A DNA stretch of 64,000 bases from Galbibacter orientalis DSM 19592 (GTDB taxonomy: Bacteria > Bacteroidota > Bacteroidia > Flavobacteriales > Flavobacteriaceae). Positions 1 to 64,000 of this stretch are shown here, piece after piece. Position 1 is the first letter of the stretch; each line of letters starts with the position of its first letter. The position numbers and the translations under genes were made by a program. The stretch covers positions 248,001 through 312,000 of the forward strand of contig NZ_JH651380.1 of NCBI RefSeq assembly GCF_000260115.1, given 5' to 3'. The notes beneath the pieces were generated by a model. The model was not told where the DNA came from and ran no database searches. It saw nothing but the letters and a program-made list of their open reading frames with translations.

Positions 1-627
1 GATTAACCTTTTTAATACAAGCTGAATTTTATTAAGTAATTCAATAAACTGAGTTCTGTCTGCAAATTCAACATCTTCTTCAGCAAAGTCAAGTTCTAAT
101 TCAATTAAAGAGGCAAAGTTTAAGAGCTCCTCCCGAAGCTTTTTAATTTCACTACTAAATCCACCACGCATTTGTTGCATGGCTATTTGGTGACTCGCTT
201 CGTTGTCGGATGCAATTAAATCGGCTACAGCTTCGGCTTGACTCAAATCTAATTTTCCGTTTAAAAAAGCTCTCATGGTAAATTCTCCAGCATCTGCCAT
301 TCTACAGCCATTCCTTAAAAAAAGTTGTAAAATTTCTTGCTGAATAAATGGAGAACCATGGCAGGATATTTCTATAACATTTTCCCCAGTGTAAGAATTA
401 GGTCCCTTAAAAATGGAAACCAAAACTTCATCAAGTATTTTCTGCCCATCTATTATATGTCCTAAGTGTATGGTGTGCGATTTCTGTTCTGATAGTTTCT
501 TTTTTCTGATGGATTTAAAATGAGCATCAGCAATAGAAATAGCTTCTTTTCCAGAAATACGTAGTACAGAAATTGCTCCAGCTCCCGATGGGGTTGCCAA
601 GGCAATAATATTGTCTTGAATATTCAT
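1..627 (-). CDS. mnmE: tRNA uridine-5-carboxymethylaminomethyl modification GTPase MnmE, N-terminal part (cut by window start)
   Basis: This is the first 209 codons of MnmE (TrmE), which with MnmG installs the cmnm5 modification on U34 of certain tRNAs. The translation begins MNIQDNIIALATPSGAGAIS and continues with the formyl-THF-binding N-terminal domain, including the GPNSYTGENVIEISCHG block and the GEFTMRAFLNGKLDLSQAEAV stretch that is highly conserved in TrmE_N. The central GTPase domain and the C-terminal Cys lie beyond the window. The reading frame is open to base 1. The start at 627 is the only ATG fitting the family's N terminus. Its proximity to dnaN is an arrangement I associate with Flavobacteriaceae (from memory). 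Confidence 0.95.
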   Translation of the reverse strand, partial: MNIQDNIIALATPSGAGAISVLRISGKEAISIADAHFKSIRKKKLSEQKSHTIHLGHIIDGQKILDEVLVSIFKGPNSYTGENVIEISCHGSPFIQQEILQLFLRNGCRMADAGEFTMRAFLNGKLDLSQAEAVADLIASDNEASHQIAMQQMRGGFSSEIKKLREELLNFASLIELELDFAEEDVEFADRTQFIELLNKIQLVLKRLI

Positions 628-789
628 ACACAAAAATTTGTGTAAAAATACAAATACTATATGAAGTAATATTGTAAAAAATAACTTATTAATTTGGTTA
701 ACATTGCAAGTTAAATCTTGTTAAAATGGAAGTTTTTGTAGGTGTAATTTGTATCTTTAGGATATAATTTTAAAACCAAAAAAAATACA

Positions 790-1278
790 ATGAAAAATTA
801 TTTGAATTTAGATAAAGATAAAACACAAGATACAGTTAAAGAGTTAAATGTTCTATTAGCAGATTATCATTTATACTATCAAAAGCTTAGAAATTTCCAT
901 TGGAATATCTTTGGGAAAAACTTTTTTGACTTACATGAAAAGTTTGAAGAACTCTATGATGATGCAAAATTGAAAGTAGATGAGATTGCTGAGCGAATTT
1001 TAACTTTAAGACATCAACCAGTAAGTAATTTCTCTGATTATTTAAAGACTTCTAGTATTAAAGAATCTGATAGTGATAAAACTGATATCGAGATGATTGA
1101 AATTTTATTAGAAGACCATGGAATTATTCTAAAACAGATGCGTAAAGTGGTTGAAACAGCAGATAAAGGTGGAGATGAGGGTACTATTGATTTAATTGGC
1201 GCATACATTAGAGAATTGGAGAAAACTTCTTGGATGCTAGACGCTTGGAGAATGAAAACAAACCAAGGATTAAAATAA
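790..1278 (+). CDS. dps: Dps-like ferritin (DNA starvation/stationary-phase protection protein)
   Basis: Protein of 162 residues, the normal Dps length, with the four-helix ferritin-like fold. Dps dodecamers oxidise Fe(II) with hydrogen peroxide and store the iron, protecting DNA. The intersubunit ferroxidase ligands are visible with canonical spacing: His37 (in NFHWNIFG), His49, Asp64 and Glu68 (DEIAERI). The spacings 12, 27 and 31 match those of the Listeria type. There is no Lys-rich N-terminal tail beyond a few lysines, so DNA binding cannot be judged. It lies 25 nt upstream of the mscS-like gene and is probably co-transcribed with it. It diverges from mnmE across about 160 bp. Confidence 0.95.
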   Translation: MKNYLNLDKDKTQDTVKELNVLLADYHLYYQKLRNFHWNIFGKNFFDLHEKFEELYDDAKLKVDEIAERILTLRHQPVSNFSDYLKTSSIKESDSDKTDIEMIEILLEDHGIILKQMRKVVETADKGGDEGTIDLIGAYIRELEKTSWMLDAWRMKTNQGLK

Positions 1279-1303
1279 TTAACACTAATTTTCACGTTAT
1301 TCT

Positions 1304-2242
1304 ATGGAAGAAAGATTAGAAAGTGCGTGGGATAAAATGATAGAACAGTTAGGCTCATGGCTAGATGTAATAGTTGTGAGCCTTCCTAATGTTATACTAG
1401 CAATTATTGTATTTGCAGGTTCGTTTTTTCTCTCACGTTATGTAAACTCTTTAATGTTAAGGCTCCTTGCTAAATCTTCAATGCAAGGAACCGTTAAAAA
1501 AGTTTCTGCTAGATTAATTTCTGTTACCGTTATTTTAGCTGGACTTTTCTTGGCTCTTGGGATACTTAATCTTAATAAAGTGCTTACTTCGCTTTTAGCG
1601 GGAGCAGGGGTAGCTGGTTTGGCAATTGGTTTAGCACTACAAGGAACTATTGCGAATACTTTTTCTGGGATTGTACTTTCGTTTGTTGATTATATTAAAA
1701 TGGGCGATTGGATAGAATGTAATGATTATTCAGGGGAAGTTGTAGATATTGACTTACGTACAGTAACTATCCGTGAAAAGGATAATAATATGGTTTCTAT
1801 ACCTAATAAAATGGTGATTGAAAATCCTCTAAAAAATTATTCAATAACTTCTAAAACTAGAATTTCCGTTTCATGTGGTGTTGCGTATGATTCTGATTTG
1901 GAATTTGTTCAAGAATTAGTGATTAAAACAATATCAGAAAAATTCGATTCTGTTAAGAATAAAGAGGAAGTTATCTTTTTTTATACGGAGTTTGATAATA
2001 GCTCTATAAATTTTGAAACCCGATTTTGGATGAATTCTACCACCGGATTGCAAACAGCTAAAGCTAAAGGAGATGCAATTATAGCAATTAAAAAAGCTTT
2101 TGATGCAAATGGTATTACTATTCCATTTCCAATTAGAACAATTGATTTTTCTAATAAATTAAGTATTAAAAACCAGAAAAATTCTAATGAGGAAGACTCT
2201 CAGGAAGGTATTGTAAGTGAAGAAAAATACGGAAAGGAGTAA
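1304..2242 (+). CDS. Small-conductance mechanosensitive channel (MscS family)
   Basis: A 312-residue inner-membrane channel that opens under membrane tension and releases solutes on hypo-osmotic shock. Two hydrophobic helices are visible near residues 20-45 and 68-95. They are followed by the Gly/Ala-rich pore helix TM3 (LLAGAGVAGLAIGLALQG) and the conserved SGIVL segment leading to the cytoplasmic beta domain (GDWIECNDYSGEVVDIDLR). Length and order match minimal MscS (E. coli 286 residues), with about 25 extra acidic and polar residues at the C terminus. It follows dps by 25 nt. Whether the shared transcription has a stress logic is inference. Confidence 0.93.
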   Translation: MEERLESAWDKMIEQLGSWLDVIVVSLPNVILAIIVFAGSFFLSRYVNSLMLRLLAKSSMQGTVKKVSARLISVTVILAGLFLALGILNLNKVLTSLLAGAGVAGLAIGLALQGTIANTFSGIVLSFVDYIKMGDWIECNDYSGEVVDIDLRTVTIREKDNNMVSIPNKMVIENPLKNYSITSKTRISVSCGVAYDSDLEFVQELVIKTISEKFDSVKNKEEVIFFYTEFDNSSINFETRFWMNSTTGLQTAKAKGDAIIAIKKAFDANGITIPFPIRTIDFSNKLSIKNQKNSNEEDSQEGIVSEEKYGKE

Positions 2243-2360
2243 ACCGTGTTAGTGTACATTTTTGAGTGTTTAAATAATAAATCTTAATTATTGAGTAATA
2301 TTTTGTAACATTTTTTATTTCTGTTCGTCTTTTAAATATAAACCATCAATCATAATTAAA

Positions 2361-2702
2361 ATGCAACGAACAGACAATCAATTATTAGTAGCCGCACACT
2401 TGAGTCAGTTATTAGATTATATAACTGGATTTGGCGGACTTATTGTACCATTAGTTTTATGGCTCTGTAATAAGGAAAGTGTAATGAATATGGACAATCA
2501 TGGAAAGTCTATTATCAATTTTCAATTAAGTATTATTATTTACTCTTTGGTAAGTATTCCGTTGATTTTCTTTTTCGGATTAGGAATTTTAACCTTAATT
2601 GCGGTCGGAATTATTGCTTTTGTATTCCCTATTGTAAATGCAATTAAAGTAAATAATGGAGAAGAGGTATACTATCCTTTTAGTTTACAAATTATAAAAT
2701 AG
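2361..2702 (+). CDS. DUF4870 (Tic20-like) small membrane protein
   Basis: A 113-residue protein with two or three predicted transmembrane helices. It carries the signature of the DUF4870/Tic20-like family: LAAHLSQL-type N terminus, a PLVLWL segment, then DNHGKSIINFQLS before the second helix. The biochemical role is unknown. Family members are common short membrane proteins in Bacteroidota and Firmicutes. It sits 118 nt downstream of the mscS-like gene and just before a hairpin shared with the convergent dnaN gene. The AT-rich 2243-2360 gap may hold its own promoter, but I could not define one. Confidence 0.82.
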   Translation: MQRTDNQLLVAAHLSQLLDYITGFGGLIVPLVLWLCNKESVMNMDNHGKSIINFQLSIIIYSLVSIPLIFFFGLGILTLIAVGIIAFVFPIVNAIKVNNGEEVYYPFSLQIIK

Positions 2703-2725
2703 GATCGTAGCTTTTTAAAATATAA

Positions 2726-2765
2726 AAACCCCGTTATAAATTAACACACAATTTAAACGGGGTTT
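2726..2765 (-). terminator. Hairpin terminator of dnaN, possibly bidirectional
   Basis: Perfect 10-bp inverted repeat AAACCCCGTT (2726-2735) / AACGGGGTTT (2756-2765) with a 20-nt AT-rich loop. Read leftward the stem ends in a run of T interrupted by two A, as expected for an intrinsic terminator of dnaN. Read rightward the T stretch is short. It lies between convergent genes. Confidence 0.75.
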
Positions 2766-2794
2766 ATTAAATATAATTAGTTAGTGTTTGTTTA

Positions 2795-3913
2795 CTAGTT
2801 ATTCAACATAACAGGCATTACCAGCATTGTTACATGCTCTCCTTCATCTAAACCATCAATAGGAGTTAAAATACCTGCTCTATTTGGTAAACTCATTTCC
2901 AAAGATACATTATCTGAAGTTAAGTTATTTAGCATTTCATTTAGAAATCTAGAATTAAACCCAATTTCCATATCATCTCCTTGGTAATCGCACGTTAAAC
3001 GTTCTTCTGCTTTGTTGCTATAATCTACATCTTCTGCAGAGATATTTAATTCAGCTCCAGCAATTTTTAAACGTATTTGATGTGTTGTTTTGTTTGAGAA
3101 AATAGAAACCCTTCTTACAGAACCAAAAAATTGTGAACGGTCTATAGTAAGTTTATTTGGGTTTTCTTTTGGAATTACAGCTTCGTAATTAGGATATTTA
3201 CCGTCAATAAGTCTACAAACTAATTCGATATTATCAAAAGTAAATTTAGCATTACTCTCATTATAATCAATCGTAACATCACTCTCACTACCAGCTAAAA
3301 TCCCTTTTAAAAGATTTAAAGGTTTTTTTGGCATGATAAATTCTGCAACCTGAGAAGCAGTAACATCATGACGTTGATATTTTACTAATTTATGAGCGTC
3401 TGTAGCAACAAATGTTAAGTTTTCTGGAGAAAACTGGAAAAATACTCCGCTCATTACAGGGCGTAAATCATCATTTCCAGAAGCAAAAATAGTCTTGCTA
3501 ATTGCTGTTGCTAAAATATCTCCTAAAATGGTGGTAGAACTGGCGTCTGCTAACTCTACAGAATTAGGAAATTCAGCACCATCCGCATATGCCAACGCAT
3601 ATTTACCATGATTGGAGCTTATTTCTATGGTATTATTGTTCTCAACCACAAAAGTAAGTGGTTGCTCTGGAAAGGTTTTTAAGGTGTCCAACAATAATTT
3701 TGCTGGTACAGCAATACTTCCTTCAGAATCTGAATCTACTTCTAGCACCGAACTCATTGTTGTTTCCAAATCTGAAGCCGATACTGTAAGTTGGTTTTGA
3801 TTTAATTCAAATAAAAAATTATCGAGTATTGGTAATGTGTTGCTGTTGTTGATTACACCTCCTAATACTTGAAGTTGTTTTAATAAATATGAACTTGATA
3901 CTATAAATTTCAT
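2795..3913 (-). CDS. dnaN: DNA polymerase III sliding clamp, beta subunit
   Basis: A 372-residue protein of normal length, starting MKFIVSSSYLLKQLQVLGGV, with three successive clamp domains of about 120 residues. Recognisable blocks are NTLPILDNFLFEL, the FASGNDDLRPVMSGVFF block and the end LVMPVML. Dimers encircle DNA and tether polymerase and repair proteins. It is the last gene of a leftward run behind gldG (72 nt gap) and ends at the hairpin at 2726-2765. dnaN is separated from dnaA here and sits next to gliding genes, an order I associate with Flavobacteriaceae. Confidence 0.97.
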   Translation of the reverse strand: MKFIVSSSYLLKQLQVLGGVINNSNTLPILDNFLFELNQNQLTVSASDLETTMSSVLEVDSDSEGSIAVPAKLLLDTLKTFPEQPLTFVVENNNTIEISSNHGKYALAYADGAEFPNSVELADASSTTILGDILATAISKTIFASGNDDLRPVMSGVFFQFSPENLTFVATDAHKLVKYQRHDVTASQVAEFIMPKKPLNLLKGILAGSESDVTIDYNESNAKFTFDNIELVCRLIDGKYPNYEAVIPKENPNKLTIDRSQFFGSVRRVSIFSNKTTHQIRLKIAGAELNISAEDVDYSNKAEERLTCDYQGDDMEIGFNSRFLNEMLNNLTSDNVSLEMSLPNRAGILTPIDGLDEGEHVTMLVMPVMLNN

Positions 3914-3985
3914 TGAATTCTCAGTTTTCTAACACTTACAAAGATATCTTAATTGATTTTTTTACAGAAAATAACTTATCAACAT

Positions 3986-5650
3986 TTAAACTGTGTATTT
4001 TTTCTTTTTGAAGTAATTAAATAACATGCCAAAAAGAACTATTAAAACTATGGGAAGTCCAATATTTATAAGCTTCCACGTTGTTTTTTGTTGATACACT
4101 TTTTCCTTGTTTAAAAATGATAAGGCAATCTCTTTGGAACGAATGTTTATAAGTCCATCTTCATCCAAAAGGTAATTAACGCTATTTATTAAGAAATCTT
4201 TATTTCCATAAACCTGTTTGGTCCACTTATCAACACCATTAATTAATGGCTTTTTATTAACATAATTGTAGTTTACAATATCTCCATCGGAGATAACAAT
4301 CATTTTATTTTTAGATCCTACATTCTCTTTATTTCCGTCAATTTTAAATGGTTTAATTCTATTTTTAAATGCTGAAGTAAAGTTTCCTTCCAATAGAACT
4401 CCTAAAGTTTTATTTCCGTCATTAAAAGTAGCAATGTCCTGCTGTGTATCAAACTCGTCTAAGCTATAGGCTCTAGGAACTCCAACTTCTTTAGACTGTG
4501 GGGAACTTTGTAATAAAATAGTTTTATCTATGGCATTTGGAAGTGTATCAATACCATTGGCAAATTCTAATTTTACTACATTAACGCCTTTGTTTATTGG
4601 GTGATTATTGGTTGGTGAAACCATAGGCGAGTAAAACCAATTGATAGGAATTTCCCCATTTTGGTCGGTAACGGTAACGGGTGAGGAGATTAAATCCTGG
4701 ATCAGGGTTTTATTAATTCTCACCCCATATCGGAACAGTATATCGTCAAGATTTAAATCTTGGGGATATGCAAAAGATGAAAAATTTTCGTTTTGAAGGC
4801 TATCTAGATCGGCCACCACTTCGTCTACCATCCAAAGGGTTTTTCCTCCATTCATTACGAATTGATCCAAAATATATTTTTCATTTTCAGAAAATCTCTC
4901 TGTTGGTTTAGCAATAATAGTAGCGTCAAAACGATTTAGATTTTCTAGTACTTGCTTCGGATTGTTTTTAAGGGAATCTAAATTAAATTCTCCTAGTTGG
5001 TAGTAATTACGAAGATTAATTAGAAAATCAATTAAATATTTATCTTGAATTTCTCCATTCCCTTTTAAGATTGCAATTTTCTTTTTTTCGGTAATGGTAA
5101 GCTGTTTGAAAGCATCTGCAAAAGCGTATTCTAATTGCTGTACCGAATTATTAATTCGTTGCTCACTATTAGAACCTAAAGTATTTTGTAATAGCGAAAC
5201 TTTAACGGTTTTCTCCCCCATATTTACCAAAGCCCAAGGAAAAACTACTTCTCGAGACATGCTATTTCCTTCTTCAACAGTTACAGAAGCAGGGGTGAGG
5301 CCTAGTTCTTGTAATGATTGTATATTTTGTTGCTTTGAATTGTTGTTATCTAATGGGTTTATATAATTGACTCTAATTTTATTATTTACAGTCGTAAACT
5401 CTTCTAGTAGTTGTTTTGTTTCGGTTTGTAAACGTTTAAATTCTGAAGGGAGATTTCCAGAGAGTAAAACATCAATTATAATAACTTGATTTGCTGTTTC
5501 TACAGTATTTTTTGAAGCTTCCGAAAGTGTATATCTTTTATTTTTTGTAAGATCGAACCTCCATACTAAAAAAGAGCTTAAAAAATTAATTCCAATAAGG
5601 ATTAGAATTAATAGGGCAATCTTTGTAGCGTTATTTTTAATAGTTTTCAA
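3986..5650 (-). CDS. gldG: Gliding motility-associated ABC transporter auxiliary protein GldG
   Basis: A 554-residue protein with an N-terminal transmembrane anchor (residues about 10-32, ending SFLVWRFDLTKNKRYTLSE), a long extracytoplasmic Gld_G-type ABC domain, and a C-terminal membrane helix (IGLPIVLIVLFGMLFNYF) before a KKKK tail. In Flavobacterium johnsoniae GldA, GldF and GldG form an ABC transporter needed for gliding and linked to the type IX secretion machinery. The start codon lies 1 nt after the gldF stop codon, so the two are translated as a unit. The ATPase gene gldA is not in the window. Confidence 0.95.
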   Translation of the reverse strand: MKTIKNNATKIALLILILIGINFLSSFLVWRFDLTKNKRYTLSEASKNTVETANQVIIIDVLLSGNLPSEFKRLQTETKQLLEEFTTVNNKIRVNYINPLDNNNSKQQNIQSLQELGLTPASVTVEEGNSMSREVVFPWALVNMGEKTVKVSLLQNTLGSNSEQRINNSVQQLEYAFADAFKQLTITEKKKIAILKGNGEIQDKYLIDFLINLRNYYQLGEFNLDSLKNNPKQVLENLNRFDATIIAKPTERFSENEKYILDQFVMNGGKTLWMVDEVVADLDSLQNENFSSFAYPQDLNLDDILFRYGVRINKTLIQDLISSPVTVTDQNGEIPINWFYSPMVSPTNNHPINKGVNVVKLEFANGIDTLPNAIDKTILLQSSPQSKEVGVPRAYSLDEFDTQQDIATFNDGNKTLGVLLEGNFTSAFKNRIKPFKIDGNKENVGSKNKMIVISDGDIVNYNYVNKKPLINGVDKWTKQVYGNKDFLINSVNYLLDEDGLINIRSKEIALSFLNKEKVYQQKTTWKLINIGLPIVLIVLFGMLFNYFKKKKYTV

Positions 5651-5651
5651 G

Positions 5652-6350
5652 TTACTTTAATTTAAAAATGGTTACTACTAAAAAGAAAACTGTAATACTT
5701 ATAAAGTAAATAATATCTCGAACGTCTATTACACCGCGACTAATACTATCAAAATGGTATTTTAAGCTGAAAGTTTCTATAAATGAGCTCTTTTCAATCC
5801 CTGAAAAGCCATAATACATAATAAAACAGAGAAAAACAGCAGCAATAAAAGCTATGATTTGATTGTCTGTAAGAGAAGAGGTAAAAACACCAATAGCTGT
5901 ATAGCTAGATACCAAAAATAGGAGTCCAAAATAAGAACCTATAATACTTCCTAAATCTATATTTCCTACTGGATTGGAAAGTTGCCAAATGGTATACACA
6001 TATAGTAATGTAGGGATTAAGGCGATAAAAATCAGTAAAAAAGTCCCTAAAAACTTCCCTGAAACAATTTGTGTTTTGCTAATTGGACTGGTAAGTAGTA
6101 ATTCTAAAGTTCCTGTTTTTTTCTCTTCGGAAAAACACTTCATAGTTACCGCCGGAATTAAAAATATAAGAACCCAAGGTGCTAATTGAAAAAAGGGATT
6201 CATATCTGCAAATCCGCTTTCAAAAATATTTAAATCCCCTTGAAATACCCATAAAAATAAGCCGTTAAGAACTAAAAATAACCCAATAACCAAATAGGCA
6301 ATGGGGGAGGAAAAAAAACTACTTATTTCTCTTTTTATAATTGCTGTCAC
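5652..6350 (-). CDS. gldF: Gliding motility-associated ABC transporter permease GldF
   Basis: A 232-residue membrane protein with six hydrophobic segments, close to the usual length of GldF (about 240). It has the ABC-2 permease pattern: IKREISSFFSSPIAYLV at the N terminus and FSEEKKTGTLELLLTSPIS, the cytoplasmic loop motif of the ABC-2 family. It partners with GldG (next gene, 1 nt apart) and the unlinked ATPase GldA. A 187-bp low-complexity spacer separates it from the upstream SAM hydrolase gene. Confidence 0.95.
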   Translation of the reverse strand: MTAIIKREISSFFSSPIAYLVIGLFLVLNGLFLWVFQGDLNIFESGFADMNPFFQLAPWVLIFLIPAVTMKCFSEEKKTGTLELLLTSPISKTQIVSGKFLGTFLLIFIALIPTLLYVYTIWQLSNPVGNIDLGSIIGSYFGLLFLVSSYTAIGVFTSSLTDNQIIAFIAAVFLCFIMYYGFSGIEKSSFIETFSLKYHFDSISRGVIDVRDIIYFISITVFFLVVTIFKLK

Positions 6351-6537
6351 TTAGTTAGTTTATAGTTTATAGTTAAAAAGTTAAAGGTTGAAAGTTGATA
6401 GTTAATGGTTTATATTTTTTGGTTGAAAGCTTTTTATGTTAAAAACCTAAGAGTGATCTAGTTAAAATGTTAAATTGTTTTGTGAGTTTTTCATGCTCAA
6501 TACTTTTTTCAAAATTCAAAATTCAAAATTCGCTCCC
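6351..6537 (-). repeat. Low-complexity spacer with short degenerate tandem repeats
   Basis: Non-coding gap between the SAM hydrolase gene and gldF. It holds degenerate repeats of the AGTTTATAGTTAAAAAGTTAAAGGTTGAAAG type (about 6358-6410) and three tandem copies of the 8-mer CAAAATTC near 6510-6533. The same AGTTAAAAAGTTA word recurs near 16497, 18917 and, in a weaker form, 30252. Confidence 0.6.
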
Positions 6538-7368
6538 TTAATTCTTAAAATTTACCGTAATCGTATCTCTATAAGAAAGGCCTAAAAGCGTAGAAGCTCC
6601 TCCAACGGTATCTAAGTTGCTTCTATAAATGGCAATCTCTATTAGTCCTGCTGAATTAAAAATAGCCAATTTCTCACCATCTTTATTGGTTACGTTTTCT
6701 GCATCAAAGTTAATACTATCACTGTATTTAAAATAAATATTTGTGAATTTATGATTCCTTGCCCATAGTTCAAAATTACGTCCCCTTTTATAGCGTTCAA
6801 AAGTTTGCTTTGAAATATTGGTAATTATATTTCCGTAATTGTCAACATAAATTACAGTTCCCGTAATCTGGTTTTCTTCATTGTTAATAATTGGCGATAA
6901 ACCTTTCAACATTTTCAATTCACCTATCGATTTTCCAATTACTTCCAAAGTACCACCTCTTGAAATATGTCCTGCAACCTTTACAAAAACATCTAAAACG
7001 GGGAACACACTCTCAATACGGTCGTGAATATTAATTTCGACCATCTTTTCAGGGTTTATTTCCTTAGCTAAAAAAGAAAGGATTCCGTTGTCTGCACCAA
7101 TAAAATAATGTCCATCTATTTTTACAGCTACATGTTTGTTTATTGGAGTTAATTCAGAATCTACCCCAATAATATGTATAGTTCCTTCTGGAAATGTTTT
7201 GTAGGCATTTTTTAAGATATAAGAAGCCTCCACGATGTTAAAAGGACTTACTAAATGTGAGATATCAACAATGGTAGCACCTTCTATTTCACTGAGTATA
7301 AATCCCTTTATAGCGCCTACAAAGTGGTCTCGCACACCAAAATCTGTAGTTAAAGTTATTATAGCCAT
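6538..7368 (-). CDS. S-adenosyl-L-methionine hydrolase (adenosine-forming), SAM hydroxide adenosyltransferase family
   Basis: A 276-residue member of the former DUF62 family, which splits SAM with water into adenosine and L-methionine. The N-terminal motif TLTTDFGVRDHFVGAIKG carries the conserved Asp that binds the ribose in this fold. GVDSELTPINKH and FIGADNGILSF follow at the expected spacing, and GTVIYVDNYGNIITNI opens the C-terminal barrel. The family also contains fluorinase and chlorinase, but these are rare and the context is core genes, so the hydrolase reading is preferred. It heads the leftward run toward gldF, gldG and dnaN. Confidence 0.9.
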   Translation of the reverse strand: MAIITLTTDFGVRDHFVGAIKGFILSEIEGATIVDISHLVSPFNIVEASYILKNAYKTFPEGTIHIIGVDSELTPINKHVAVKIDGHYFIGADNGILSFLAKEINPEKMVEINIHDRIESVFPVLDVFVKVAGHISRGGTLEVIGKSIGELKMLKGLSPIINNEENQITGTVIYVDNYGNIITNISKQTFERYKRGRNFELWARNHKFTNIYFKYSDSINFDAENVTNKDGEKLAIFNSAGLIEIAIYRSNLDTVGGASTLLGLSYRDTITVNFKN

Positions 7369-7556
7369 TTATTGAAATGTTGATATTTTTTTAATTTAAG
7401 AAAGTGTTTTTTTGCTTAAGTTTGTTAGAAATGGTAACAAACTTAGGTTTGGATAAATGTTTAGCACAAACCTACTAAAAAGTAATAGATTTTCCATTTT
7501 TATACGTATTTTTTATACGAATACTTTTAGATGAATACTCACTTAAAAATTGGCTT

Positions 7557-8513
7557 TTGAACGAACTTATCATCGAACTCACAGAAATTAATCCAAAAGA
7601 CTTTTTTGGACCAAACAATGTTAACATTGACTTATTAAAGAAGTATTATCCGAAGCTGAAATTAGTAGCTCGCGGAAATAAAATAAAGGCCTATGGCGAT
7701 GAAGAATTGTTAGAGGAATTTGATAAGCGACTAGATATGTTGGTCACGCATTTTGGTAAGTATAATAAGCTAGATGAAAATACCATTGAGCGAATTCTAA
7801 CTAGTGAAGGTGGGCAAGAAGAAATAGATGCTAAAATCCATGGCGAAATTTTATTGCATGGTGCTAACGGAAGACTTATAAAAGCGCAAACAGCCAACCA
7901 GCAACGCTTAGTTGAGTTGATGCGTAAAAATGATATGGTTTTTGCTATAGGTCCTGCTGGAACTGGAAAAACATATACAGGGGTTGCGCTGGCTGTAAAA
8001 GCATTAAAAGAAAAGCAAGTACGCCGAATTATATTAACACGCCCAGCTGTAGAAGCAGGGGAGAGTCTTGGGTTTTTGCCAGGAGATTTAAAAGAAAAAT
8101 TGGATCCATATATGCAGCCTCTTTATGATGCATTACGAGATATGATTCCTGCTGAAAAACTTGCTAATTATATAGAAACAGGAGTAATACAAATTGCTCC
8201 GATGGCTTTTATGCGTGGACGTACATTGGATAATGCTTTTGTTATTTTAGATGAAGCACAGAATACGAGTCATGCACAAATGAAAATGTTTCTTACCAGA
8301 ATGGGGAAAAATGCTAAGTTTATTATTACTGGAGACCCAGGACAAATAGATTTACCTCGTAGAATTACTTCGGGACTTAAAGAAGCTATTTTGGTGTTAA
8401 AAGACGTGCAAGGAATTGGAATTTTATACTTAGATGATAAAGATGTAATTCGCCACCGTTTGGTAAAAGATATTATTGCATCTTATAAAACCATTGAACA
8501 TAATAATGCTTAA
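7557..8513 (+). CDS. PhoH family ATPase (PhoH-like NTPase)
   Basis: A 318-residue protein with the PhoH domain over roughly residues 105-315. Walker A is GPAGTGKT at 132-139 and the Walker B region is FVILDEAQN, followed by ITGDPGQIDLPR. The family consists of RNA-binding or helicase-like ATPases implicated in RNA metabolism. The start is TTG at 7557; no in-frame ATG precedes it, and the protein start NELIIELTEI matches flavobacterial homologues as I remember them. A nine-codon ATG ORF (7531-7560) ends in a TGA that overlaps this TTG, which could couple translation. It diverges from the SAM hydrolase gene across 188 bp. Confidence 0.93.
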   Translation: MNELIIELTEINPKDFFGPNNVNIDLLKKYYPKLKLVARGNKIKAYGDEELLEEFDKRLDMLVTHFGKYNKLDENTIERILTSEGGQEEIDAKIHGEILLHGANGRLIKAQTANQQRLVELMRKNDMVFAIGPAGTGKTYTGVALAVKALKEKQVRRIILTRPAVEAGESLGFLPGDLKEKLDPYMQPLYDALRDMIPAEKLANYIETGVIQIAPMAFMRGRTLDNAFVILDEAQNTSHAQMKMFLTRMGKNAKFIITGDPGQIDLPRRITSGLKEAILVLKDVQGIGILYLDDKDVIRHRLVKDIIASYKTIEHNNA

Positions 8514-8540
8514 TAAGCAAGCCTAAAAAGACATTTGAAT

Positions 8541-8660
8541 CCCTCATTAAGGGTTTTATTCCTAGAGCCTGTCTTGAGTTTACCCAAGGGCTCTACGTCT
8601 AAATGGATTAAATTATTTTTCTTTGAATATCTCGTAGGCTTGCTTCGAGGTAGTTGATTA
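8541..8660 (+). repeat. Intergenic palindromic repeat, copy 1
   Basis: Member of the window's REP-like family. It has a 5' palindrome CCCTCATTAAGGG (8541-8553) followed by TTTTATTCC, a central inverted repeat AGAGCC/GGCTCT (8564-8594), the word AAATGGATTAAATTATT, and a 3' palindrome ATCTCG...CGAGGTAGTTGATTA (8630-8660). It lies between convergent phoH and the GNAT gene, where its hairpins could also end transcription. Confidence 0.75.
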
Positions 8661-8675
8661 GAAAATTTTAGTTTC

Positions 8676-9128
8676 CTATTCAAATGTTTTTTCCATTACA
8701 GGTAGTAATCTTCCTATAATATTACTCTTTTTATAATTGGTTACTTTAAAACCAAATTTGGCGTAAAATTTTTCAGCATTTGGGTCGGCAATTAAAAATA
8801 CTTTGTGATATTTTAGTTCTTTTACTTTTGCTAAAAAATGATTCATTAATACTGCACCATAACCACTTCCAATATGTTTTTGAGAAACAAAAAAGAAATC
8901 TAATTCAATAGTGTCCTTACTTCGTATAATAAAAGCAAAAAAGCCAACAAGCTTATCAGAAGCTATAAGTTTGTATACATAATTCTTTTGTAGATACTCC
9001 GAAGTGATAGTAAGCTCTGGAATCCATTTTTTTATTTCAACTTCAGAATAGCCCCAATGAGATTTGGAAGCAATAGTTATTTCTGTGAGTAACTTATTGT
9101 CGTTAATAGCAGCTTTAACTAAATTCAT
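8676..9128 (-). CDS. GNAT family N-acetyltransferase
   Basis: A 150-residue single-domain GNAT protein. The acetyl-CoA-binding motif A is seen around FFVSQKHIGSGYGAVLMNHFL (the Q-x-x-G-x-G/A loop), followed by the helix and strand KVFLIADPNAEKFYAKFGFKV, the typical motif B ending in YxKxGF. The substrate cannot be predicted. It lies 62 nt downstream of the Gfo/Idh/MocA gene on the same strand and may be the last gene of that operon. Confidence 0.85.
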   Translation of the reverse strand: MNLVKAAINDNKLLTEITIASKSHWGYSEVEIKKWIPELTITSEYLQKNYVYKLIASDKLVGFFAFIIRSKDTIELDFFFVSQKHIGSGYGAVLMNHFLAKVKELKYHKVFLIADPNAEKFYAKFGFKVTNYKKSNIIGRLLPVMEKTFE

Positions 9129-9190
9129 TATTTAGATTTGAATATACCTATGTTTGTCTCTAGGTAGTTGCTTTTTCTTTTACTTACAAT

Positions 9191-10180
9191 TTAATAGCAG
9201 TAACTCAAGCCAATTTCTTCTTTTACTTTATCCATAATTTCCATGAGTTGATGACTAAACTTATGAGTCATAATAGGACTTTCTGTTTTTCCACTGCGTA
9301 AAAGTTCGTTAAAATGAGCTATTTCAAAATTATATCCTAATGTATTTACATCGTAATCCTTGGTTGTCTGTTTTCCATCTGCATCAGTAAAAGTTACAGA
9401 AGTAGGTCTGTGAAATTGCGTATGTAATTTTATAGTTCCTTTTTCACATTTTATGGTAGCTTCTGTGGGAGTTTCTTCTTTTAATGTTGAAGAAAGCCTA
9501 GCAACAGCTCCATTTTTATAAGAAAAAATCATGTTACAAGAAGAGTCTGCTCCTGTTTCAAAAAAGGTGCCATTTGCTTGGATGTCATCTGGCTTGCCTA
9601 GAATAGACATTGCGCAAAAAATAGGATAGATTCCAATATCTAATAAACTTCCGCCACCTAATTGTTTGTCGAATAATCGAGTAGAGGCATCAAATTCACG
9701 ATAAAACCCAAAATCAGCATCAATAGATACTACTTTTCCATAATTCCCTTCCTCTAAAAAATTAAGAACATCTTGGTAATGAGGTAAAAAAGCAGTCCAT
9801 AACGCTTCCATTAACAAAACACCTTCTTGCTTTGCCGTTTGCAGCATCACATCTACATCGGCACTATTTAAAGCCAAGGGCTTTTCACAGAGTACCGCTT
9901 TTTTATTCAGTAAACAATCAATGGAATATGCTTTATGAAAAGTATGAGGTGTGGCAATGTAAATGGCATCAACGTTAGGATCTGTAATTAAATCCATATA
10001 ATTTCCATAGGCTACTTTAGCGCCATAGGTTTCTTTAAACTCTTCAGCCTTTTCTAGTGTTCTAGATGCAACAGCATATAATTCTGTATCCTTAACCGTT
10101 AGTAAGTCTTGAGCAAATTTAGTAGCAATACGACCAGGGGCTAGAATTCCCCATTTTATTTTTTTATTTCTTGATAGCAT
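9191..10180 (-). CDS. Gfo/Idh/MocA family NAD(P)-dependent oxidoreductase
   Basis: A 329-residue oxidoreductase. The N-terminal Rossmann fold reads KWGILAPGRIATKFAQDL, ATPHTFH is the second conserved block, and CEKPLALN contains the EKP motif with the catalytic-region lysine. The C-terminal alpha/beta domain begins near residue 130 (LWTAFLPHY). Family members oxidise sugars, inositols or trans-dihydrodiols. The gene overlaps the end of the upstream transporter gene by 17 nt (10164-10180), a sign of tight co-expression, so a substrate delivered by that transporter is plausible but not shown. Confidence 0.93.
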   Translation of the reverse strand: MLSRNKKIKWGILAPGRIATKFAQDLLTVKDTELYAVASRTLEKAEEFKETYGAKVAYGNYMDLITDPNVDAIYIATPHTFHKAYSIDCLLNKKAVLCEKPLALNSADVDVMLQTAKQEGVLLMEALWTAFLPHYQDVLNFLEEGNYGKVVSIDADFGFYREFDASTRLFDKQLGGGSLLDIGIYPIFCAMSILGKPDDIQANGTFFETGADSSCNMIFSYKNGAVARLSSTLKEETPTEATIKCEKGTIKLHTQFHRPTSVTFTDADGKQTTKDYDVNTLGYNFEIAHFNELLRSGKTESPIMTHKFSHQLMEIMDKVKEEIGLSYCY

Positions 10181-11891
10181 TGGTTGTTCTGTTTAAAATT
10201 TCTAAGATTATAGCAATAATAATGACCATGGCACAACCAATAAAGTTTAGCCATAAATATCCTAGTTTTTCATCTCCTGCATCATATCGATGAATGGCAA
10301 AATAGTAAATAAGGATGATGGCTATTTGTGTGACAATGGCGCTTATAAAAACGGCATTTCCACGAATAAATTTTATAAAAAATGCTATTAAAAATATTCC
10401 GAGTACATTTCCGTAGAAAATAGAACCGATAATATTTACTAATTGGATTAAATTATCTAAAAGCGAAGCAAAATTAGCGAACAAAATGGCTATAATCCCC
10501 CATCCAAATGTAAACCAACGAGTAGCATTTAAATAGTATTTTTCATCGTGTTCTTTCTTTTGTCTTCTTCTAAAAAGGTCAATGGTAGTAATGGTTCCTA
10601 AAGCATTTAATTCGGATGCTGTAGAAGACATGGCAGCCGAAAATATTACAGCTAACAATAACCCCATAAGTCCTGTTGGAATTTTATTCAGTATAAAATG
10701 TATAAAAACATAATCTTTATCGTTGGTTTCTAAATCTTCATCTACTTTTTGAATAAGAGCTTTAGCGTCTTGGCGACTTTTTATTTCTTTTTTATTGATA
10801 TCTTGAATTTGCTTTTTAGCAGCTACAATTAATTCGTAATCTTTAACATCTAAAACTGCGGAAAATCGCTCTTGAGCCATTTTTTTATCTTTTTCGAGCG
10901 CCAAATGTTGCTTTTCTAATTGCTGATATTGATCGGCATATTCCGATTGTTGTACCGCTTCTACTGCAGCAGGATTAAAATTTAAAGGAGAATGATTGTA
11001 TTGGTAATACACAAAAACCATAACTCCAACTAACAGTATAAAAAATTGCATCGGTACTTTAAACAGACCGTTAAAAATAAGTCCTAACTGACTTTCTCTA
11101 ACTGACTTCCCCGATAAATAGCGTTGTACCTGACTTTGGTCGGTTCCGAAATAGGCGAGGGCTAAAAAGAGGCCTCCCGTAATTCCACTCCAAAATGTAT
11201 AACGACTTTTAGGGTTTAAAGAGAAATCAAGGATGTTAAGTTTGTCGTTAGCACCCGCTATTTTCATAGCCTTACTAAAGGTTATATCTTCTGGGAGGTA
11301 ACTCATTACTAAATAAAAAGCCGTAAACATTCCTGTCATTATAACAAACATTTGCTGCTTTTGCGTAACACTTACCGCTTTTGTCCCACCAGAAACAGTA
11401 TATATTATTACCAAAATCCCAATAACAATATTTAGAGTTTTTGTTTCCCAGCCTAAAACCGCAGATAATATTATAGAAGGCGCATATATGGTAATTCCTG
11501 CAGCCAATCCACGTTGTATTAAAAAGAGAATGGCAGCTAAGGAACGTGTTTTTAAATCGAATCTATTTTCTAGGAATTCATAGGCAGTATAGACTTTTAA
11601 TTTATGATAAATAGGGACGAAGACCACACAGATAATTATCATGGCCAGTGGAAGTCCAAAGTAGAATTGCACAAACCCCATTCCGTCATGAAAAGCTTGT
11701 CCAGGAGTAGACAAGAAAGTAATAGCACTAGCCTGTGTTGCCATTACAGAAAGGCCAACGGTATACCATTTTGCCTCATTACCACCTAAAATATAGTCGG
11801 ATACGTTTTGACTTCCTTTGGTTTTTAAATAACCGTACCCTACAATAAATAGTAGGGTACCCGTTAGTACTATCCAATCGATTAATTCCAT
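10164..11891 (-). CDS. Sodium:solute symporter (SSS/SLC5 family) with large soluble insertion
   Basis: A 575-residue sodium-coupled transporter with about 13 hydrophobic helices. Recognisable parts are the N-terminal YLKTKGSQNVSDYILGG block, ATQASAITFLSTPGQAFHDGMGF in TM2, GTDQSQVQRYLSGKS and the FSAAMSSTASELNALGTI segment of the Na+ site helix. Unusual is a charged insertion of about 80 residues (roughly 310-385) rich in Glu, Lys and Gln with coiled-coil character, placed between two membrane helices. It is preceded by a 33-residue membrane peptide gene (4 nt gap) and overlaps the oxidoreductase gene behind it. Substrate unknown; sugar or amino-sugar is a guess from the neighbours. Confidence 0.92.
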   Translation of the reverse strand: MELIDWIVLTGTLLFIVGYGYLKTKGSQNVSDYILGGNEAKWYTVGLSVMATQASAITFLSTPGQAFHDGMGFVQFYFGLPLAMIIICVVFVPIYHKLKVYTAYEFLENRFDLKTRSLAAILFLIQRGLAAGITIYAPSIILSAVLGWETKTLNIVIGILVIIYTVSGGTKAVSVTQKQQMFVIMTGMFTAFYLVMSYLPEDITFSKAMKIAGANDKLNILDFSLNPKSRYTFWSGITGGLFLALAYFGTDQSQVQRYLSGKSVRESQLGLIFNGLFKVPMQFFILLVGVMVFVYYQYNHSPLNFNPAAVEAVQQSEYADQYQQLEKQHLALEKDKKMAQERFSAVLDVKDYELIVAAKKQIQDINKKEIKSRQDAKALIQKVDEDLETNDKDYVFIHFILNKIPTGLMGLLLAVIFSAAMSSTASELNALGTITTIDLFRRRQKKEHDEKYYLNATRWFTFGWGIIAILFANFASLLDNLIQLVNIIGSIFYGNVLGIFLIAFFIKFIRGNAVFISAIVTQIAIILIYYFAIHRYDAGDEKLGYLWLNFIGCAMVIIIAIILEILNRTTNAIKK

Positions 11892-11895
11892 AGTA

Positions 11896-11997
11896 CTATT
11901 TGTTTGAAATCATAATTAGATAAAAAACAAAAATGTAAATCGCATTCATAATCAATACAATAGAATACTCTCTTTTCCAAACAAACTTACTAAGCAT
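11896..11997 (-). CDS. 33-residue single-span membrane peptide, putative small partner of the SSS transporter
   Basis: Not an annotated-size gene, but well supported by position. It starts 2 nt after the PIG-L stop codon and ends 4 nt before the transporter start. An AAAGGA ribosome-binding sequence lies directly upstream of its ATG (unusual in this genome). The product starts MLSKFVWKREYS, is followed by an uninterrupted hydrophobic stretch of about 18 residues (IVLIMNAIYIFVFYLIMI) and ends SNK. The basic N terminus suggests the amino end is cytoplasmic. I recall short membrane peptides next to SSS genes in other Bacteroidota, but cannot verify homologues. A regulatory or stabilising subunit role is inference. 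Confidence 0.65.
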   Translation of the reverse strand: MLSKFVWKREYSIVLIMNAIYIFVFYLIMISNK

Positions 11998-11999
11998 GA

Positions 12000-14528
12000 C
12001 TATCCTTTTATTGGGTTTAAATTTGTACTTTCTTCTTTTCCAATAGAAAGCATATTGGCAAATATTTTATAAGCCCCTGGAACACCAGCAGGGAGTTCTC
12101 TAAAGAAACTCAATCCTGAGTAAATATAATATCCTTTTCCATATGGAGCAACCAATAAGCTACCGTCTTTTTTACTTTCCCCTTTGTCGTGCATCGAAAA
12201 AATTGAGGTAAATTCCTCTCCCCATTTGTCAGGGAAATATAATCCTCGTTCTTGTACCCAACCAGTAAAATCGTTTTGAGATATTTTGTTGGGAGTATTT
12301 AATAACGGATTGTTTGGTGCGTTAAAAGTAACTTCAGCATTTTCATCGGTTACACGGTCTCGAGATAATTGCAACAAATAGGGTGCCAGATTATCCATTC
12401 CAAGTCCGTTTCTCCCGGCAGTATTATATTGAACAATTAAATTGCCACCTTCCTTTACATAATTTAAAAGAATATGTTGTTTAAATTTAAGAGATTCATG
12501 AATATTATATGCTCTAATCCCCATTACTACTGCATCGAAATTTTTTAAGTATCCACTACTAATATTTTCTGGCTGTATTACAGTTACAGTATATCCTATT
12601 TGACGTAAACTTTCTGGTACTTCATCTCCAGCACCAGCAACATAAGCAATGTTTTCTCCTGTTTTCTTTATGTTTAAACGCACCACTTTAAAACTAGCAG
12701 GAAGTAAAACCGATTGCGTAGGAATATGGTCGTAAGCTATGGTTACTAGTTCCTGAGTATATTCTTTTCCATCTATTTTTATGATAGGTGTAATAGTTTC
12801 CTGATTTTCATCTGCTGGAGGGGTTACTGTAAAAATAACTGTTTTTGTATCACCCTTTTTAGCAATGGAAAAATCTATTTGTTGAGGACTCACATTCCAT
12901 CCGCTATTGTATTTTAAATGTATGTTTCCTGAAATATTATCTGCTCCAGAAGTAATGGTTACTGGAATGTCCTTAGATTTTTCATCAGAAAAAATAATTA
13001 CTTTATTAGCTACAGAAGTGGAAACCCTAGGAAGAATTTCAAAGGGTTGATAAATTTCACCTTTATCAGGCTTTGAAAATTTATAAACGATATTTTTTTC
13101 AAAAGGAATACTAACTCCTTCGATATTTATGGTGAATGTAGCTTTAACTAATCTAGGAGTTTCTGGTTTTCCTCTTAGTAATTGCGGCGCTTTGTACATT
13201 CCTAATGTACCTTCTTCTTTTAACCAATAGGGTGCTGTGTATTCACTATTTTCAGGAATAGTAATTTTTTGATTGGTAGTTATAAATTTATTGTTTTCTA
13301 ATTTTTTACTGATAATTTGTACAACATCACTAGGAGAGATACTTATGTTTTTAAGCGTTATATTGGAGGACGATCTATTAATAATTGAAGCGTTAATACT
13401 GATGTTTTCTCCAGGTACAGCAGAAGCTTGTGCAGTTGTTGCTTCTATAAATAAGCCGCTACAGGCTTCTATAATTTTTTTAATCTCTTCTAATTTAATT
13501 TCCCGCCAATAATCATCTTTTAAATTAGAAATTAATTGATAGGCTTTTGCTAAATCTGCAAGATGTTCTGATGGATTTTTAAAATTGAAATTAGCTTCTA
13601 TATCTAATAATATTTCGGCAATAGCTTCTCCGCCTTCTACACGCCCCCAAGTAGTATTAATACCATCAAAAATAGTATTGTTTCTTGGAAAACTTCCTTT
13701 TAACAGTTCAATATATTCTTTTTCAGAACCACGGGCAGAAATCCCACCAAATCCCTGACTTAAATGTTGGCTACGAGCAATGGAAGCAATCTCGTTATTA
13801 CTTTGCCCAAGTGTAGGGTAGTAGGTGCCAATATCTACACTTAGCATTTTTGATTTATTGGCCTCTTCAAATTTTTCCTGACTTCCATAGAACCACCAAG
13901 AAGTATTAAAAAACATACGTTCTGGCTGCCAAAGGTCTGTATATTTTAATTGTTCTGGATAGCTATTTTTATCATTCACAAGGTCAAATGCTTCAACGCT
14001 TAACATGGCCGAAGAAGTATGGTGACCGTGTGTTGTACCCGGACTTCTATGGTCAAAACGGTTGATAATTACATCGGGTTTAAAGTTTCTAATAACCCAA
14101 ACAACATCAGAAAGTACCTCGTCTTTATTCCAAATCTCTAAGGTTTCATCTGGATGTTTCGAAAACCCAAAGTCGTTAGCACGCGAGAAAAATTGCTCGC
14201 CACCGTCCACACGTCTAGCCGCTAGAAGCTCTTGAGTTCTTAAAACTCCTAAAAGTTCTCGTAATTCTGCTCCTATTAAATTCTGCCCTCCATCTCCTCT
14301 TGTAAGCGATAAATAGCCAGTTCTTGCCTTTACTTCATTAGAAAGATAAGAAATTAACCGCGTGTTTTCATCATCGGGGTGTGCGGCAATATAGAGCGCT
14401 GTTCCAAGGAAATTAAGCTTTTGTACTGCTTGATAAATATCAGCAGAAGAATAGGTTTTTGGCTTCTGTGAATACGTAGAAAATGTAAATACTAATCCAA
14501 TAAAAAGAAAGGATAATATTTTTTGCAT
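12000..14528 (-). CDS. Secreted PIG-L family deacetylase (large multidomain)
   Basis: About 842 residues. I chose the ATG at 14528 rather than the upstream one at 14609 because the product then begins MQKILSFLFIGLVFTFSTYSQ, a clean signal peptide. The N-terminal LmbE/PIG-L domain shows AAHPDDENTRL (HPDD zinc/catalytic motif) and the distal ligand region FDHRSPGTTHGHHTSS. The family hydrolyses N-acetyl groups on amino-sugar conjugates. Behind it lie beta-rich modules (NPCBM/NEW2-like, inferred from TSGADNISGNIHLKYNSGWNV) and a C-terminal ThuA/GATase-like part (VMGIRAYN, EGGNLIVQYNT). It heads an operon with the small peptide, transporter and oxidoreductase. Confidence 0.88.
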   Translation of the reverse strand: MQKILSFLFIGLVFTFSTYSQKPKTYSSADIYQAVQKLNFLGTALYIAAHPDDENTRLISYLSNEVKARTGYLSLTRGDGGQNLIGAELRELLGVLRTQELLAARRVDGGEQFFSRANDFGFSKHPDETLEIWNKDEVLSDVVWVIRNFKPDVIINRFDHRSPGTTHGHHTSSAMLSVEAFDLVNDKNSYPEQLKYTDLWQPERMFFNTSWWFYGSQEKFEEANKSKMLSVDIGTYYPTLGQSNNEIASIARSQHLSQGFGGISARGSEKEYIELLKGSFPRNNTIFDGINTTWGRVEGGEAIAEILLDIEANFNFKNPSEHLADLAKAYQLISNLKDDYWREIKLEEIKKIIEACSGLFIEATTAQASAVPGENISINASIINRSSSNITLKNISISPSDVVQIISKKLENNKFITTNQKITIPENSEYTAPYWLKEEGTLGMYKAPQLLRGKPETPRLVKATFTINIEGVSIPFEKNIVYKFSKPDKGEIYQPFEILPRVSTSVANKVIIFSDEKSKDIPVTITSGADNISGNIHLKYNSGWNVSPQQIDFSIAKKGDTKTVIFTVTPPADENQETITPIIKIDGKEYTQELVTIAYDHIPTQSVLLPASFKVVRLNIKKTGENIAYVAGAGDEVPESLRQIGYTVTVIQPENISSGYLKNFDAVVMGIRAYNIHESLKFKQHILLNYVKEGGNLIVQYNTAGRNGLGMDNLAPYLLQLSRDRVTDENAEVTFNAPNNPLLNTPNKISQNDFTGWVQERGLYFPDKWGEEFTSIFSMHDKGESKKDGSLLVAPYGKGYYIYSGLSFFRELPAGVPGAYKIFANMLSIGKEESTNLNPIKG

Positions 14529-14766
14529 GCTATAAGTTTTAGGTATTTGTTCAAATATAGAAATAATTGTTGGTTGCCCGTTAGTTGTTGCAACGGAAAA
14601 AAAGTACAACTTTAAAAGTTTTAAAATAAGTTGTATGATTTATTCGATAATCAAGGTTTAACTTTCTTACACTTCCGTTGGAGTGCTTTGTTTTTTGAGT
14701 TGTTAAAACTTATCTCTATTATTTTTATGCCTAGAACTGTTTTTATCTTACTAAGGATAAAGCATA

Positions 14767-15012
14767 TTAATTACATATTTTGTCTTCTAAAATACCACAT
14801 TCAATTCCTTTAGATTTTAAGAGTTGTATAATAGAATCAGAATTAATAAAAGTTCCTTCAATTCTTAAAATCGAATGCCCGCAGGGATAGGGTTTATTAT
14901 AATCTTCTAGATCAAAATTAATTTCTAAACTAGGATAATTTCCCTCTAATAGCATAAGAATTTCTTTTGAGAGAATTTCAGACTGAATGTTTGTCATAAA
15001 TACTTCAACCAT
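14767..15012 (-). CDS. Small HMA-like protein lacking the CxxC motif
   Basis: An 81-residue protein whose predicted pattern (strand VEVFMTNI, helix SEILSKEILMLLEGNYP, strand LEINFDLED, strand HSILRIEGT, helix SDSIIQLLKSKGI, strand CGIL) fits the ferredoxin-like fold of heavy-metal-associated domains. The metal-binding Cys-x-x-Cys is absent; a Cys-Gly-His sits in the middle instead. It starts 1 nt after the flavoprotein gene and is therefore in its operon and likely under the same Fur-type control. Function unknown. Confidence 0.65.
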   Translation of the reverse strand: MVEVFMTNIQSEILSKEILMLLEGNYPSLEINFDLEDYNKPYPCGHSILRIEGTFINSDSIIQLLKSKGIECGILEDKICN

Positions 15013-15013
15013 A

Positions 15014-15919
15014 CTAAAAGCTTTCTTCAGTTAATTCTTTATTTATTATCGCCCCTGTTATGTTTCCGCTATAAACAGCAGTTGCTACAGAACGCATCAT
15101 AGCGCTATTATCACCGCAAGCAAAAACTCCATTTACGGTTGTTTTTTGCATGATATCAACTTCAATATATCCATTTTCGGTAAGTTTGCAGCCTAATTCT
15201 GTAGGAATAGAAGTACTCTGTTTGAATGTTGTTGCCGTATAAGCACATTCAAAAATTTCTTTGGAACCGTCTGTAAAAATAATCTGTTCTAGGATTCCTT
15301 TTTTATGTATTATTTCTGAAATTTCCTTTTCAATAATTTTAATATTATGTTGTTTAAGTTTTTGAAGCTGACTCTCATCAAAGTTCTTTTTTTCAGAAGT
15401 TAAGATGGTAATTTCTTTAGTTAGATTGTTTACTAAGGACGCTAAATGAAAAGCTTTATTGCCATTGGCAATGATGGCTGTTTTTTTGTCTCTAATCTCA
15501 TATCCATGGCAATATGGACAATGCACAACAGAAATTCCCCAACATTGCTCAATTCCTTTTATAGCTGGCAATAGATCTTTAATTCCTGTTGCAAACACTA
15601 CTTTTTTTCCTTTAAAAACAGCTCCATTATTAGTAGTGATTTCAAATCCTTCTGAAACTTTTCTTCCTTTTAAAGCGGTACCGTCATAAAATGTTATGGT
15701 ATCATATTTTAAAACTTGTTTTTTTGATACTTCAGTTATCTCTCGTGGAGTTTTTCCATCTTGAGTTAGGAAGTTATGAGAATGTGGAGTCTGTTTGTTA
15801 CAAGGTTCTCCGGCATCTATAATCAGAGTTTTTCTTAGAGAACGGCCTAAGGTCATAGCTGTAGAAAGTCCTGCGTAACTGCCGCCTATTATAATTACTT
15901 CAAATTGATTTGTATCCAT
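15014..15919 (-). CDS. Thioredoxin-reductase-like NAD(P)/FAD-dependent oxidoreductase
   Basis: A 301-residue flavoprotein of the low-molecular-weight thioredoxin reductase family. The FAD-binding GGSYAGLSTAMTLGRS (residues 12-27) is followed by the redox-active Cys134-x-x-Cys137 (VVHCPYCHGYE) in the NADPH domain, and by GVFACGDNS near the C terminus, which contacts FAD. A conventional thioredoxin partner is not encoded next to it. A divergent Fur-family gene and a 19-bp operator overlapping its probable promoter suggest metal- or peroxide-responsive expression. The true electron acceptor is unknown. Confidence 0.88.
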   Translation of the reverse strand: MDTNQFEVIIIGGSYAGLSTAMTLGRSLRKTLIIDAGEPCNKQTPHSHNFLTQDGKTPREITEVSKKQVLKYDTITFYDGTALKGRKVSEGFEITTNNGAVFKGKKVVFATGIKDLLPAIKGIEQCWGISVVHCPYCHGYEIRDKKTAIIANGNKAFHLASLVNNLTKEITILTSEKKNFDESQLQKLKQHNIKIIEKEISEIIHKKGILEQIIFTDGSKEIFECAYTATTFKQSTSIPTELGCKLTENGYIEVDIMQKTTVNGVFACGDNSAMMRSVATAVYSGNITGAIINKELTEESF

Positions 15920-16006
15920 TTTATTGATTTTTTATTTGAAAAGAGTAGCGATTCTAGCATAGAATTTCTACACTAAGTCTTACTCTTTTAGTTATTATAA
16001 TATTTA

Positions 16007-16025
16007 ATTGCGATATAGTCGCAAT
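16007..16025. promoter_or_regulatory. Fur-family operator 1 (7-5-7 inverted repeat)
   Basis: ATTGCGA-TATAG-TCGCAAT, a perfect 7-bp inverted repeat with 5-bp centre. It overlaps the probable -7 element of the leftward flavoprotein promoter (TATATCGC at 16010-16017, 19 nt from a TTG at 16037-16039 on the minus strand). Same architecture as the site at 16060-16078. Confidence 0.7.
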
Positions 16026-16032
16026 AGTATAT

Positions 16033-16063
16033 TTGACAAATATACTATTTTTTCGTATTATTG
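16033..16063 (+). promoter_or_regulatory. Probable promoter of the Fur-family gene
   Basis: TTGACA at 16033-16038 and TATTATTG at 16056-16063, 20 nt apart, close to the Bacteroidota consensus TTG / TAnnTTTG. The -7 element overlaps operator 2, so bound regulator would block initiation. This indicates autoregulation. Confidence 0.55.
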
Positions 16064-16078
16064 CAACATAATCGCAAT
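16060..16078. promoter_or_regulatory. Fur-family operator 2 (7-5-7 inverted repeat)
   Basis: ATTGCAA-CATAA-TCGCAAT, a copy of operator 1 with one arm mismatch. It ends 3 nt before the preferred ATG of the Fur-family gene (16082). Two identical-spacing sites flanking one divergent promoter region point to joint repression of both genes. Confidence 0.7.
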
Positions 16079-16081
16079 AAA

Positions 16082-16459
16082 ATGAATAGAAGAAATACAC
16101 CTACAAAAGAAGCAGTATTAAGCTTACTTTCAAGCTCAAAAAAAGCGTTGAGTCAGGATGCTATAGAAAGACAGCTTGATATTAAAATTAATAGAGCTAC
16201 GATATACAGGGTACTGAATAGATTTTGTGAGGACGATTTAGTACATAGAATTGTTGCGGAAGATGGAAAGCAATATTTTGCTATTTGTAAAAAATGTGAA
16301 CCATCGGAAAAGACTAAATATCATTTTCACTTTAGATGTTTGTCTTGCGACACCATAGAATGTTTAAAAATCCCTGTTCAATATTCTATTCCAGAAGGGT
16401 ATGAAGTTCAAAATGCAAATTGTGTACTTACAGGTACATGCAACGATTGTTCGTTATAG
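16082..16459 (+). CDS. Fur-family transcriptional regulator (near operator pair)
   Basis: About 125 residues, with ATG at 16082 preferred; an in-frame TTG at 16061 would add seven residues but lies inside the operator. The winged-helix DNA-binding half contains SQDAIERQLDIKINRATIYRVLNRF, and the dimerisation half has HFHFRCLSC and GTCNDC, the two Cys-x-x-Cys pairs of the structural zinc site. The HxHxxC region is consistent with a regulatory metal site. The divergent redox gene hints at a PerR- or iron-type signal, but sequence alone does not separate Fur, Zur and PerR. Confidence 0.88.
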   Translation: MNRRNTPTKEAVLSLLSSSKKALSQDAIERQLDIKINRATIYRVLNRFCEDDLVHRIVAEDGKQYFAICKKCEPSEKTKYHFHFRCLSCDTIECLKIPVQYSIPEGYEVQNANCVLTGTCNDCSL

Positions 16460-16490
16460 CTGTTGTGGAGTTTAAAGTTGTAAGTAAGAA

Positions 16491-16600
16491 AGTAGAAAGT
16501 TAAAAAGTTACTATGTTTAAAGGTATAGTGTCTAGTATCATAAAAATCTTCCAATCTTTCAATCTTTCAATCTTTCAATCTCCCGTCTTCCGTCTTCCAA
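16491..16600. repeat. Direct repeat, copy A, with (AATCTTTC)n tract
   Basis: Starts AGTAGAAAGTTAAAAAGTTACTATGTTT, continues TATAGTGTCTAGTATCATAAAAATC and ends in four tandem AATCTTTC units (16553-16584) and a CCCGTCTTCCGTCTTCC tail. A diverged copy in the same orientation lies at 18908-18990, on the other side of the S41 peptidase gene. Confidence 0.7.
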
Positions 16601-18817
16601 CTATAACCTCTCACTTAAAATAATTTCAATTGCTTTTTCAATTAATTCGTCTTTTCCTTTTCTAATACCCTCAATTGTTGGTTTAACTTCAATGTCAGGT
16701 ACAATCCCAGCACGTTGCGTTTCTTCTTCATTTGGGTAATAAACCCCAATTCCTGAAATCATTGTTCTGAGTCCTCCAGGTAGCATAATAGTTGATACAT
16801 TTCCATCTGCTCCTGCTGTGGTGCTTCCAATTATTGTGGTATTATTTCCTGCTCTAAAAGCCATTGCGGTATATTCTGCTTGACTTTGGGATAGTTCATT
16901 AACTAATACAATTAACTTCCCTTTGTATGCTTCTCCTTGATTTGGTATCTCTATATTATTTGTGAAGGTAAATTCTCCCGGATTGTTAATGCTTCCATTC
17001 GTAAATTTCACAAATGGCGTGGATGAAGAAACAAAATAAGAACCTAGATTAAATGGAACGAAAGTAGAGGGATAATTTCGAATGTCTATTATTATTCCTT
17101 TTGTGTTTTTAAAATCATTTTTTATTTTGGAAATATCAGTGTCCTTTATAGTTTGAAGTGTAACATATCCTATATTTTTTTCTAATAATTTGTATGATTT
17201 ATCTTCACTTTTTTTGTACCAACGGTAAATATTAAGACTATCTTTTGGATATAGTTTAAGGGATTTTGATTGAGCTTTGGAATTATCTGATATAAACTCA
17301 ACTTCAATCTCATTGGAGTTTGAGCGTAAGAGGTCTGCTGAAATATCTCTTAACATGGTAGGTTGGTTTGAAGCAGGATAATATTTAGATTTCTCTTTTA
17401 CTATTTCTTTAACTGTTGTACCGTTTATCTTGGATATTATATCTCCTATTTTTAACCCAATTTCGTCTTTTAATTCTTCATTATAATAATCGGTTACAAC
17501 CAATTGATTTTCTATAAAGCGCAAGTGTATTGGGGGATAATTTAAACCTTTCCATTCCTCAATTTTATCATTACCACCCCAAATATTGGCATGTGTATCT
17601 TGGATATCTCCAATAATTTGAATGGCAGCCAATTCATATTCTAATTCGTCTTTTACATTAATAAATTGTGGAATGTATTCTCTTATTTTTTTATTCCAGT
17701 CTTCGTCAATTAGATGTTTATATGGGAAAAAGTAGTTAATCATATTCCAATATCTATATAGCGATAACAATCTAAAACCATCATCAGGGTAGGTCATTCT
17801 CAAATATGGATTTTCATTTTTAAACTCAGGATTACCAACATTTGCTATCATTTTAATGTAATAATGTTTGCCTTGTGAACGATTGTTATAGACAAATAAT
17901 AATTTGTTTTTTAAAGCTTCATTTTGATTATCAATCCAGTTTAAACTAGGTTTCAGAAAAGCATTTTCATCTATTGGTTCACAATTATTACATTTATTAA
18001 TCGTTCCTAAAGAGTCAATCCAATTAATTATTAACTTATCTCTTTCATTATCATTTTGTGTTTCAATATATTTTGGTAAAAATCTAAAAAGTTCATAATC
18101 CCAATTATAGTTGCCCTTTGCAATTTCAGGATGATGATATTTAAGAAAGCCCCAAACTCTACCTAATAATTCAAGATTTGTAATGTCTTTGGTTGTTAGG
18201 CTAGGAAATTCAATTAATGAACCATTATCAAATTCTTTATCAAGTTGTACTTTTGATAATTTTTTTTCTTCTTCTTTTAACGTTTGAATATTTTTACCAT
18301 CAATTAAAAGAGCAAAGTCATCAAACCAAGCTTCTCCTTTTCCTGTAAGTATTCCTGCTATAAATATATTTTCTGCTCCTTCAGGAAAATCCAGAGTGAT
18401 AGTATATTTCTGCCAATCTTTAGTGCCATTTATGTTTTGGTCTTGCATATTATCAAAAGCTAATGAACTTCCGTTACCATCAATTCTTAATAACAAACCT
18501 GCAAATCCATTTTCAACATTTTTGATTTTCATATAGCCCTCAAGCTGAATTTTCTCACCTGAATAATATGCTGGAATTTTATAGGCAATACTTCCAAAAG
18601 AACCTCCTAATTCTGGAGATGTAATTTTCCCAGATTTTTCACCCGAATGAGCAATAGAATCTATTTTTAGTTCATAGCTTCCCCATTTTAACCATCCATC
18701 AGAAAGAAATTTTTCATAGCTCTGGTTTTCAAATCCTAGATTATATTTTTCAGACTTTTGTGCTTGACAAACAATAGAGATAATTGTAACTAATAATACT
18801 AGTGTTTTTTTCATCAT
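16601..18817 (-). CDS. Secreted S41 family (C-terminal processing/tricorn-type) peptidase
   Basis: A 738-residue protein with signal peptide (MMKKTLVLLVTIISIVCQAQ). Residues about 25-175 form a beta-sandwich resembling a carbohydrate-binding or galactose-binding-like module. A helical region follows (NLELLGRVWGFLKYHHPEI, typical of flavobacterial S41 proteins), then a PDZ-like segment (LKIGDIISKINGTTVKEIV) and the S41 core. In the core, NELSQSQAEYTAMAF carries the likely nucleophile Ser and STTAGADGNVS is the conserved block behind it. Substrate unknown. It stands alone, bracketed by direct repeats at 16491-16600 and 18908-18990. Confidence 0.9.
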   Translation of the reverse strand: MMKKTLVLLVTIISIVCQAQKSEKYNLGFENQSYEKFLSDGWLKWGSYELKIDSIAHSGEKSGKITSPELGGSFGSIAYKIPAYYSGEKIQLEGYMKIKNVENGFAGLLLRIDGNGSSLAFDNMQDQNINGTKDWQKYTITLDFPEGAENIFIAGILTGKGEAWFDDFALLIDGKNIQTLKEEEKKLSKVQLDKEFDNGSLIEFPSLTTKDITNLELLGRVWGFLKYHHPEIAKGNYNWDYELFRFLPKYIETQNDNERDKLIINWIDSLGTINKCNNCEPIDENAFLKPSLNWIDNQNEALKNKLLFVYNNRSQGKHYYIKMIANVGNPEFKNENPYLRMTYPDDGFRLLSLYRYWNMINYFFPYKHLIDEDWNKKIREYIPQFINVKDELEYELAAIQIIGDIQDTHANIWGGNDKIEEWKGLNYPPIHLRFIENQLVVTDYYNEELKDEIGLKIGDIISKINGTTVKEIVKEKSKYYPASNQPTMLRDISADLLRSNSNEIEVEFISDNSKAQSKSLKLYPKDSLNIYRWYKKSEDKSYKLLEKNIGYVTLQTIKDTDISKIKNDFKNTKGIIIDIRNYPSTFVPFNLGSYFVSSSTPFVKFTNGSINNPGEFTFTNNIEIPNQGEAYKGKLIVLVNELSQSQAEYTAMAFRAGNNTTIIGSTTAGADGNVSTIMLPGGLRTMISGIGVYYPNEEETQRAGIVPDIEVKPTIEGIRKGKDELIEKAIEIILSERL

Positions 18818-18907
18818 TTAAATAATATAAAATAACTTTTCTTAAGTTATATTGTTATGAGGTTGGTTATTAAACTCCTAATTTAATGAATTACTTGTCG
18901 AGTAGAC

Positions 18908-18990
18908 GAGTAGAAAAGTTAAAAAGTTACTATGTTTATAGAATAGTGTCTAGTGTCATAAAATCTTTCAATCTCCTGTCTCCCGCCTCC
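18908..18990. repeat. Direct repeat, copy B
   Basis: GAGTAGAAAAGTTAAAAAGTTACTATGTTT, then AATAGTGTCTAGTGTCATAAAATCTTTCAATCTCC and a CTCCCGCCTCCC tail. Clearly the same element as copy A (16491-16600) but with only one AATCTTTC unit. Confidence 0.7.
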
Positions 18991-19035
18991 CATTTAAAAT
19001 GATTTTCTTATTTTTATTATCTAAAACAAGCTTTC

Positions 19036-19401
19036 ATGAAGAAAATAGGAATTATACTTTTAGCTATTGTTTTTGTAGGAATAGGTGGTTATTACCTTTC
19101 AGCAAAGAGTAGCACATGGTCTACAACAGAAACATTGGATGGATATGATAGTAAAGCTGCTGCAGAGGAAACGCCAGTAGAATCTTTTCAAAACAACAAT
19201 GTACAGTCCAATTCGGGTAATGGATTAAATCCAGCACACGGGCAACCTGGACATCGTTGTGATATTGCTGTGGGAGCTCCACTTACATCACCGTCGGGTA
19301 ACAGTTCTATACTTAATTCCAATAGCATGTTAAACCCAGAGCATGGACAACCTGGTCACCGTTGTGATATTGCAGTAGGCGCGCCTTTACCAACAAGTTA
19401 A
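19036..19401 (+). CDS. Membrane-anchored or secreted protein with two HGQPGHRCDIAVGAPL repeats
   Basis: A 121-residue protein with an N-terminal hydrophobic helix (residues 4-20) that may be an anchor or signal peptide, then a low-complexity polar linker. Two near-identical 20-residue repeats follow at 64-83 and 99-118, with core HGQPGHRCDIAVGAPL and one Cys each. They differ only at NPA versus NPE. I recognise this motif from many short Bacteroidota proteins of unknown function, where it sits near the C terminus. The conserved His, Cys and Asp suggest metal or haem binding, or a covalent link, but this is inference. The GGCT-like gene starts 1 nt after its stop codon. Confidence 0.75.
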   Translation: MKKIGIILLAIVFVGIGGYYLSAKSSTWSTTETLDGYDSKAAAEETPVESFQNNNVQSNSGNGLNPAHGQPGHRCDIAVGAPLTSPSGNSSILNSNSMLNPEHGQPGHRCDIAVGAPLPTS

Positions 19402-19402
19402 A

Positions 19403-19741
19403 ATGCATAAGTTATTTTCATATGGTACGTTGCAATTAGAAAAAGTGCAGCTAGAAACTTATGGTCGCTTATTAAAGGGGAATAATGATGTACTTTTTAA
19501 TCATAAAATTGAACAATTACGAATTACAGATCCAATAGTTTTAGCAAAAAGTAATAAGGAATTTCATCCTATTTTAATTAAAAGTTTTTCTTCTGAAGAT
19601 AAAGTAGAAGGGGTGATTTTTGAAATTACAGATGAAGAGTTAGCGCAAACAGATTTGTATGAAGTTGATGATTATGAAAGAGTTTTCGAAACCTTTGAAT
19701 CTGGTACGAAAGCATGGGTGTATGTAAAAAAGGCTACATAA
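19403..19741 (+). CDS. Gamma-glutamylcyclotransferase-like (AIG2/GGCT fold) protein
   Basis: A 112-residue protein with the family signature at the N terminus (KLFSYGTLQLEKVQ, the YGTL substrate-binding loop) and VEGVIFEITDEELAQTDLYE in the middle, where the catalytic Glu of GGCT proteins lies. The end DYERVFETFESGTKAWVYV is typical. The enzyme class cyclises gamma-glutamyl amines to 5-oxoproline. It overlaps closely with the upstream repeat-protein gene (1 nt gap), so both are probably co-expressed. Confidence 0.85.
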   Translation: MHKLFSYGTLQLEKVQLETYGRLLKGNNDVLFNHKIEQLRITDPIVLAKSNKEFHPILIKSFSSEDKVEGVIFEITDEELAQTDLYEVDDYERVFETFESGTKAWVYVKKAT

Positions 19742-19993
19742 AGTATTGGTGTTTCTTATGGTGTCTAAATGGAAGTCTGATTATGGGTATATACATGAAA
19801 ATAGATGTAAAATGAAGAAGCGACTGACGTGTTTTTAAGCTAATTTATAACCGTAAATAAAACTACACTATTTCCTGAAAAATATCGTTTAAAAGGTTTA
19901 AATTGAAAATATTTAGCTGATTGTCTTTTGAATAATCAATGTTAGATAATTCATACTATTTTTTGTAAATCGTTATAAGGAATCACGAAAAAG

Positions 19994-20565
19994 TTGAAAA
20001 AACTATACATTATAGCAGGGTGTAAGGAGCAGGAAAAACAACTGCTTCATATACTATTTTGCCTGAAATTTTAGAATGTGATGAATTTATTAATGCTGAT
20101 GAAATTGCTAAAGGATTGTCTCCTTTTAAACCTGAAAAGGAAGGAATTCAGGCAGGAAGATTAATGCTATATAGAATTAAAACCCTAATTAACTCAGAAC
20201 AGGATTTTGCATTTGAAACAACTTTAGCTACAAAAAGTTATAGGAGCTTAGTTGTTGAAGCTCAGAAAAATGGATTTTTTGTATCACTTTATTTTTTTTG
20301 GCTCAGTTCTCAAGCCCTTGCCATAAAGCGGGTTGAAACGAGAGTGAAAGAAGGAGGACATAATATTCCAGAATATATAATTCGTAGAAGGTATGAAAAT
20401 GGATTAAATAACTTTTTTACTATCTTTAAAGGCTTGGTCGATGATTGGATATTTATTGATAATTCTGGAGAACCATATCAAATTATAGCAGAAGGAGGTA
20501 AAGATGATGTTGAAGTAGGAAATATTAAAATTTGGGAAAAGTTAAAAGACAGATACAATGGATAA
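19994..20565 (+). pseudogene. Zeta-toxin-like AAA_33 kinase, frameshifted in the Walker A motif
   Basis: Reading from TTG at 19994 gives LKKLYIIAGCK and then goes out of frame. From 20026 the other frame gives GAGKTTASYTILPEILECDEF and stays open to 20565. Together they rebuild the family's N terminus, IIAGCN-GAGKTT, if one base is restored at about 20024-20026. Downstream motifs are intact: INADEIAKGLSPF, FETTLATKSY, and the helix with LAIKRVETRVKEGGHNIPE. Zeta-type proteins phosphorylate UDP-GlcNAc or act as small-molecule kinases. Without the P-loop the remaining ORF, which could only start at a TTG (20059), should be inactive. A sequencing error is the main alternative. Confidence 0.75.
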
Positions 20566-20758
20566 AAAAAGTGAATTAAAGGAAGATCGAAAAAAAATAA
20601 TTGCAGGACTTGAAAAAGCTTATCAAAAATTAGTGGAATTTAAGCGTTATAAAAAAAGTCCATTGATTATTGCTAAGAATGGAGAGATTCAAGAAATAGC
20701 ACCAGAAAATATACAACCTACTACTGTGTACATAACAAATTATGATAGAGAGGTTTAG
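20558..20758 (+). CDS. 66-residue small protein, partner of the zeta-like gene
   Basis: Starts 8 nt before the end of the zeta-like gene, so the two are translationally coupled. The product is charged and helical in its first half (MDKKSELKEDRKKIIAGLEKAY) and has a short beta-rich end (PLIIAKNGEIQEIAPE). No family recognised. The overlap with a toxin-like kinase suggests an antitoxin or accessory protein; this is inference from arrangement only. Confidence 0.6.
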   Translation: MDKKSELKEDRKKIIAGLEKAYQKLVEFKRYKKSPLIIAKNGEIQEIAPENIQPTTVYITNYDREV

Positions 20759-20906
20759 TTATGGGTGTTGAATTTTGATGTGTTTAAGGAAATCTGATTT
20801 GTATTTTACAGAATGCTATTTGCTTATTTGTCCAGTACTTTTTTATATGTTAGTTCATGAAGTTACTTTATTGTTGAAATAAAATATACTCTGACGGCTT
20901 ACTAAA

Positions 20907-21044
20907 AAAAGAGACTGTCTAAAAAGTAATTTGTAGTTGTCAAACTGAGCTTGCCTGAGTCTTAAACAACTGACAATCAGTAGTTAACTTCGATAAACTC
21001 AGGATAGCACTTAGTGTTTGGATACTTTTTAGACAGCCTCTTTT
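20907..21044. mobile_element. MITE-like element, 138 bp with 22-23-bp terminal inverted repeats
   Basis: Left end AAAAGAGACTGTCTAAAAAG (20907-20926) and right end complementary to AAAAGAGGCTGTCTAAAAAG (21025-21044), one mismatch over 20 bp. Inside are nested palindromes: CCTGAGT (20954-20960) / ACTCAGG (20997-21003), and ACTGACAATCAGT near 20970. No coding capacity. Such ends fit a non-autonomous element mobilised in trans; no transposase is in the window. No clear target duplication is seen. Confidence 0.65.
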
Positions 21045-21068
21045 ATAAATTGTTAAAAAAGTACTATT

Positions 21069-22187
21069 TTATATAATAGTAGACTTTCCGTAATCTATAT
21101 TTTCCTGATTGTAATTAATTATTTCTTCAGCATTCGCTATGTAATCTGCTATAAAATTCCCTACTTCAGAAGTTGTTTTCTTACTATCTGCATCGATATC
21201 TGGAGTAACAACATTCATTTCTAAAGCTTTTTCAACAGCTTTGTTTATGGCTTTTGCTTCTTCAAATAATTTAAAATGTTCTAAAAGCATTGCAGCAGAT
21301 AGGATGGAAGCAATTGGATTAGCAATATTTTTTCCTGTAGCTTGTGGAAAAGAACCGTGAATAGGCTCAAACATCGCATTTTCGTCTCCTACAGATGCCG
21401 ACGCTAATAATCCTATAGAACCTCCAATAACACTTCCTTCATCAGAAATGATGTCTCCAAACATGTTTTCAGTTAAAATAACGTCAAACTGACTCGGATT
21501 TAATATCATTTGCATCGCTGCATTATCAACAAAAAGGAAGTCTAATTCTACATCTGCATAACTTTTACCAATATTGGTAACTACTTTACGCCACAAACGA
21601 GAAGTTTCTAATACATTAGCTTTATCAACCAAGGTTAATTTTTTTCTACGAGTACGGGCTGCTTTAAAAGCTAAATGAGCAATGCGTTCTATTTCATAAT
21701 CAGAATATTCACATAAATCTGAAGCTACACTTCCTTCTTTATTTAACTTTTTCTCTCCAAAATAGATTCCTCCGGTTAGTTCTCTATAAATGGTAAGATC
21801 GGTTCCTAAAATACGCTCTTCTTTTAAAGGAGACTTTTCAATAAGTGTAGGAAAAGCTTTAATAGGGCGGATATTGGTAAACAATCCTAAAGACTTTCTT
21901 AGTTTTAATAAACCTTGCTCAGGACGTACTTTTGCACTTGGATCGTTGTCGTATTTTGGATGTCCAATAGCACCAAATAAAACGGCATCAGAATCTAAAC
22001 ACAATTGTAATGTTTTTTCTGGTAAAGGATCTCCAGTTTGATCAATAGCGATAGCGCCTACTGGAGCTTCCTTAAAAGTAAACGTATGATTGTATACCTC
22101 GCCAACGGCTTTTAATGTTTTAATGGCTTGTTTGGTAACTTCTGGACCAATTCCATCTCCCGATAATACAGCTATATCTAAATTCAT
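21069..22187 (-). CDS. leuB: 3-isopropylmalate dehydrogenase
   Basis: A 372-residue enzyme of normal length. It oxidises and decarboxylates 3-isopropylmalate to 2-oxoisocaproate with NAD, the third leucine-specific step. It begins NLDIAVLSGDGIGPEV. The substrate arginines lie around RPEQGLLKLRKSLGLFTNIRP, the metal-binding Asp in VDNAAMQMILNPSQFDVILTENMFGDIISDE and the NAD site in FEPIHGSFP. Last gene of leuA-leuC-leuD-leuB, 11 nt behind leuD. The C terminus is somewhat extended (NAEEIINYNQENIDYGKSTII). Confidence 0.97.
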   Translation of the reverse strand: MNLDIAVLSGDGIGPEVTKQAIKTLKAVGEVYNHTFTFKEAPVGAIAIDQTGDPLPEKTLQLCLDSDAVLFGAIGHPKYDNDPSAKVRPEQGLLKLRKSLGLFTNIRPIKAFPTLIEKSPLKEERILGTDLTIYRELTGGIYFGEKKLNKEGSVASDLCEYSDYEIERIAHLAFKAARTRRKKLTLVDKANVLETSRLWRKVVTNIGKSYADVELDFLFVDNAAMQMILNPSQFDVILTENMFGDIISDEGSVIGGSIGLLASASVGDENAMFEPIHGSFPQATGKNIANPIASILSAAMLLEHFKLFEEAKAINKAVEKALEMNVVTPDIDADSKKTTSEVGNFIADYIANAEEIINYNQENIDYGKSTII

Positions 22188-22198
22188 ATTCTTGTGTA

Positions 22199-22789
22199 TT
22201 AAAATGTTCTAGAAGCTTCGTAAGCTTCAATTTTATCTTTATTACTGACTAAAAAATCGATATCGTCATAACCATTCATCATGCACATTTTTTTATAAGC
22301 ATCAATTTCAAAGCTCTCTTTTATAGCCGTTCCTGCAACTGTAATAGTTTGTTCTTCAAGGTTTACTACAATTTCTGTAGTTGGGTTATCTTGAATTGCA
22401 GTAAGCATAGCTTTAAGCGTTTCTGGACTTACTTGAATGGGAAGCAAGCCATTATTTAGTGCATTGCCTTTAAAAATATCAGCAAAATAACTAGAAACAA
22501 TTACTTTGAAACCGAAATCTGTTAATGACCATGCAGCGTGTTCACGACTACTACCGCACCCAAAATTATCGCCAGCAACAAGTATTTTTCCTTCGTATGT
22601 TTTATTATTCAGTACAAATTCTTCATTTTCAGAACCGTCTTTGTTGTAACGCCAGTCCCTAAATAAATTTTCGCCAAAACCAACCTTGCTTGTTGCTTTT
22701 AAAAATCGGGCAGGGATTATTTGGTCGGTATCTATATTTTCAATTGGCAATGGAATTGCCGTTGATTGTAATGTTACAAATTTTTCCAT
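22199..22789 (-). CDS. leuD: 3-isopropylmalate dehydratase small subunit
   Basis: A 196-residue swivelling-domain subunit of isopropylmalate isomerase, partner of LeuC. Visible blocks are [17 protein letters not shown] near the N terminus and [17 protein letters not shown] (residues about 74-90), the substrate-recognition loop, followed by [14 protein letters not shown]. It lies between leuC and leuB. A 163-bp gap holding an intergenic repeat separates it from leuC, unlike the tight spacing elsewhere in this operon. Confidence 0.97.
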
Positions 22790-22801
22790 AATCTTAAATT
22801 A

Positions 22802-22926
22802 AACTCACTAAGTGAGATTTTAATGCTCTAAAACCTGTTTTGAGTTTATTGAAGAGCTTGGGTTTGCATCGAAATGTTTTCAAGATTTTTTCTAATGCTC
22901 CACCTCGAAGCTGTTTACTCTATAAG
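22802..22926. repeat. Intergenic palindromic repeat inside the leu operon
   Basis: 5' palindrome CTCACTAAGTGAG (22804-22816) followed by ATTTTAATG, a central segment CCTGTTTTGAGTTTATTGAAGAGC that matches copy 1 (8569-8594), and a 3' end CCTCGAAGCTGTTTA resembling the family's terminal word. It fills the leuC-leuD gap. Confidence 0.65.
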
Positions 22927-22952
22927 TTAGCAAATCTAAACTCTGTACTTTT

Positions 22953-24350
22953 CTAAACTAGTTCTAATTCTTCAACTTCTTCGGTTACATCTATTATTTT
23001 TCCTGCTATTGCAGTGGCAGCAGCTACTAACGGACTAGCTAAAATAGTACGTGCACCTTGCCCTTGTCTACCTTCAAAATTTCTATTGGAAGTAGATACG
23101 CAATATTCGCCCGCAGGAATTTTATCTTCATTCATTCCTAAACAAGCCGAGCATCCACTTTGGCGCATTTCAAAGCCTGCAGCTTCAAAAATATCTTGAA
23201 TTCCTTCTTCTTTTATTTGTTTGGCTACTTGTTGAGATCCTGGAACAATTAAGGCATTTACATTGGTTGCCTTTTGTTTTCCTTTAATGTATTCCGCAGC
23301 AATTCTAAAATCTTCAATTCTTGAGTTGGTGCAACTTCCTATAAAAACATAATTGATTTCTTTTCCTAAGAGCTTTTCTCCCTTTTTAAAGCCCATATAA
23401 TCTAAGGATTTCTCAAAAGAAACATCGTCTTTACTCGGAATGGCTTCTGTTATTTTTATCCCCATTCCAGGGTTGGTTCCGTAAGTAACCATAGGTTCGA
23501 TGTCTTCAGCATCAAAAGAATATTCTTTATCAAAGCTAGCATCTGCATCTGTAGGAAGCGTTTTCCAATAAGCTACTTTTTTATCAAATTCCTCTCCTTT
23601 AGGAGCAAATTCACGATCTTTTACATACTCAAAAGTAGTTTCGTCTGGAGCAATCATTCCGCCACGAGCTCCCATTTCAATACTCATATTACAAACCGTC
23701 ATGCGGCCTTCCATAGTCATGGCTTCAAAAACATCACCTGCATATTCTACAAAATATCCAGTACCAGAATTGGTACCTAGTTTAGCAATAATATATAGAA
23801 TAACATCTTTTGGTAAAACACCTTTTTTAACCTTTCCGTTTACGGTAATACGCATACTTTTTGGTTTCGAAAGTAATAAACACTGGCTCGCAAAAACTTG
23901 CGCTACTTGGCTTGTTCCAATTCCAAAAGCAATAGTACCAAAAGCTCCGTGAGTAGAGGTATGGCTGTCTCCACAAACCATAGTCATTCCAGGTTGTGTA
24001 ATTCCTAGTTCTGGAGCCATAACATGAACAATTCCTTGGTATGGGTGCCCTAAGCCGTAAAGGGTTACATCGTGTTTTTTACAGTTTTCTGTCAGCATTT
24101 CTACCTGTTTTTTAGACAAGAGGTCTTGAATAGGTAAATGTTGATCTTTTGTAGGTACATTATGGTCTGCTGTAGCTACAATTTGGTTTTTACGGAATAG
24201 GGGAATATTACGTTCTTCAAGCTCATTAAAAGCTTGCGGACTCGTAACTTCATGGATTAAATGTTTATCAATATATAATACCTGAGGTCCATTTTCTACT
24301 GTATGAACCACATGGCTATCCCAAACTTTATCAAATAATGTTTTACTCAT
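22953..24350 (-). CDS. leuC: 3-isopropylmalate dehydratase large subunit
   Basis: A 465-residue aconitase-superfamily subunit of normal length. With LeuD it interconverts 2- and 3-isopropylmalate. The [4Fe-4S] ligands are visible as Cys in [12 protein letters not shown] and the pair in [34 protein letters not shown] is the conserved substrate loop. The gene starts 5 nt after leuA, indicating one transcript. Confidence 0.97.
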
Positions 24351-24355
24351 TATAA

Positions 24356-25528
24356 TTAAGCAATTGCTTTAATATCTATTTTACTGATTTCAATAATTTG
24401 ATGAATATCTTCATCTAAAACTTCTTTCTTTCTATCTGCAAAGGTTAAAAATTCTTGATAAACTTCGTCTAACTGAAGCTTTGTTAACTCATAACCTACT
24501 TTTTTAGCTCTATATGCTAAAGCAGCACGACCACTACGGGCGGTTAAAACAATTGCAGATTCGGTAACGCCTACGTCTGCAGGATCTATAATTTCGTAGG
24601 TCTCTCTGTTTTTAATAACCCCATCTTGATGAATTCCAGAGCTGTGCGCAAAAGCATTAGCTCCTACAATGGCTTTATTTGGTTGTACAGGCATTCCCAT
24701 ACTTTCAGAAACCATTTTACTGGTGCTGTAAAGGAGTTGTGAATTGATGTTGGTGTCTAAATTTAAATTCGGGTGTTGGCGTAAAACCATGACGACTTCT
24801 TCTAAAGACGTATTTCCAGCACGTTCTCCAATTCCGTTGATAGTGCATTCTATTTGTCGTGCTCCTCCAATAACTCCAGCAATAGAGTTTGCGGTAGCTA
24901 AACCAAGGTCGTTATGACAGTGGCAAGAAAGAATTGCTTTGTGAATACCCGTAACGTTTTCTTTTAAATACCGCATTTTAGCCCCATATTCTTCAGGTAA
25001 GCAATATCCTGTAGTATCTGGAATATTTAATACGGTAGCTCCTGCTTTTACAACTGCCTCACAAACACGAGCTAAATATTCATTGTCGGTACGACCAGCA
25101 TCTTCAGCATAAAACTCAACATCTTCTACAAACGTCTTAGCATATTTTACAGCAGCAACAGCACGTTCAATAATCTCTTCACGAGTAGATTTGAATTTAT
25201 ATTTTATATGAGAATCTGATGTTCCAATTCCAGTGTGTATTCTAGGTCTTACAGCATGCTTTATTGCTTCTGCTGCTACTTCGATATCTTTTTTAACGGA
25301 ACGTGTAAGACCACAAACCGTTGCATTTTTTACAATTTTAGAGATTTCAGCTACAGATGTAAAGTCTCCCGGACTAGAAATAGGGAAACCAGCTTCAATA
25401 ACATCAACTCCCAGATCGTCAAGACGCTTTGCAATGACAAGCTTTTGTTCTGTGTTAAGCTTGCATCCAGGTACTTGTTCTCCGTCTCTTAATGTCGTGT
25501 CAAAGATTTGAACTTTTTCTTTACTCAT
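24356..25528 (-). CDS. leuA: 2-isopropylmalate synthase, short form without regulatory domain
   Basis: A 390-residue protein that condenses acetyl-CoA with 2-oxoisovalerate, the first committed step to leucine. The TIM barrel shows [13 protein letters not shown] (metal Asp), the helix [13 protein letters not shown], and the metal-binding [13 protein letters not shown]. It ends after [26 protein letters not shown], so the LeuA dimer domain of about 130 residues that binds leucine in the E. coli enzyme (523 residues) is missing. First gene of leuACDB. The family also includes homocitrate and citramalate synthases, but leuC, leuD and leuB next to it fix the assignment. Confidence 0.93.
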
Positions 25529-25576
25529 CTTGATTTTTTAATGTAATTTGAAATTTGTTATACGAATTTATATTTT

Positions 25577-25626
25577 GTGAACGTAATTTTAAGTTCACTT
25601 AACCATTTCTTTACAATGCTTAAGTG
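25577..25626 (-). promoter_or_regulatory. Overlapping inverted repeats in the leuA leader (attenuator-like, tentative)
   Basis: GTGAAC (25577-25582) can pair with GTTCAC (25593-25598), while CACTTAA (25596-25602) can pair with TTAAGTG (25620-25626). The two stems share 25596-25598, so they exclude each other in a leuA leader transcript. No leucine-rich leader peptide is seen. Chance occurrence in AT-rich DNA is possible. Confidence 0.3.
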
Positions 25627-25681
25627 TTCTTTTATATAGTTAAATAATTGATATTCAGTTAATTGAATTTTTATTTTTACA

Positions 25682-27226
25682 ATGACAAGTCAGCAAAAAG
25701 ACACATTATTTATACTGGTTAAATCTCTTTCTAAATCTGAAAAGAGACAATTTAAGCTTTATGTGAATAGGTTAGGGGTAAATGCAGATGCAAAATTTTT
25801 AGCTTTATTCAATCTTTTGGATAAGATGCATGATTATAAAGAGGCTGAAATTTTAAAAAGTGGAATTGTTAAAAAACAACAACTCTCCAATTTAAAGGCA
25901 CATCTTTATAAGCAAATTCTGGTAAGCTTACGTTTAAATCCCGTAAATCAAAATATACGACTTCAAATTAGGGAGCAACTTGACTTTGCAACTATTTTGT
26001 ACCATAAAGGATTGTATAAACAAAGCTTAAAAATTTTGGATAAGGCCAAGTCTTTGGCTATTGAAAATCAAGAAAAAGTAGTTGCCTATGAAATTGTAGA
26101 ACTAGAAAAAGTTATAGAAACACAATACATTACTAGAAGTATAAGTGGGCGTGCCGACGAATTAGCAATTCAAGCAAAGGAATTGAGTATGCAAAATGTA
26201 TTGACAAGTAAACTTTCTAATCTATCGCTTCAATTATATGGAATTATGTTGAAGTTTGGGTATGTAAAAAGTGATGAAGAATATAAATGGGTTACAGAAT
26301 ACTACAAATCTCACTTACCTACTTTTAAAGTTTCAGAATTAGATTTTAGAGAAAAATTATGGTTGTATAAAGCGCAACTATGGTATAGTTTTTTAATTCA
26401 GGACTTTTTATCGTGTTATAAATATTCGTTGCGTTGGGTAGAACTTTTCTATGAAAACGAACAAATGATTTATTTAAATCCTGTATTCTTTTTAAAAGGA
26501 AATAATTACTTGTTAGAATCGATGTTTTATGTAAAAAATCGTCGTGGATTTAGGGAAGCATTACAGAAATTAGAACATATCGTTACGGATGATAAGTTTC
26601 CGAAGAATGATAATTTAGAGGTTTTAATTTTTCATTATAAATATAGTAGCAAAATTAATCTTCATTTTCTAGAAGGTACTTTTGAAGAAGGATTGCATTT
26701 AGAAAAGGAAATTATAGATGGAATAAAATTACACAGCGATAAATTAGACGAACACCATATTATGGTTCTCTACTATAAAATTGCGTGTTTGTATTTTGGG
26801 GTTGGCAATAATAAAAAGTGTATCTCTTATCTGAAAAAAATAATAGATAATAAAAACCTTACCATGCGTGAAGATTTAATGTGCTTTGCTCGTGTATTGA
26901 GTTTGGTTGCGCATTATGAAGCTGGTATGGATTACCATTTGGAAGTTCAATTAAAAAGCACCTATAAATTTTTATTAAAAATGAATGATCTCCATGAGGT
27001 GCAAAAGGAAATGATTAAGTTTCTTAGAAATTTAGGAGAAATCTTTCCTAGTCAGTTAAAAGATGAATTTAAAAAACTGCATGCAACTTTAAAGAAATAT
27101 GAAAATCACCCGTATGAAAAACGTGCCTTTTTATATTTAGATATTATCTCATGGCTAGAAAGTAATATTCAAAACCGACCAGTAGGGGAGATTATTAAAG
27201 AGAAAGCTAAAGAATTAGTTCGTTAG
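25682..27226 (+). CDS. Helical-repeat protein of unknown function (conserved Bacteroidota type)
   Basis: A 514-residue, almost entirely alpha-helical protein without signal peptide. The N-terminal part (TLFILVKSLSKSEKRQFKLYV) is basic and helical. The rest has TPR-like helix pairs, for example ILYHKGLYKQSLKILDKAKSLA and IACLYFGVGNNKKCISYLKKI. I do not recognise a catalytic domain. It diverges from leuA across 153 bp, and the EamA transporter gene follows 2 nt after its stop codon. A scaffold role is the most that can be said. Confidence 0.75.
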   Translation: MTSQQKDTLFILVKSLSKSEKRQFKLYVNRLGVNADAKFLALFNLLDKMHDYKEAEILKSGIVKKQQLSNLKAHLYKQILVSLRLNPVNQNIRLQIREQLDFATILYHKGLYKQSLKILDKAKSLAIENQEKVVAYEIVELEKVIETQYITRSISGRADELAIQAKELSMQNVLTSKLSNLSLQLYGIMLKFGYVKSDEEYKWVTEYYKSHLPTFKVSELDFREKLWLYKAQLWYSFLIQDFLSCYKYSLRWVELFYENEQMIYLNPVFFLKGNNYLLESMFYVKNRRGFREALQKLEHIVTDDKFPKNDNLEVLIFHYKYSSKINLHFLEGTFEEGLHLEKEIIDGIKLHSDKLDEHHIMVLYYKIACLYFGVGNNKKCISYLKKIIDNKNLTMREDLMCFARVLSLVAHYEAGMDYHLEVQLKSTYKFLLKMNDLHEVQKEMIKFLRNLGEIFPSQLKDEFKKLHATLKKYENHPYEKRAFLYLDIISWLESNIQNRPVGEIIKEKAKELVR

Positions 27227-27228
27227 TT

Positions 27229-28113
27229 TTGGAAGAAAAAAATCATTTTAAACATATTCTAGAACTAAATTTAGCGGTACTTTTAATTAGTACTTCTGGA
27301 GTTTTAGGACGTTATATAGCCCTGCCAGCAGAACAGATTATTTTATTTAGAGCAATTTTGGCTGTTGGTTTTATCTACCTTTTTTGTAGGTACAAAAAGT
27401 TTAATTTAAAAATAAATGCTAAACAAGATTTAAAAATTGTATTACTCTGTGGCGTTTTTTTTGGGATCCATTGGGTAACCTATTTTTATGCTTTACAACT
27501 TTCTAGTGTAGCAATTGGAATGCTCTCTATTTATACCTACCCTGTAATTACTTCTTTTCTAGAACCGATTATTTTAAAAAGTCGTTTTCAAAAATCGCAT
27601 TTAGCATTAGCAGTTTTAGTGCTTACAGGGGTTTACTTTTTAGTGCCAGAAGTAAGCTTTAAAAATCAACATTTTATAGCGGTTTTATTTGGAGTAACCT
27701 CTGCATTTTTTTATGCGCTCCGCAATATCCTCATGAAACCAAAAGTGGCCACTTATAACGGCTCTGTTTTGATGTTATATCAGCTTTGTGTAATAGTTGT
27801 TTTAATGAGTCCACTATTGTTTAATGCTAATTTTCTTCAGGTAAAATCTCAAATACTTCCTATAGCATTTTTAGCTTTGGTAACAACTACAATTGGACAT
27901 ACGTTATTGCTAATGAGTTTTAAATACTTTAGCGCTACCACAGCAAGTATTATGAGCAGTGTACAGCCCATTTACGGAATTTTAATGGGAATGTTGTTTT
28001 TAGGAGAATTCCCTGCATGGCACACTATTATTGGAGGTGCTTTAATATTAAGTGCTGTTTTTATTGAAAGCATCCGCACGGTAAAAGCTTCTAAAAAAGC
28101 GATAGAAAAATAA
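27229..28113 (+). CDS. DMT superfamily transporter (two EamA domains)
   Basis: A 294-residue membrane protein with ten hydrophobic helices in two EamA halves. Visible blocks are LLISTSGVLGRYIALPAEQIILFRAILA in TM1-2, YALQLSSVAIGMLSIYTYPVITSFLEPI in the first half, and TTTIGHTLLLMSFKYFSATTASIMSSVQPIYGILMGMLFLGE in the second. Drug/metabolite exporters of this type carry amino acids or metabolites; the substrate cannot be named. The start is TTG at 27229, directly after the stop codon of the preceding gene, so it should be translationally coupled. Confidence 0.92.
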   Translation: MEEKNHFKHILELNLAVLLISTSGVLGRYIALPAEQIILFRAILAVGFIYLFCRYKKFNLKINAKQDLKIVLLCGVFFGIHWVTYFYALQLSSVAIGMLSIYTYPVITSFLEPIILKSRFQKSHLALAVLVLTGVYFLVPEVSFKNQHFIAVLFGVTSAFFYALRNILMKPKVATYNGSVLMLYQLCVIVVLMSPLLFNANFLQVKSQILPIAFLALVTTTIGHTLLLMSFKYFSATTASIMSSVQPIYGILMGMLFLGEFPAWHTIIGGALILSAVFIESIRTVKASKKAIEK

Positions 28114-28122
28114 ATAAGAATA

Positions 28123-28938
28123 CTAATTCTTAGCCTTCAACTCATTTATAATATCAAAATGACCGAAAATTAAATGCTTTGGAAGTTTGTTGTCTTTAGG
28201 AAGCACCGCCAAAAACCTATCAAAATTTGAGGTATATACATTTTTAAGTAATGGTTTTTCATATCCTAAAGTATCGAGAATTTCTTTAATAAACTCATCA
28301 TGATGAATTAGGTCTGAGCTTCCCAAATGGTAAATTCCTTTTCGGTTTCTATTAACAATATAGTGGATTTGTTGGGAGAGTTTATCTGCATTGGTAACAT
28401 TCATTACCAAATCTGGAAAAACTTCGTAGGCATCGTTTTTATCAATAAAATACCTGAGTTCTTTCATCCGCGGGGAGCTACTTCCAAAGACCATTGGTAA
28501 TCTTGCAATTACATAATTTTTCTCTGGAAGTTGCATCAACGCAGTTTCTATTTTTATTTTAAACTTCCCATAGGTACTCATAGACAAAGTCTTGTCGTAC
28601 TCATAAGAAGGGAAATTACTAAAAGCATCAAAAACATTGGCAGAAGATAAAAATATAAGCTTACTGTTGCTAGCACGACAATAATCTACCAAATCGAGAT
28701 GTGTATCTATTTGAGCTTCAAAATTTCCACGTAGCGCCGAGATAATAATTGTTGGTCGCACTTGGGTTAAAATCTCAAACAAATCATCGTTTTCCATATC
28801 AAAATGAAAAAAATGCTTGTTATTAGAATAGATTTTTCCTGTGTGGTAGGTGCCATAGGTATCAAAGTAAGGACAGAGTTCTTTGTAAAGTGTCCCTCCA
28901 ATAAATCCGCTTGCTCCTAAAATTAATATCCTTTTCAA
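28123..28938 (-). CDS. RmlD-like NAD(P)-dependent sugar-nucleotide reductase/epimerase
   Basis: A 271-residue extended short-chain dehydrogenase. The Rossmann motif is LILGASGFIGGTLYKEL, the catalytic Tyr-x-x-x-Lys lies in YGKFK after FLSSANVF, and a C-terminal substrate lobe follows (RLPMVFGSSSPR, YHLGSSDLIHHDEF). It resembles dTDP-4-dehydrorhamnose reductase, but no rhamnose genes are nearby, so the exact reaction is open. It converges with the EamA transporter gene (9 bp apart). Confidence 0.85.
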   Translation of the reverse strand: MKRILILGASGFIGGTLYKELCPYFDTYGTYHTGKIYSNNKHFFHFDMENDDLFEILTQVRPTIIISALRGNFEAQIDTHLDLVDYCRASNSKLIFLSSANVFDAFSNFPSYEYDKTLSMSTYGKFKIKIETALMQLPEKNYVIARLPMVFGSSSPRMKELRYFIDKNDAYEVFPDLVMNVTNADKLSQQIHYIVNRNRKGIYHLGSSDLIHHDEFIKEILDTLGYEKPLLKNVYTSNFDRFLAVLPKDNKLPKHLIFGHFDIINELKAKN

Positions 28939-28997
28939 TAAGCGTTACCTTTTTGTATTTAAGAGTGTTTGTATACGCTCTTTCTTAAATAAATTTA

Positions 28998-29071
28998 CTC
29001 TATAATCGAGCTTTATGTGCTCAGGCACTTGCGTTTAGATTTTTTGTTCTTTCCAGCAATGTCTTGAGCAC
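28998..29071. repeat. Intergenic palindromic repeat downstream of gcvT
   Basis: 5' palindrome CTCTATAATCGAG (28998-29010) followed by CTTTATG, then a long-range pair GTGCTC (29017-29022) / GAGCAC (29066-29071). Same layout as the other family members with different sequence in the outer stem. It may end gcvT transcription. Confidence 0.5.
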
Positions 29072-29075
29072 TAAT

Positions 29076-30161
29076 TTATTTTTTATAAAACGGAAGCTTT
29101 ACTACTTTAGCTTCTACTTTTTTCTTTCTTATTTGTAAGTAAATTGTAGTTCCAACTTCAGCATTTTCTGTAGTTACATATCCCATACCAATTCCTTTGT
29201 TTAAAGAAGGAGCCATAGTTCCGCTAGTAACTTTTCCGATAACTTCCTCATTGGTATTTAAAATCTCATAATCGTGTCTTGGAATTCCACGTTCAATCAT
29301 TTCAAAACCAACTAATTTTTTGGTTACCCCAGTTTCTTTTTGTCGTTTTAAAGCCTCAGAGTTTACAAAATCTTTAGAGAACTTTGTTATCCACCCTAAA
29401 CCTGCTTCAAGCGGAGAAGTAGTGTCGTCAATATCATTTCCGTAAAGACAATACCCCATTTCCAATCTAAGAGTATCTCTAGCAGCAAGTCCAATAGGTT
29501 TAATACCGTGGTTTTTTCCTGCTTCTAAAACCTTATTCCAAACCTGCTCAACATCAGTATTTTTACAATAAATTTCAAATCCACCACTTCCAGTATATCC
29601 AGTAGCAGAAATAATAACATGCTCAATCCCTGCAAATTCCCCCACTTCAAAATTGTAAAATTTAATAGCGGAAAGATCAATAGGGGTTATCGTCTGCATG
29701 GCTTCTACAGCTTTAGGACCTTGGATAGCTAAAAGCGAATAATCGTCAGAAATATTGCGCATTTCTGCTCCAATAGTATCATTATATTTAGAAATCCAGT
29801 TCCAATCTTTTTCAATATTAGAAGCATTAACCACTAAAAGGTATTGCTCCTCTTTCATTTGGTAGATAATCAAATCGTCTACAATTCCGCCATTTTCATT
29901 CGGTAAACAAGAATACTGTGCTTTTCCAATAGTTAATTTGGAAGCATCATTACTACTCACTTTTTGAATTAGCGCTAAAGCATTCGGACCACTAATCAAG
30001 AATTCTCCCATGTGGCTAACGTCAAAAACACCTAAATGTTCTCTAACCGTTTCATGCTCAATATTCACCCCTTCGTATTGTACTGGCATGTTATAGCCAG
30101 CAAAAGGAACCATTTTTGCCCCTAATTCAATATGGATATCAGTTAATGCTGTATTCTTCAT
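29076..30161 (-). CDS. gcvT: Aminomethyltransferase (glycine cleavage system T protein)
   Basis: About 361 residues from the ATG at 30161. The upstream ATG at 30206 would add 15 residues with no family match, whereas [23 protein letters not shown] is the canonical start. GcvT moves the methylene group of the glycine-derived aminomethyl-lipoyl H protein to tetrahydrofolate. The folate-binding core ([41 protein letters not shown]) and the C-terminal barrel ([16 protein letters not shown]) are intact. gcvH and gcvP are not nearby. It is followed by a palindromic repeat. Confidence 0.96.
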
Positions 30162-30338
30162 TTTTGTATATTTAAAAATTATTGTACCTACTATTTGGCG
30201 CTGCAAAATTATTTAAAATAATCTCAGGAATAAAACAAACTTGCGCTAATAAGTTAAAAGTTGGAAAGTTTGTAAAGTTGAAAGATTTCAACGTAAGACT
30301 ATAACTGTATAACAGCGTAACTTTTTTAAAATCGAAAC

Positions 30339-31418
30339 ATGGAAAACAAAAAAATAAAAATATTAGTAGTAGGCTGTGGAAACATGGGAGCTTCTCATGC
30401 TAAAGCCTATCATCAAATGGAGAGTGAAGTAGAAATTTGTGGCTTAGTTTCAACAGGAAAAAGTAAAGAGGTTCTAAATGCTGAATTAGAAAATAAATAT
30501 AAATTATTTACCGATTATTATGAAGCATTAGAAGCAACAAAACCCGATGCGGTTTGTATTTCCACTTATCCAGATACACATGAAGCATATAGTATTGCGG
30601 CCTTAGAAAATGGGTGTCATGTATTTTTAGAAAAGCCAATTGCCAGTACTGCCGAAGGAGCCGAAAGGGTAGTGGCCGTAGCTAATAAAGTAAATAAAAA
30701 AGTAGTAGTAGGTTATATTTTGAGACACCATCCTTCTTGGCAGAAATTTATAGAACTAGCACAGAATATGGGGAAACCTTTGGTTATGCGGATGAATTTG
30801 AATCAGCAGAGTCATGGTTATATGTGGAATGTACATAGAAATCTGATGAAAAGTCTGAGCCCTATTGTAGATTGTGCCGTACATTATATTGATGTAATGT
30901 GCCAAATGACAAACGCCAAACCTGTGCAAGTAAGTGCTATTGGGGTTAGATTAACGGATGATATTCCTACAAATAACTATAACTACGGACAATTACAGAT
31001 TCGTTTTGATGATGGTTCTGTGGGCTGGTATGAAGCTGGTTGGGGACCTATGGTTAGCGATACCGCTTTTTTTATAAAAGATATTTTTGGACCCAAAGGG
31101 AGTGTTTCCATCGTAGCAAATAAAGCAAGCGCAGAGGGAGCTTCCGACCATATTGATAGTCATACAAAAACCGAAAGTTTGAAAGTGCATTATGCGGATA
31201 TTGATGCTGAAAATGAATTTACAAAGCCAGATGAGTTTATCAATCTACAAGACGAACCAGATCATCAAGAGTTATGTAATAGAGAGCAGCGTTTTTTTAT
31301 AGATGCTATTAAAAATAACAATGATTTGGCAAGTCATTTGGAAGATGCAGTTAATAGTTTAAAAGTAGCTTTGGCTTGTGATGAATCTGTTAAAACGGGA
31401 GAAGTGGTTAGATTGTAG
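30339..31418 (+). CDS. Gfo/Idh/MocA family oxidoreductase (second)
   Basis: A 359-residue protein. The Rossmann motif is LVVGCGNMGASHAKAY, CISTYPDTHEAYSIAALENGCHVFLEKPIAST contains the EKP motif, and a C-terminal sheet domain follows, with SPIVDCAVHYIDVM holding the conserved Asp and His of the active site region. Substrate unknown, likely a sugar derivative. It lies 30 nt upstream of a Fur-family gene on the same strand; a functional link is not evident. Confidence 0.9.
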   Translation: MENKKIKILVVGCGNMGASHAKAYHQMESEVEICGLVSTGKSKEVLNAELENKYKLFTDYYEALEATKPDAVCISTYPDTHEAYSIAALENGCHVFLEKPIASTAEGAERVVAVANKVNKKVVVGYILRHHPSWQKFIELAQNMGKPLVMRMNLNQQSHGYMWNVHRNLMKSLSPIVDCAVHYIDVMCQMTNAKPVQVSAIGVRLTDDIPTNNYNYGQLQIRFDDGSVGWYEAGWGPMVSDTAFFIKDIFGPKGSVSIVANKASAEGASDHIDSHTKTESLKVHYADIDAENEFTKPDEFINLQDEPDHQELCNREQRFFIDAIKNNNDLASHLEDAVNSLKVALACDESVKTGEVVRL

Positions 31419-31448
31419 TGAAGTAGTGTTAATCTATGAATCCGAGAT

Positions 31449-31859
31449 ATGGCAACAATAGAACAATTTTTAGAGTCAAAAGATATCCGTATTACTGCAA
31501 TGCGTTTACTAATTTATAAGTTTTTAGCTTCAAAGGAAGTTGCAGTAACATTAAGCGATATTCAAAATGCTTTTGATAAGGCAGATAGAACAACTTTATA
31601 TAGAACCTTAAAAACATTTGAAGAAAAAGACGTTGTACACCAAATAGATGATGGTACAGGAATTACAAAGTATGCACTTTGCGAAGAAGGCTGTAATTGT
31701 GAAATAGGAACCGATTTACATTTACATTTTCATTGTAATAATTGTAATGAAACTATTTGTTTAACGCAACATAAAATACCACAAATAAAAGTCCCTAAAG
31801 GTTTTGTTTCAGAAGATGTAAACCTTGTTGTAAAAGGTATTTGCGATAAGTGTAGCTAA
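31449..31859 (+). CDS. Fur-family transcriptional regulator (second)
   Basis: A 136-residue protein with the winged helix (IRITAMRLLIYKFLASKEVAVTLSDIQ, then DRTTLYRTLKTFEEKDVVH) and a metal-rich C-terminal half: CEEGCNCEIG, then HLHFHCNNC and ICDKC. Both structural Cys-x-x-Cys pairs are present, plus extra Cys near residue 80. It sits 213 nt upstream of a zinc/cadmium-type P-ATPase. That suggests zinc homeostasis, but there is an intervening repeat and no operator was found upstream of either gene. Confidence 0.88.
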   Translation: MATIEQFLESKDIRITAMRLLIYKFLASKEVAVTLSDIQNAFDKADRTTLYRTLKTFEEKDVVHQIDDGTGITKYALCEEGCNCEIGTDLHLHFHCNNCNETICLTQHKIPQIKVPKGFVSEDVNLVVKGICDKCS

Positions 31860-31912
31860 CAATAAATGCACTTCCATTGCATCTTATTTTCCCATAGTTT
31901 TACAAAATATTT

Positions 31913-32056
31913 AATCCCTCATTGAAGGTTTAATTCCTAGATGTTTTACGCCGAAATGGATTAAATCCCTCATTGAGGGTTTTATTTCCTAACGTTTTAA
32001 GTCAAAATGGATTAAATTATTATTCTATAAAGACCGCGTGAGTTTACCACGAGGTA
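31913..32056. repeat. Intergenic palindromic repeat with tandem 51-bp half-units
   Basis: Two direct 51-bp units (31913-31963 and 31964-32014). Each has AATCCCTCATTGA(A/G)GG followed by TTTWATTCC and ends AAATGGATTA. The second contains the perfect palindrome CCCTCATTGAGGG (31967-31979). They are followed by ACCACGAGGTAGTAAATTA, the 3' end word of the family. Lies between the Fur-family gene and the P-ATPase gene. Confidence 0.75.
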
Positions 32057-32072
32057 GTAAATTAAAGAAACT

Positions 32073-34010
32073 ATGAAAAAAAAGAAAGTCAATTTAAAAG
32101 ATATTAAATCTAATTCTGAAAATGGTCATAATCATGATGGTTCCTCAAGTGGATTTAAGACTTATATTCCAGCAGTAATAAGTTTTACAATGCTCATTAT
32201 TGGCATTGCATTAAACTATTTTGATGTTGATTTTTTTGAAAAATGGACTCAGATTGTTTGGTATACCATAGCTTACTTACCAGTTGGATATCCTGTTTTA
32301 AAAGAGGGTTGGAGAAGTATCCGAAGAGGAGATGTTTTTACAGAATTCTTTTTGATGTCCATTGCTACTATTGGCGCTTTCGCCATTGGTGAATATCCAG
32401 AAGGAGTTGCCGTAATGTTGTTTTATAGTATAGGCGAATTATTCCAAGGCGCTGCAGTAAAGAGAGCAAAAACCAATATAAAAGCATTGTTAGACGTTCG
32501 TCCAAATGAAGCTTTAGTTTATCGTACTAATAATTATATTTCTGTAAGCCCTGAAACGGTTGCTATCGGTGAGAAAGTACAAGTTCGTGTTGGAGAAAAA
32601 GTGCCATTAGATGGAATTTTACTTTCCAAAAAAGGTTCTTTTAATACAGCAGCTTTGACAGGCGAGAGTAAACCAGATAGTGTTTTGAAAGGAGAGAGAG
32701 TATTTGCAGGAAGTATCAATATGGATGGTGTAATTGAAATTCAAACTACCAAAGAATTTAAAGATAGTTCTATTGCTCGGATTCTTGATATGGTTCAAAA
32801 TGCTACGGCACGGAAATCAAAAACCGAATTATTTATTAGAAAATTTGCAAGAGTTTATACACCTATTGTGGTGGTTTTAGCTATAGGAGTAACGTTTCTT
32901 CCATATTTTTTTATAGATAATTATGTGTTTAGAGATTGGTTATATCGAGCTTTAATTTTTCTTGTAATATCATGCCCTTGTGCTTTAGTAATTTCGATTC
33001 CATTGGGCTATTTTGGCGGATTAGGGGCAGCATCTAATAATGGGATATTATTTAAAGGAGCTTCTTTTCTTGATGCAATAACTAAAGTAAACACCTTAGT
33101 AATGGATAAAACAGGAACAGTAACCAAAGGTGTCTTTAAAATAAAAAAAGTTAAGGCTATTGGATATGAAGAAGCAGAATTTATGAAATATCTTATGGCA
33201 ATGGAAGAGCAGTCTACGCATCCAATAGCCAAAGCAATTTTAGAATATAAAATAGGGAATGAATATTTTAAGGCTAACAAAGTTTCGGAAATTGCCGGAA
33301 AAGGATTAAAAGGAACTGTAAATAATAAAACCGTTTTAGTAGGTAACAAATCGTTGATGACTACTAATAATATTCAAGTTACCAAAGAAACAGAAAGTAT
33401 TAAAGAATCAATTGTTTTAGTAGCTATAGATGAGGTTTTTGCAGGTTATGTAGTAATTGCAGATGAGTTGAAAGAAGATGCTAAAGAAACAATAATCAAC
33501 TTACATAAAGTAGGTATTACAAATATTATAATGCTTTCTGGTGATAAGGATTCTATTACTCAAAAAGTGGCATCAGAACTAAATATTGAACAGGCTAAAG
33601 GTGGTTTGTTACCTGAGGATAAACTAAATGAAGTTGAGCTTTTACAAAAGAATTCTGAAAGTAGTAAGATTGCATTTATAGGGGATGGGATAAATGATGC
33701 TCCTGTACTAGCCGCAAGTGATGTGGGAATTGCAATGGGAGGTTTAGGGAGTGATGTTGCTATAGAAACTGCAGATGTTATTATCCAAACAGACCAACCC
33801 TCCAAAGTAGTAAAAGCAATAAATATAGGAAGATCCACCCGAAAAATTGTATGGCAAAATATCGGGTTGGCTTTTGGAGTAAAAGTGATAGTATTAATAT
33901 TAGGAGCTGGTGGATTGGCAACAATGTGGGAAGCAGTATTTGCCGATGTTGGGGTAGCATTGTTAGCAATCTTGAATGCTGTAAGATTACAGAAAATGAA
34001 ATGGGATTAA
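32073..34010 (+). CDS. P1B-type heavy-metal ATPase (zinc/cadmium/lead exporter type)
   Basis: A 645-residue P-type ATPase. The N terminus carries no HMA domain, only a short His-containing stretch (NGHNHDG). The metal-binding Cys-Pro-Cys is at 301-303, the TGES actuator motif at 196-199, the phosphorylated Asp345 in DKTGTVTKG, the Ser-x-x-His-Pro-type motif in EQSTHPIAKAI and the hinge GDGINDAPVLAASD near the end. The CPC together with the P1B-2-like end (AVFADVGVALLAILNAVRLQ) favours Zn(II)/Cd(II) rather than copper. A Fur-family gene precedes it. It ends at a strong hairpin shared with thrC. Confidence 0.93.
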   Translation: MKKKKVNLKDIKSNSENGHNHDGSSSGFKTYIPAVISFTMLIIGIALNYFDVDFFEKWTQIVWYTIAYLPVGYPVLKEGWRSIRRGDVFTEFFLMSIATIGAFAIGEYPEGVAVMLFYSIGELFQGAAVKRAKTNIKALLDVRPNEALVYRTNNYISVSPETVAIGEKVQVRVGEKVPLDGILLSKKGSFNTAALTGESKPDSVLKGERVFAGSINMDGVIEIQTTKEFKDSSIARILDMVQNATARKSKTELFIRKFARVYTPIVVVLAIGVTFLPYFFIDNYVFRDWLYRALIFLVISCPCALVISIPLGYFGGLGAASNNGILFKGASFLDAITKVNTLVMDKTGTVTKGVFKIKKVKAIGYEEAEFMKYLMAMEEQSTHPIAKAILEYKIGNEYFKANKVSEIAGKGLKGTVNNKTVLVGNKSLMTTNNIQVTKETESIKESIVLVAIDEVFAGYVVIADELKEDAKETIINLHKVGITNIIMLSGDKDSITQKVASELNIEQAKGGLLPEDKLNEVELLQKNSESSKIAFIGDGINDAPVLAASDVGIAMGGLGSDVAIETADVIIQTDQPSKVVKAINIGRSTRKIVWQNIGLAFGVKVIVLILGAGGLATMWEAVFADVGVALLAILNAVRLQKMKWD

Positions 34011-34030
34011 ATATAAAATGAGAGAGAAAA

Positions 34031-34078
34031 TGGTTTTGTTGCAGTAATATCTAAACGAACTATACTGCAGCAAAACCA
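34031..34078. terminator. Shared hairpin between convergent P-ATPase and thrC genes
   Basis: TGGTTTTGTTGCAGTA (34031-34046) pairs with TACTGCAGCAAAACCA (34063-34078) over 16 bp with one G-T wobble. Leftward the stem is followed by TTTTCTCTCT, so it most likely terminates thrC; rightward it may end the ATPase transcript. Confidence 0.7.
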
Positions 34079-34101
34079 AAAGTGAATTAAAAAAAATAAT
34101 T

Positions 34102-35406
34102 TTATCGATTTTTTAAATAGGCTTTTAAATCGTCATAGCTTTTTATGGTAATACTTTTTTTATTCTTATCAATAACCGATTTAATCTGTTCTGGAATAGG
34201 AATTGTAACATCCAACGTATTTTCAACTACATCTAAAAATTTAACAGGATGTGCTGTTTCTAGAAAAACACCGGTACTGTTAGTGTCAGCATTTAAATAT
34301 TTTTTAAGTCCTAAATAACCAACCGCCCCATGTGGATCGGCTACATAACCAGAAGTTTTGTAAATAGCTTGCATTGTTTTTTTAGTGTCTTCATCAGTAT
34401 AACTAAAAGAAGAAAATAGCTGATTTAATGCTTCAAAATTATTATCAAATAGTCTTTGAATACGAATAAAATTACTTGGATTTCCAACATCCATTGCGTT
34501 TGATATGGTTTGCTTTGAAGGCTTCGGACTGTATTCTTGCGTAGCCATATATTGAGGAACGGTATCGTTAATATTTGTAGAAGCTACAAAGTGCTTAACT
34601 GGTAAGCCTAGTTTGTAAGCCATCATTCCGGCACAAATATTTCCAAAATTTCCGCTAGGAACAGAAAAAACCAACTCTTTGTTTTGCGATTTTAATTGTT
34701 TGTACGCAAAGAAAAAGTAAAACATTTGAGGGAGCCAACGTGCCACATTAATAGAATTTGCAGAAGTTAAATTCTCTGCTGTTAAATTGCTATCTAAAAA
34801 AGCAGTTTTTACCATTTCCTGACAATCGTCAAATACGCCGTCTACTTCTAAGGCAGTGATGTTTTGACCGAGAGTGGTAAGTTGTTTTTCTTGAATATCG
34901 CTCACTTTTCCGCTAGGATATAAAATAACTACTTCTACACCTTTTACCCCTAAAAATCCGCTTGCCACAGCGCCACCAGTATCTCCAGAAGTAGCTACTA
35001 AAACAGTTACGGTTTCTTCTTTTTTGTCTTTATTAAAATACCCTAAACAGCGTGCCATAAACCGAGCTCCTACATCTTTAAAAGCCATAGTTGGTCCGTG
35101 GAAGAGTTCTAAGGAATAGATATCTTCTTCTACTTTTACTGTTGGAAAATCGAAACATAATGTTTCTTTTACAATGTCTTTTAAAATAGCTGTAGGGATT
35201 TCGTTACCTATAAATTGTTGAATAACTTTAAAAGCTATTTCTTCATTACTAAAATCTTCAATATTTTCAATGAAGTTTTTATCTAACGGTTTTATTTCAT
35301 TAGGAAAATAAAGACCTCTATCTGGAGCTATCCCTTTTACTACAGCGTCTTCAAAGTTTGTAAAGGTTTTGTTTTCTTGTGTATCGTTAAGGCTATAATA
35401 TTTCAT
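34102..35406 (-). CDS. thrC: Threonine synthase
   Basis: A 434-residue PLP enzyme that makes threonine from O-phosphohomoserine. The N terminus MKYYSLNDTQENKTFTNFEDAV and ELFHGPTMAFKDVGARFMARCL (the Schiff-base lysine lies in FKDVG) are typical of the bacterial class-1 form, with ATSGDTGGAV as the phosphate-binding loop and FSVPSGNFGNICAGMMA further on. Last gene of thrA-thrB-thrC, 96 nt behind thrB. Confidence 0.97.
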   Translation of the reverse strand: MKYYSLNDTQENKTFTNFEDAVVKGIAPDRGLYFPNEIKPLDKNFIENIEDFSNEEIAFKVIQQFIGNEIPTAILKDIVKETLCFDFPTVKVEEDIYSLELFHGPTMAFKDVGARFMARCLGYFNKDKKEETVTVLVATSGDTGGAVASGFLGVKGVEVVILYPSGKVSDIQEKQLTTLGQNITALEVDGVFDDCQEMVKTAFLDSNLTAENLTSANSINVARWLPQMFYFFFAYKQLKSQNKELVFSVPSGNFGNICAGMMAYKLGLPVKHFVASTNINDTVPQYMATQEYSPKPSKQTISNAMDVGNPSNFIRIQRLFDNNFEALNQLFSSFSYTDEDTKKTMQAIYKTSGYVADPHGAVGYLGLKKYLNADTNSTGVFLETAHPVKFLDVVENTLDVTIPIPEQIKSVIDKNKKSITIKSYDDLKAYLKNR

Positions 35407-35502
35407 GTTTTATTTTTTGCTAATCGTTATTTTTTATTTGGGTCTATTTGCCAAAATAGGAGGATAGAATTATAAATAAATTCGGAAATTTATCATTCAA
35501 AT

Positions 35503-36423
35503 TCATAATTCTTTAACTCCTTCGGTATTAATTTTAGATACATGTATATCGTAATCAACACCAAAATCTTTATATACTTCAGCCATTGCTTTTGCAACTT
35601 TTTTAGCTGTTTCTTCTCCTTTAGATAATGCAAAAATAGAAGGCCCAGAACCTGAAATTCCGCTACCCAGCGCTCCAGCATCCTTAGCAGCTTGTTTTGC
35701 CTTATAAAAGCCTGGAATTAAAGGGCTGCGCATAGGTTCTACAATTTCGTCGTGTAGGCATCTAGAAAGTAATCCGTAATCTTCAGTATAAAGAGCGCTT
35801 ACTAAACCTGCCAGATTTCCCCATTGGATAATTGCTTTTTTAAGAGGTATATTCTGCTTAATTACCGACCGTGCATCGGCAGTTTTTACTTCTATCTGCG
35901 GATGTATAACGGTAGCAAAAATCTCTTTTGGAGTATGTAATTTTAAAACTTCAAAAGGTTCATATCCTTTTACCAGTGTAAAACCGCCAAGTAGGGCAGG
36001 AGCTACATTATCGGCATGTGGAGCGCCACTTGCAAGCTCTTCTCCCATCATTGCAAATTCTACTAGTTTTTCTCTTGAAAAAGGCTCACCGAGGAGTTTG
36101 TTTACTCCAAAAACGGCTCCTGCTGCACTGGCTGCGCTACTTCCAATTCCGCTTCCTGGTTTTATTTTTTTATTTATTTCGATTTCAAAACCAAAGGTGG
36201 TTTCTACTTCTTTAAGCAATGCAAGTACAGCAACTCCTGCTACATTTTTTTCGGCTTCAAGTGGTAAATCTTGACCTATTATTTTGGAAATTCGAACGCC
36301 CTTTTCTGGCATTTTTCTAATCGTCATTTCATCGCCAGTACTGTCTAAACAAAGTCCTAAAACATCAAAACCACAAGAAACATTGGCTATGGTTGCTGGG
36401 CAGAATAATTTTATCTCATTCAT
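35503..36423 (-). CDS. thrB: Homoserine kinase
   Basis: A 306-residue GHMP kinase that phosphorylates homoserine. The GHMP motif 2 is KPGSGIGSSAASAAGAV and motif 3 is GALGSGISGSGPSIFAL near the C terminus. The N terminus NEIKLFCPATIANVSCGFDVLG is diagnostic. It lies between thrA and thrC. A 114-bp gap with an intergenic repeat precedes it. Confidence 0.97.
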   Translation of the reverse strand: MNEIKLFCPATIANVSCGFDVLGLCLDSTGDEMTIRKMPEKGVRISKIIGQDLPLEAEKNVAGVAVLALLKEVETTFGFEIEINKKIKPGSGIGSSAASAAGAVFGVNKLLGEPFSREKLVEFAMMGEELASGAPHADNVAPALLGGFTLVKGYEPFEVLKLHTPKEIFATVIHPQIEVKTADARSVIKQNIPLKKAIIQWGNLAGLVSALYTEDYGLLSRCLHDEIVEPMRSPLIPGFYKAKQAAKDAGALGSGISGSGPSIFALSKGEETAKKVAKAMAEVYKDFGVDYDIHVSKINTEGVKEL

Positions 36424-36438
36424 TTTTATAAAAATTAA

Positions 36439-36505
36439 CTCACTAAGTGAGATTTTAAAGCTTCTTTCTAATGCCTCGAAATATAATCATGAGGGAATTG
36501 ATTAA
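36439..36505. repeat. Intergenic palindromic repeat between thrA and thrB
   Basis: 5' palindrome CTCACTAAGTGAG (36439-36451), identical to the one in the leu operon, then ATTTTAAAG, and CCTC (36474-36477) / GAGG (36491-36494) followed by GAATTGATTA, a variant of the family's GTAGTTGATTA end. Confidence 0.65.
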
Positions 36506-36537
36506 GCCTTGGGTGTTTGTAAACCTTAATTAGTCGA

Positions 36538-38985
36538 TTAAAAATTACCAATCCTTATAATGTCTGCAAAAATACCTGAAGCAGTAACATCTGCACCAGC
36601 ACCAGCTCCTTTAATTAATAGAGGTTGCTCGCTATATCTTTCCGTAAAAAATAATACTATATTGTCGCTACCCTCTAAATTATAAAATGGATGGTCTATT
36701 GGGATGTGTTGTAGTCCAACTTTTGCTTTTCCATTTTCAAACTGTGCTACATATTTTAAACGACAATCTTTATCGGCAGCGGCTTTATAAATACTATCAA
36801 AATGATCTTTATATTTAACTAAAGATTTTAAGAAGTCTTCAACATTTGTTGTTTCCAAGCTTTCCTGAGGAAGAAAAGATTCATTTTCGATTTGTTCGAT
36901 ATCCAGTTCGTTACCACTTTCTCGAGCAAGGATTAATATTTTTCGCATTACATCAACCCCACTTAAATCGATTTTTGGATCTGGTTCTGTGTATCCTTCT
37001 TCTTGCGCTTGTTTTACCACTTCATCAAAATTAGTTTGATCATTAAAGTTATTAAATACAAAGTTTAAGCTTCCAGAAAGGACTGCTTGAATTTTAGTGA
37101 TTTTATCCCCCGAAGCGATTAGATTTTTTAGGGTGTCGATAATAGGAAGTCCCGCACCAACATTAGTTTCGAATAGGAAAGGGGCGTTGTATTGTCTAGA
37201 AAGTTCCTTTAAATGAATATAGTTCTTATATGGCGAGGAAGCGGCAATTTTATTACAAGTAACTACAGAAATACTATCGTTTAAATACTTTTCATAGGTG
37301 TTTGCAACCACTTCGTTTGCTGTGTTGTCTACAAAAATACTGTTGCGTAAATTGAGTTCTTTTACTTTACTGAAAAAAACATCTAAACCTGTTTGTTCTC
37401 CATTTTCCAACTGTTCTTTCCAATTCTGCAAGTCGAGTCCGTTTTCATTGAAAACCATTTTTCTAGAATTAGATAAGGCTACAACACGAATATTGAGTTT
37501 TAATTGTTTCTTTAAAAACTTACGTTGTTTTTCTATCTGAGCTAAAAATTTCTCTCCTACATTACCAACGCCCATAACAAATAAGTTTAGTTGTTTTACG
37601 TTGTCTTCAAAAAATTGTTCATGTAGGGTGTTTAATGCTTTTTTAACATCGTTTTTATTGATAACTGCCGAGATGTTTCTCTCAGAAGCTCCTTGTGCAA
37701 TAGCACGAATATTGACATTGTTTTTTCCTAAAGCGCTAAACATGCGTCCGCTAAGTCCTTGGTGACTCTTCATGTTGTCTCCCACCAAGGCAACAATTGC
37801 TAAATCATTTTCAACCACAACAGGGTTGATTTTCTTCAGACTCATTTCATATTCAAATGCTTTTTCTAGAGCATTTTTAGCTTTTTCAGCATCCGTAGAA
37901 GCTACTCCAATGCAAATAGAATGCTCTGATGATGCTTGTGTAATAAATACAACACTTACTTTTGCTTCAGATAATACTTCAAAGAAACGCTTGGAAATAC
38001 CAGGGATTCCAACCATACCTGTTCCTTCTAGAGAGATTAAAGAGATGTTTTCTACATGACTAATTCCTCTAACAGCACGGGCTTTCCCGTTGGTGTTTTT
38101 AGTAATTAATGTGCCTTCCTCTTCTGGAGCAAATGTGTTTTTTATGTGTATTGAAATTCCTTTTGAAAGTACAGGTTGGATAGTTGGTGGATATAAAACC
38201 TTGGCTCCAAAATGCGATAATTCCATAGCTTCTTCATAAGAAATGTGTGGAATAGCAAAAGCTTGTTTAACCAATTTAGGATTGGCAGTATACATACCAC
38301 TTACGTCTGTCCATATTTCTAGTGCATCTGCCTGAACAGCCGCAGCAATAATAGCAGCGGTATAGTCGGATCCACCGCGACCTAAAGTTGTGGATTCTCC
38401 TTTTGAGGAAGAGGCAACAAAGCCAGGAACTACAATTAATTGATAGGTAACTGTTCCAAAATAATTTTCGCAAAGTTCGTTTGTAGTTTTAAAATCTACT
38501 GTTGCTTTACCAAAATCATCATCAGTTTTTATGAGTGTTTTGCTGTCTTTATGAACGCTTTCTAATCCTTCTTTTATAAAATATTCATTAATTATAAAGG
38601 AAGAAAGTAATTCTCCATAGCCAACAATTTTATCCAAAAGCTTAGGAGTAATTTCGCCAATTAAAAAAGCGCCTTCAAGTAAGGTTTCTAGTACATTTAG
38701 CTCACGCTTGATGTTGCTTATTACTTTACTTTGATTGTTGATGTCTATTAACTCTTGCGCTGTATTGATATGTCTTGCTTCAATTTCTTCAAGAACTTGT
38801 TTGTATGTTTCGTCTTGAGCAGCAGCTAGTAGAGAAGCTTTTACAAGCATATCTGTTACTCCACCAAAAGCGGAAACTACAATAACAGCTTTTTCTGTGT
38901 TAGAAGCTTTTGCAGCTATATTTTTCACCTTTTCTATATTCTGTGCATTAGCGACCGAAGTGCCGCCAAATTTTAATACTTTCAT
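36538..38985 (-). CDS. thrA: Bifunctional aspartate kinase / homoserine dehydrogenase
   Basis: An 815-residue fusion of the E. coli ThrA type. Residues 1-290 are the kinase (MKVLKFGGTSVANAQN, ATTLGRGGSDYTAA-like SKGESTTLGRGGSDYTA). Two ACT domains follow at about 310-455 (ISLEGTGMVGIPGIS, VALVGDNMKSHQGLSGRMF). From about 465 is homoserine dehydrogenase (LFVMGVGNVGEKFL, FETNVGAGLPII, LSGSLNFVFN). It controls flux into threonine, isoleucine and methionine. The ACT domains suggest feedback inhibition by threonine. First gene of thrABC. A 64-codon ORF upstream overlaps its start by ATGA. Confidence 0.97.
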   Translation of the reverse strand: MKVLKFGGTSVANAQNIEKVKNIAAKASNTEKAVIVVSAFGGVTDMLVKASLLAAAQDETYKQVLEEIEARHINTAQELIDINNQSKVISNIKRELNVLETLLEGAFLIGEITPKLLDKIVGYGELLSSFIINEYFIKEGLESVHKDSKTLIKTDDDFGKATVDFKTTNELCENYFGTVTYQLIVVPGFVASSSKGESTTLGRGGSDYTAAIIAAAVQADALEIWTDVSGMYTANPKLVKQAFAIPHISYEEAMELSHFGAKVLYPPTIQPVLSKGISIHIKNTFAPEEEGTLITKNTNGKARAVRGISHVENISLISLEGTGMVGIPGISKRFFEVLSEAKVSVVFITQASSEHSICIGVASTDAEKAKNALEKAFEYEMSLKKINPVVVENDLAIVALVGDNMKSHQGLSGRMFSALGKNNVNIRAIAQGASERNISAVINKNDVKKALNTLHEQFFEDNVKQLNLFVMGVGNVGEKFLAQIEKQRKFLKKQLKLNIRVVALSNSRKMVFNENGLDLQNWKEQLENGEQTGLDVFFSKVKELNLRNSIFVDNTANEVVANTYEKYLNDSISVVTCNKIAASSPYKNYIHLKELSRQYNAPFLFETNVGAGLPIIDTLKNLIASGDKITKIQAVLSGSLNFVFNNFNDQTNFDEVVKQAQEEGYTEPDPKIDLSGVDVMRKILILARESGNELDIEQIENESFLPQESLETTNVEDFLKSLVKYKDHFDSIYKAAADKDCRLKYVAQFENGKAKVGLQHIPIDHPFYNLEGSDNIVLFFTERYSEQPLLIKGAGAGADVTASGIFADIIRIGNF

Positions 38986-39463
38986 CTGTTAGTTTTTTTT
39001 GTATTTCGGGGTCTTCCTTTTTGAAAACAACCCAAAATGGTATTTATTAGTTTGGTTGATTTAAATTTTATGGCGTTTATGAGATAATTATAATTTGTAC
39101 GAAAACTCAACGTTAAAAATTTGTTTTGAATGCTGCAATAAGCTACTTTATTATATTGATGCTTGTATTGTTGCATTGGTAAAATTTCTATAACTGAAAA
39201 TTTTTATGTTTGGATTCAAACAAATATAATATATGGACGATATGAAAAAAGTTATACCCCAAAAGGGGTAATAATAGTAGTGTTACGAATAATTGCAATA
39301 ATACACGTATTCTCAGAAGAGAATATAGAAGTAGTATGTATGTTATTAAAACTTTGCATGTGTTTACTCGTAATAGAGTTCAAATGTAGTACTTTTATAG
39401 TATTAAAAAAACTAAATGTTTATTATTAAGAATTTAATAATTTAACTAAAGAATTATTGTATA
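38986..39463. other. Divergent thrA / nnr control region with a short TACCCC palindrome
   Basis: 478 bp without a recognised gene. It includes the perfect palindrome TACCCC-AAAA-GGGGTA (39255-39270), a GC-rich island in very AT-rich DNA, and, near thrA, the sequence GGTCTTCCTTTTTGAAAACAACC (a possible imperfect hairpin). A 64-codon leftward ORF (38982-39176) overlaps the thrA start; a rightward 88-codon ORF (39163-39429) looks random. Nothing else is seen. Confidence 0.5.
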
Positions 39464-41011
39464 ATGAAGATTTTTTCAACGGAACAGATACGTGTTGCTG
39501 ATAAATTAACAATCGAAAGACAAAATATAACTAGTGATGCCTTAATGGAAAGAGCAGGAAAAGCTATTTATAATTGGATGAATAGGCAATTAGCAAACAG
39601 TGGAGTAAAAATTCACATTTTCTGTGGAGTAGGAAATAATGGAGGAGATGGTTTGGTGGTTGGGCGCCTTTTGCTTGAACAAGGTTATGATGTAAATGTG
39701 TATGTTGTAAATTTTAGCGATAACAGGTCGCAAGATTTTTTACTGAATTTTGACAGAATTAAAAATTTAAAATATTGGCCACAACTTTTAACAAAAAATG
39801 ACGATTTACCTTCTATAGGAATTAATGATGTTGTAGTTGATGCCATTTTTGGAATAGGACTTAACCGACCTGCAGAAAATTGGGTGGCTGCACTTATTAC
39901 TCATATTAATAAATCAAAAGCGTTTGTACTTTCTGTAGATATTCCATCAGGACTTTATATGGATAAAGCTGTAGGAAAAAATGATGCAATTATCAAGTCA
40001 AATTACACGCTTACATTTCAGTTGCCAAAGCTTGTTTTTTTGCTTCCAGAAACTGGGATTTATACGGAGTATTGGGAGGTTTTAGATATTGGTCAAGATG
40101 CTGAGTATATATTTAAAGAGCCTGCCAATGAGAATTATGTTAGTAAATTTGATGTATTGCAAGTGTATAAGCCTAGAGGGCGTTTTTCTCATAAAGGAAA
40201 TTATGGACATACATTAATTATAGGAGGAAGCTACGGAAAAATTGGGGCAGTACTTATGTCAAGTGAGGCTTCTATGCATGCTGGAGCAGGTTTAGTAACT
40301 GTTTTTATTCCTAAATGCGGTTATCAAACTGTTCAAACTGCATTTCCAGAGGCTATGGTTGTGACAGATAAAAATGAAGCGTATGTTTCGGATATTAAAT
40401 TTGATATTAATCCGTCTGTAATTGCAATTGGACCAGGGATGGGGAAACATGCAGAAACAGTTGATGCTTTCCATCAATTTTTACTTCAGAATGAAAAACC
40501 TTTAGTAGTGGATGCGGATGCTTTAAATATTATTTCAGAAAATAAAAAATTACTCCCCTACATAAAAGGAAGAGCTGTATTGACGCCGCATCCAAAAGAA
40601 TTGGAAAGACTTATAGGGAGCTGGAAGGATGATTTTGATAAATTGAAGAAAACAAAACTGTTTTCAAAAGAAAATGATGTAGTTATTTTGATAAAAGGAG
40701 CCTATACCGCTACAGTATATCATGACAAAGTATTTTTTAATTCTACAGGTAATCCAGGGATGGCAACTGGAGGTAGTGGCGATGTGTTAACGGGAATTAT
40801 AGCAGGATTAATAGCACAAGGCTATAGTCTTTTTGACGCGGCTTTTGTAGGAGTTTATATTCACGGTCGTGCAGGGGATTTGGCAGTACTTAGATCGGGG
40901 GTAGAGGCTTTAACAGCTACCGATATTATAGATTTTACAGGGGATGCTTTTCTTGATTTATTGAAAAAAAACAAAAAAGATTATCAAGAAAAACCTGATA
41001 ATGCTTCATAA
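39464..41011 (+). CDS. nnr: Bifunctional NAD(P)H-hydrate epimerase / ADP-dependent NAD(P)H-hydrate dehydratase
   Basis: A 515-residue repair enzyme of normal fused length. The N-terminal YjeF_N epimerase domain (1-215) shows FCGVGNNGGDGLVVGRLL and VDAIFGIGLNRP. The C-terminal carbohydrate-kinase-like dehydratase domain (about 235-500) shows GGSYGKIGAVLMSSEASMHAGAGLV, PLVVDADALNII, LTPHPKELERLIG and GNPGMATGGSGDVLTGIIAG. The enzyme restores damaged NAD(P)HX, using ADP. It lies 90 nt upstream of hutH. Confidence 0.96.
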   Translation: MKIFSTEQIRVADKLTIERQNITSDALMERAGKAIYNWMNRQLANSGVKIHIFCGVGNNGGDGLVVGRLLLEQGYDVNVYVVNFSDNRSQDFLLNFDRIKNLKYWPQLLTKNDDLPSIGINDVVVDAIFGIGLNRPAENWVAALITHINKSKAFVLSVDIPSGLYMDKAVGKNDAIIKSNYTLTFQLPKLVFLLPETGIYTEYWEVLDIGQDAEYIFKEPANENYVSKFDVLQVYKPRGRFSHKGNYGHTLIIGGSYGKIGAVLMSSEASMHAGAGLVTVFIPKCGYQTVQTAFPEAMVVTDKNEAYVSDIKFDINPSVIAIGPGMGKHAETVDAFHQFLLQNEKPLVVDADALNIISENKKLLPYIKGRAVLTPHPKELERLIGSWKDDFDKLKKTKLFSKENDVVILIKGAYTATVYHDKVFFNSTGNPGMATGGSGDVLTGIIAGLIAQGYSLFDAAFVGVYIHGRAGDLAVLRSGVEALTATDIIDFTGDAFLDLLKKNKKDYQEKPDNAS

Positions 41012-41100
41012 AGAATAAGGATTAGGTTAATTATTTGTATTTACTTGTATAAGTATTTTGTAATGCAGATTTTTGGGTGTTTTTAACTATTTAAAAAGGA

Positions 41101-42612
41101 ATGGATAATTTTTACTATATAAGTGCCGATGTATTAGATATTGAAACAATCTCTAATGTAATAGATAATAAACTAAAGCTGAAACTCTCTGATGAAGCTA
41201 AAGTTAATATTGAAAATTGTAGAAAGTACTTAGATCATAAAATTACGACTAATAAAAAGCCTGTGTATGGAATTAACACTGGTTTTGGGTCTTTATGTAA
41301 TGTAAAAATAGCCGATAGTCACCTAAGTAAACTACAAGAAAATTTGGTGATGTCTCATGCTTGTGGAACAGGAGAACAGGTTCCAGAGCAAATAGTTAAG
41401 TTGATGTTGTTGCTTAAAATTCAGTCTTTGAGTTATGGGCATAGTGGGGTGCAGCTAGACACCGTTTGTAGGTTAATAGATTTTTATAATGAAGATATTC
41501 TTCCTGTTGTTTTTACGCAAGGTTCTTTAGGGGCTTCTGGAGATTTAGCTCCTTTAGCTCATCTAGCATTGCCATTATTAGGAAAAGGAGAGGTAAATTA
41601 TAAAGGAAAAAAAGTAGCTTCAGAGAAAGTACTTAAAGAGAAAGGCTGGAATCCTATTATTTTACAGTCTAAAGAAGGTTTGGCTTTACTAAACGGGACT
41701 CAATTTATGAGTGCTTATGGAGTATGGTGTATTATAAATGGTTATAGGCTTTCTTATTTGGCAGATTTAGTCGGGACAATGTCTTTAGATGCTTTTAATG
41801 GTCTAACAGAGCCTTTTAATAAACTAATCCATTTAGTGCGTCCTCACAGAGGGCAAATTAAAACAGCGGCCAGAATTCTTGAGTTTATTGAAGGGAGCGA
41901 GATAGCGGTGCAACCAAAAACACAAGTCCAAGATCCGTATTCTTTTAGATGTATGCCGCAAGTGCATGGCGCATCCAAAGATGTGTTAGCGCATGTGCGG
42001 AAGGTGTTTAAAACTGAAATTAATTCGGTAACCGACAATCCTAATATTTTTGTTGAACAAGACGAAATACTGTCCGGAGGAAATTTCCATGGACAGCCTT
42101 TGGCAATGGCTTTAGATTATTTGGGGATTGCTTTGACAGAATGGGGGAGTATATCGGAAAGAAGAACCTATCAATTAATATCTGGGCAAAGAGGATTGCC
42201 TTCCTTTTTGGTAAACGATCCTGGTTTGAATTCCGGATTTATGATTCCTCAATATACCGCAGCAAGTATTGTGAGTCAGAATAAGCAATTAGCAACGCCA
42301 GCTAGTGTAGATTCAATAGTTTCTTCAAATGGACAAGAAGATCATGTAAGTATGGGAGCTAATGCGGCTACCAAATGCTTTAAAATTATGGAGAATTTAA
42401 AATCTATTTTAGCGATAGAATTATTAAATGCTTCACAGGCATTAGCATTTAGGCACCCTGTAAAGTCTTCTTCTATTATTGAAAATTACTTTGAAGCATA
42501 TACTAAAGAAGTTCCATTTGTAGATAAAGATAGAGTGTTTCATAACGATATTATGAAAACTATTAAGTTTATGGAAACTACCGTTGTAACTTCAGATATG
42601 TATAAGGATTAA
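41101..42612 (+). CDS. hutH: Histidine ammonia-lyase
   Basis: A 503-residue member of the MIO-dependent ammonia-lyases. It converts L-histidine to trans-urocanate. The prosthetic-group tripeptide Ala145-Ser146-Gly147 lies in QGSLGASGDLAPLAHL, YGINTGFG holds the catalytic Tyr, and NLVMSHACGTG has the Ser-His pair typical of histidases. SSNGQEDHVSMGANAATK has the Glu found in histidases rather than the Gln of phenylalanine lyases. hutU, hutI and hutG are absent from the neighbourhood, so the rest of the pathway must be elsewhere. A lyase for pigment biosynthesis is less likely. Confidence 0.92.
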   Translation: MDNFYYISADVLDIETISNVIDNKLKLKLSDEAKVNIENCRKYLDHKITTNKKPVYGINTGFGSLCNVKIADSHLSKLQENLVMSHACGTGEQVPEQIVKLMLLLKIQSLSYGHSGVQLDTVCRLIDFYNEDILPVVFTQGSLGASGDLAPLAHLALPLLGKGEVNYKGKKVASEKVLKEKGWNPIILQSKEGLALLNGTQFMSAYGVWCIINGYRLSYLADLVGTMSLDAFNGLTEPFNKLIHLVRPHRGQIKTAARILEFIEGSEIAVQPKTQVQDPYSFRCMPQVHGASKDVLAHVRKVFKTEINSVTDNPNIFVEQDEILSGGNFHGQPLAMALDYLGIALTEWGSISERRTYQLISGQRGLPSFLVNDPGLNSGFMIPQYTAASIVSQNKQLATPASVDSIVSSNGQEDHVSMGANAATKCFKIMENLKSILAIELLNASQALAFRHPVKSSSIIENYFEAYTKEVPFVDKDRVFHNDIMKTIKFMETTVVTSDMYKD

Positions 42613-42701
42613 GTAAGCGGGGAATTATTTATTAGAAGAAAATAAGATATCGACTTAGGTAGAAGTTTTGGAGTAGTGATATTTTGATTATCGAATAAAA
42701 T

Positions 42702-43085
42702 TTAATCAATAACCCATTCTACAGCACTTTCAATACTTTTAAAAAATTTCATTTCTTTTCCGTAAAAATATTTTTCAATTTTGAAATTGTGTTTATATAA
42801 TTCTTTGTCAGAAACAATAGCCATTTTTGTAAGGTTGTCTATTTCTCTAATGTAGTTATAAAGGACAGGATTTATTGCATAAGAATTTTTGCGAAGGGAG
42901 ATATATGCAAAATCTTTATTTCGAAAATGCATATCGGCTATAGATGTTAGATCGGATAAATTTTCAAGAGAGAGGTCGATACTATCGTTAATTACACCAA
43001 TAGCAAACTTTGGATATATTTCTATATATCCAAAATCAAGCTCATAAGCTTTGATTAAAGTGTGTGTAGTGTCTAACGCTGTCAT
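42702..43085 (-). CDS. STAS/SpoIIAA-like domain protein
   Basis: A 127-residue cytoplasmic protein with an alpha/beta pattern resembling the STAS/SpoIIAA-like fold: strand YIEIYPKFAIGVIND, helix ENLSDLTSIADMHFR, strand FAYISLRKNSYAINP, helix LYNYIREIDNLT, strand KMAIVSD and helix FKSIESAVEWV. I do not recognise a catalytic motif. Small proteins like this are common in Bacteroidota and usually annotated hypothetical. It is a single gene facing hutH. Confidence 0.6.
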   Translation of the reverse strand: MTALDTTHTLIKAYELDFGYIEIYPKFAIGVINDSIDLSLENLSDLTSIADMHFRNKDFAYISLRKNSYAINPVLYNYIREIDNLTKMAIVSDKELYKHNFKIEKYFYGKEMKFFKSIESAVEWVID

Positions 43086-43270
43086 GCGGCAAAAGTAAAT
43101 CTAATCCATTTCTTTTTTTATTTTTAAGCTTAATTTTAGATTAACTACATTAATTGTTAGTTAAATTGATGTTTTTTATTTTTTTAAATTTTGATTTCCC
43201 CGTAAGGGAATGGCAGATTTTCCAGTGTTTATTTTGAGCGTATAGAAGGAAATTGTATTGAAATAAAAAA

Positions 43271-43294
43271 GCTTATCTCTTTTTAGAGATAAGC
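43271..43294 (-). terminator. Terminator of the rimK-type gene
   Basis: Perfect 10-bp stem GCTTATCTCT / AGAGATAAGC with a TTTT loop. On the minus strand it is followed by TTTTTTATTT, a classic intrinsic terminator. It lies about 190 nt beyond the rimK-type stop codon, so the transcript carries the repeats at 43337-43501 in its 3' UTR. Confidence 0.85.
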
Positions 43295-43336
43295 CTTGAG
43301 TTTTTTATGACCAAAAAATAGCTTTTTTAAAGTAAA

Positions 43337-43385
43337 CCCTTCATTGAGGGTTTTATTCCCCGACGTTCTAAAATATTTTTCCTTT
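43337..43385. repeat. Intergenic palindromic repeat, 5' half, next to rimK
   Basis: CCCTTCATTGAGGG (43337-43350) followed by TTTTATTCCCCGACGTTCTAAAATATTTTTCCTTT. It is the 5' half of the family, joined directly to the tandemly duplicated 3' half at 43386-43501. Confidence 0.7.
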
Positions 43386-43501
43386 GAATACCTCGTAGGC
43401 TTGCCTCGAGGTAGTTGATTATGCTATTTCTGAGGTTTCCAATGAATACCTCGTAGGCTTGCCTCGAGGTAGTTGATTATGCTATTTCTGAGGTTTCCAA
43501 T
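43386..43501. repeat. Perfect 58-bp tandem duplication containing the 3' repeat palindrome and the rimK gene end
   Basis: 43386-43443 and 43444-43501 are identical over 58 bp. Each has TACCTCG-TAGGCTTGCCT-CGAGGTA followed by GTTGATTA and then the last 20 bp of the rimK-type gene (including the stop codon). The right-hand copy is the real gene end (stop at 43482-43484). Confidence 0.9.
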
Positions 43502-44858
43502 TTAATTTTTTCTCAATAGATTTAATCATTAGTCCTGCAATATCAATATCTGTTGCAGTTTCTATTCCTTCCAAACCAGGAGATGAGTTCACTTCTAATA
43601 AAAGAGGTCCTTTTGAAGAACGAATAATATCAACTCCAGCAACATCAAGTCCCATGGCTTTAGTGGCTTTTATAGCAATTTTCTTTTCGGCTGCAGTTAA
43701 TTTTACAAGAGATGCAGTTCCTCCTAAATGCATATTTGCTCTAAATTCTCCCGGAGGGGCTTCTCTTTGCATAGCAGCAACAACCTTTCCGTCGATTACA
43801 AAAATACGAAGGTCTTTTCCGTCGGCTTCTTTTATAAATTCTTGAACAAGAATATAGGCATTTAAGCTTTTAAAAGCGTTGATAACACTTTCCGCAGCTT
43901 TCTTAGTTTCAGCTAAAACAACTCCTTTCCCTTGAGTTCCTTCAAGAAGTTTTATAATAAGGGGAGAACCGCCAACCATTTTAATGAGGTCGTTGGTGTC
44001 TAATGGGGAATTAGCAAAGCCTGTTGTAGGAATACTTACACCATTTTTTAATAAAAGTTGAAGCGAAAAAAGCTTATCTCTAGATTGACGAATGGCTTCT
44101 GCTTTATTTAAACATGCAATATTTATAGACTCAAAATGACGGGCTAGGGAGCAGCCGTAATAGGTCATACTAGGACGTATTCTAGGAATAATTGCATCTA
44201 AATCGTTTAGAATTCTTCCGCCTCGATAATGTATTTCGGGAGTTTCAGCATCGAGCTTCATATAGCATTGGCGAATATTGAAAAATTCAACTTCATGTCC
44301 CATACGTTCTGCAGCCTCTATAATTCTTCGGTTGCTGTATAAATTTGGATTGCTAGCAAGTAACCCTATTTTTAATCCACCTTGAATTTGTACGTTAGCT
44401 TTATATCTTTTATTAACATCTTCATCACTTAAATCGCCAAGCATAAAACTGCTCTCAGGATCCACAATAAGTCTTCCCATCATTGCTTCTCTTCCTAAAA
44501 GCATACGGTAGCCCATACTGTCTCTGTTGGTAAGAGAGACTTCAATATCCCACGAAGTGTCGTTGATATTAAGGCTGGTTTTAATGATATACCTGTTTTC
44601 TCGGTTTCCAGTAGAACTCTTTATAACTCTTTTATCAACAACAACAGCTTCACAATGAATTACTTTTTTTCCATTATGCTGAATAGGGTATACATCAAAG
44701 GTTACCCAAGTATCGTTATTTCTTTGGAAAGGTTGAATGTTTACAGCATGTAAGGCAGAGGTTTTAGCGCCACTATCTACACGTACTTTAATGGTTGATA
44801 TATCTAATTCTGGCAAGGATACCCATTCTTGGCTACCTATAATAGTTTTGTTGCTCAT
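43482..44858 (-). CDS. rimK: Fusion of aspartic-protease-like (RimB/PF05618-type) domain and RimK ATP-grasp ligase
   Basis: A 458-residue two-domain protein. Residues about 5-145 match the retropepsin-like 'ATP-dependent zinc protease' family (IGSQEWVSLPELDISTIKVRVDSGAKTSALHA, with Asp28 in DSGAKTS as probable catalytic Asp). Residues about 155-455 match RimK (GLLASNPNLYSNRRIIEAAERMGHEV, LLEGTQGKGVVLAE, DVAGVDIIRS, LLEVNSSPGLEGIE). RimK adds glutamate to ribosomal protein S6; the protease domain in related operons is thought to trim such tails. One polypeptide could therefore write and erase. The last codons are duplicated downstream. Confidence 0.88.
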   Translation of the reverse strand: MSNKTIIGSQEWVSLPELDISTIKVRVDSGAKTSALHAVNIQPFQRNNDTWVTFDVYPIQHNGKKVIHCEAVVVDKRVIKSSTGNRENRYIIKTSLNINDTSWDIEVSLTNRDSMGYRMLLGREAMMGRLIVDPESSFMLGDLSDEDVNKRYKANVQIQGGLKIGLLASNPNLYSNRRIIEAAERMGHEVEFFNIRQCYMKLDAETPEIHYRGGRILNDLDAIIPRIRPSMTYYGCSLARHFESINIACLNKAEAIRQSRDKLFSLQLLLKNGVSIPTTGFANSPLDTNDLIKMVGGSPLIIKLLEGTQGKGVVLAETKKAAESVINAFKSLNAYILVQEFIKEADGKDLRIFVIDGKVVAAMQREAPPGEFRANMHLGGTASLVKLTAAEKKIAIKATKAMGLDVAGVDIIRSSKGPLLLEVNSSPGLEGIETATDIDIAGLMIKSIEKKLNWKPQK

Positions 44859-44887
44859 TTAAAATTTTTTAGTGCTACAAAGTGAAT

Positions 44888-45102
44888 TTGCTCGATAATC
44901 GAGATTTATTTATTCCAACTTTTATGCCGAAATATTTTTTAGTTTTCTTTTTAATACCTCAGGATATTACTCCGAGGTGTTTGCTCGATAATCGAGATTT
45001 ATTTATTTCGACTTTTACACCGAAATATTTTTTAGTTTTCTTTTTAATGCCTCAGGATATTACTCCGAGGTGTTTGCTCGATAATCGAGATTTATTTATT
45101 TC
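44888..45102. repeat. 93-bp tandem repeat, two full copies and a partial third
   Basis: Units start at 44888, 44981 and 45074 with TTGCTCGATAATCGAGATTT. Each full unit has the palindrome CTCGATAATCGAG, then ATTTATTT, a poly-T-rich middle, and CCTCAGGATATTACTCCGAGG, a second palindrome. Same layout as the other repeats. Units 1 and 2 differ at only a few bases. The period divisible by 3 creates a spurious 82-codon ORF. Confidence 0.85.
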
Positions 45103-45188
45103 AATGCTTAACTTAAATTTATTTTTATGAATACTTTATCAATGTAACTCTAAATTAGAGACAAATGAAAAAAAATATTAAAAATAAA

Positions 45189-45209
45189 CCTCTATGTTTT
45201 CCGTAGAGG
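45189..45209 (-). terminator. Second hairpin downstream of clpC
   Basis: CCTCTATG / CGTAGAGG, an 8-bp stem (one T-G pair) with a TTTTC loop. On the minus strand it is followed by a T-rich stretch (TTTATTTTTAATATTTTTTTT). Probably a back-up terminator of clpC. Confidence 0.5.
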
Positions 45210-45269
45210 GTAAGCCTAACCCTTCTAAGTTAAGAAGAATTTTTAAGGGAATAAAATTAAATAAAAAAA

Positions 45270-45291
45270 CGCGCGATTATTATGTCGCGCG
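45270..45291 (-). terminator. Terminator of clpC
   Basis: CGCGCGA / TCGCGCG, a 7-bp GC-rich stem with an 8-nt loop, followed on the minus strand by seven T. It begins 26 nt after the clpC stop codon. Confidence 0.9.
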
Positions 45292-45317
45292 CTTTAATAT
45301 TTTATTAAATCTATAAT

Positions 45318-47870
45318 TTATGATTCAGTAGACTGCTCTGCTTTAGTTATAGAAATGATAAGCTCTTCTTTTTCAGAATCTAAATCCATAAAAATGCTAT
45401 CGCCTTCTGTTAATTTAGAAGTAATAATTTCTTCAGCTAAAGCATCTTCAACGTATTTTTGAATAGCTCTTTTTAATGGTCGAGCGCCGTATTGTTTATC
45501 AAAACCTTTGTCTGCAATATAATCTTTAGCCTTATCGGTTAATTTTAAATTATAACCTAGACCTTCAATACGCAAGTATAGTTTTTCTAATTCAATATCA
45601 ATAATTTTATGAATGTCTTCTTTTTCTAATGGATTAAAGACAACCACATCATCAATACGGTTTAAAAATTCTGGAGCAAAAGCTTTCTTTAAAGCATTTT
45701 CTATAACACTTCTAGAATGTTCGTCAGCTTGAGCTTTCTTGGCAGAAGTTCCAAAACCTACACCTTGTCCGAAATCTTTTAATTGACGCGCTCCAATGTT
45801 GGAAGTCATAATTATAATAGTATTTCTAAAATCTATTTTTCTTCCTAAGCTGTCGGTAATATAACCATCATCTAAAACCTGTAAAAGCATATTAAATACG
45901 TCTGGATGAGCTTTTTCAACCTCGTCTAATAATATTACGGCATAAGGTTTTCTTCTTACTTTTTCGGTAAGTTGTCCACCTTCTTCGTAACCTACATATC
46001 CTGGAGGCGCTCCGATTAATCGGGAAACAGCAAATTTTTCCATGTATTCGCTCATGTCGATACGGATTAAAGCATCTTCAGAATCGAATAATTTGTTAGC
46101 TAATACTTTTGCTAATTGTGTTTTTCCAACTCCAGTTTGTCCTAAAAAGATAAAAGAACCAATTGGTTTGTCTGGGTCTTTTAATCCAGCTCTGTTTCTT
46201 TGGATGGCTTTAACTACTTTGGCTACCGCTTGATCTTGTCCAATTACTTTTCCTTTAATAAGTTCTGGTAATTTGGCTAATTTAGAGCTTTCGGCTTGAG
46301 CAATTCTAGTAACAGGAACGCCGCTCATCATAGAAACAACATCGGCTACACTTTCGTCTGTAACAGTTTCTCTGTGGAGCTTACTGTCTTCTTCCCATTT
46401 TTCTTGAGCAATAGCTAAATCTTTTTCAAGTCGCTTTTCATCGTCTCTTAATTTAGCAGCTTCTTCATATTTCTGTTTCTTAACGACCGAATTTTTGAGC
46501 TCTTTTACGTCTTCTAATTGTTTTTCGAGTTCTAAAATTTGTTTAGGAACCTCCATATTAGTTATATGTACTCTAGAGCCAGCTTCGTCTAAAGCATCAA
46601 TAGCTTTGTCTGGTAAAAATCTGTCTGTTAAATATCTATTTGTAAGCTTAACGCATGCTTTAATTGCTTCGTCTGTATAAGTTACATTATGGTGTTCTTC
46701 GTATTTATCTTTTATATTATGAAGAATTTCAATTGTTTCTTCTACGGTAGTAGGTTCTACAATTACTTTTTGAAATCTTCTTTCCAGGGCTCCATCCTTT
46801 TCAATATATTGTCTGTACTCGTCTAAAGTGGTGGCTCCAATACATTGAATTTCTCCACGTGCAAGTGCAGGTTTAAACATATTTGAAGCATCTAAGCTTC
46901 CGGTAGCGCCGCCAGCACCTACAATAGTATGTATTTCATCAATAAAAAGAATAATATCATCATTCTTTTCGAGTTCATTCATTACCGCTTTCATGCGTTC
47001 TTCAAACTGGCCACGGTATTTTGTGCCAGCAACTAAAGAAGCAAGATCTAGTGTAACCACTCTTTTGTTGTAAAGAATTCTAGATACTTTCTTTTTAATA
47101 ATTCGCAATGCTAACCCTTCGGCAATAGCACTTTTACCAACCCCAGGCTCTCCAATTAAGAGCGGATTATTTTTCTTTCTTCTGCTTAAAATTTGAGAAA
47201 CCCGTTCAATTTCTTTCTCTCTTCCAACAACAGGATCTAGTTTATCCTCTTCGGCAAGCTGTGTAAGGTCTCTTCCAAAGTTGTCTAAAACAGGAGTTTT
47301 AGATTTTTTATTAGATTTTGGAGTACTACTTGTGCTTCCAAACGGATTCTCTCTTCCTTCATCGCCAGCACCAGTTTCATCAGAAAATGATTCAGCGGAA
47401 GGAGCATCTATATAATCGTCGTCACTTGTTATCATAAGCTTGAATTGTTCTTTAACATTATCGTAATCAATCTTAAGCTTATTAAGTAGCTTTGTTGTAG
47501 GGTCGTTTTCGTTCCTTAAAATACAAAGTAATAAATGCGCAGTATTTATTGAGGAACTTTGAAATAATTTAGCTTCAAGGAAAGTAGTCTTTAAGGCACG
47601 CTCTGCTTGTCTAGTAAGGTGTAAGTTGCGTTTGTCGTTTGCAGCAATACCACTTATAGGATTAGACGGACTTAAAATTTCTACTTTTCTTCTTAAATGT
47701 TCAAGGTCTATACTTAATGCTGTTAATATATCTATTGCTTTTCCGTTTCCATCACGCAAAAGTCCGAGCATAAGATGTTCCGTCCCAATAAAGTCGTGTC
47801 CTAAACGTAGGGCTTCTTCTTTACTGTAGGCAATTACATCTTTTACTCTTGGTGAAAAATTATCATCCAT
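45318..47870 (-). CDS. clpC: ATP-dependent Clp protease ATP-binding subunit ClpC
   Basis: About 850 residues from ATG at 47870; the ATG at 47888 would add MKKGKS, whose codons contain the GAAAGGA ribosome-binding sequence of the true start. The protein has two N-terminal Clp repeats ([38 protein letters not shown]), AAA domain 1 with [15 protein letters not shown], a UVR-like middle ([21 protein letters not shown]), and AAA domain 2 with [15 protein letters not shown] and [15 protein letters not shown]. It unfolds proteins for ClpP or acts as a chaperone. It diverges from gyrA over 268 bp. Confidence 0.95.
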
Positions 47871-48138
47871 ACTTTTTCCTTTCTTCAATTAAAAATAGTA
47901 AAACAACTATAAGTAGGCAAAAACTATACCTTATTTTCTTCTGTTAAGGAGTAGTTTTAGCTAATAGACAAAAAAAACTTTCAAATTCAAAAAAATTAAC
48001 AGGTATTTTATTAACCTTTTAAGGGCTTATATTTGTTGATAAAAACATGAAAAAACCTTTTTGGATGGTACTAAAGCGTCTTTAAAATGCGTATATTGGC
48101 ACGATTTATAATTAAAACATACATAATATATATTAAAT

Positions 48139-50691
48139 ATGGCAGAAGGAGAAAAGCTGATCCCTATTAATATAGAGGACGAGATGAAATCTGCTTACAT
48201 TGATTATTCAATGTCGGTCATTGTGTCACGTGCTCTTCCAGATGTTAGGGACGGATTAAAACCAGTTCACCGACGCGTTTTGTTCGGAATGCATGAATTG
48301 GGAGTTAGATCTAACAGTTCTTATAAAAAATCTGCAAGAATTGTAGGAGAGGTATTAGGTAAGTATCACCCACATGGAGATACTTCTGTTTATGATACCA
48401 TGGTGCGTATGGCTCAAAGTTGGAGCTTGCGGTATATGATGGTAGATGGCCAAGGTAACTTTGGTTCTATAGATGGAGATAGTCCAGCAGCAATGCGTTA
48501 TACGGAAGCACGTATGCGTAAAATATCTGAAGATATGCTAGCGGATATCGACAAAGATACTGTTGACCATCAGTTAAACTTTGATGATACTTTAAAAGAA
48601 CCTAAAGTACTTCCTACAAGAGTTCCTAATTTATTAATTAATGGAGCATCAGGGATTGCTGTAGGTATGGCTACAAATATGCCTCCTCACAACTTAACAG
48701 AAGTGGTGGATGGAACAATAGCCTATATAGAAAATAACGATATAGAAATTGATGAACTTATCGAACATGTAAAAGCTCCAGATTTTCCAACTGGAGGGAT
48801 TATTTATGGTTATGATGGAGTTAGAGAAGCCTTTAAAACGGGGAGAGGACGTATTGTAATGCGTGCCAAAGCTCATAATGAAGAGGTTAACGGAAGGGAA
48901 TGTATTGTTGTTACTGAAATTCCTTATCAGGTTAACAAGGCAGATATGATTAAGAAAACTGCTGACCTTGTAAATGATAAGAAAATTGAAGGAATTTCTA
49001 ACATCCGAGACGAATCGGATAGAAATGGAATGCGAATTGTTTATATCCTTAAGCGAGATGCAATTCCAAACATTGTCTTAAATACTCTTTTTAAATATAC
49101 AGCGCTTCAATCTTCTTTCAGTGTAAATAATATTGCATTGGTGAATGGAAGACCAGAAATGTTGAATTTGAAAGACATGATCCATCATTTTGTGGAGCAT
49201 CGTCATGAAGTAGTAGTTAGAAGAACAGAATATGAGCTTAGAAAAGCAGAAGAGCGGGCTCATATTTTAGAAGGATTAATTATTGCTTCGGATAATATAG
49301 ATGAGGTAATTGCCATTATTCGTGGTTCTAACAATGCTGATGAAGCACGTACTAAGTTGATTGAACGCTTTAAATTAAGTGAGATTCAAGCCAAAGCAAT
49401 CGTAGAAATGCGATTGAGACAACTTACAGGTCTGGAACAAGACAAGCTTCGTTCTGAGTATGATGATATTATGCAGTTTATTCAAGAATGTAAAGATATC
49501 TTGGCGAATAAAGAGCGTAGAATGAATATCATTAAAGAAGAGCTTCAGGAAGTAAGAGAAAAATATGGTGATGAAAGACGTTCTCAAATAGAATATGCAG
49601 GTGGAGATGTAAGTATAGAAGATATGATTCCAGATGAGCAAGTGGTAATTACTATTTCTCATGCAGGTTATATTAAAAGAACTCCACTTACAGAATATAA
49701 AACTCAGAATAGAGGAGGTGTTGGTCAAAAAGGAACTTCAACAAGAACTGAAGATTTCTTAGAGCATTTATTTGTGGGAACCAACCACCAATACATGTTG
49801 TTCTTTACACAAAAAGGAAAATGTTTCTGGATGCGTGTTTATGAAATTCCAGAAGGAAGTAAAACTTCTAAAGGAAGAGCTATTCAAAATCTAATAAATA
49901 TAGAGCAAGACGATAAGGTGAAAGCCTTTATTTGCACAAAAGATTTAAAAGATGAAGAGTACATAAACAGTCATTTTGTCATAATGGCAACCAAAAAGGG
50001 TGTTGTTAAGAAAACTTCTTTAGAACAATATTCACGTCCACGTCAAAATGGTATTAATGCCATTACGGTTCGAGATGGGGATGAGCTTTTAGAGGCTAAA
50101 TTAACAACAGGAAACAGTCAAATACTATTAGCTGTTAAATCTGGTAAGGCTATTCGTTTTGAAGAAGGTAAAACCCGCCCAATGGGAAGAAATGCTTCTG
50201 GGGTTAGAGGGATTACTTTAGCAGACGATAATGATGAGGTAGTAGGAATGGTTTCTGTTCATAACTTGGAAGAAAACATATTAGTGGTTTCAGAAAAAGG
50301 TTATGGAAAACGTACTTACCTAGACGATCCAGAAGATGGAGAAGCAGTTTACCGTATTACAAACCGTGGAGGTAAAGGGGTTAAAACAATGTCTATTACC
50401 GAAAAAACGGGTGCATTAGTAGCTATTAAAAATGTTTCTGATGAAGACGACCTAATGATTATTACTAAATCTGGAGTTGCTATCCGAATGGCAATTGAGG
50501 ATTTAAGAGTTATGGGACGAGCTACACAAGGAGTTAAGTTGATAAATCTTAAGAATGATTCTATTGCAGCAGTTGCAAAAGTGATGAAGGAAGAAGATGA
50601 AATTGACGATGTTGAAAATATCGATGTTATTGAAGATGGCACAGATATTGAACAAAACGATTCTGATACGGAACCAAATAATAACGAATAA
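48139..50691 (+). CDS. gyrA: DNA gyrase subunit A
   Basis: An 850-residue subunit that cuts and rejoins DNA in negative supercoiling. Catalytic Tyr121 lies in [10 protein letters not shown]. The quinolone-resistance region reads [17 protein letters not shown], with Thr82 and Asp86 at the positions of E. coli Ser83 and Asp87. As I recall, Thr at this site is the wild-type state in Flavobacterium, so it does not by itself mark resistance. Six GyrA-box blades fill the C-terminal half, with [13 protein letters not shown] as the GyrA box-like element. The C terminus is an acidic tail ([17 protein letters not shown]). Confidence 0.98.
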
Positions 50692-50716
50692 TACTTAACA
50701 CAAATTATTTATAACA

Positions 50717-51988
50717 ATGAAAAAACAAGTTTTATTAGCATCTGCAATATTAGTATCTTCTTTTGCTATAGGGCAGAAAAGCGAACTTAGAGATGCTGAA
50801 AAAGCCTTAGATAAAGGAAGTGCTGCAGAAGCAAAGAGTACTTTAGAAAGTTTATCATCTAGTATAGAATCTGCTGATGACAAATACAAAGCAGAATATT
50901 ATTTTCTAACAGGAAAAACATATGCAGACCTTGCTAAAAAAGGAGGCGCAGATAGCGATTATGAGAAAGCTGTAAGTTCTTTAAATGAACTTATAGAATT
51001 TGAAAAAGGGTACAAAACAAAGTATACCGATGAAGCAAAAGAAATTCTTGAAAAATTATCTGGAGACGTAGTTAATGCTGCTGTTGAAGATAATAAAAAT
51101 GAGAATTTTGCTGGTGCAGCAAATAAACTGCATATGGCATATGAAATGACTGGAAATGAAGATTATCTTTATTTTGCTGCATCTAGTGCTGTAAACGGAG
51201 GAGATTTTGATAATGCTTTAACATATTATGAGCAATTAAAAGATTCTGGATATACAGGAGAATCTACTTCTTATTTGGCGGTAAATAAAGAAACAGGAGA
51301 AGTTGAAAATCTTGGTTCTGAACAAAACCGTGATTTAATGATTAAAACTGGAGGATATTCAGACCCTACGGAGGAGAAAACTGAATCTAGAATGCCAGAA
51401 ATCGTTAAAAATATAGCTTTAATTTATAACGAAAAAGGAGAAACAGATAAAGCTGCTGCTGCAATTAAAGAAGCGCGTGCTGCTAATCCAGATGATATGA
51501 ACTTATTGCTTACAGAAGCAAATATGTATATCAAAATGGGAGACAAAGCTAAGTTCCAATCTTTAATGGAAGAAGCTATTCAAAAAGATCCTAATAACCC
51601 TACATTATACTACAACTTAGGAGTTATTCTTGCTGAACAAGGAAATAAAGAAAAAGCTAAAGAATATTATGAAAAAGCTTTAGAATTGGATCCAGAAAAT
51701 GAAAATGTTTATTTAAACATGGCTTCTTTAATTCTTTCTGATGAGAAATCAATTGTTGAAGAAATGAATGGATTAGGGAATTCTTCTACAGATAACAAAC
51801 GTTATGATGAGTTAAAAGCTCAACGTGAAGGTTTATACAAATCTGCAGTTCCTTATCTTGAAAAATTACTTACTGTAAATCCAGATAATATAGATGCTGT
51901 AAGAACACTTATGAACATCTATGGTACAATTGGAGAGCCAGAAAAATATAAAGCAATGAAAGATAAACTTGCTACTTTAGAGCAATAA
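50717..51988 (+). CDS. Secreted or periplasmic tetratricopeptide-repeat protein
   Basis: A 423-residue protein with a signal peptide (MKKQVLLASAILVSSFAIGQ). Helical repeats run from about residue 25 and include clear TPR units late in the chain: NPTLYYNLGVILAEQGNKEKAKEYYEKALELDPENENVYLN and neighbours (about 285-330). TPR proteins act as scaffolds; in Bacteroidota many are periplasmic or outer-membrane-associated. It lies 25 nt after gyrA and is probably co-transcribed, ending at a strong hairpin. Confidence 0.88.
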   Translation: MKKQVLLASAILVSSFAIGQKSELRDAEKALDKGSAAEAKSTLESLSSSIESADDKYKAEYYFLTGKTYADLAKKGGADSDYEKAVSSLNELIEFEKGYKTKYTDEAKEILEKLSGDVVNAAVEDNKNENFAGAANKLHMAYEMTGNEDYLYFAASSAVNGGDFDNALTYYEQLKDSGYTGESTSYLAVNKETGEVENLGSEQNRDLMIKTGGYSDPTEEKTESRMPEIVKNIALIYNEKGETDKAAAAIKEARAANPDDMNLLLTEANMYIKMGDKAKFQSLMEEAIQKDPNNPTLYYNLGVILAEQGNKEKAKEYYEKALELDPENENVYLNMASLILSDEKSIVEEMNGLGNSSTDNKRYDELKAQREGLYKSAVPYLEKLLTVNPDNIDAVRTLMNIYGTIGEPEKYKAMKDKLATLEQ

Positions 51989-52010
51989 AAAATCTTTCAA
52001 TACTGTATAA

Positions 52011-52036
52011 AAAAGCACCGTAATTACGGTGCTTTT
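52011..52036. terminator. Bidirectional terminator between the TPR gene and the pectin locus
   Basis: Perfect 26-bp palindrome AAAAGCACCGTAA / TTACGGTGCTTTT, flanked by further A to the left and T to the right, giving a U-tract in both directions. Serves the gyrA-TPR transcript and probably the leftward pectin operon. Confidence 0.92.
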
Positions 52037-52200
52037 TTTATGGTTTAGTAATTCTAGTCACAAATTAGAGATATAAATCTCATTTTTTTCTGCGCTAGTA
52101 GCATCTTATGTATGGAATAAAGGGTATGTATTTGAATTTGTGGTTAAAAACTTTTAGTTAAAATACTCAATTTCTGTATGCCTTTTAAAATATAAATTCC

Positions 52201-52935
52201 TTACTTTAAATAAGTTGCTAACTCATTATTTTGTTTCTGTAACTCTTTTATAAAAAGTTTTGATACTTCATTTGCTCCTTTATTAGAGAGGTGGGTATCG
52301 TCGTGTTTGCCTTTTGGATAGTAAGCAATTTCTTGAGGTTCAAAATGCAGATGTAGTTTCTTTGATTCTTCCAAACCATAAGATTCTTCCAATTGTTCTG
52401 TTAAATATTGAAGGTCTATAAAGGTAACTTCTTGCTCCTGTGCCACTAAACGAGCTTCTAATGGGTATTCTCCATGAGTGTCTACTAAGGTTCCTTCTTC
52501 ATTAAAATTACGTCTTACAATAGAAGAGAAAAGAATTGGAATAGCGCCTTTCTCTCTACTTTCTTTAATAAATTTCATTAAATTATGTCTATAAGCTGTA
52601 TGTGGGTTGGTGTAACGAGATGGATCTTTTACTTTTTGATCGTTATGCCCAAATTGTATAAAAACATAGTTTCCAGGTTCAAGTTTTTTGTAAATAGAGT
52701 CCCATCTTCCTTCAGTAATAAAACTACGAGAACTTCTCCCATTAACTGCTTTATTTATTATGGTTACATTATCTTTAAAATAATTGGGTAATACTTGTGC
52801 CCATCCGTGTTCTGGATTGTTTTCTGGATCTTTTTTATCGGACATAGTAGAATCTCCTATGGTATAAATTGTAATATCTTGTGCGTTTATACTAAAGGTA
52901 AAAGAAAGTGCTATGAGGAATAATTTGAGTTTCAT
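52201..52935 (-). CDS. Rhamnogalacturonan acetylesterase (SGNH, CE12 type)
   Basis: A 244-residue secreted enzyme with signal peptide (MKLKLFLIALSFTFSINAQ). SGNH block I is TIGDSTMSDK with nucleophile Ser29. Block III is QFGHNDQK, and the acidic residue and His of the triad are in DDTHLSNKGA near residue 217. It removes acetyl groups from galacturonate of rhamnogalacturonan I, opening it for lyases. Last gene of the pectin operon, separated from the pectinesterase by a 114-bp gap containing a long stem-loop. Confidence 0.93.
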   Translation of the reverse strand: MKLKLFLIALSFTFSINAQDITIYTIGDSTMSDKKDPENNPEHGWAQVLPNYFKDNVTIINKAVNGRSSRSFITEGRWDSIYKKLEPGNYVFIQFGHNDQKVKDPSRYTNPHTAYRHNLMKFIKESREKGAIPILFSSIVRRNFNEEGTLVDTHGEYPLEARLVAQEQEVTFIDLQYLTEQLEESYGLEESKKLHLHFEPQEIAYYPKGKHDDTHLSNKGANEVSKLFIKELQKQNNELATYLK

Positions 52936-52964
52936 ATGTTTATTTTTATTGTTTGTTAATAGCC

Positions 52965-53031
52965 ATATGGAACATCCAAATAATTATTTAGTGGTGTGTC
53001 TATAAATTAGACTTGGATGGATGTTTCATAT
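52965..53031 (-). other. Long intercistronic stem-loop in the pectin operon
   Basis: ATATGGAACATCC (52965-52977) pairs with GGATGTTTCATAT (53019-53031) over 13 bp with one G-T. The loop contains a smaller GTCTA/TAGAC hairpin (52998-53012). No T-tract follows on the minus strand, so it is not an intrinsic terminator; an RNA stability or processing role is inference. Confidence 0.55.
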
Positions 53032-53049
53032 TATAATTTCTATTATTTA

Positions 53050-54051
53050 TTAATTAGTAGTGTACCAAGGCTGAATACTGTTTCTGTCCTTTAAAATGCT
53101 TTCTAATGTATAGTTTTTAGCTTCCGAGGAGGTTAATAAATGAGACCATTTAACACGATTTTTACTGGAAGCCGAAGCTCCTTTTGTTTGGTATTCAGCA
53201 TAAAAACTATTTTTGTGACTCTCATTTTTATTCCAATCGTGCCATCTTATAGGTAAAATGTGGCTTCCCATAGTACAATTTAAAAAAACAGTTTTAGCAT
53301 AGATTCGCCATGGTCTTCCTAGATAAACCTTAGTAACATCTTTATCTGCAGTAAGTTTACAATTAATAAAAACAAAACCGTATTTAGTATTTTTGTCTGT
53401 AGAAGCTGCTGTAATATAAGAATCGGATTTTGAGTGAATAGTACAGTCTTCAAAAACGGCTGTTGCTTGTCCGAAGATAAAATCGGTGGTTCCTTCAATA
53501 TAACAGTTTTTAAAGTATTGTTTAAAACCTTCTCCAGAAAGGAATACGGTATCTTGATTCCCTTTTATATTGCAATTTTCAATGAGAACACGATTTGCGT
53601 TAACCGTTAATGCAATAGCTTGCCCAACTTCCCCCGCAGTATTTTCAATAGTTAAGTTCTTTATAGTACAGTCATTTCCATTAATCTGTAGGGTAGGAGT
53701 ATGAAAAGTACTATTTCTACCAAGGTTAATTCCGTCAAAGTAATCGTTAAAACTAATAATGGTATTTTCCTTATTTTCTCCAATTAAGGTAACCTTTGGA
53801 TTCCATTGATAAATCTTTACTTTCTCATTATAAACTCCTTTTTTGACAAAAATTGTTATTTTATCATAAGGATACGATTTTGTATTGTTTATAGCCTCTT
53901 GGATGGAATTGTAATCTCCGCTCCCATCTTTAGCAACAATCATATCAAAATCATTAAAAAAGCACACATCATTTTTAGGTAATGCGTGTGCTTTTAATAG
54001 TAAACAAAAAAACAATGAGAGTAAAATTGTATAATGAATTTGTTGTTTCAT
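53050..54051 (-). CDS. Pectin methylesterase (CE8)
   Basis: A 333-residue secreted beta-helix enzyme (signal peptide MKQQIHYTILLSLFFCLLLKAHA). It hydrolyses methyl esters of homogalacturonan. Signature motifs are present: GEVGQAIALTV, GNQDTVFLSG (general acid Asp167), TTDFIFGQA (nucleophile Asp190) and YLGRPWR (Arg246). The start lies 1 nt after the GH105 stop codon, indicating coupling. Confidence 0.95.
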   Translation of the reverse strand: MKQQIHYTILLSLFFCLLLKAHALPKNDVCFFNDFDMIVAKDGSGDYNSIQEAINNTKSYPYDKITIFVKKGVYNEKVKIYQWNPKVTLIGENKENTIISFNDYFDGINLGRNSTFHTPTLQINGNDCTIKNLTIENTAGEVGQAIALTVNANRVLIENCNIKGNQDTVFLSGEGFKQYFKNCYIEGTTDFIFGQATAVFEDCTIHSKSDSYITAASTDKNTKYGFVFINCKLTADKDVTKVYLGRPWRIYAKTVFLNCTMGSHILPIRWHDWNKNESHKNSFYAEYQTKGASASSKNRVKWSHLLTSSEAKNYTLESILKDRNSIQPWYTTN

Positions 54052-54052
54052 T

Positions 54053-55282
54053 TTATTTATTTAGTTCTATTGCCGCCAATATAAAGGGGCCAGTGGCTTT
54101 AGGGTCGTTATCTTTTTTTGTTTCGTTGATATAATATTCATAAGAGCCATCTCTGTACGGGTTCCCACCCAAGCCAGCAACAGCACAAACTTCTGTAATA
54201 GTAACAACACCTTTCTCATCAACTTTAATTAGTTTTTCTGTGAGTCCGTTAAACCCTAAATCAGCATTTTTTTGGAAGCTTTTAGGTAAATACCCTTTAT
54301 TAACACCTTTTGCAAGCATATAGGTAAGCATGGCAGTACCAGAAGCTTCTAAGTAGTTTCCTTCTCGGTCTCCCATGTTTGTAACTTGGTACCATAATCC
54401 AGTTTTATCTTGAACTTTAACAACAGCAACTGCTAGTTCATTTAGGTATTCTATAAGTTCTTTTTTCTTTGGATGTTCTTCTGGGTAGAAATCTAAAACA
54501 TCTACCAGCGCCATTCCATACCATCCTAAGGAGCGCGACCAAAAGTTTGGAGAAGTACCCGTTTTTTTGTTAGCCCATTCCATTTCCCTACTTTCATCCC
54601 ATCCGTGGTACAGCAAGCCTGTTTCGTTGTCTTTGGCATTTTTTTGGATGAGTTCAAATTGCTTTGCTATATCATCCAATGCTTTTCCATCTTCAAAAGT
54701 AGTAGTGTATTCAGCATAAAAAGGAGCTCCCATGTATAAACCATCTAGCCACATTTGGTTTGGATATCTTTTTTTGTGCCAAAACCCACCAGACTCTGTT
54801 CTTGGCTGCCCTTTAAGTTGTAAACGAAGGGTGTCCATAGCAATCCGATATCTTTCATCCTCCGTTTTAGCATATAAATCGAATAAGATTTTTCCTGCAT
54901 TAATCATGTCTATGTTATACTTCTGCAAATCATAGTTTATTATTTTTCCGGTGCTATCTATTAATTCGTCAGCATATTGCTTGGCATAATTATAATAAAT
55001 ATCATTAGATGTTTCTTTATACAAAGCCTGCATAGAAAGAGAAACTAAGCCATGCACATAATCCCATTTTGGCCTTTTAGCATGATCAATTTGCCAAGCT
55101 TCAGGATTTCTATGAATAATGGAAAGCGCCATGCGTTCCGACCATTTTTTTGTGCTATCTACAGCTAATTCCTGAGTTGTTTCTTCATTGGTGTTTTCCT
55201 TTTTTTGCTCTTTACAACTCGTTGTAAACGTAAATGTTGTTGCCAAAAAAAGTGTGTATATACTTACTTTATTAATTTTCAT
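54053..55282 (-). CDS. GH105 unsaturated rhamnogalacturonyl hydrolase, lipoprotein
   Basis: A 409-residue (alpha/alpha)6-barrel enzyme that releases the unsaturated galacturonyl residue left by rhamnogalacturonan or pectate lyases. The lipoprotein signal peptide ends TSC with Cys23. The family motif MWLDGLYMGAPFYAEY carries catalytic Asp180, and HGWDESR and FWSRSLGWYGMALVDVLDFYP follow. It belongs to the YteR/YesR (GH105/88) group. Located between DUF4861 and the pectinesterase. The lyase that makes its substrate is not in the window. Confidence 0.93.
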   Translation of the reverse strand: MKINKVSIYTLFLATTFTFTTSCKEQKKENTNEETTQELAVDSTKKWSERMALSIIHRNPEAWQIDHAKRPKWDYVHGLVSLSMQALYKETSNDIYYNYAKQYADELIDSTGKIINYDLQKYNIDMINAGKILFDLYAKTEDERYRIAMDTLRLQLKGQPRTESGGFWHKKRYPNQMWLDGLYMGAPFYAEYTTTFEDGKALDDIAKQFELIQKNAKDNETGLLYHGWDESREMEWANKKTGTSPNFWSRSLGWYGMALVDVLDFYPEEHPKKKELIEYLNELAVAVVKVQDKTGLWYQVTNMGDREGNYLEASGTAMLTYMLAKGVNKGYLPKSFQKNADLGFNGLTEKLIKVDEKGVVTITEVCAVAGLGGNPYRDGSYEYYINETKKDNDPKATGPFILAAIELNK

Positions 55283-55309
55283 TTTAAAAATATTATAGTT
55301 TTGGTAGAG

Positions 55310-56341
55310 TTAATTTAACTGGTTATTTTTATTAAGCTGCTCTAATAGGGAGTTTATATAATTTGTAAAATCTTCTTTATTAGTAATCCCGTCTTTTTCT
55401 TTTTCCCAAGCACCTAAAAAGTAATAAGATATTGTATTGGTAGTAGGTTTAAATACTAATAAATGATCATCTGTTCCTTCTACAGCTTGTGCTACCTCAT
55501 CAGTTTTGTAAAAAAGAGCCATACCCAATTTGTCTGGAACTAATGTTTGTTCCCCATAAGTAGAAATATATGCCCACTTTTTATTTTCTGAAGTCTTTTT
55601 AGTTAATTCAATGTTGTCAAACTTTACAATTCCTGTGGCAATACCTTCAATTGCTTTAGAGGGAGTTACATCATGTTTTGTATATCTATGGTTGGGGGTA
55701 ATAGTTAATTTTGAATGAAGGTTAATTTTATCATTTCCAGTTTTCCATCCTTTGTAATCTATGTTAACAGAAGAAGAGGAATTTGTATTCTCAATTTTTG
55801 CGTTGGTTTGATCTACGTTTTCAAAATGCAAAACCTTTCCATCAAGATACCTTCCAATAGAACCAATCCCCATAGATTTCCCAGCTTTTAGGATATCCAT
55901 TCCCCAATCGTTCATTTCGTGATAAGAATCAAAATTGTCTTGCCCTACTTTTGGTAAAATAATTTCTTCTGTAGTTTTTCCAAAAATATCGATAGCATTT
56001 CTCCAATCTAAATACAGTCTATAACCAACTTTATTACTTTCCCATCCTGGGCCTTCATATCTAATATACCAAGAATGGTCTGTATGTTCTTTAGGAACAG
56101 TTAGTTCAGAAACATTTTTAAAAGAAGTTCCATTACTATATTCTTTATGGTTTCTAGAACCATCTATCCATTTACCACCTTGAGCAATAGAAATTTCTGC
56201 ATAAGATGTGCCTGTAATTTTATCTTCTTTAGATGTTTCAATGACAGTTTCTGAGGTTGTTTTTTCTTTATCTACTTCTTTTTTACATGATAAAGTAAGA
56301 GTTAAACAGCATAACGGAATAATAAATTTAGTTGCTTTCAT
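55310..56341 (-). CDS. DUF4861 domain lipoprotein
   Basis: A 343-residue protein with lipoprotein signal peptide (LTLSC, Cys19), and a beta-rich domain including HSWYIRYEGPGWESNKVGYRLYLDWRNAIDIFGK. I recognise it as DUF4861, a family commonly found next to GH105 and pectate-degrading genes. Its activity is not established; a uronate- or pectin-related binding or lyase-like role is plausible. It is the first gene behind the susD hairpin and starts 27 nt before GH105. Confidence 0.82.
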   Translation of the reverse strand: MKATKFIIPLCCLTLTLSCKKEVDKEKTTSETVIETSKEDKITGTSYAEISIAQGGKWIDGSRNHKEYSNGTSFKNVSELTVPKEHTDHSWYIRYEGPGWESNKVGYRLYLDWRNAIDIFGKTTEEIILPKVGQDNFDSYHEMNDWGMDILKAGKSMGIGSIGRYLDGKVLHFENVDQTNAKIENTNSSSSVNIDYKGWKTGNDKINLHSKLTITPNHRYTKHDVTPSKAIEGIATGIVKFDNIELTKKTSENKKWAYISTYGEQTLVPDKLGMALFYKTDEVAQAVEGTDDHLLVFKPTTNTISYYFLGAWEKEKDGITNKEDFTNYINSLLEQLNKNNQLN

Positions 56342-56384
56342 AGTTTTATTTTCTGAAGATTAATTAGTGATATTTTTTAAAAAA

Positions 56385-56419
56385 ATGAACTTGATAACCG
56401 TTAAAGATACCAAGTTCAT
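56385..56419 (-). terminator. Intercistronic hairpin with U-tract downstream of susD
   Basis: ATGAACTTG (56385-56393) pairs perfectly with CAAGTTCAT (56411-56419). On the minus strand the stem runs into TTTTTTT. It lies 40 nt after the susD stop codon. It could partly terminate or protect the 3' end of susCD mRNA, giving more SusCD than downstream enzymes. Confidence 0.75.
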
Positions 56420-56458
56420 AATTGCTAACTACAACCTTCGTTGCTTTATTAAAGTGGA

Positions 56459-58078
56459 TTAATTGTATGCAGGGTTTTGTGGAAAATCTTTATTTTGATT
56501 TAAGTCAATAGCATCTTGTGGTATCGGTCTTAATATTTTTAATTCTCCATTTGCGCCAGCAAAATTTCCTTCATTAATTAAATAATGATACATAGAAGCT
56601 CTTTCTACTAATTTCCCTGTACGTTTAAGATCAAACCAACGGTGGTATTCTCCTAAAAGTTCACGAGCTCTTTCGTCTAAAATATAATCAATATCTAAAT
56701 CTGCTGCTGTTGCAGGAGTAGCATTAGCTCTTTCTCTTACGGCATTAAGACGTTGCAGCGCAGTTGCTGGACTTGATTGTAAATAAGCTTCCGCAGCAAT
56801 TAAATAGGTATCTGCTAGTCTAGATAAAATAAGATCTCTCGTACTAGATCTATTACTGCTAAATGGAGCTTTAGGATCGTCAAACTTTTTAACTGGGATA
56901 GTTTCGTAATCAAAGTTTCTATTTTGAGAAGGTACATACTCTCCATATGGATGAATAGTAGCTTCTGGATTTGCTGCTGCATAGGCAGCTAAATCTGCAT
57001 CAGAGCTAGCCCATTTAGGGGCGTAATATTCTGCAACAGTTAAGCCACTATGGTCATCAACATCAAAATAGTCATAATATCTATTAAAAACCTCTGTCAT
57101 AAAAGTTCCTTCCCAACGCTCATCTCCTTCTTCAAATAAACCTACAGCAAATGCAGTAGGGCATAGGGTATAAGAGCGGTATGGAGCGTCTCCAGCAACT
57201 TCAGAACCGCCTAAATAAGAACTAAAATAGTAGTGTTGCTTACTTCCTAATCCTGTAGGATTAGTACTGTTGGCTGCTTCACTAAACTGTACAGAAAAAA
57301 TAGTTTCAGCATTCATTTCATTTCCAGGTCTCCACAATTCTTCAAAAGGAATAGATAATGCTTGTCCGTTTATAGCATCATCTGCATAACTAGCAGCTTT
57401 ACTAAAATCGTCTGAAGCGGCAAAACTTTCATAAGCTCTTGTTAAGTGTACTTTAGCTAATAAGTGTTGTACAGCTCTTTTGTTTACTCTTCCGTTGTAA
57501 GAACTTCCATCAACAAGAGATAGAGATTGTTCTAGTTCTGAAATAATAAAAGCGTACACTTCTTCAGCAGAATTTCTGTCGAATGTTAGCACAGGACTAT
57601 CAATATAGTCTGTTACTAAACCAACACCACCATAAGTTTGAACTAATAAGAAATAAGCATTGGCTCTTAAATATTTAACTTCTCCAATTCTCTTACTAAG
57701 GTCTGAAGTTTGTTCTGTTAGATCACTATAATAAATTGCCATATTTGCACTTTGGATAGCTTTATAGCAAGTGCTGTACAATTGCCCAACTCCTTGAGAA
57801 GAAGGAGTAAGTTGTGTATATTGACTTAATCCAGGCGGTTCTTGGTCACGCCCTTCCGCATATAAATCTGTACCAGCAGCAAATAACCAAGCATCACCAC
57901 CATATATATCTTTTAATTGTGCATAGTTTGCATTTACAAGTGTTTCAAACCCTTCCGCAGTATTATAAAAACTTTCTGCAGTTACATTTGATAGATTATC
58001 TTCTTCTAAGTAATCATCACATGAAAATAATGTGATGCTTAGAATAGCTAAACCGAATAATATGTTTTTCATTTTCAT
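56459..58078 (-). CDS. susD: SusD/RagB family surface glycan-binding lipoprotein
   Basis: A 539-residue outer-membrane lipoprotein with signal peptide ending LFSC (Cys20; MKNILF could also start at codon 3). The helical TPR scaffold of SusD is visible: FYNTAEGFETLVNANYAQLK, RANAYFLLVQTYGGVGLVTDY and the C-terminal RLADTYLIAAEAYL followed by LNAVRERA and ERARELLGEYHRWFDLKRTG. It binds oligosaccharide and lids the SusC barrel. The substrate is inferred from the downstream enzymes as pectin or rhamnogalacturonan. Lies 7 nt after susC. Confidence 0.97.
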   Translation of the reverse strand: MKMKNILFGLAILSITLFSCDDYLEEDNLSNVTAESFYNTAEGFETLVNANYAQLKDIYGGDAWLFAAGTDLYAEGRDQEPPGLSQYTQLTPSSQGVGQLYSTCYKAIQSANMAIYYSDLTEQTSDLSKRIGEVKYLRANAYFLLVQTYGGVGLVTDYIDSPVLTFDRNSAEEVYAFIISELEQSLSLVDGSSYNGRVNKRAVQHLLAKVHLTRAYESFAASDDFSKAASYADDAINGQALSIPFEELWRPGNEMNAETIFSVQFSEAANSTNPTGLGSKQHYYFSSYLGGSEVAGDAPYRSYTLCPTAFAVGLFEEGDERWEGTFMTEVFNRYYDYFDVDDHSGLTVAEYYAPKWASSDADLAAYAAANPEATIHPYGEYVPSQNRNFDYETIPVKKFDDPKAPFSSNRSSTRDLILSRLADTYLIAAEAYLQSSPATALQRLNAVRERANATPATAADLDIDYILDERARELLGEYHRWFDLKRTGKLVERASMYHYLINEGNFAGANGELKILRPIPQDAIDLNQNKDFPQNPAYN

Positions 58079-58084
58079 GATTGA

Positions 58085-61000
58085 TTAAAATTTTAAATTG
58101 ATTCCTAATTGATACGTAATATTACTTACTCGTCCTACTCCTAAACCAGCTCCAGCCCATTCAGGATCGTATCCATCATAATCTGTAAATACAAATGGAT
58201 TTAAAACATTTGCGTAGATTCTAAAATGTTTAATATTTAGTTTTTCAATTATATTCTGACCAAAAGTGTATCCTAAAGAAATGTTTTTCACTTTAACAAA
58301 AGAAGCATCTCTGTAATACCCTACGCCATCATTTCTCCAAAATGTCCCCATATTACGTGGTTGTGGATAGTTGTTTGAAGCTTGAGCAGGAACACCAGCT
58401 TGATTTTCTGGCACATACCAATCGATATCTAACTTTTGACGCCCACGATCTTCTGTATTTGTAAAATTTGCGTGAAAAGGACTATAAACATACACTCCTT
58501 GGTTGGTAATAAGCGAAGCAGATAAATCGATATTTCCAACGGTTAATTTGGTAAATAAACTTCCTGACCAATCAGGATTTGGAGTTCCTAAAATAATACG
58601 GTCGTCTGCGGGGTCAATTACACCATCATTATTAATATCTCTAACTTTAGCCTGACCTTCTGTTTGGTTGTACGATGTAGCTTCTGCAACTTCATCTCCT
58701 TGCCAGATCCCGTCAAAGTCATAATTATAAATAGCATCAATATCTTCCCCAATAAACCATCCGTTTCCAACATCATCAACTTCATCTTGTCCATATAATT
58801 CTTCAATAGAATTATTGTTTTTAGTGAAGGTAAGTGTGGTAGACCAAGTAACTTTTTGGTTATTAATAAGTATTCCTGTTAAACTTGCCTCAACTCCTGT
58901 ATTTTTTACAGAAGCTACGTTTGCATTGATAGAAGACCAGCCAGACTCGATTGGAAGTCTTTGTTCAAGAATTAAATCATCAGATAATCTGTCATAAACA
59001 TCAACACTACCATTTAATCGGTTGTTAAAGAATCCGTAGTCAATACCAAAGTTCATTTCACGTGTTTTTTCCCATCCTAAAGATTTATTAGCTAAAGCGC
59101 TAGGAAGCCATCCATTGGCAGAAGTTCCGTTAAAATCGTAGTATAATTGTCTGTCTAAACTGTTTTGTGTAGAATAAGGAGAAACATTATTGTTTCCAGT
59201 ATAACCGTAACTAGCTCTTAATTTTAAATTAGAAACGGTATTAGATTCTTTTAAGAAACCTTCTTCACTAACTCTCCAACCAATAGCTGCAGAAGGGAAA
59301 GTGTCCCATTGTTTATCTTGAGATAGGAGGGAAGAACCATCCCATCTGTTAGAAAGCGTAAGTAAATACTTATCTTTATAAGAATAGTTTAGACGTAACG
59401 CATAAGAGCTAAGTGTCTGCTTTGAATAATTAGAACCTAGGTTAAATGTACCCTGTTCTCCAGAGCCAATATTGTAGAAACCAGTGTCGAAAGGCATATT
59501 TCTAGAACTTTGGAAAGAAGTTTCGGTTCTACTGTAATACAAACTTTGTAATGCAAGGAAGTTAAAAGTATGTGCATCATTGAAAGTGTAATCAATATTA
59601 AATTGATTATCCCAAGTTCCATTGAAGTTTTCTCCTTTACTCATTTCTGCTGAAGGGAGGTCATTATTATCTACACCAACACTAGTCATAGCACCCCAGG
59701 CTTGCCCGTTTCTATAGCTAGAATATCCAGCAGAGTAGGTAGTTTTAAAAGATAACCAATCTAAAATATTATACTGAAAGTATACATTTCCAACCCCTGT
59801 CCATCTTCTGGTTTCATTAGTAGTGTTTGCAATTTCTAAAAGTGGATTATAGGTACTTGTTTTGTTAATAACAAAATCTCCATTTGCATCGGTAAGTTTC
59901 CCTGGTAATGGAAATAATTCATTATCGTTCAAGCCATAAGGATCTAAGAATGGATTTAACCTAAAAGCTTGTTGCATGGCATTATCACTACCATCTTGTT
60001 GTTCTGTTAAAGCGACAGTGAAATTTGCTCCAATTGAAAATTTATCGTTTATTTTTTTATCCAATCCAGATTTAAAAGTATACTTTTTTAATTCTTCATT
60101 TTGAATATTTCCAGTTTCCTTTTGGGCACCTATTCCTAAGTTATATCCCATCCCATCGTCTGTTCTTCCAGAAACATTTACATAATTGTTTTGTTGAATT
60201 CCTGTTTTTAATACAGCGTCATACCAATCAAAGGTTTCATTGTTTAAAGCTCTTCTTTCTAATTCAGAATTAGCGTCTCCAATAACTGCATCGTATAATG
60301 TCTCAGGGGTAACATATCCGTTAGGACCATTACTTGCAGTTGCTAGGTAAGCCGATTGATGATAATACCACCATTTTTGCCCACCCATCATTTCAGGAAG
60401 TCTTGCAACATCTTTTACTCCCATATAACTATCTAAGGTTACAGTAAAATTTGAGGGTGCATTTGCACCACTTTTTGTAGTTACAATAACAACACCATTG
60501 GATCCTCTAGAACCATAAATAGCAGTAGAAGATGCATCTTTTAAAATATCCATTCTTTGGATATCTTGTGGGTTTAAGAAATCTATATTGTCTGTAGGAA
60601 CTCCATCTACAACAAATAACGGATTTGTATTTCCGCTTAAAGAGTTTTTACCTCTAATGGTAATGTCAAAACCATCTCCAATACGTCCTGTAGATGGAGA
60701 TATTTGTACCCCAGGAACATTTCCTTGCAATGCTTCCAATGGATTATTCATGCTTCTCTCGGTAAGCGATTCAGAATCTAAACTCCCAACAGCTCCTGTT
60801 AAATCAGATTTTTTCTGAGTTCCATAACCAATAACAACAACCTCATCTAACGATTGCGTATCTGGTTCTAAAGTAATATTTATATTGGAAGTTCCATTAA
60901 GACTATACTCTTGAGTCTTAAAACCTATATAAGTAATTACTAATACAGCATCTGGTGAAGCTACATTTAAAGTAAAGTTCCCATCAAAATCTGTTGTAGT

Positions 61001-61189
61001 TCCGTTTGAAGTATTTTTTTCAACAACATTTACACCGGGTAGCGGAGTGCTAGTTTCCGCTTCAGTAATAACACCTGTTATTGTAGTGTTTTGTTGTCCG
61101 TAACTAAAGTTACTAAATGCAAAACAGCAAATAAATAATACTGAAAGCAAGTAATAATTTTTTGTTTTAAACAATAGTTTGGTTTTCAT
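58085..61189 (-). CDS. susC: SusC/RagA family TonB-linked outer-membrane transporter
   Basis: A 1034-residue protein: signal peptide (1-32), carboxypeptidase-D-like domain (TITGVITEAETSTPLPGVNVVEKNTSNG), TonB-box-like LDEVVVIGYGTQKK, plug (LTGAVGSL, VDGVPTDNIDFLNPQDIQRMDILKDASSTAIYGSRGSNGVVIVTTK) and the 22-strand barrel ending in YQLGINLKF. Imports oligosaccharides delivered by SusD using TonB energy. It is the first gene of the leftward operon. A good promoter and a LacI-type operator lie about 65-110 nt upstream. Confidence 0.97.
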   Translation of the reverse strand: MKTKLLFKTKNYYLLSVLFICCFAFSNFSYGQQNTTITGVITEAETSTPLPGVNVVEKNTSNGTTTDFDGNFTLNVASPDAVLVITYIGFKTQEYSLNGTSNINITLEPDTQSLDEVVVIGYGTQKKSDLTGAVGSLDSESLTERSMNNPLEALQGNVPGVQISPSTGRIGDGFDITIRGKNSLSGNTNPLFVVDGVPTDNIDFLNPQDIQRMDILKDASSTAIYGSRGSNGVVIVTTKSGANAPSNFTVTLDSYMGVKDVARLPEMMGGQKWWYYHQSAYLATASNGPNGYVTPETLYDAVIGDANSELERRALNNETFDWYDAVLKTGIQQNNYVNVSGRTDDGMGYNLGIGAQKETGNIQNEELKKYTFKSGLDKKINDKFSIGANFTVALTEQQDGSDNAMQQAFRLNPFLDPYGLNDNELFPLPGKLTDANGDFVINKTSTYNPLLEIANTTNETRRWTGVGNVYFQYNILDWLSFKTTYSAGYSSYRNGQAWGAMTSVGVDNNDLPSAEMSKGENFNGTWDNQFNIDYTFNDAHTFNFLALQSLYYSRTETSFQSSRNMPFDTGFYNIGSGEQGTFNLGSNYSKQTLSSYALRLNYSYKDKYLLTLSNRWDGSSLLSQDKQWDTFPSAAIGWRVSEEGFLKESNTVSNLKLRASYGYTGNNNVSPYSTQNSLDRQLYYDFNGTSANGWLPSALANKSLGWEKTREMNFGIDYGFFNNRLNGSVDVYDRLSDDLILEQRLPIESGWSSINANVASVKNTGVEASLTGILINNQKVTWSTTLTFTKNNNSIEELYGQDEVDDVGNGWFIGEDIDAIYNYDFDGIWQGDEVAEATSYNQTEGQAKVRDINNDGVIDPADDRIILGTPNPDWSGSLFTKLTVGNIDLSASLITNQGVYVYSPFHANFTNTEDRGRQKLDIDWYVPENQAGVPAQASNNYPQPRNMGTFWRNDGVGYYRDASFVKVKNISLGYTFGQNIIEKLNIKHFRIYANVLNPFVFTDYDGYDPEWAGAGLGVGRVSNITYQLGINLKF

Positions 61190-61253
61190 AATAATTGTTA
61201 GATTGAATTCTTAAATACAGTTAGTTGACTTTTAATCATTAAAAATTAATTTT

Positions 61254-61267
61254 TGTAATCGATTGCA
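61254..61267. promoter_or_regulatory. LacI-type operator upstream of susC
   Basis: TGTAATCGATTGCA, a near-palindrome of the LacI/GalR type with central CG. It lies immediately downstream of the susC -7 element (61268-61275), covering the probable transcription start. It shares TGTAATCGAT with the site at 61449-61462. Confidence 0.7.
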
Positions 61268-61297
61268 CGAATCTAAACAATAACTATTAAAAAACAA
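61268..61297 (-). promoter_or_regulatory. Promoter of susC
   Basis: On the minus strand, TTG (61295-61297), 19 nt, then TAGATTCG (61268-61275). This fits the Bacteroidota consensus TTG-N19-TAnnTTTG with one mismatch. The start codon of susC follows 79 nt downstream. Confidence 0.65.
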
Positions 61298-61448
61298 ATT
61301 TTTAATATAAAAAAATACCAAATTGACAATTTAAGCATAGGAATTTTAACATAATAGTACTGTTTTCCGTAATTTTTAATAGGTTTATAGTATTTTTTAC
61401 TATTTTGCAATAGGTTTTAGGATTCAATCTGAAGAAAAGTAGTGTTAT

Positions 61449-61462
61449 TGTAATCGATAACA
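61449..61462. promoter_or_regulatory. LacI-type operator upstream of the lacI-family gene
   Basis: TGTAATCGATAACA inside the longer inverted repeat AGTGTTAT...ATAACACT (61441-61464). Lies 30 nt before the probable -7 element TACATTTG (61492-61499), suggesting autoregulation and perhaps DNA looping with the site at 61254. Confidence 0.65.
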
Positions 61463-61491
61463 CTTTGAAATTTAGGTTTTTTTAAATTAGT

Positions 61492-61499
61492 TACATTTG
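61492..61499 (+). promoter_or_regulatory. Probable -7 element of the lacI-family gene
   Basis: TACATTTG is a perfect match to TAnnTTTG, 29 nt before the ATG. The nearest upstream TTG (61465-61467) is 24 nt away, a little long. Confidence 0.45.
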
Positions 61500-61528
61500 T
61501 AGAATATTCAACAGCCAAGAAAAGTTTA

Positions 61529-62545
61529 ATGAACGAGAAAACTACCATTTATGATATTGCCAAAGCGTTAAATGTAACAGCAGCAACAGTATCAAGAGCA
61601 TTAAATAATAATCCTAAAATTAGCGCAGCTACTAGGAAACTAGTAATGGAAACTGCTGCTAAAATGAATTATAAGCAAAATAAATTAGCATTAGCCCTTA
61701 AAAGTGGGAAGAGTAATAATGTAGGTGTTGTGGTTCCTTATATTGATAGGAATTTCTTTTCTGCTATTATTAGAGGGATAGAAGAAGAGTTATATCCATT
61801 GGGCTATCATGTTATTATTTGCCAAACGCATGAACAAGAGAGTGCCGAGATAGATAATATCAATGCACTTTTAAACGCGCAAGTAGACGGAATATTAATG
61901 TCGGTTTCTAAATTATCTACACAAACCTCTCATTTTGAACATGTTTTAAATAAAAATGTTCCTTTAGTATTTTTTGATAGAAAAAAAGATGTTAAGGGAG
62001 TTAGTACGGTTACTATAGACGATTATCAAGCGGGTTACAATGCTACTAAACATCTTATAGAGCAGGGGTGTAGTAAAATAGCACACCTTTCTGGAGACTG
62101 GGCTTTAGAGATTTATAAAAATAGATATAAAGGATATAAACAGGCATTGCTGGATAACGGAATAACATTTAATAAAGATTATGTTATTAAAACGAAGAGT
62201 GATATTAAAGCGGGTCATAAATCGGTTGAGAAATTGATGACTTTAGAAACTCCCCCTGATGCAATATTTTCCTCAAGTGATTATGTGGCACTTGGCGCAA
62301 TTCAGCAATTAAAAAAAATGGGAGTTAAAATCCCAGACGATTTTTGTGTGATAGGTTTTAGTAATGAGCCTTTTACTAAGTTTATGGAGCTTTCTATGAG
62401 TACTGTAGACCAATTACCGGTTGAAATGGGGAAAATGTCGGCAAAGGTATTTTTAGAGCAGGTAAAAGAATCGAATGTTAAAATTGAAAAGAAGGTAGTT
62501 TTAGCTCCCAATTTAAAAATTAGAGCTACTTCTACAAAAAAATAA
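61529..62545 (+). CDS. LacI family transcriptional regulator of the pectin locus
   Basis: A 338-residue repressor with an N-terminal helix-turn-helix (TIYDIAKALNVTAATVSRALNN, residues 4-25), hinge helix (ALALKSGKSNNVGVVV) and a periplasmic-binding-like effector domain (FFSAIIRGIEEELYPLGYHVIICQTH; PDAIFSSSDYVALGAIQQLKKMG). It should bind the two TGTAATCGAT sites in the divergent gap. The ligand is probably a galacturonate- or rhamnose-derived metabolite. It differs from the hybrid two-component or ECF systems that usually control sus loci. Ends at a UUCG-loop terminator. Confidence 0.93.
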   Translation: MNEKTTIYDIAKALNVTAATVSRALNNNPKISAATRKLVMETAAKMNYKQNKLALALKSGKSNNVGVVVPYIDRNFFSAIIRGIEEELYPLGYHVIICQTHEQESAEIDNINALLNAQVDGILMSVSKLSTQTSHFEHVLNKNVPLVFFDRKKDVKGVSTVTIDDYQAGYNATKHLIEQGCSKIAHLSGDWALEIYKNRYKGYKQALLDNGITFNKDYVIKTKSDIKAGHKSVEKLMTLETPPDAIFSSSDYVALGAIQQLKKMGVKIPDDFCVIGFSNEPFTKFMELSMSTVDQLPVEMGKMSAKVFLEQVKESNVKIEKKVVLAPNLKIRATSTKK

Positions 62546-62603
62546 TATTTTATTTACTCAACGAGATTATAATAAACTTAAGTTTATCTTGAATATACTG
62601 AAG

Positions 62604-62624
62604 ATAGGTTTCGACCTATTTTTA
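62604..62624 (+). terminator. Terminator of the lacI-family gene
   Basis: ATAGGT-TTCG-ACCTAT followed by TTTTTAGTTTTC: a 6-bp stem with a UUCG tetraloop and U-tract, 59 nt beyond the stop codon. The surrounding sequence (62556 onward) is loosely similar to the intergenic repeat family. The rest of 62546-62841 holds no gene; an inverted pair CCACTAAATTCACAAA (62704-62719) / GTGAATTTGTGG (62781-62792) is seen. Confidence 0.75.
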
Positions 62625-62841
62625 GTTTTCTAATGTTTCATGGTTGTTATCTAAACCATTCTAGGGGGTAGAGCTATTTCTAACAGATTTAATGTAGGTT
62701 TACCACTAAATTCACAAATATATTTTTATTTCCTACGTTTAATAACAATCTCCTGAAGGGAGGGGAAGTATCATATATCCGTGAATTTGTGGCTAAAATT
62801 TAAAAAATCTTAAAACAAAGAATGTTAGAATATTACTGTAA

Positions 62842-64000
62842 TTAAAGAGAAACACCTCGTTTCCAAGGAATAAAATCGTTTTGATTTAATTCCATAGCTT
62901 TGGTTTTCTTCCCACTAGCAATGTCTACAATATATTCCATTAGAACATCGGCCATTTCTTCAATTGATTTTTCTCCGCGGATAATTGCACCTGTATCAAT
63001 ATCAATAATATCTGGCATTTTTAGAGCTAGTTCACTATTTGAAGCTACTTTAATAACTGGGGTAATAGGATTTCCAGTTGGAGTACCTAAACCAGTAGTG
63101 AACAATATAATATTGGCACCAGAACCAGCCATTGCAGTGGTACTTTCCACGTCGTTTCCGGGAGTACATAAAAGATTGAGCCCCGATTTAGTTACATATT
63201 CCCCGTAATCTAAAATTTCTACTATAGGGGATGTGCCTCCTTTTTTTGCTGCCCCAGCAGATTTCATTGCATCGGTAATAAGTCCGTCTTTAATATTTCC
63301 AGGAGAAGGATTCATATCAAATCCTGAGCCTGCATCTACTACAGATTTTTCAAAATCTTGCATTAATTGAAGAAATCTACTACTTTGCTTTTCGTCTACA
63401 CAACGGTTAACAAGTTCTTGCTCTACCCCACATAACTCGGGGAATTCAGAAAGGATTGCTGTCCCTTTTAATGCAGTAATAATATCTGAAACTTGTCCTA
63501 AAGTAGGGTTGGCAGAAATTCCTGAAAATCCATCGGAACCTCCACATTCTAATCCAATTTTTAATTTTGAAAGTGGTGCAGGCTTTCTTTTTATTTGGTT
63601 TGCCTTTTTTATTTCAGCAAAAGAGTCCTTAATAATTGTATTAAGCATTTCTTCAACCGTACCCATTTTCTGCTGCTCGTAGATTAAAACAGGCTTATTT
63701 AGGTTAGGAGCTACTTTATTTAAAGCGTCTTTTAAAATTTGGATTTGTAGATTCTGACACCCTAAACTCAAGACAGTTGCTCCAGCAACATTGGGGTTAT
63801 TTACGTAACCAGCCAAAAGTTGTGATAAACTTTCTGAATCTTGACGAATCCCTCCACAGCCTCCTTGATGGGTTATAAATTTTACATCGATATTATCAAA
63901 AACAGGAACTGTATCTCCAGTAATATCTGAATTGTCGGTTGTTCCATCCCGATTAACAAGAGATCTTAATAATAAACGATGTTTGTTTACATCTTCATTT
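62842..64000 (-). CDS. uxaA: Altronate dehydratase (UxaA family), C-terminal part (cut by window end)
   Basis: At least 386 codons, open through the window end. It contains [21 protein letters not shown] (Cys-rich motif of UxaA), [29 protein letters not shown] (metal-binding region) and [29 protein letters not shown]. The apparent ATG-like start at 63816 is an internal TTG; the frame continues upstream with typical UxaA sequence. It dehydrates D-altronate to 2-keto-3-deoxygluconate, the route for D-galacturonate. It lies convergent to lacI and may begin a leftward catabolic operon, with uxaB/uxaC candidates beyond 64 kb. Confidence 0.93.

Follow-up and report, generated by a model that had tools for sequence, protein, structure and literature searches.

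The 33-residue peptide encoded directly before the sodium:solute symporter (SSS) gene of Galbibacter orientalis DSM 19592 is very probably a one-helix subunit dedicated to a single SSS subfamily. The initial annotation of the window, meaning the whole 64,000-nucleotide stretch of DNA analysed, had proposed a small transporter subunit or regulator, and this proposal is supported by comparative co-occurrence, by retention of the peptide in trans and by a conserved helix face, with a subunit being the best reading. The peptide has one transmembrane (TM) helix and is both linked to and co-inherited with a transporter, as is expected of a one-helix accessory transporter subunit. The features of the locus are as follows:

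11896..11997, minus strand: gene of the 33-aa one-TM peptide, the proposed small SSS subunit, with the face residues W7, Y11, V14, N18, Y21 and F25
10164..11891, minus strand: SSS gene, 575 aa, the conserved partner (PF00474; TIGR00813)
12000..14609, minus strand: PIG-L family deacetylase, mechanical ORF (PF02585)
9191..10180, minus strand: GFO/IDH/MocA oxidoreductase gene, into which the end of the SSS gene extends
10724..10997, minus strand: region coding for the helical insertion of the SSS, residues about 299-390, between TM7 and TM8
12003..12008, minus strand: AAAGGA, Lys-Gly codons at the PIG-L C terminus

Read in the minus-strand frame from 11997 to 11896 of the window, the gene translates as MLSKFVWKREYSIVLIMNAIYIFVFYLIMISNK; the strand had been left unstated in the initial annotation. 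The PIG-L stop is a TAG at 12002-12000 and the peptide ATG begins 2 nt later, while 11896 is the last position of the peptide stop, with 4 nt between it and the SSS ATG at 11891, in agreement with the earlier description of an ATG 2 nt past the PIG-L stop and 33 codons that end 4 nt before the SSS start. The peptide has a basic N terminus and a single hydrophobic stretch, and the basic N terminus and one TM helix described earlier are indeed seen in the translation, in the hydropathy and as one helix in a model. The true start of the PIG-L gene is probably an internal ATG preceding a signal peptide, and the GFO/IDH/MocA gene is a probable member of the operon. Elsewhere in the window an 81-aa minus-strand ORF with no Pfam match lies at 14767-15012, between the PIG-L gene and a pyridine nucleotide-disulphide oxidoreductase gene.

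Comparison of related sequences indicates that the peptide frame is a protein-coding gene under purifying selection. Across seven Galbibacter genomes the peptide has a pooled pN/pS of 0.13 over 21 pairs, compared with 0.11 over 15 equal-length pairs for the SSS; neither proportion is corrected, and synonymous sites are close to saturation. The initial annotation had suggested a dN/dS test, and the ratio found for the peptide points to purifying selection. The peptide of genome G250 is identical, with 6 synonymous differences, and over 70 loci of the family Flavobacteriaceae the divergence at codon positions 1, 2 and 3 is 0.39, 0.18 and 0.59. W7, Y11, N18, Y21 and F25 do not vary among 51 family peptides and V14 hardly does, and in a wider set, from which 2 of 209 unique pairs were dropped for having no recognisable core, the W and the Y are each retained in 206 of 207 sequences. 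Where the initial annotation had envisaged that relatives might lack the frame or its hydrophobic pattern, both are clearly kept.

The initial annotation had further noted an AAAGGA directly upstream of the ATG; the string is present, at 12008-12003, and its role as a ribosome-binding site does not stand, the string being probably PIG-L coding sequence. Among 72 loci, 70 from the family and two from family f19, a Shine-Dalgarno-like string is found before the peptide at 26 and before the SSS at none. The PIG-L C terminus was recognised in 52 of the 72 loci, and by hand count 36 of the 52 end in Lys-Gly. In 11 of these 36 there is an overlap of at least 4 nt between the PIG-L stop and the assigned start of the peptide, leaving the AAAGG too near that start, or beyond it. 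The Lys-Gly C terminus of PIG-L is thus conserved also where the peptide start overlaps PIG-L. Ribosomes of the Flavobacteriia are reported, in the accessible text of PMC9976891, not to recognise the Shine-Dalgarno sequence, and the start sites of F. johnsoniae are described in an excerpt of PMC6847099 as favouring A at -3. Given that the string consists of Lys-Gly codons of PIG-L, and that the Shine-Dalgarno sequence is reportedly not recognised in Flavobacteriia, AAAGGA is unlikely to be a functional site of this kind.

Within the Flavobacteriaceae, the SSS ortholog is present in 220 of 249 genomes (E <= 1e-100) and the peptide profile matches 208 of 249 (E <= 0.01); when the two listings were cross-read by eye, the profile matches fell in 208 of the 220 SSS-bearing genomes and in 0 of the 29 SSS-less ones. 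Ten of the 12 SSS genomes that lack a profile match have a diverged short TM ORF on the site: eight of these are 28-33 residues long and have lost the W, six of the eight retaining Y-x6-N-x2-Y, and the other two are of a P-P-x-[FL]-x-x-W type. The shortened, W-less peptide of 28-33 aa (L298-L304, L307) occurs in eight family genomes of 1.7-2.7 Mb. At the remaining two loci, L297 and L308, no peptide was found at the site and PIG-L abuts the SSS gene. The peptide is also present in 80 of 80 named loci, this set, the best 80 among at least 587, being made up of close relatives. Flavobacterium relatives such as L256 also carry it. Adjacency was read directly in the 70 family loci, the 80 named loci and 12 more, and the peptide gene usually lies just upstream of, or overlaps, the SSS start. 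Most genomes give a single profile match, the G. orientalis genome having one copy, and PIG-L, peptide and SSS are gained or lost together as one set across the family.

Across the phylum, the family profile matches 59 of 296 genomes (E <= 0.05) and 117 of the 296 have the SSS (E <= 1e-50). Of 30 genomes with out-of-family peptide matches, 20 were fetched, and the match lies directly before an SSS ortholog (37-59% identical) in 18 and not in two; at one of the two, L109, the SSS is elsewhere in the genome, and the other match, at L116, looks like chance. Among the remaining 10 genomes, the match adjoins the SSS by coordinates in G341 and G441 and is separated from it in G311, and seven have weak partial matches away from the SSS that are probably chance. 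A further 60 out-of-family loci were selected by SSS position alone, the 18 SSS loci chosen through peptide matches being left out. An adjacent one-helix peptide scoring above 5 bits in a refined profile is found at 46 of these 60 distant loci, the peptide is elsewhere in the genome for five (L166, L170-L173), an unscored short TM ORF stands on the site in six (L162-L165, L169, L176) and no peptide was found for three (L138, L154, L155). Scored with the unrefined family profile, 26 of the 60 distant sites exceed 5 bits, compared with 3 of the 753 remaining short hydrophobic ORFs from the same loci. With the refined profile the counts are 45 of 60 against 4 of 753 (ORFs above 150 aa excluded), a result to be read with the fact that this profile was trained for four rounds on ORFs from the site itself, the untrained profile giving the lower figure of 26 of 60. 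The six unscored ORFs, which lie before SSS genes in other families and mostly lack W-x3-Y, are candidate strongly diverged peptides.

No peptide was detectable in five SSS-bearing genomes (those of L138, L154, L155, L297 and L308), and a whole-genome search of G402 gave no convincing match. The existence of such genomes means that some members of the SSS subfamily work without the peptide or have a replacement for it. Genome G557 has two peptide-SSS pairs, at C1:21472 (covered by L114) and at C1:3845727, one of the SSS copies having an in-frame TAG. No plasmid record with this SSS was found at E 1e-60, and no natural fusion of peptide and SSS was recognised in the loci read.

Given that the frame usually abuts or overlaps the SSS start, its translation might matter in cis, as a leader or coupling ORF for the translation or regulation of the SSS, with the product itself being irrelevant. 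This scenario is highly unlikely for several reasons: purifying selection acts at the level of amino acids, conservation follows one helix face, and spacers of 37-88 nt separate the two genes in L112, L128, L139, L142, L147, L156 and L272. Furthermore, the peptide is kept in five genomes in which the SSS is 15-108 kb away. In four of these (G300, G311, G326 and G371, from one genus of another class) the distance is about 15 kb and the peptide stands beside a gene that is presumably WbqC-like. In the fifth, G538, peptide and SSS lie about 108 kb apart on the same contig, and the two are adjacent in its genus-mate G546. No SSS or PIG-L similarity was found in the 1.5-kb flanks of the separated peptides. 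Retention of the peptide at 15-108 kb from the SSS implies that its product matters and argues against a leader that acts in cis.

The nature of the conserved residues is likewise informative. Information per alignment column peaks every 3-4 residues, with a helical moment at 100 degrees of 12.9 (permutation p 0.0001, or 0.0003 without the first five columns), and the pattern along the helix is W-x3-Y-x2-V-x3-N-x2-Y-x3-F. Such periodic conservation indicates one conserved helix face, as expected of a helix that packs on protein. A membrane factor not bound to the SSS and in the operon by chance, be it a signal peptide, a membrane-stress peptide or one of a type I toxin-like kind, would generally resemble the peptide in size and composition, but is very improbable in view of the near one-to-one distribution with one SSS subfamily, the stripe of conserved aromatic and Asn residues, the single profile match in most genomes and the lack of any consistent match to a known family. 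The G. orientalis peptide itself has no Pfam or NCBIfam family match. Among the matches listed for 51 and a further 50 members there is no DUF485, DUF997 or DUF4212 model and no MetS-type model, one of these scans listing 25 of 32 families, and the partner is an SSS and not an NSS transporter. Weak Pfam and NCBIfam matches (DUF2976, FixQ, AmaP and others) were rejected as chance, the best E being about 0.003 and each family reaching at most 6 of the 51 members or 3 of the other 50. Profile searches against PDB chains, which have low power for such short sequences, gave no credible match and no MAP17, and in the open-licence literature no paper was found whose title or abstract opening treats the peptide. 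The description of the peptide as unannotated is based on the missing family models.

The PIG-L deacetylase is the other candidate partner. By tblastn it lies upstream at every one of the 70 family loci; at 32 of the 60 distant loci it is no more than 400 nt from the SSS start, and at 8 more it is within the fetched stretch. This linkage of PIG-L and SSS (70/70 family and 40/60 outside loci) suggests a shared pathway. In addition, PIG-L was not found at E 1e-60 in 27 of the 29 SSS-less family genomes, the other two having fragments. Given these two observations, the family table alone cannot separate SSS from PIG-L, and the peptide might be a subunit or regulator of the deacetylase and not of the SSS. 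There is very little probability of this, for three reasons. First, no PIG-L was found at E 1e-20 in any of the 19 f37 genomes, which belong to another class, nor in G553 (the single f64 genome), all of which keep SSS and peptide. Second, in six genomes (G292, G444, G455, G488, G512 and G546) PIG-L is elsewhere in the genome and the peptide remains by the SSS. Third, PIG-L still directly precedes the SSS at the five peptide-less loci. The genomes without PIG-L, the loci with PIG-L elsewhere and the separated peptides together identify the SSS as the partner: PIG-L is a frequent but dispensable companion and the SSS the constant one. The peptide was absent at 5 of 5 sibling SSS genes in the same genome (a sixth, weaker sibling being left out), two of which have an unrelated, uncounted hydrophobic ORF 107 and 116 nt upstream. 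Finally, that the frame is a spurious ORF, 33-codon frames being common within the window, is contradicted by selection, conservation and profile controls and has next to no probability.

The partner of the proposed subunit is an SSS protein by profile, scoring 133.8 bits against PF00474 (cut-off 22.8) and 245.7 against TIGR00813 (cut-off 184). A model of the ortholog from L142 aligns with SiaT (5nva; Z 40.5, rmsd 2.2, 464 aligned), indicating an SSS/LeuT fold, also matches NIS, SMCT1 and SGLT1/2, and contains 13 TM helices (TM0-TM12, counted by eye). The Foldseek and VIA rows align the SSS part; one VIA row (DMT1, 9f6n) nominally begins at model residue 2 and is taken as a shifted alignment. 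The initial annotation's additional insertion is confirmed at residues about 299-390; in the ortholog model it is helical, comprises about 90-100 residues and lies between TM7 and TM8, which from the general topology of SSS proteins would be periplasmic.

For structure prediction, the L142 peptide and SSS were joined in frame as a single chain, read through the stop with a 15-residue linker, and modelled with AlphaFold2; the alignment used all in-frame loci but L162 and L165 (39 of 41), together with 52 of the 100 SSS-only loci. The fusion reached a pLDDT of 91.0 and a pTM of 0.90, with the peptide helix at about 93-95 and the linker mostly below 50, the corresponding values for the SSS modelled alone on an identical set of 91 rows being 87.7 and 0.86. 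All five fusion models (88.1-91.0) are above all five SSS-alone models (84.4-87.7), in a comparison of one run each in which the helix is kept close to the SSS by the fusion itself. The largest gains, compared by eye in 10-residue blocks, are at SSS residues about 21-40, 51-60, 161-190 and 471-480. This gain in confidence fits a bound helix. Coupling analysis was conducted on 207 peptide-SSS pairs (about 90 effective sequences), and the top scores beat all 12 within-cluster re-pairings, although this null is too lenient, given that it breaks phylogeny inside a 125-member cluster. The pairs p3-S28, p3-S183 and p18/p22/p23-S218..S220 fit a helix that runs beside TM0/TM5, its N terminus inside and its C terminus outside, and other top pairs (p14-S568, p18-S92) are topologically inconsistent; the couplings thus give weak hints that the helix may dock along TM0/TM5.

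Given the distribution of charge, the subunit would insert with a cytoplasmic N terminus and a periplasmic C terminus. Its conserved face would then pack against the symporter, presumably by direct binding, and this packing may stabilise assembly or the working conformations of the SSS, by analogy with MAP17, which does so for human SGLT2, and with MetS, which probably does so for MetP. The PIG-L and GFO/IDH/MocA neighbours suggest that the substrate could be an amino-sugar-like product.

Human MAP17 has the opposite orientation and a PDZ motif. In the accessible text of PMC10803289, MAP17 is a single helix that is required for SGLT2 transport and contacts TM13 of SGLT2. As far as that text goes, MAP17 (PDZK1IP1) is a single TM helix needed by a transporter of the SSS fold, which the SSS described here shares, and the modelled SSS ortholog, with its 13 TMs, aligns to SGLT2 up to residue 549-550, whereas the SGLT2 helix contacted by MAP17 is its TM13. 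The comparison with MetS draws on its helix number and on its role as the small subunit of MetP. MetPS of Corynebacterium is, in the excerpted text of PMC3219685, a two-subunit NSS-family system that imports methionine and alanine. As here, a small partner is encoded beside a LeuT-fold sodium symporter, but the transporter family and the phylum are different. Small membrane proteins are also encoded beside bacterial SSS genes in the cases of YjcH (DUF485) with ActP, YhdT (DUF997) with PanF and the DUF4212 proteins, which adjoin the SSS gene like the peptide and are larger and mostly of two helices. The conserved residues of KdpF, AcrZ and CydX differ from those of the peptide. These three are described, in the part of PMC10903887 that was available, as small one-helix subunits of other membrane complexes. 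On that description they are like the peptide in size and in a likely stabilising role, with unrelated partners.

These comparisons raise a broader possibility, speculative and somewhat unlikely as a whole, that much of the Bacteroidota has an obligate two-part SSS whose second part, a helix of about 28-55 residues, is maybe the smallest SSS subunit known. The peptide would then be an independent bacterial counterpart of MAP17 that may supply a missing helix in trans to a 13-helix SSS, so controlling its assembly or gating.

A conserved protein family for which no Pfam or NCBIfam model was found is thus tied to one SSS subfamily. If the peptide is a subunit, studies of this SSS conducted without it may fail or mislead, and the pair would offer a minimal bacterial system in which to ask why an SSS needs an accessory helix, in the way that SGLT2 depends on MAP17. 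The genomes in which peptide and SSS are separated, together with the few SSS that are without a peptide, are natural experiments.
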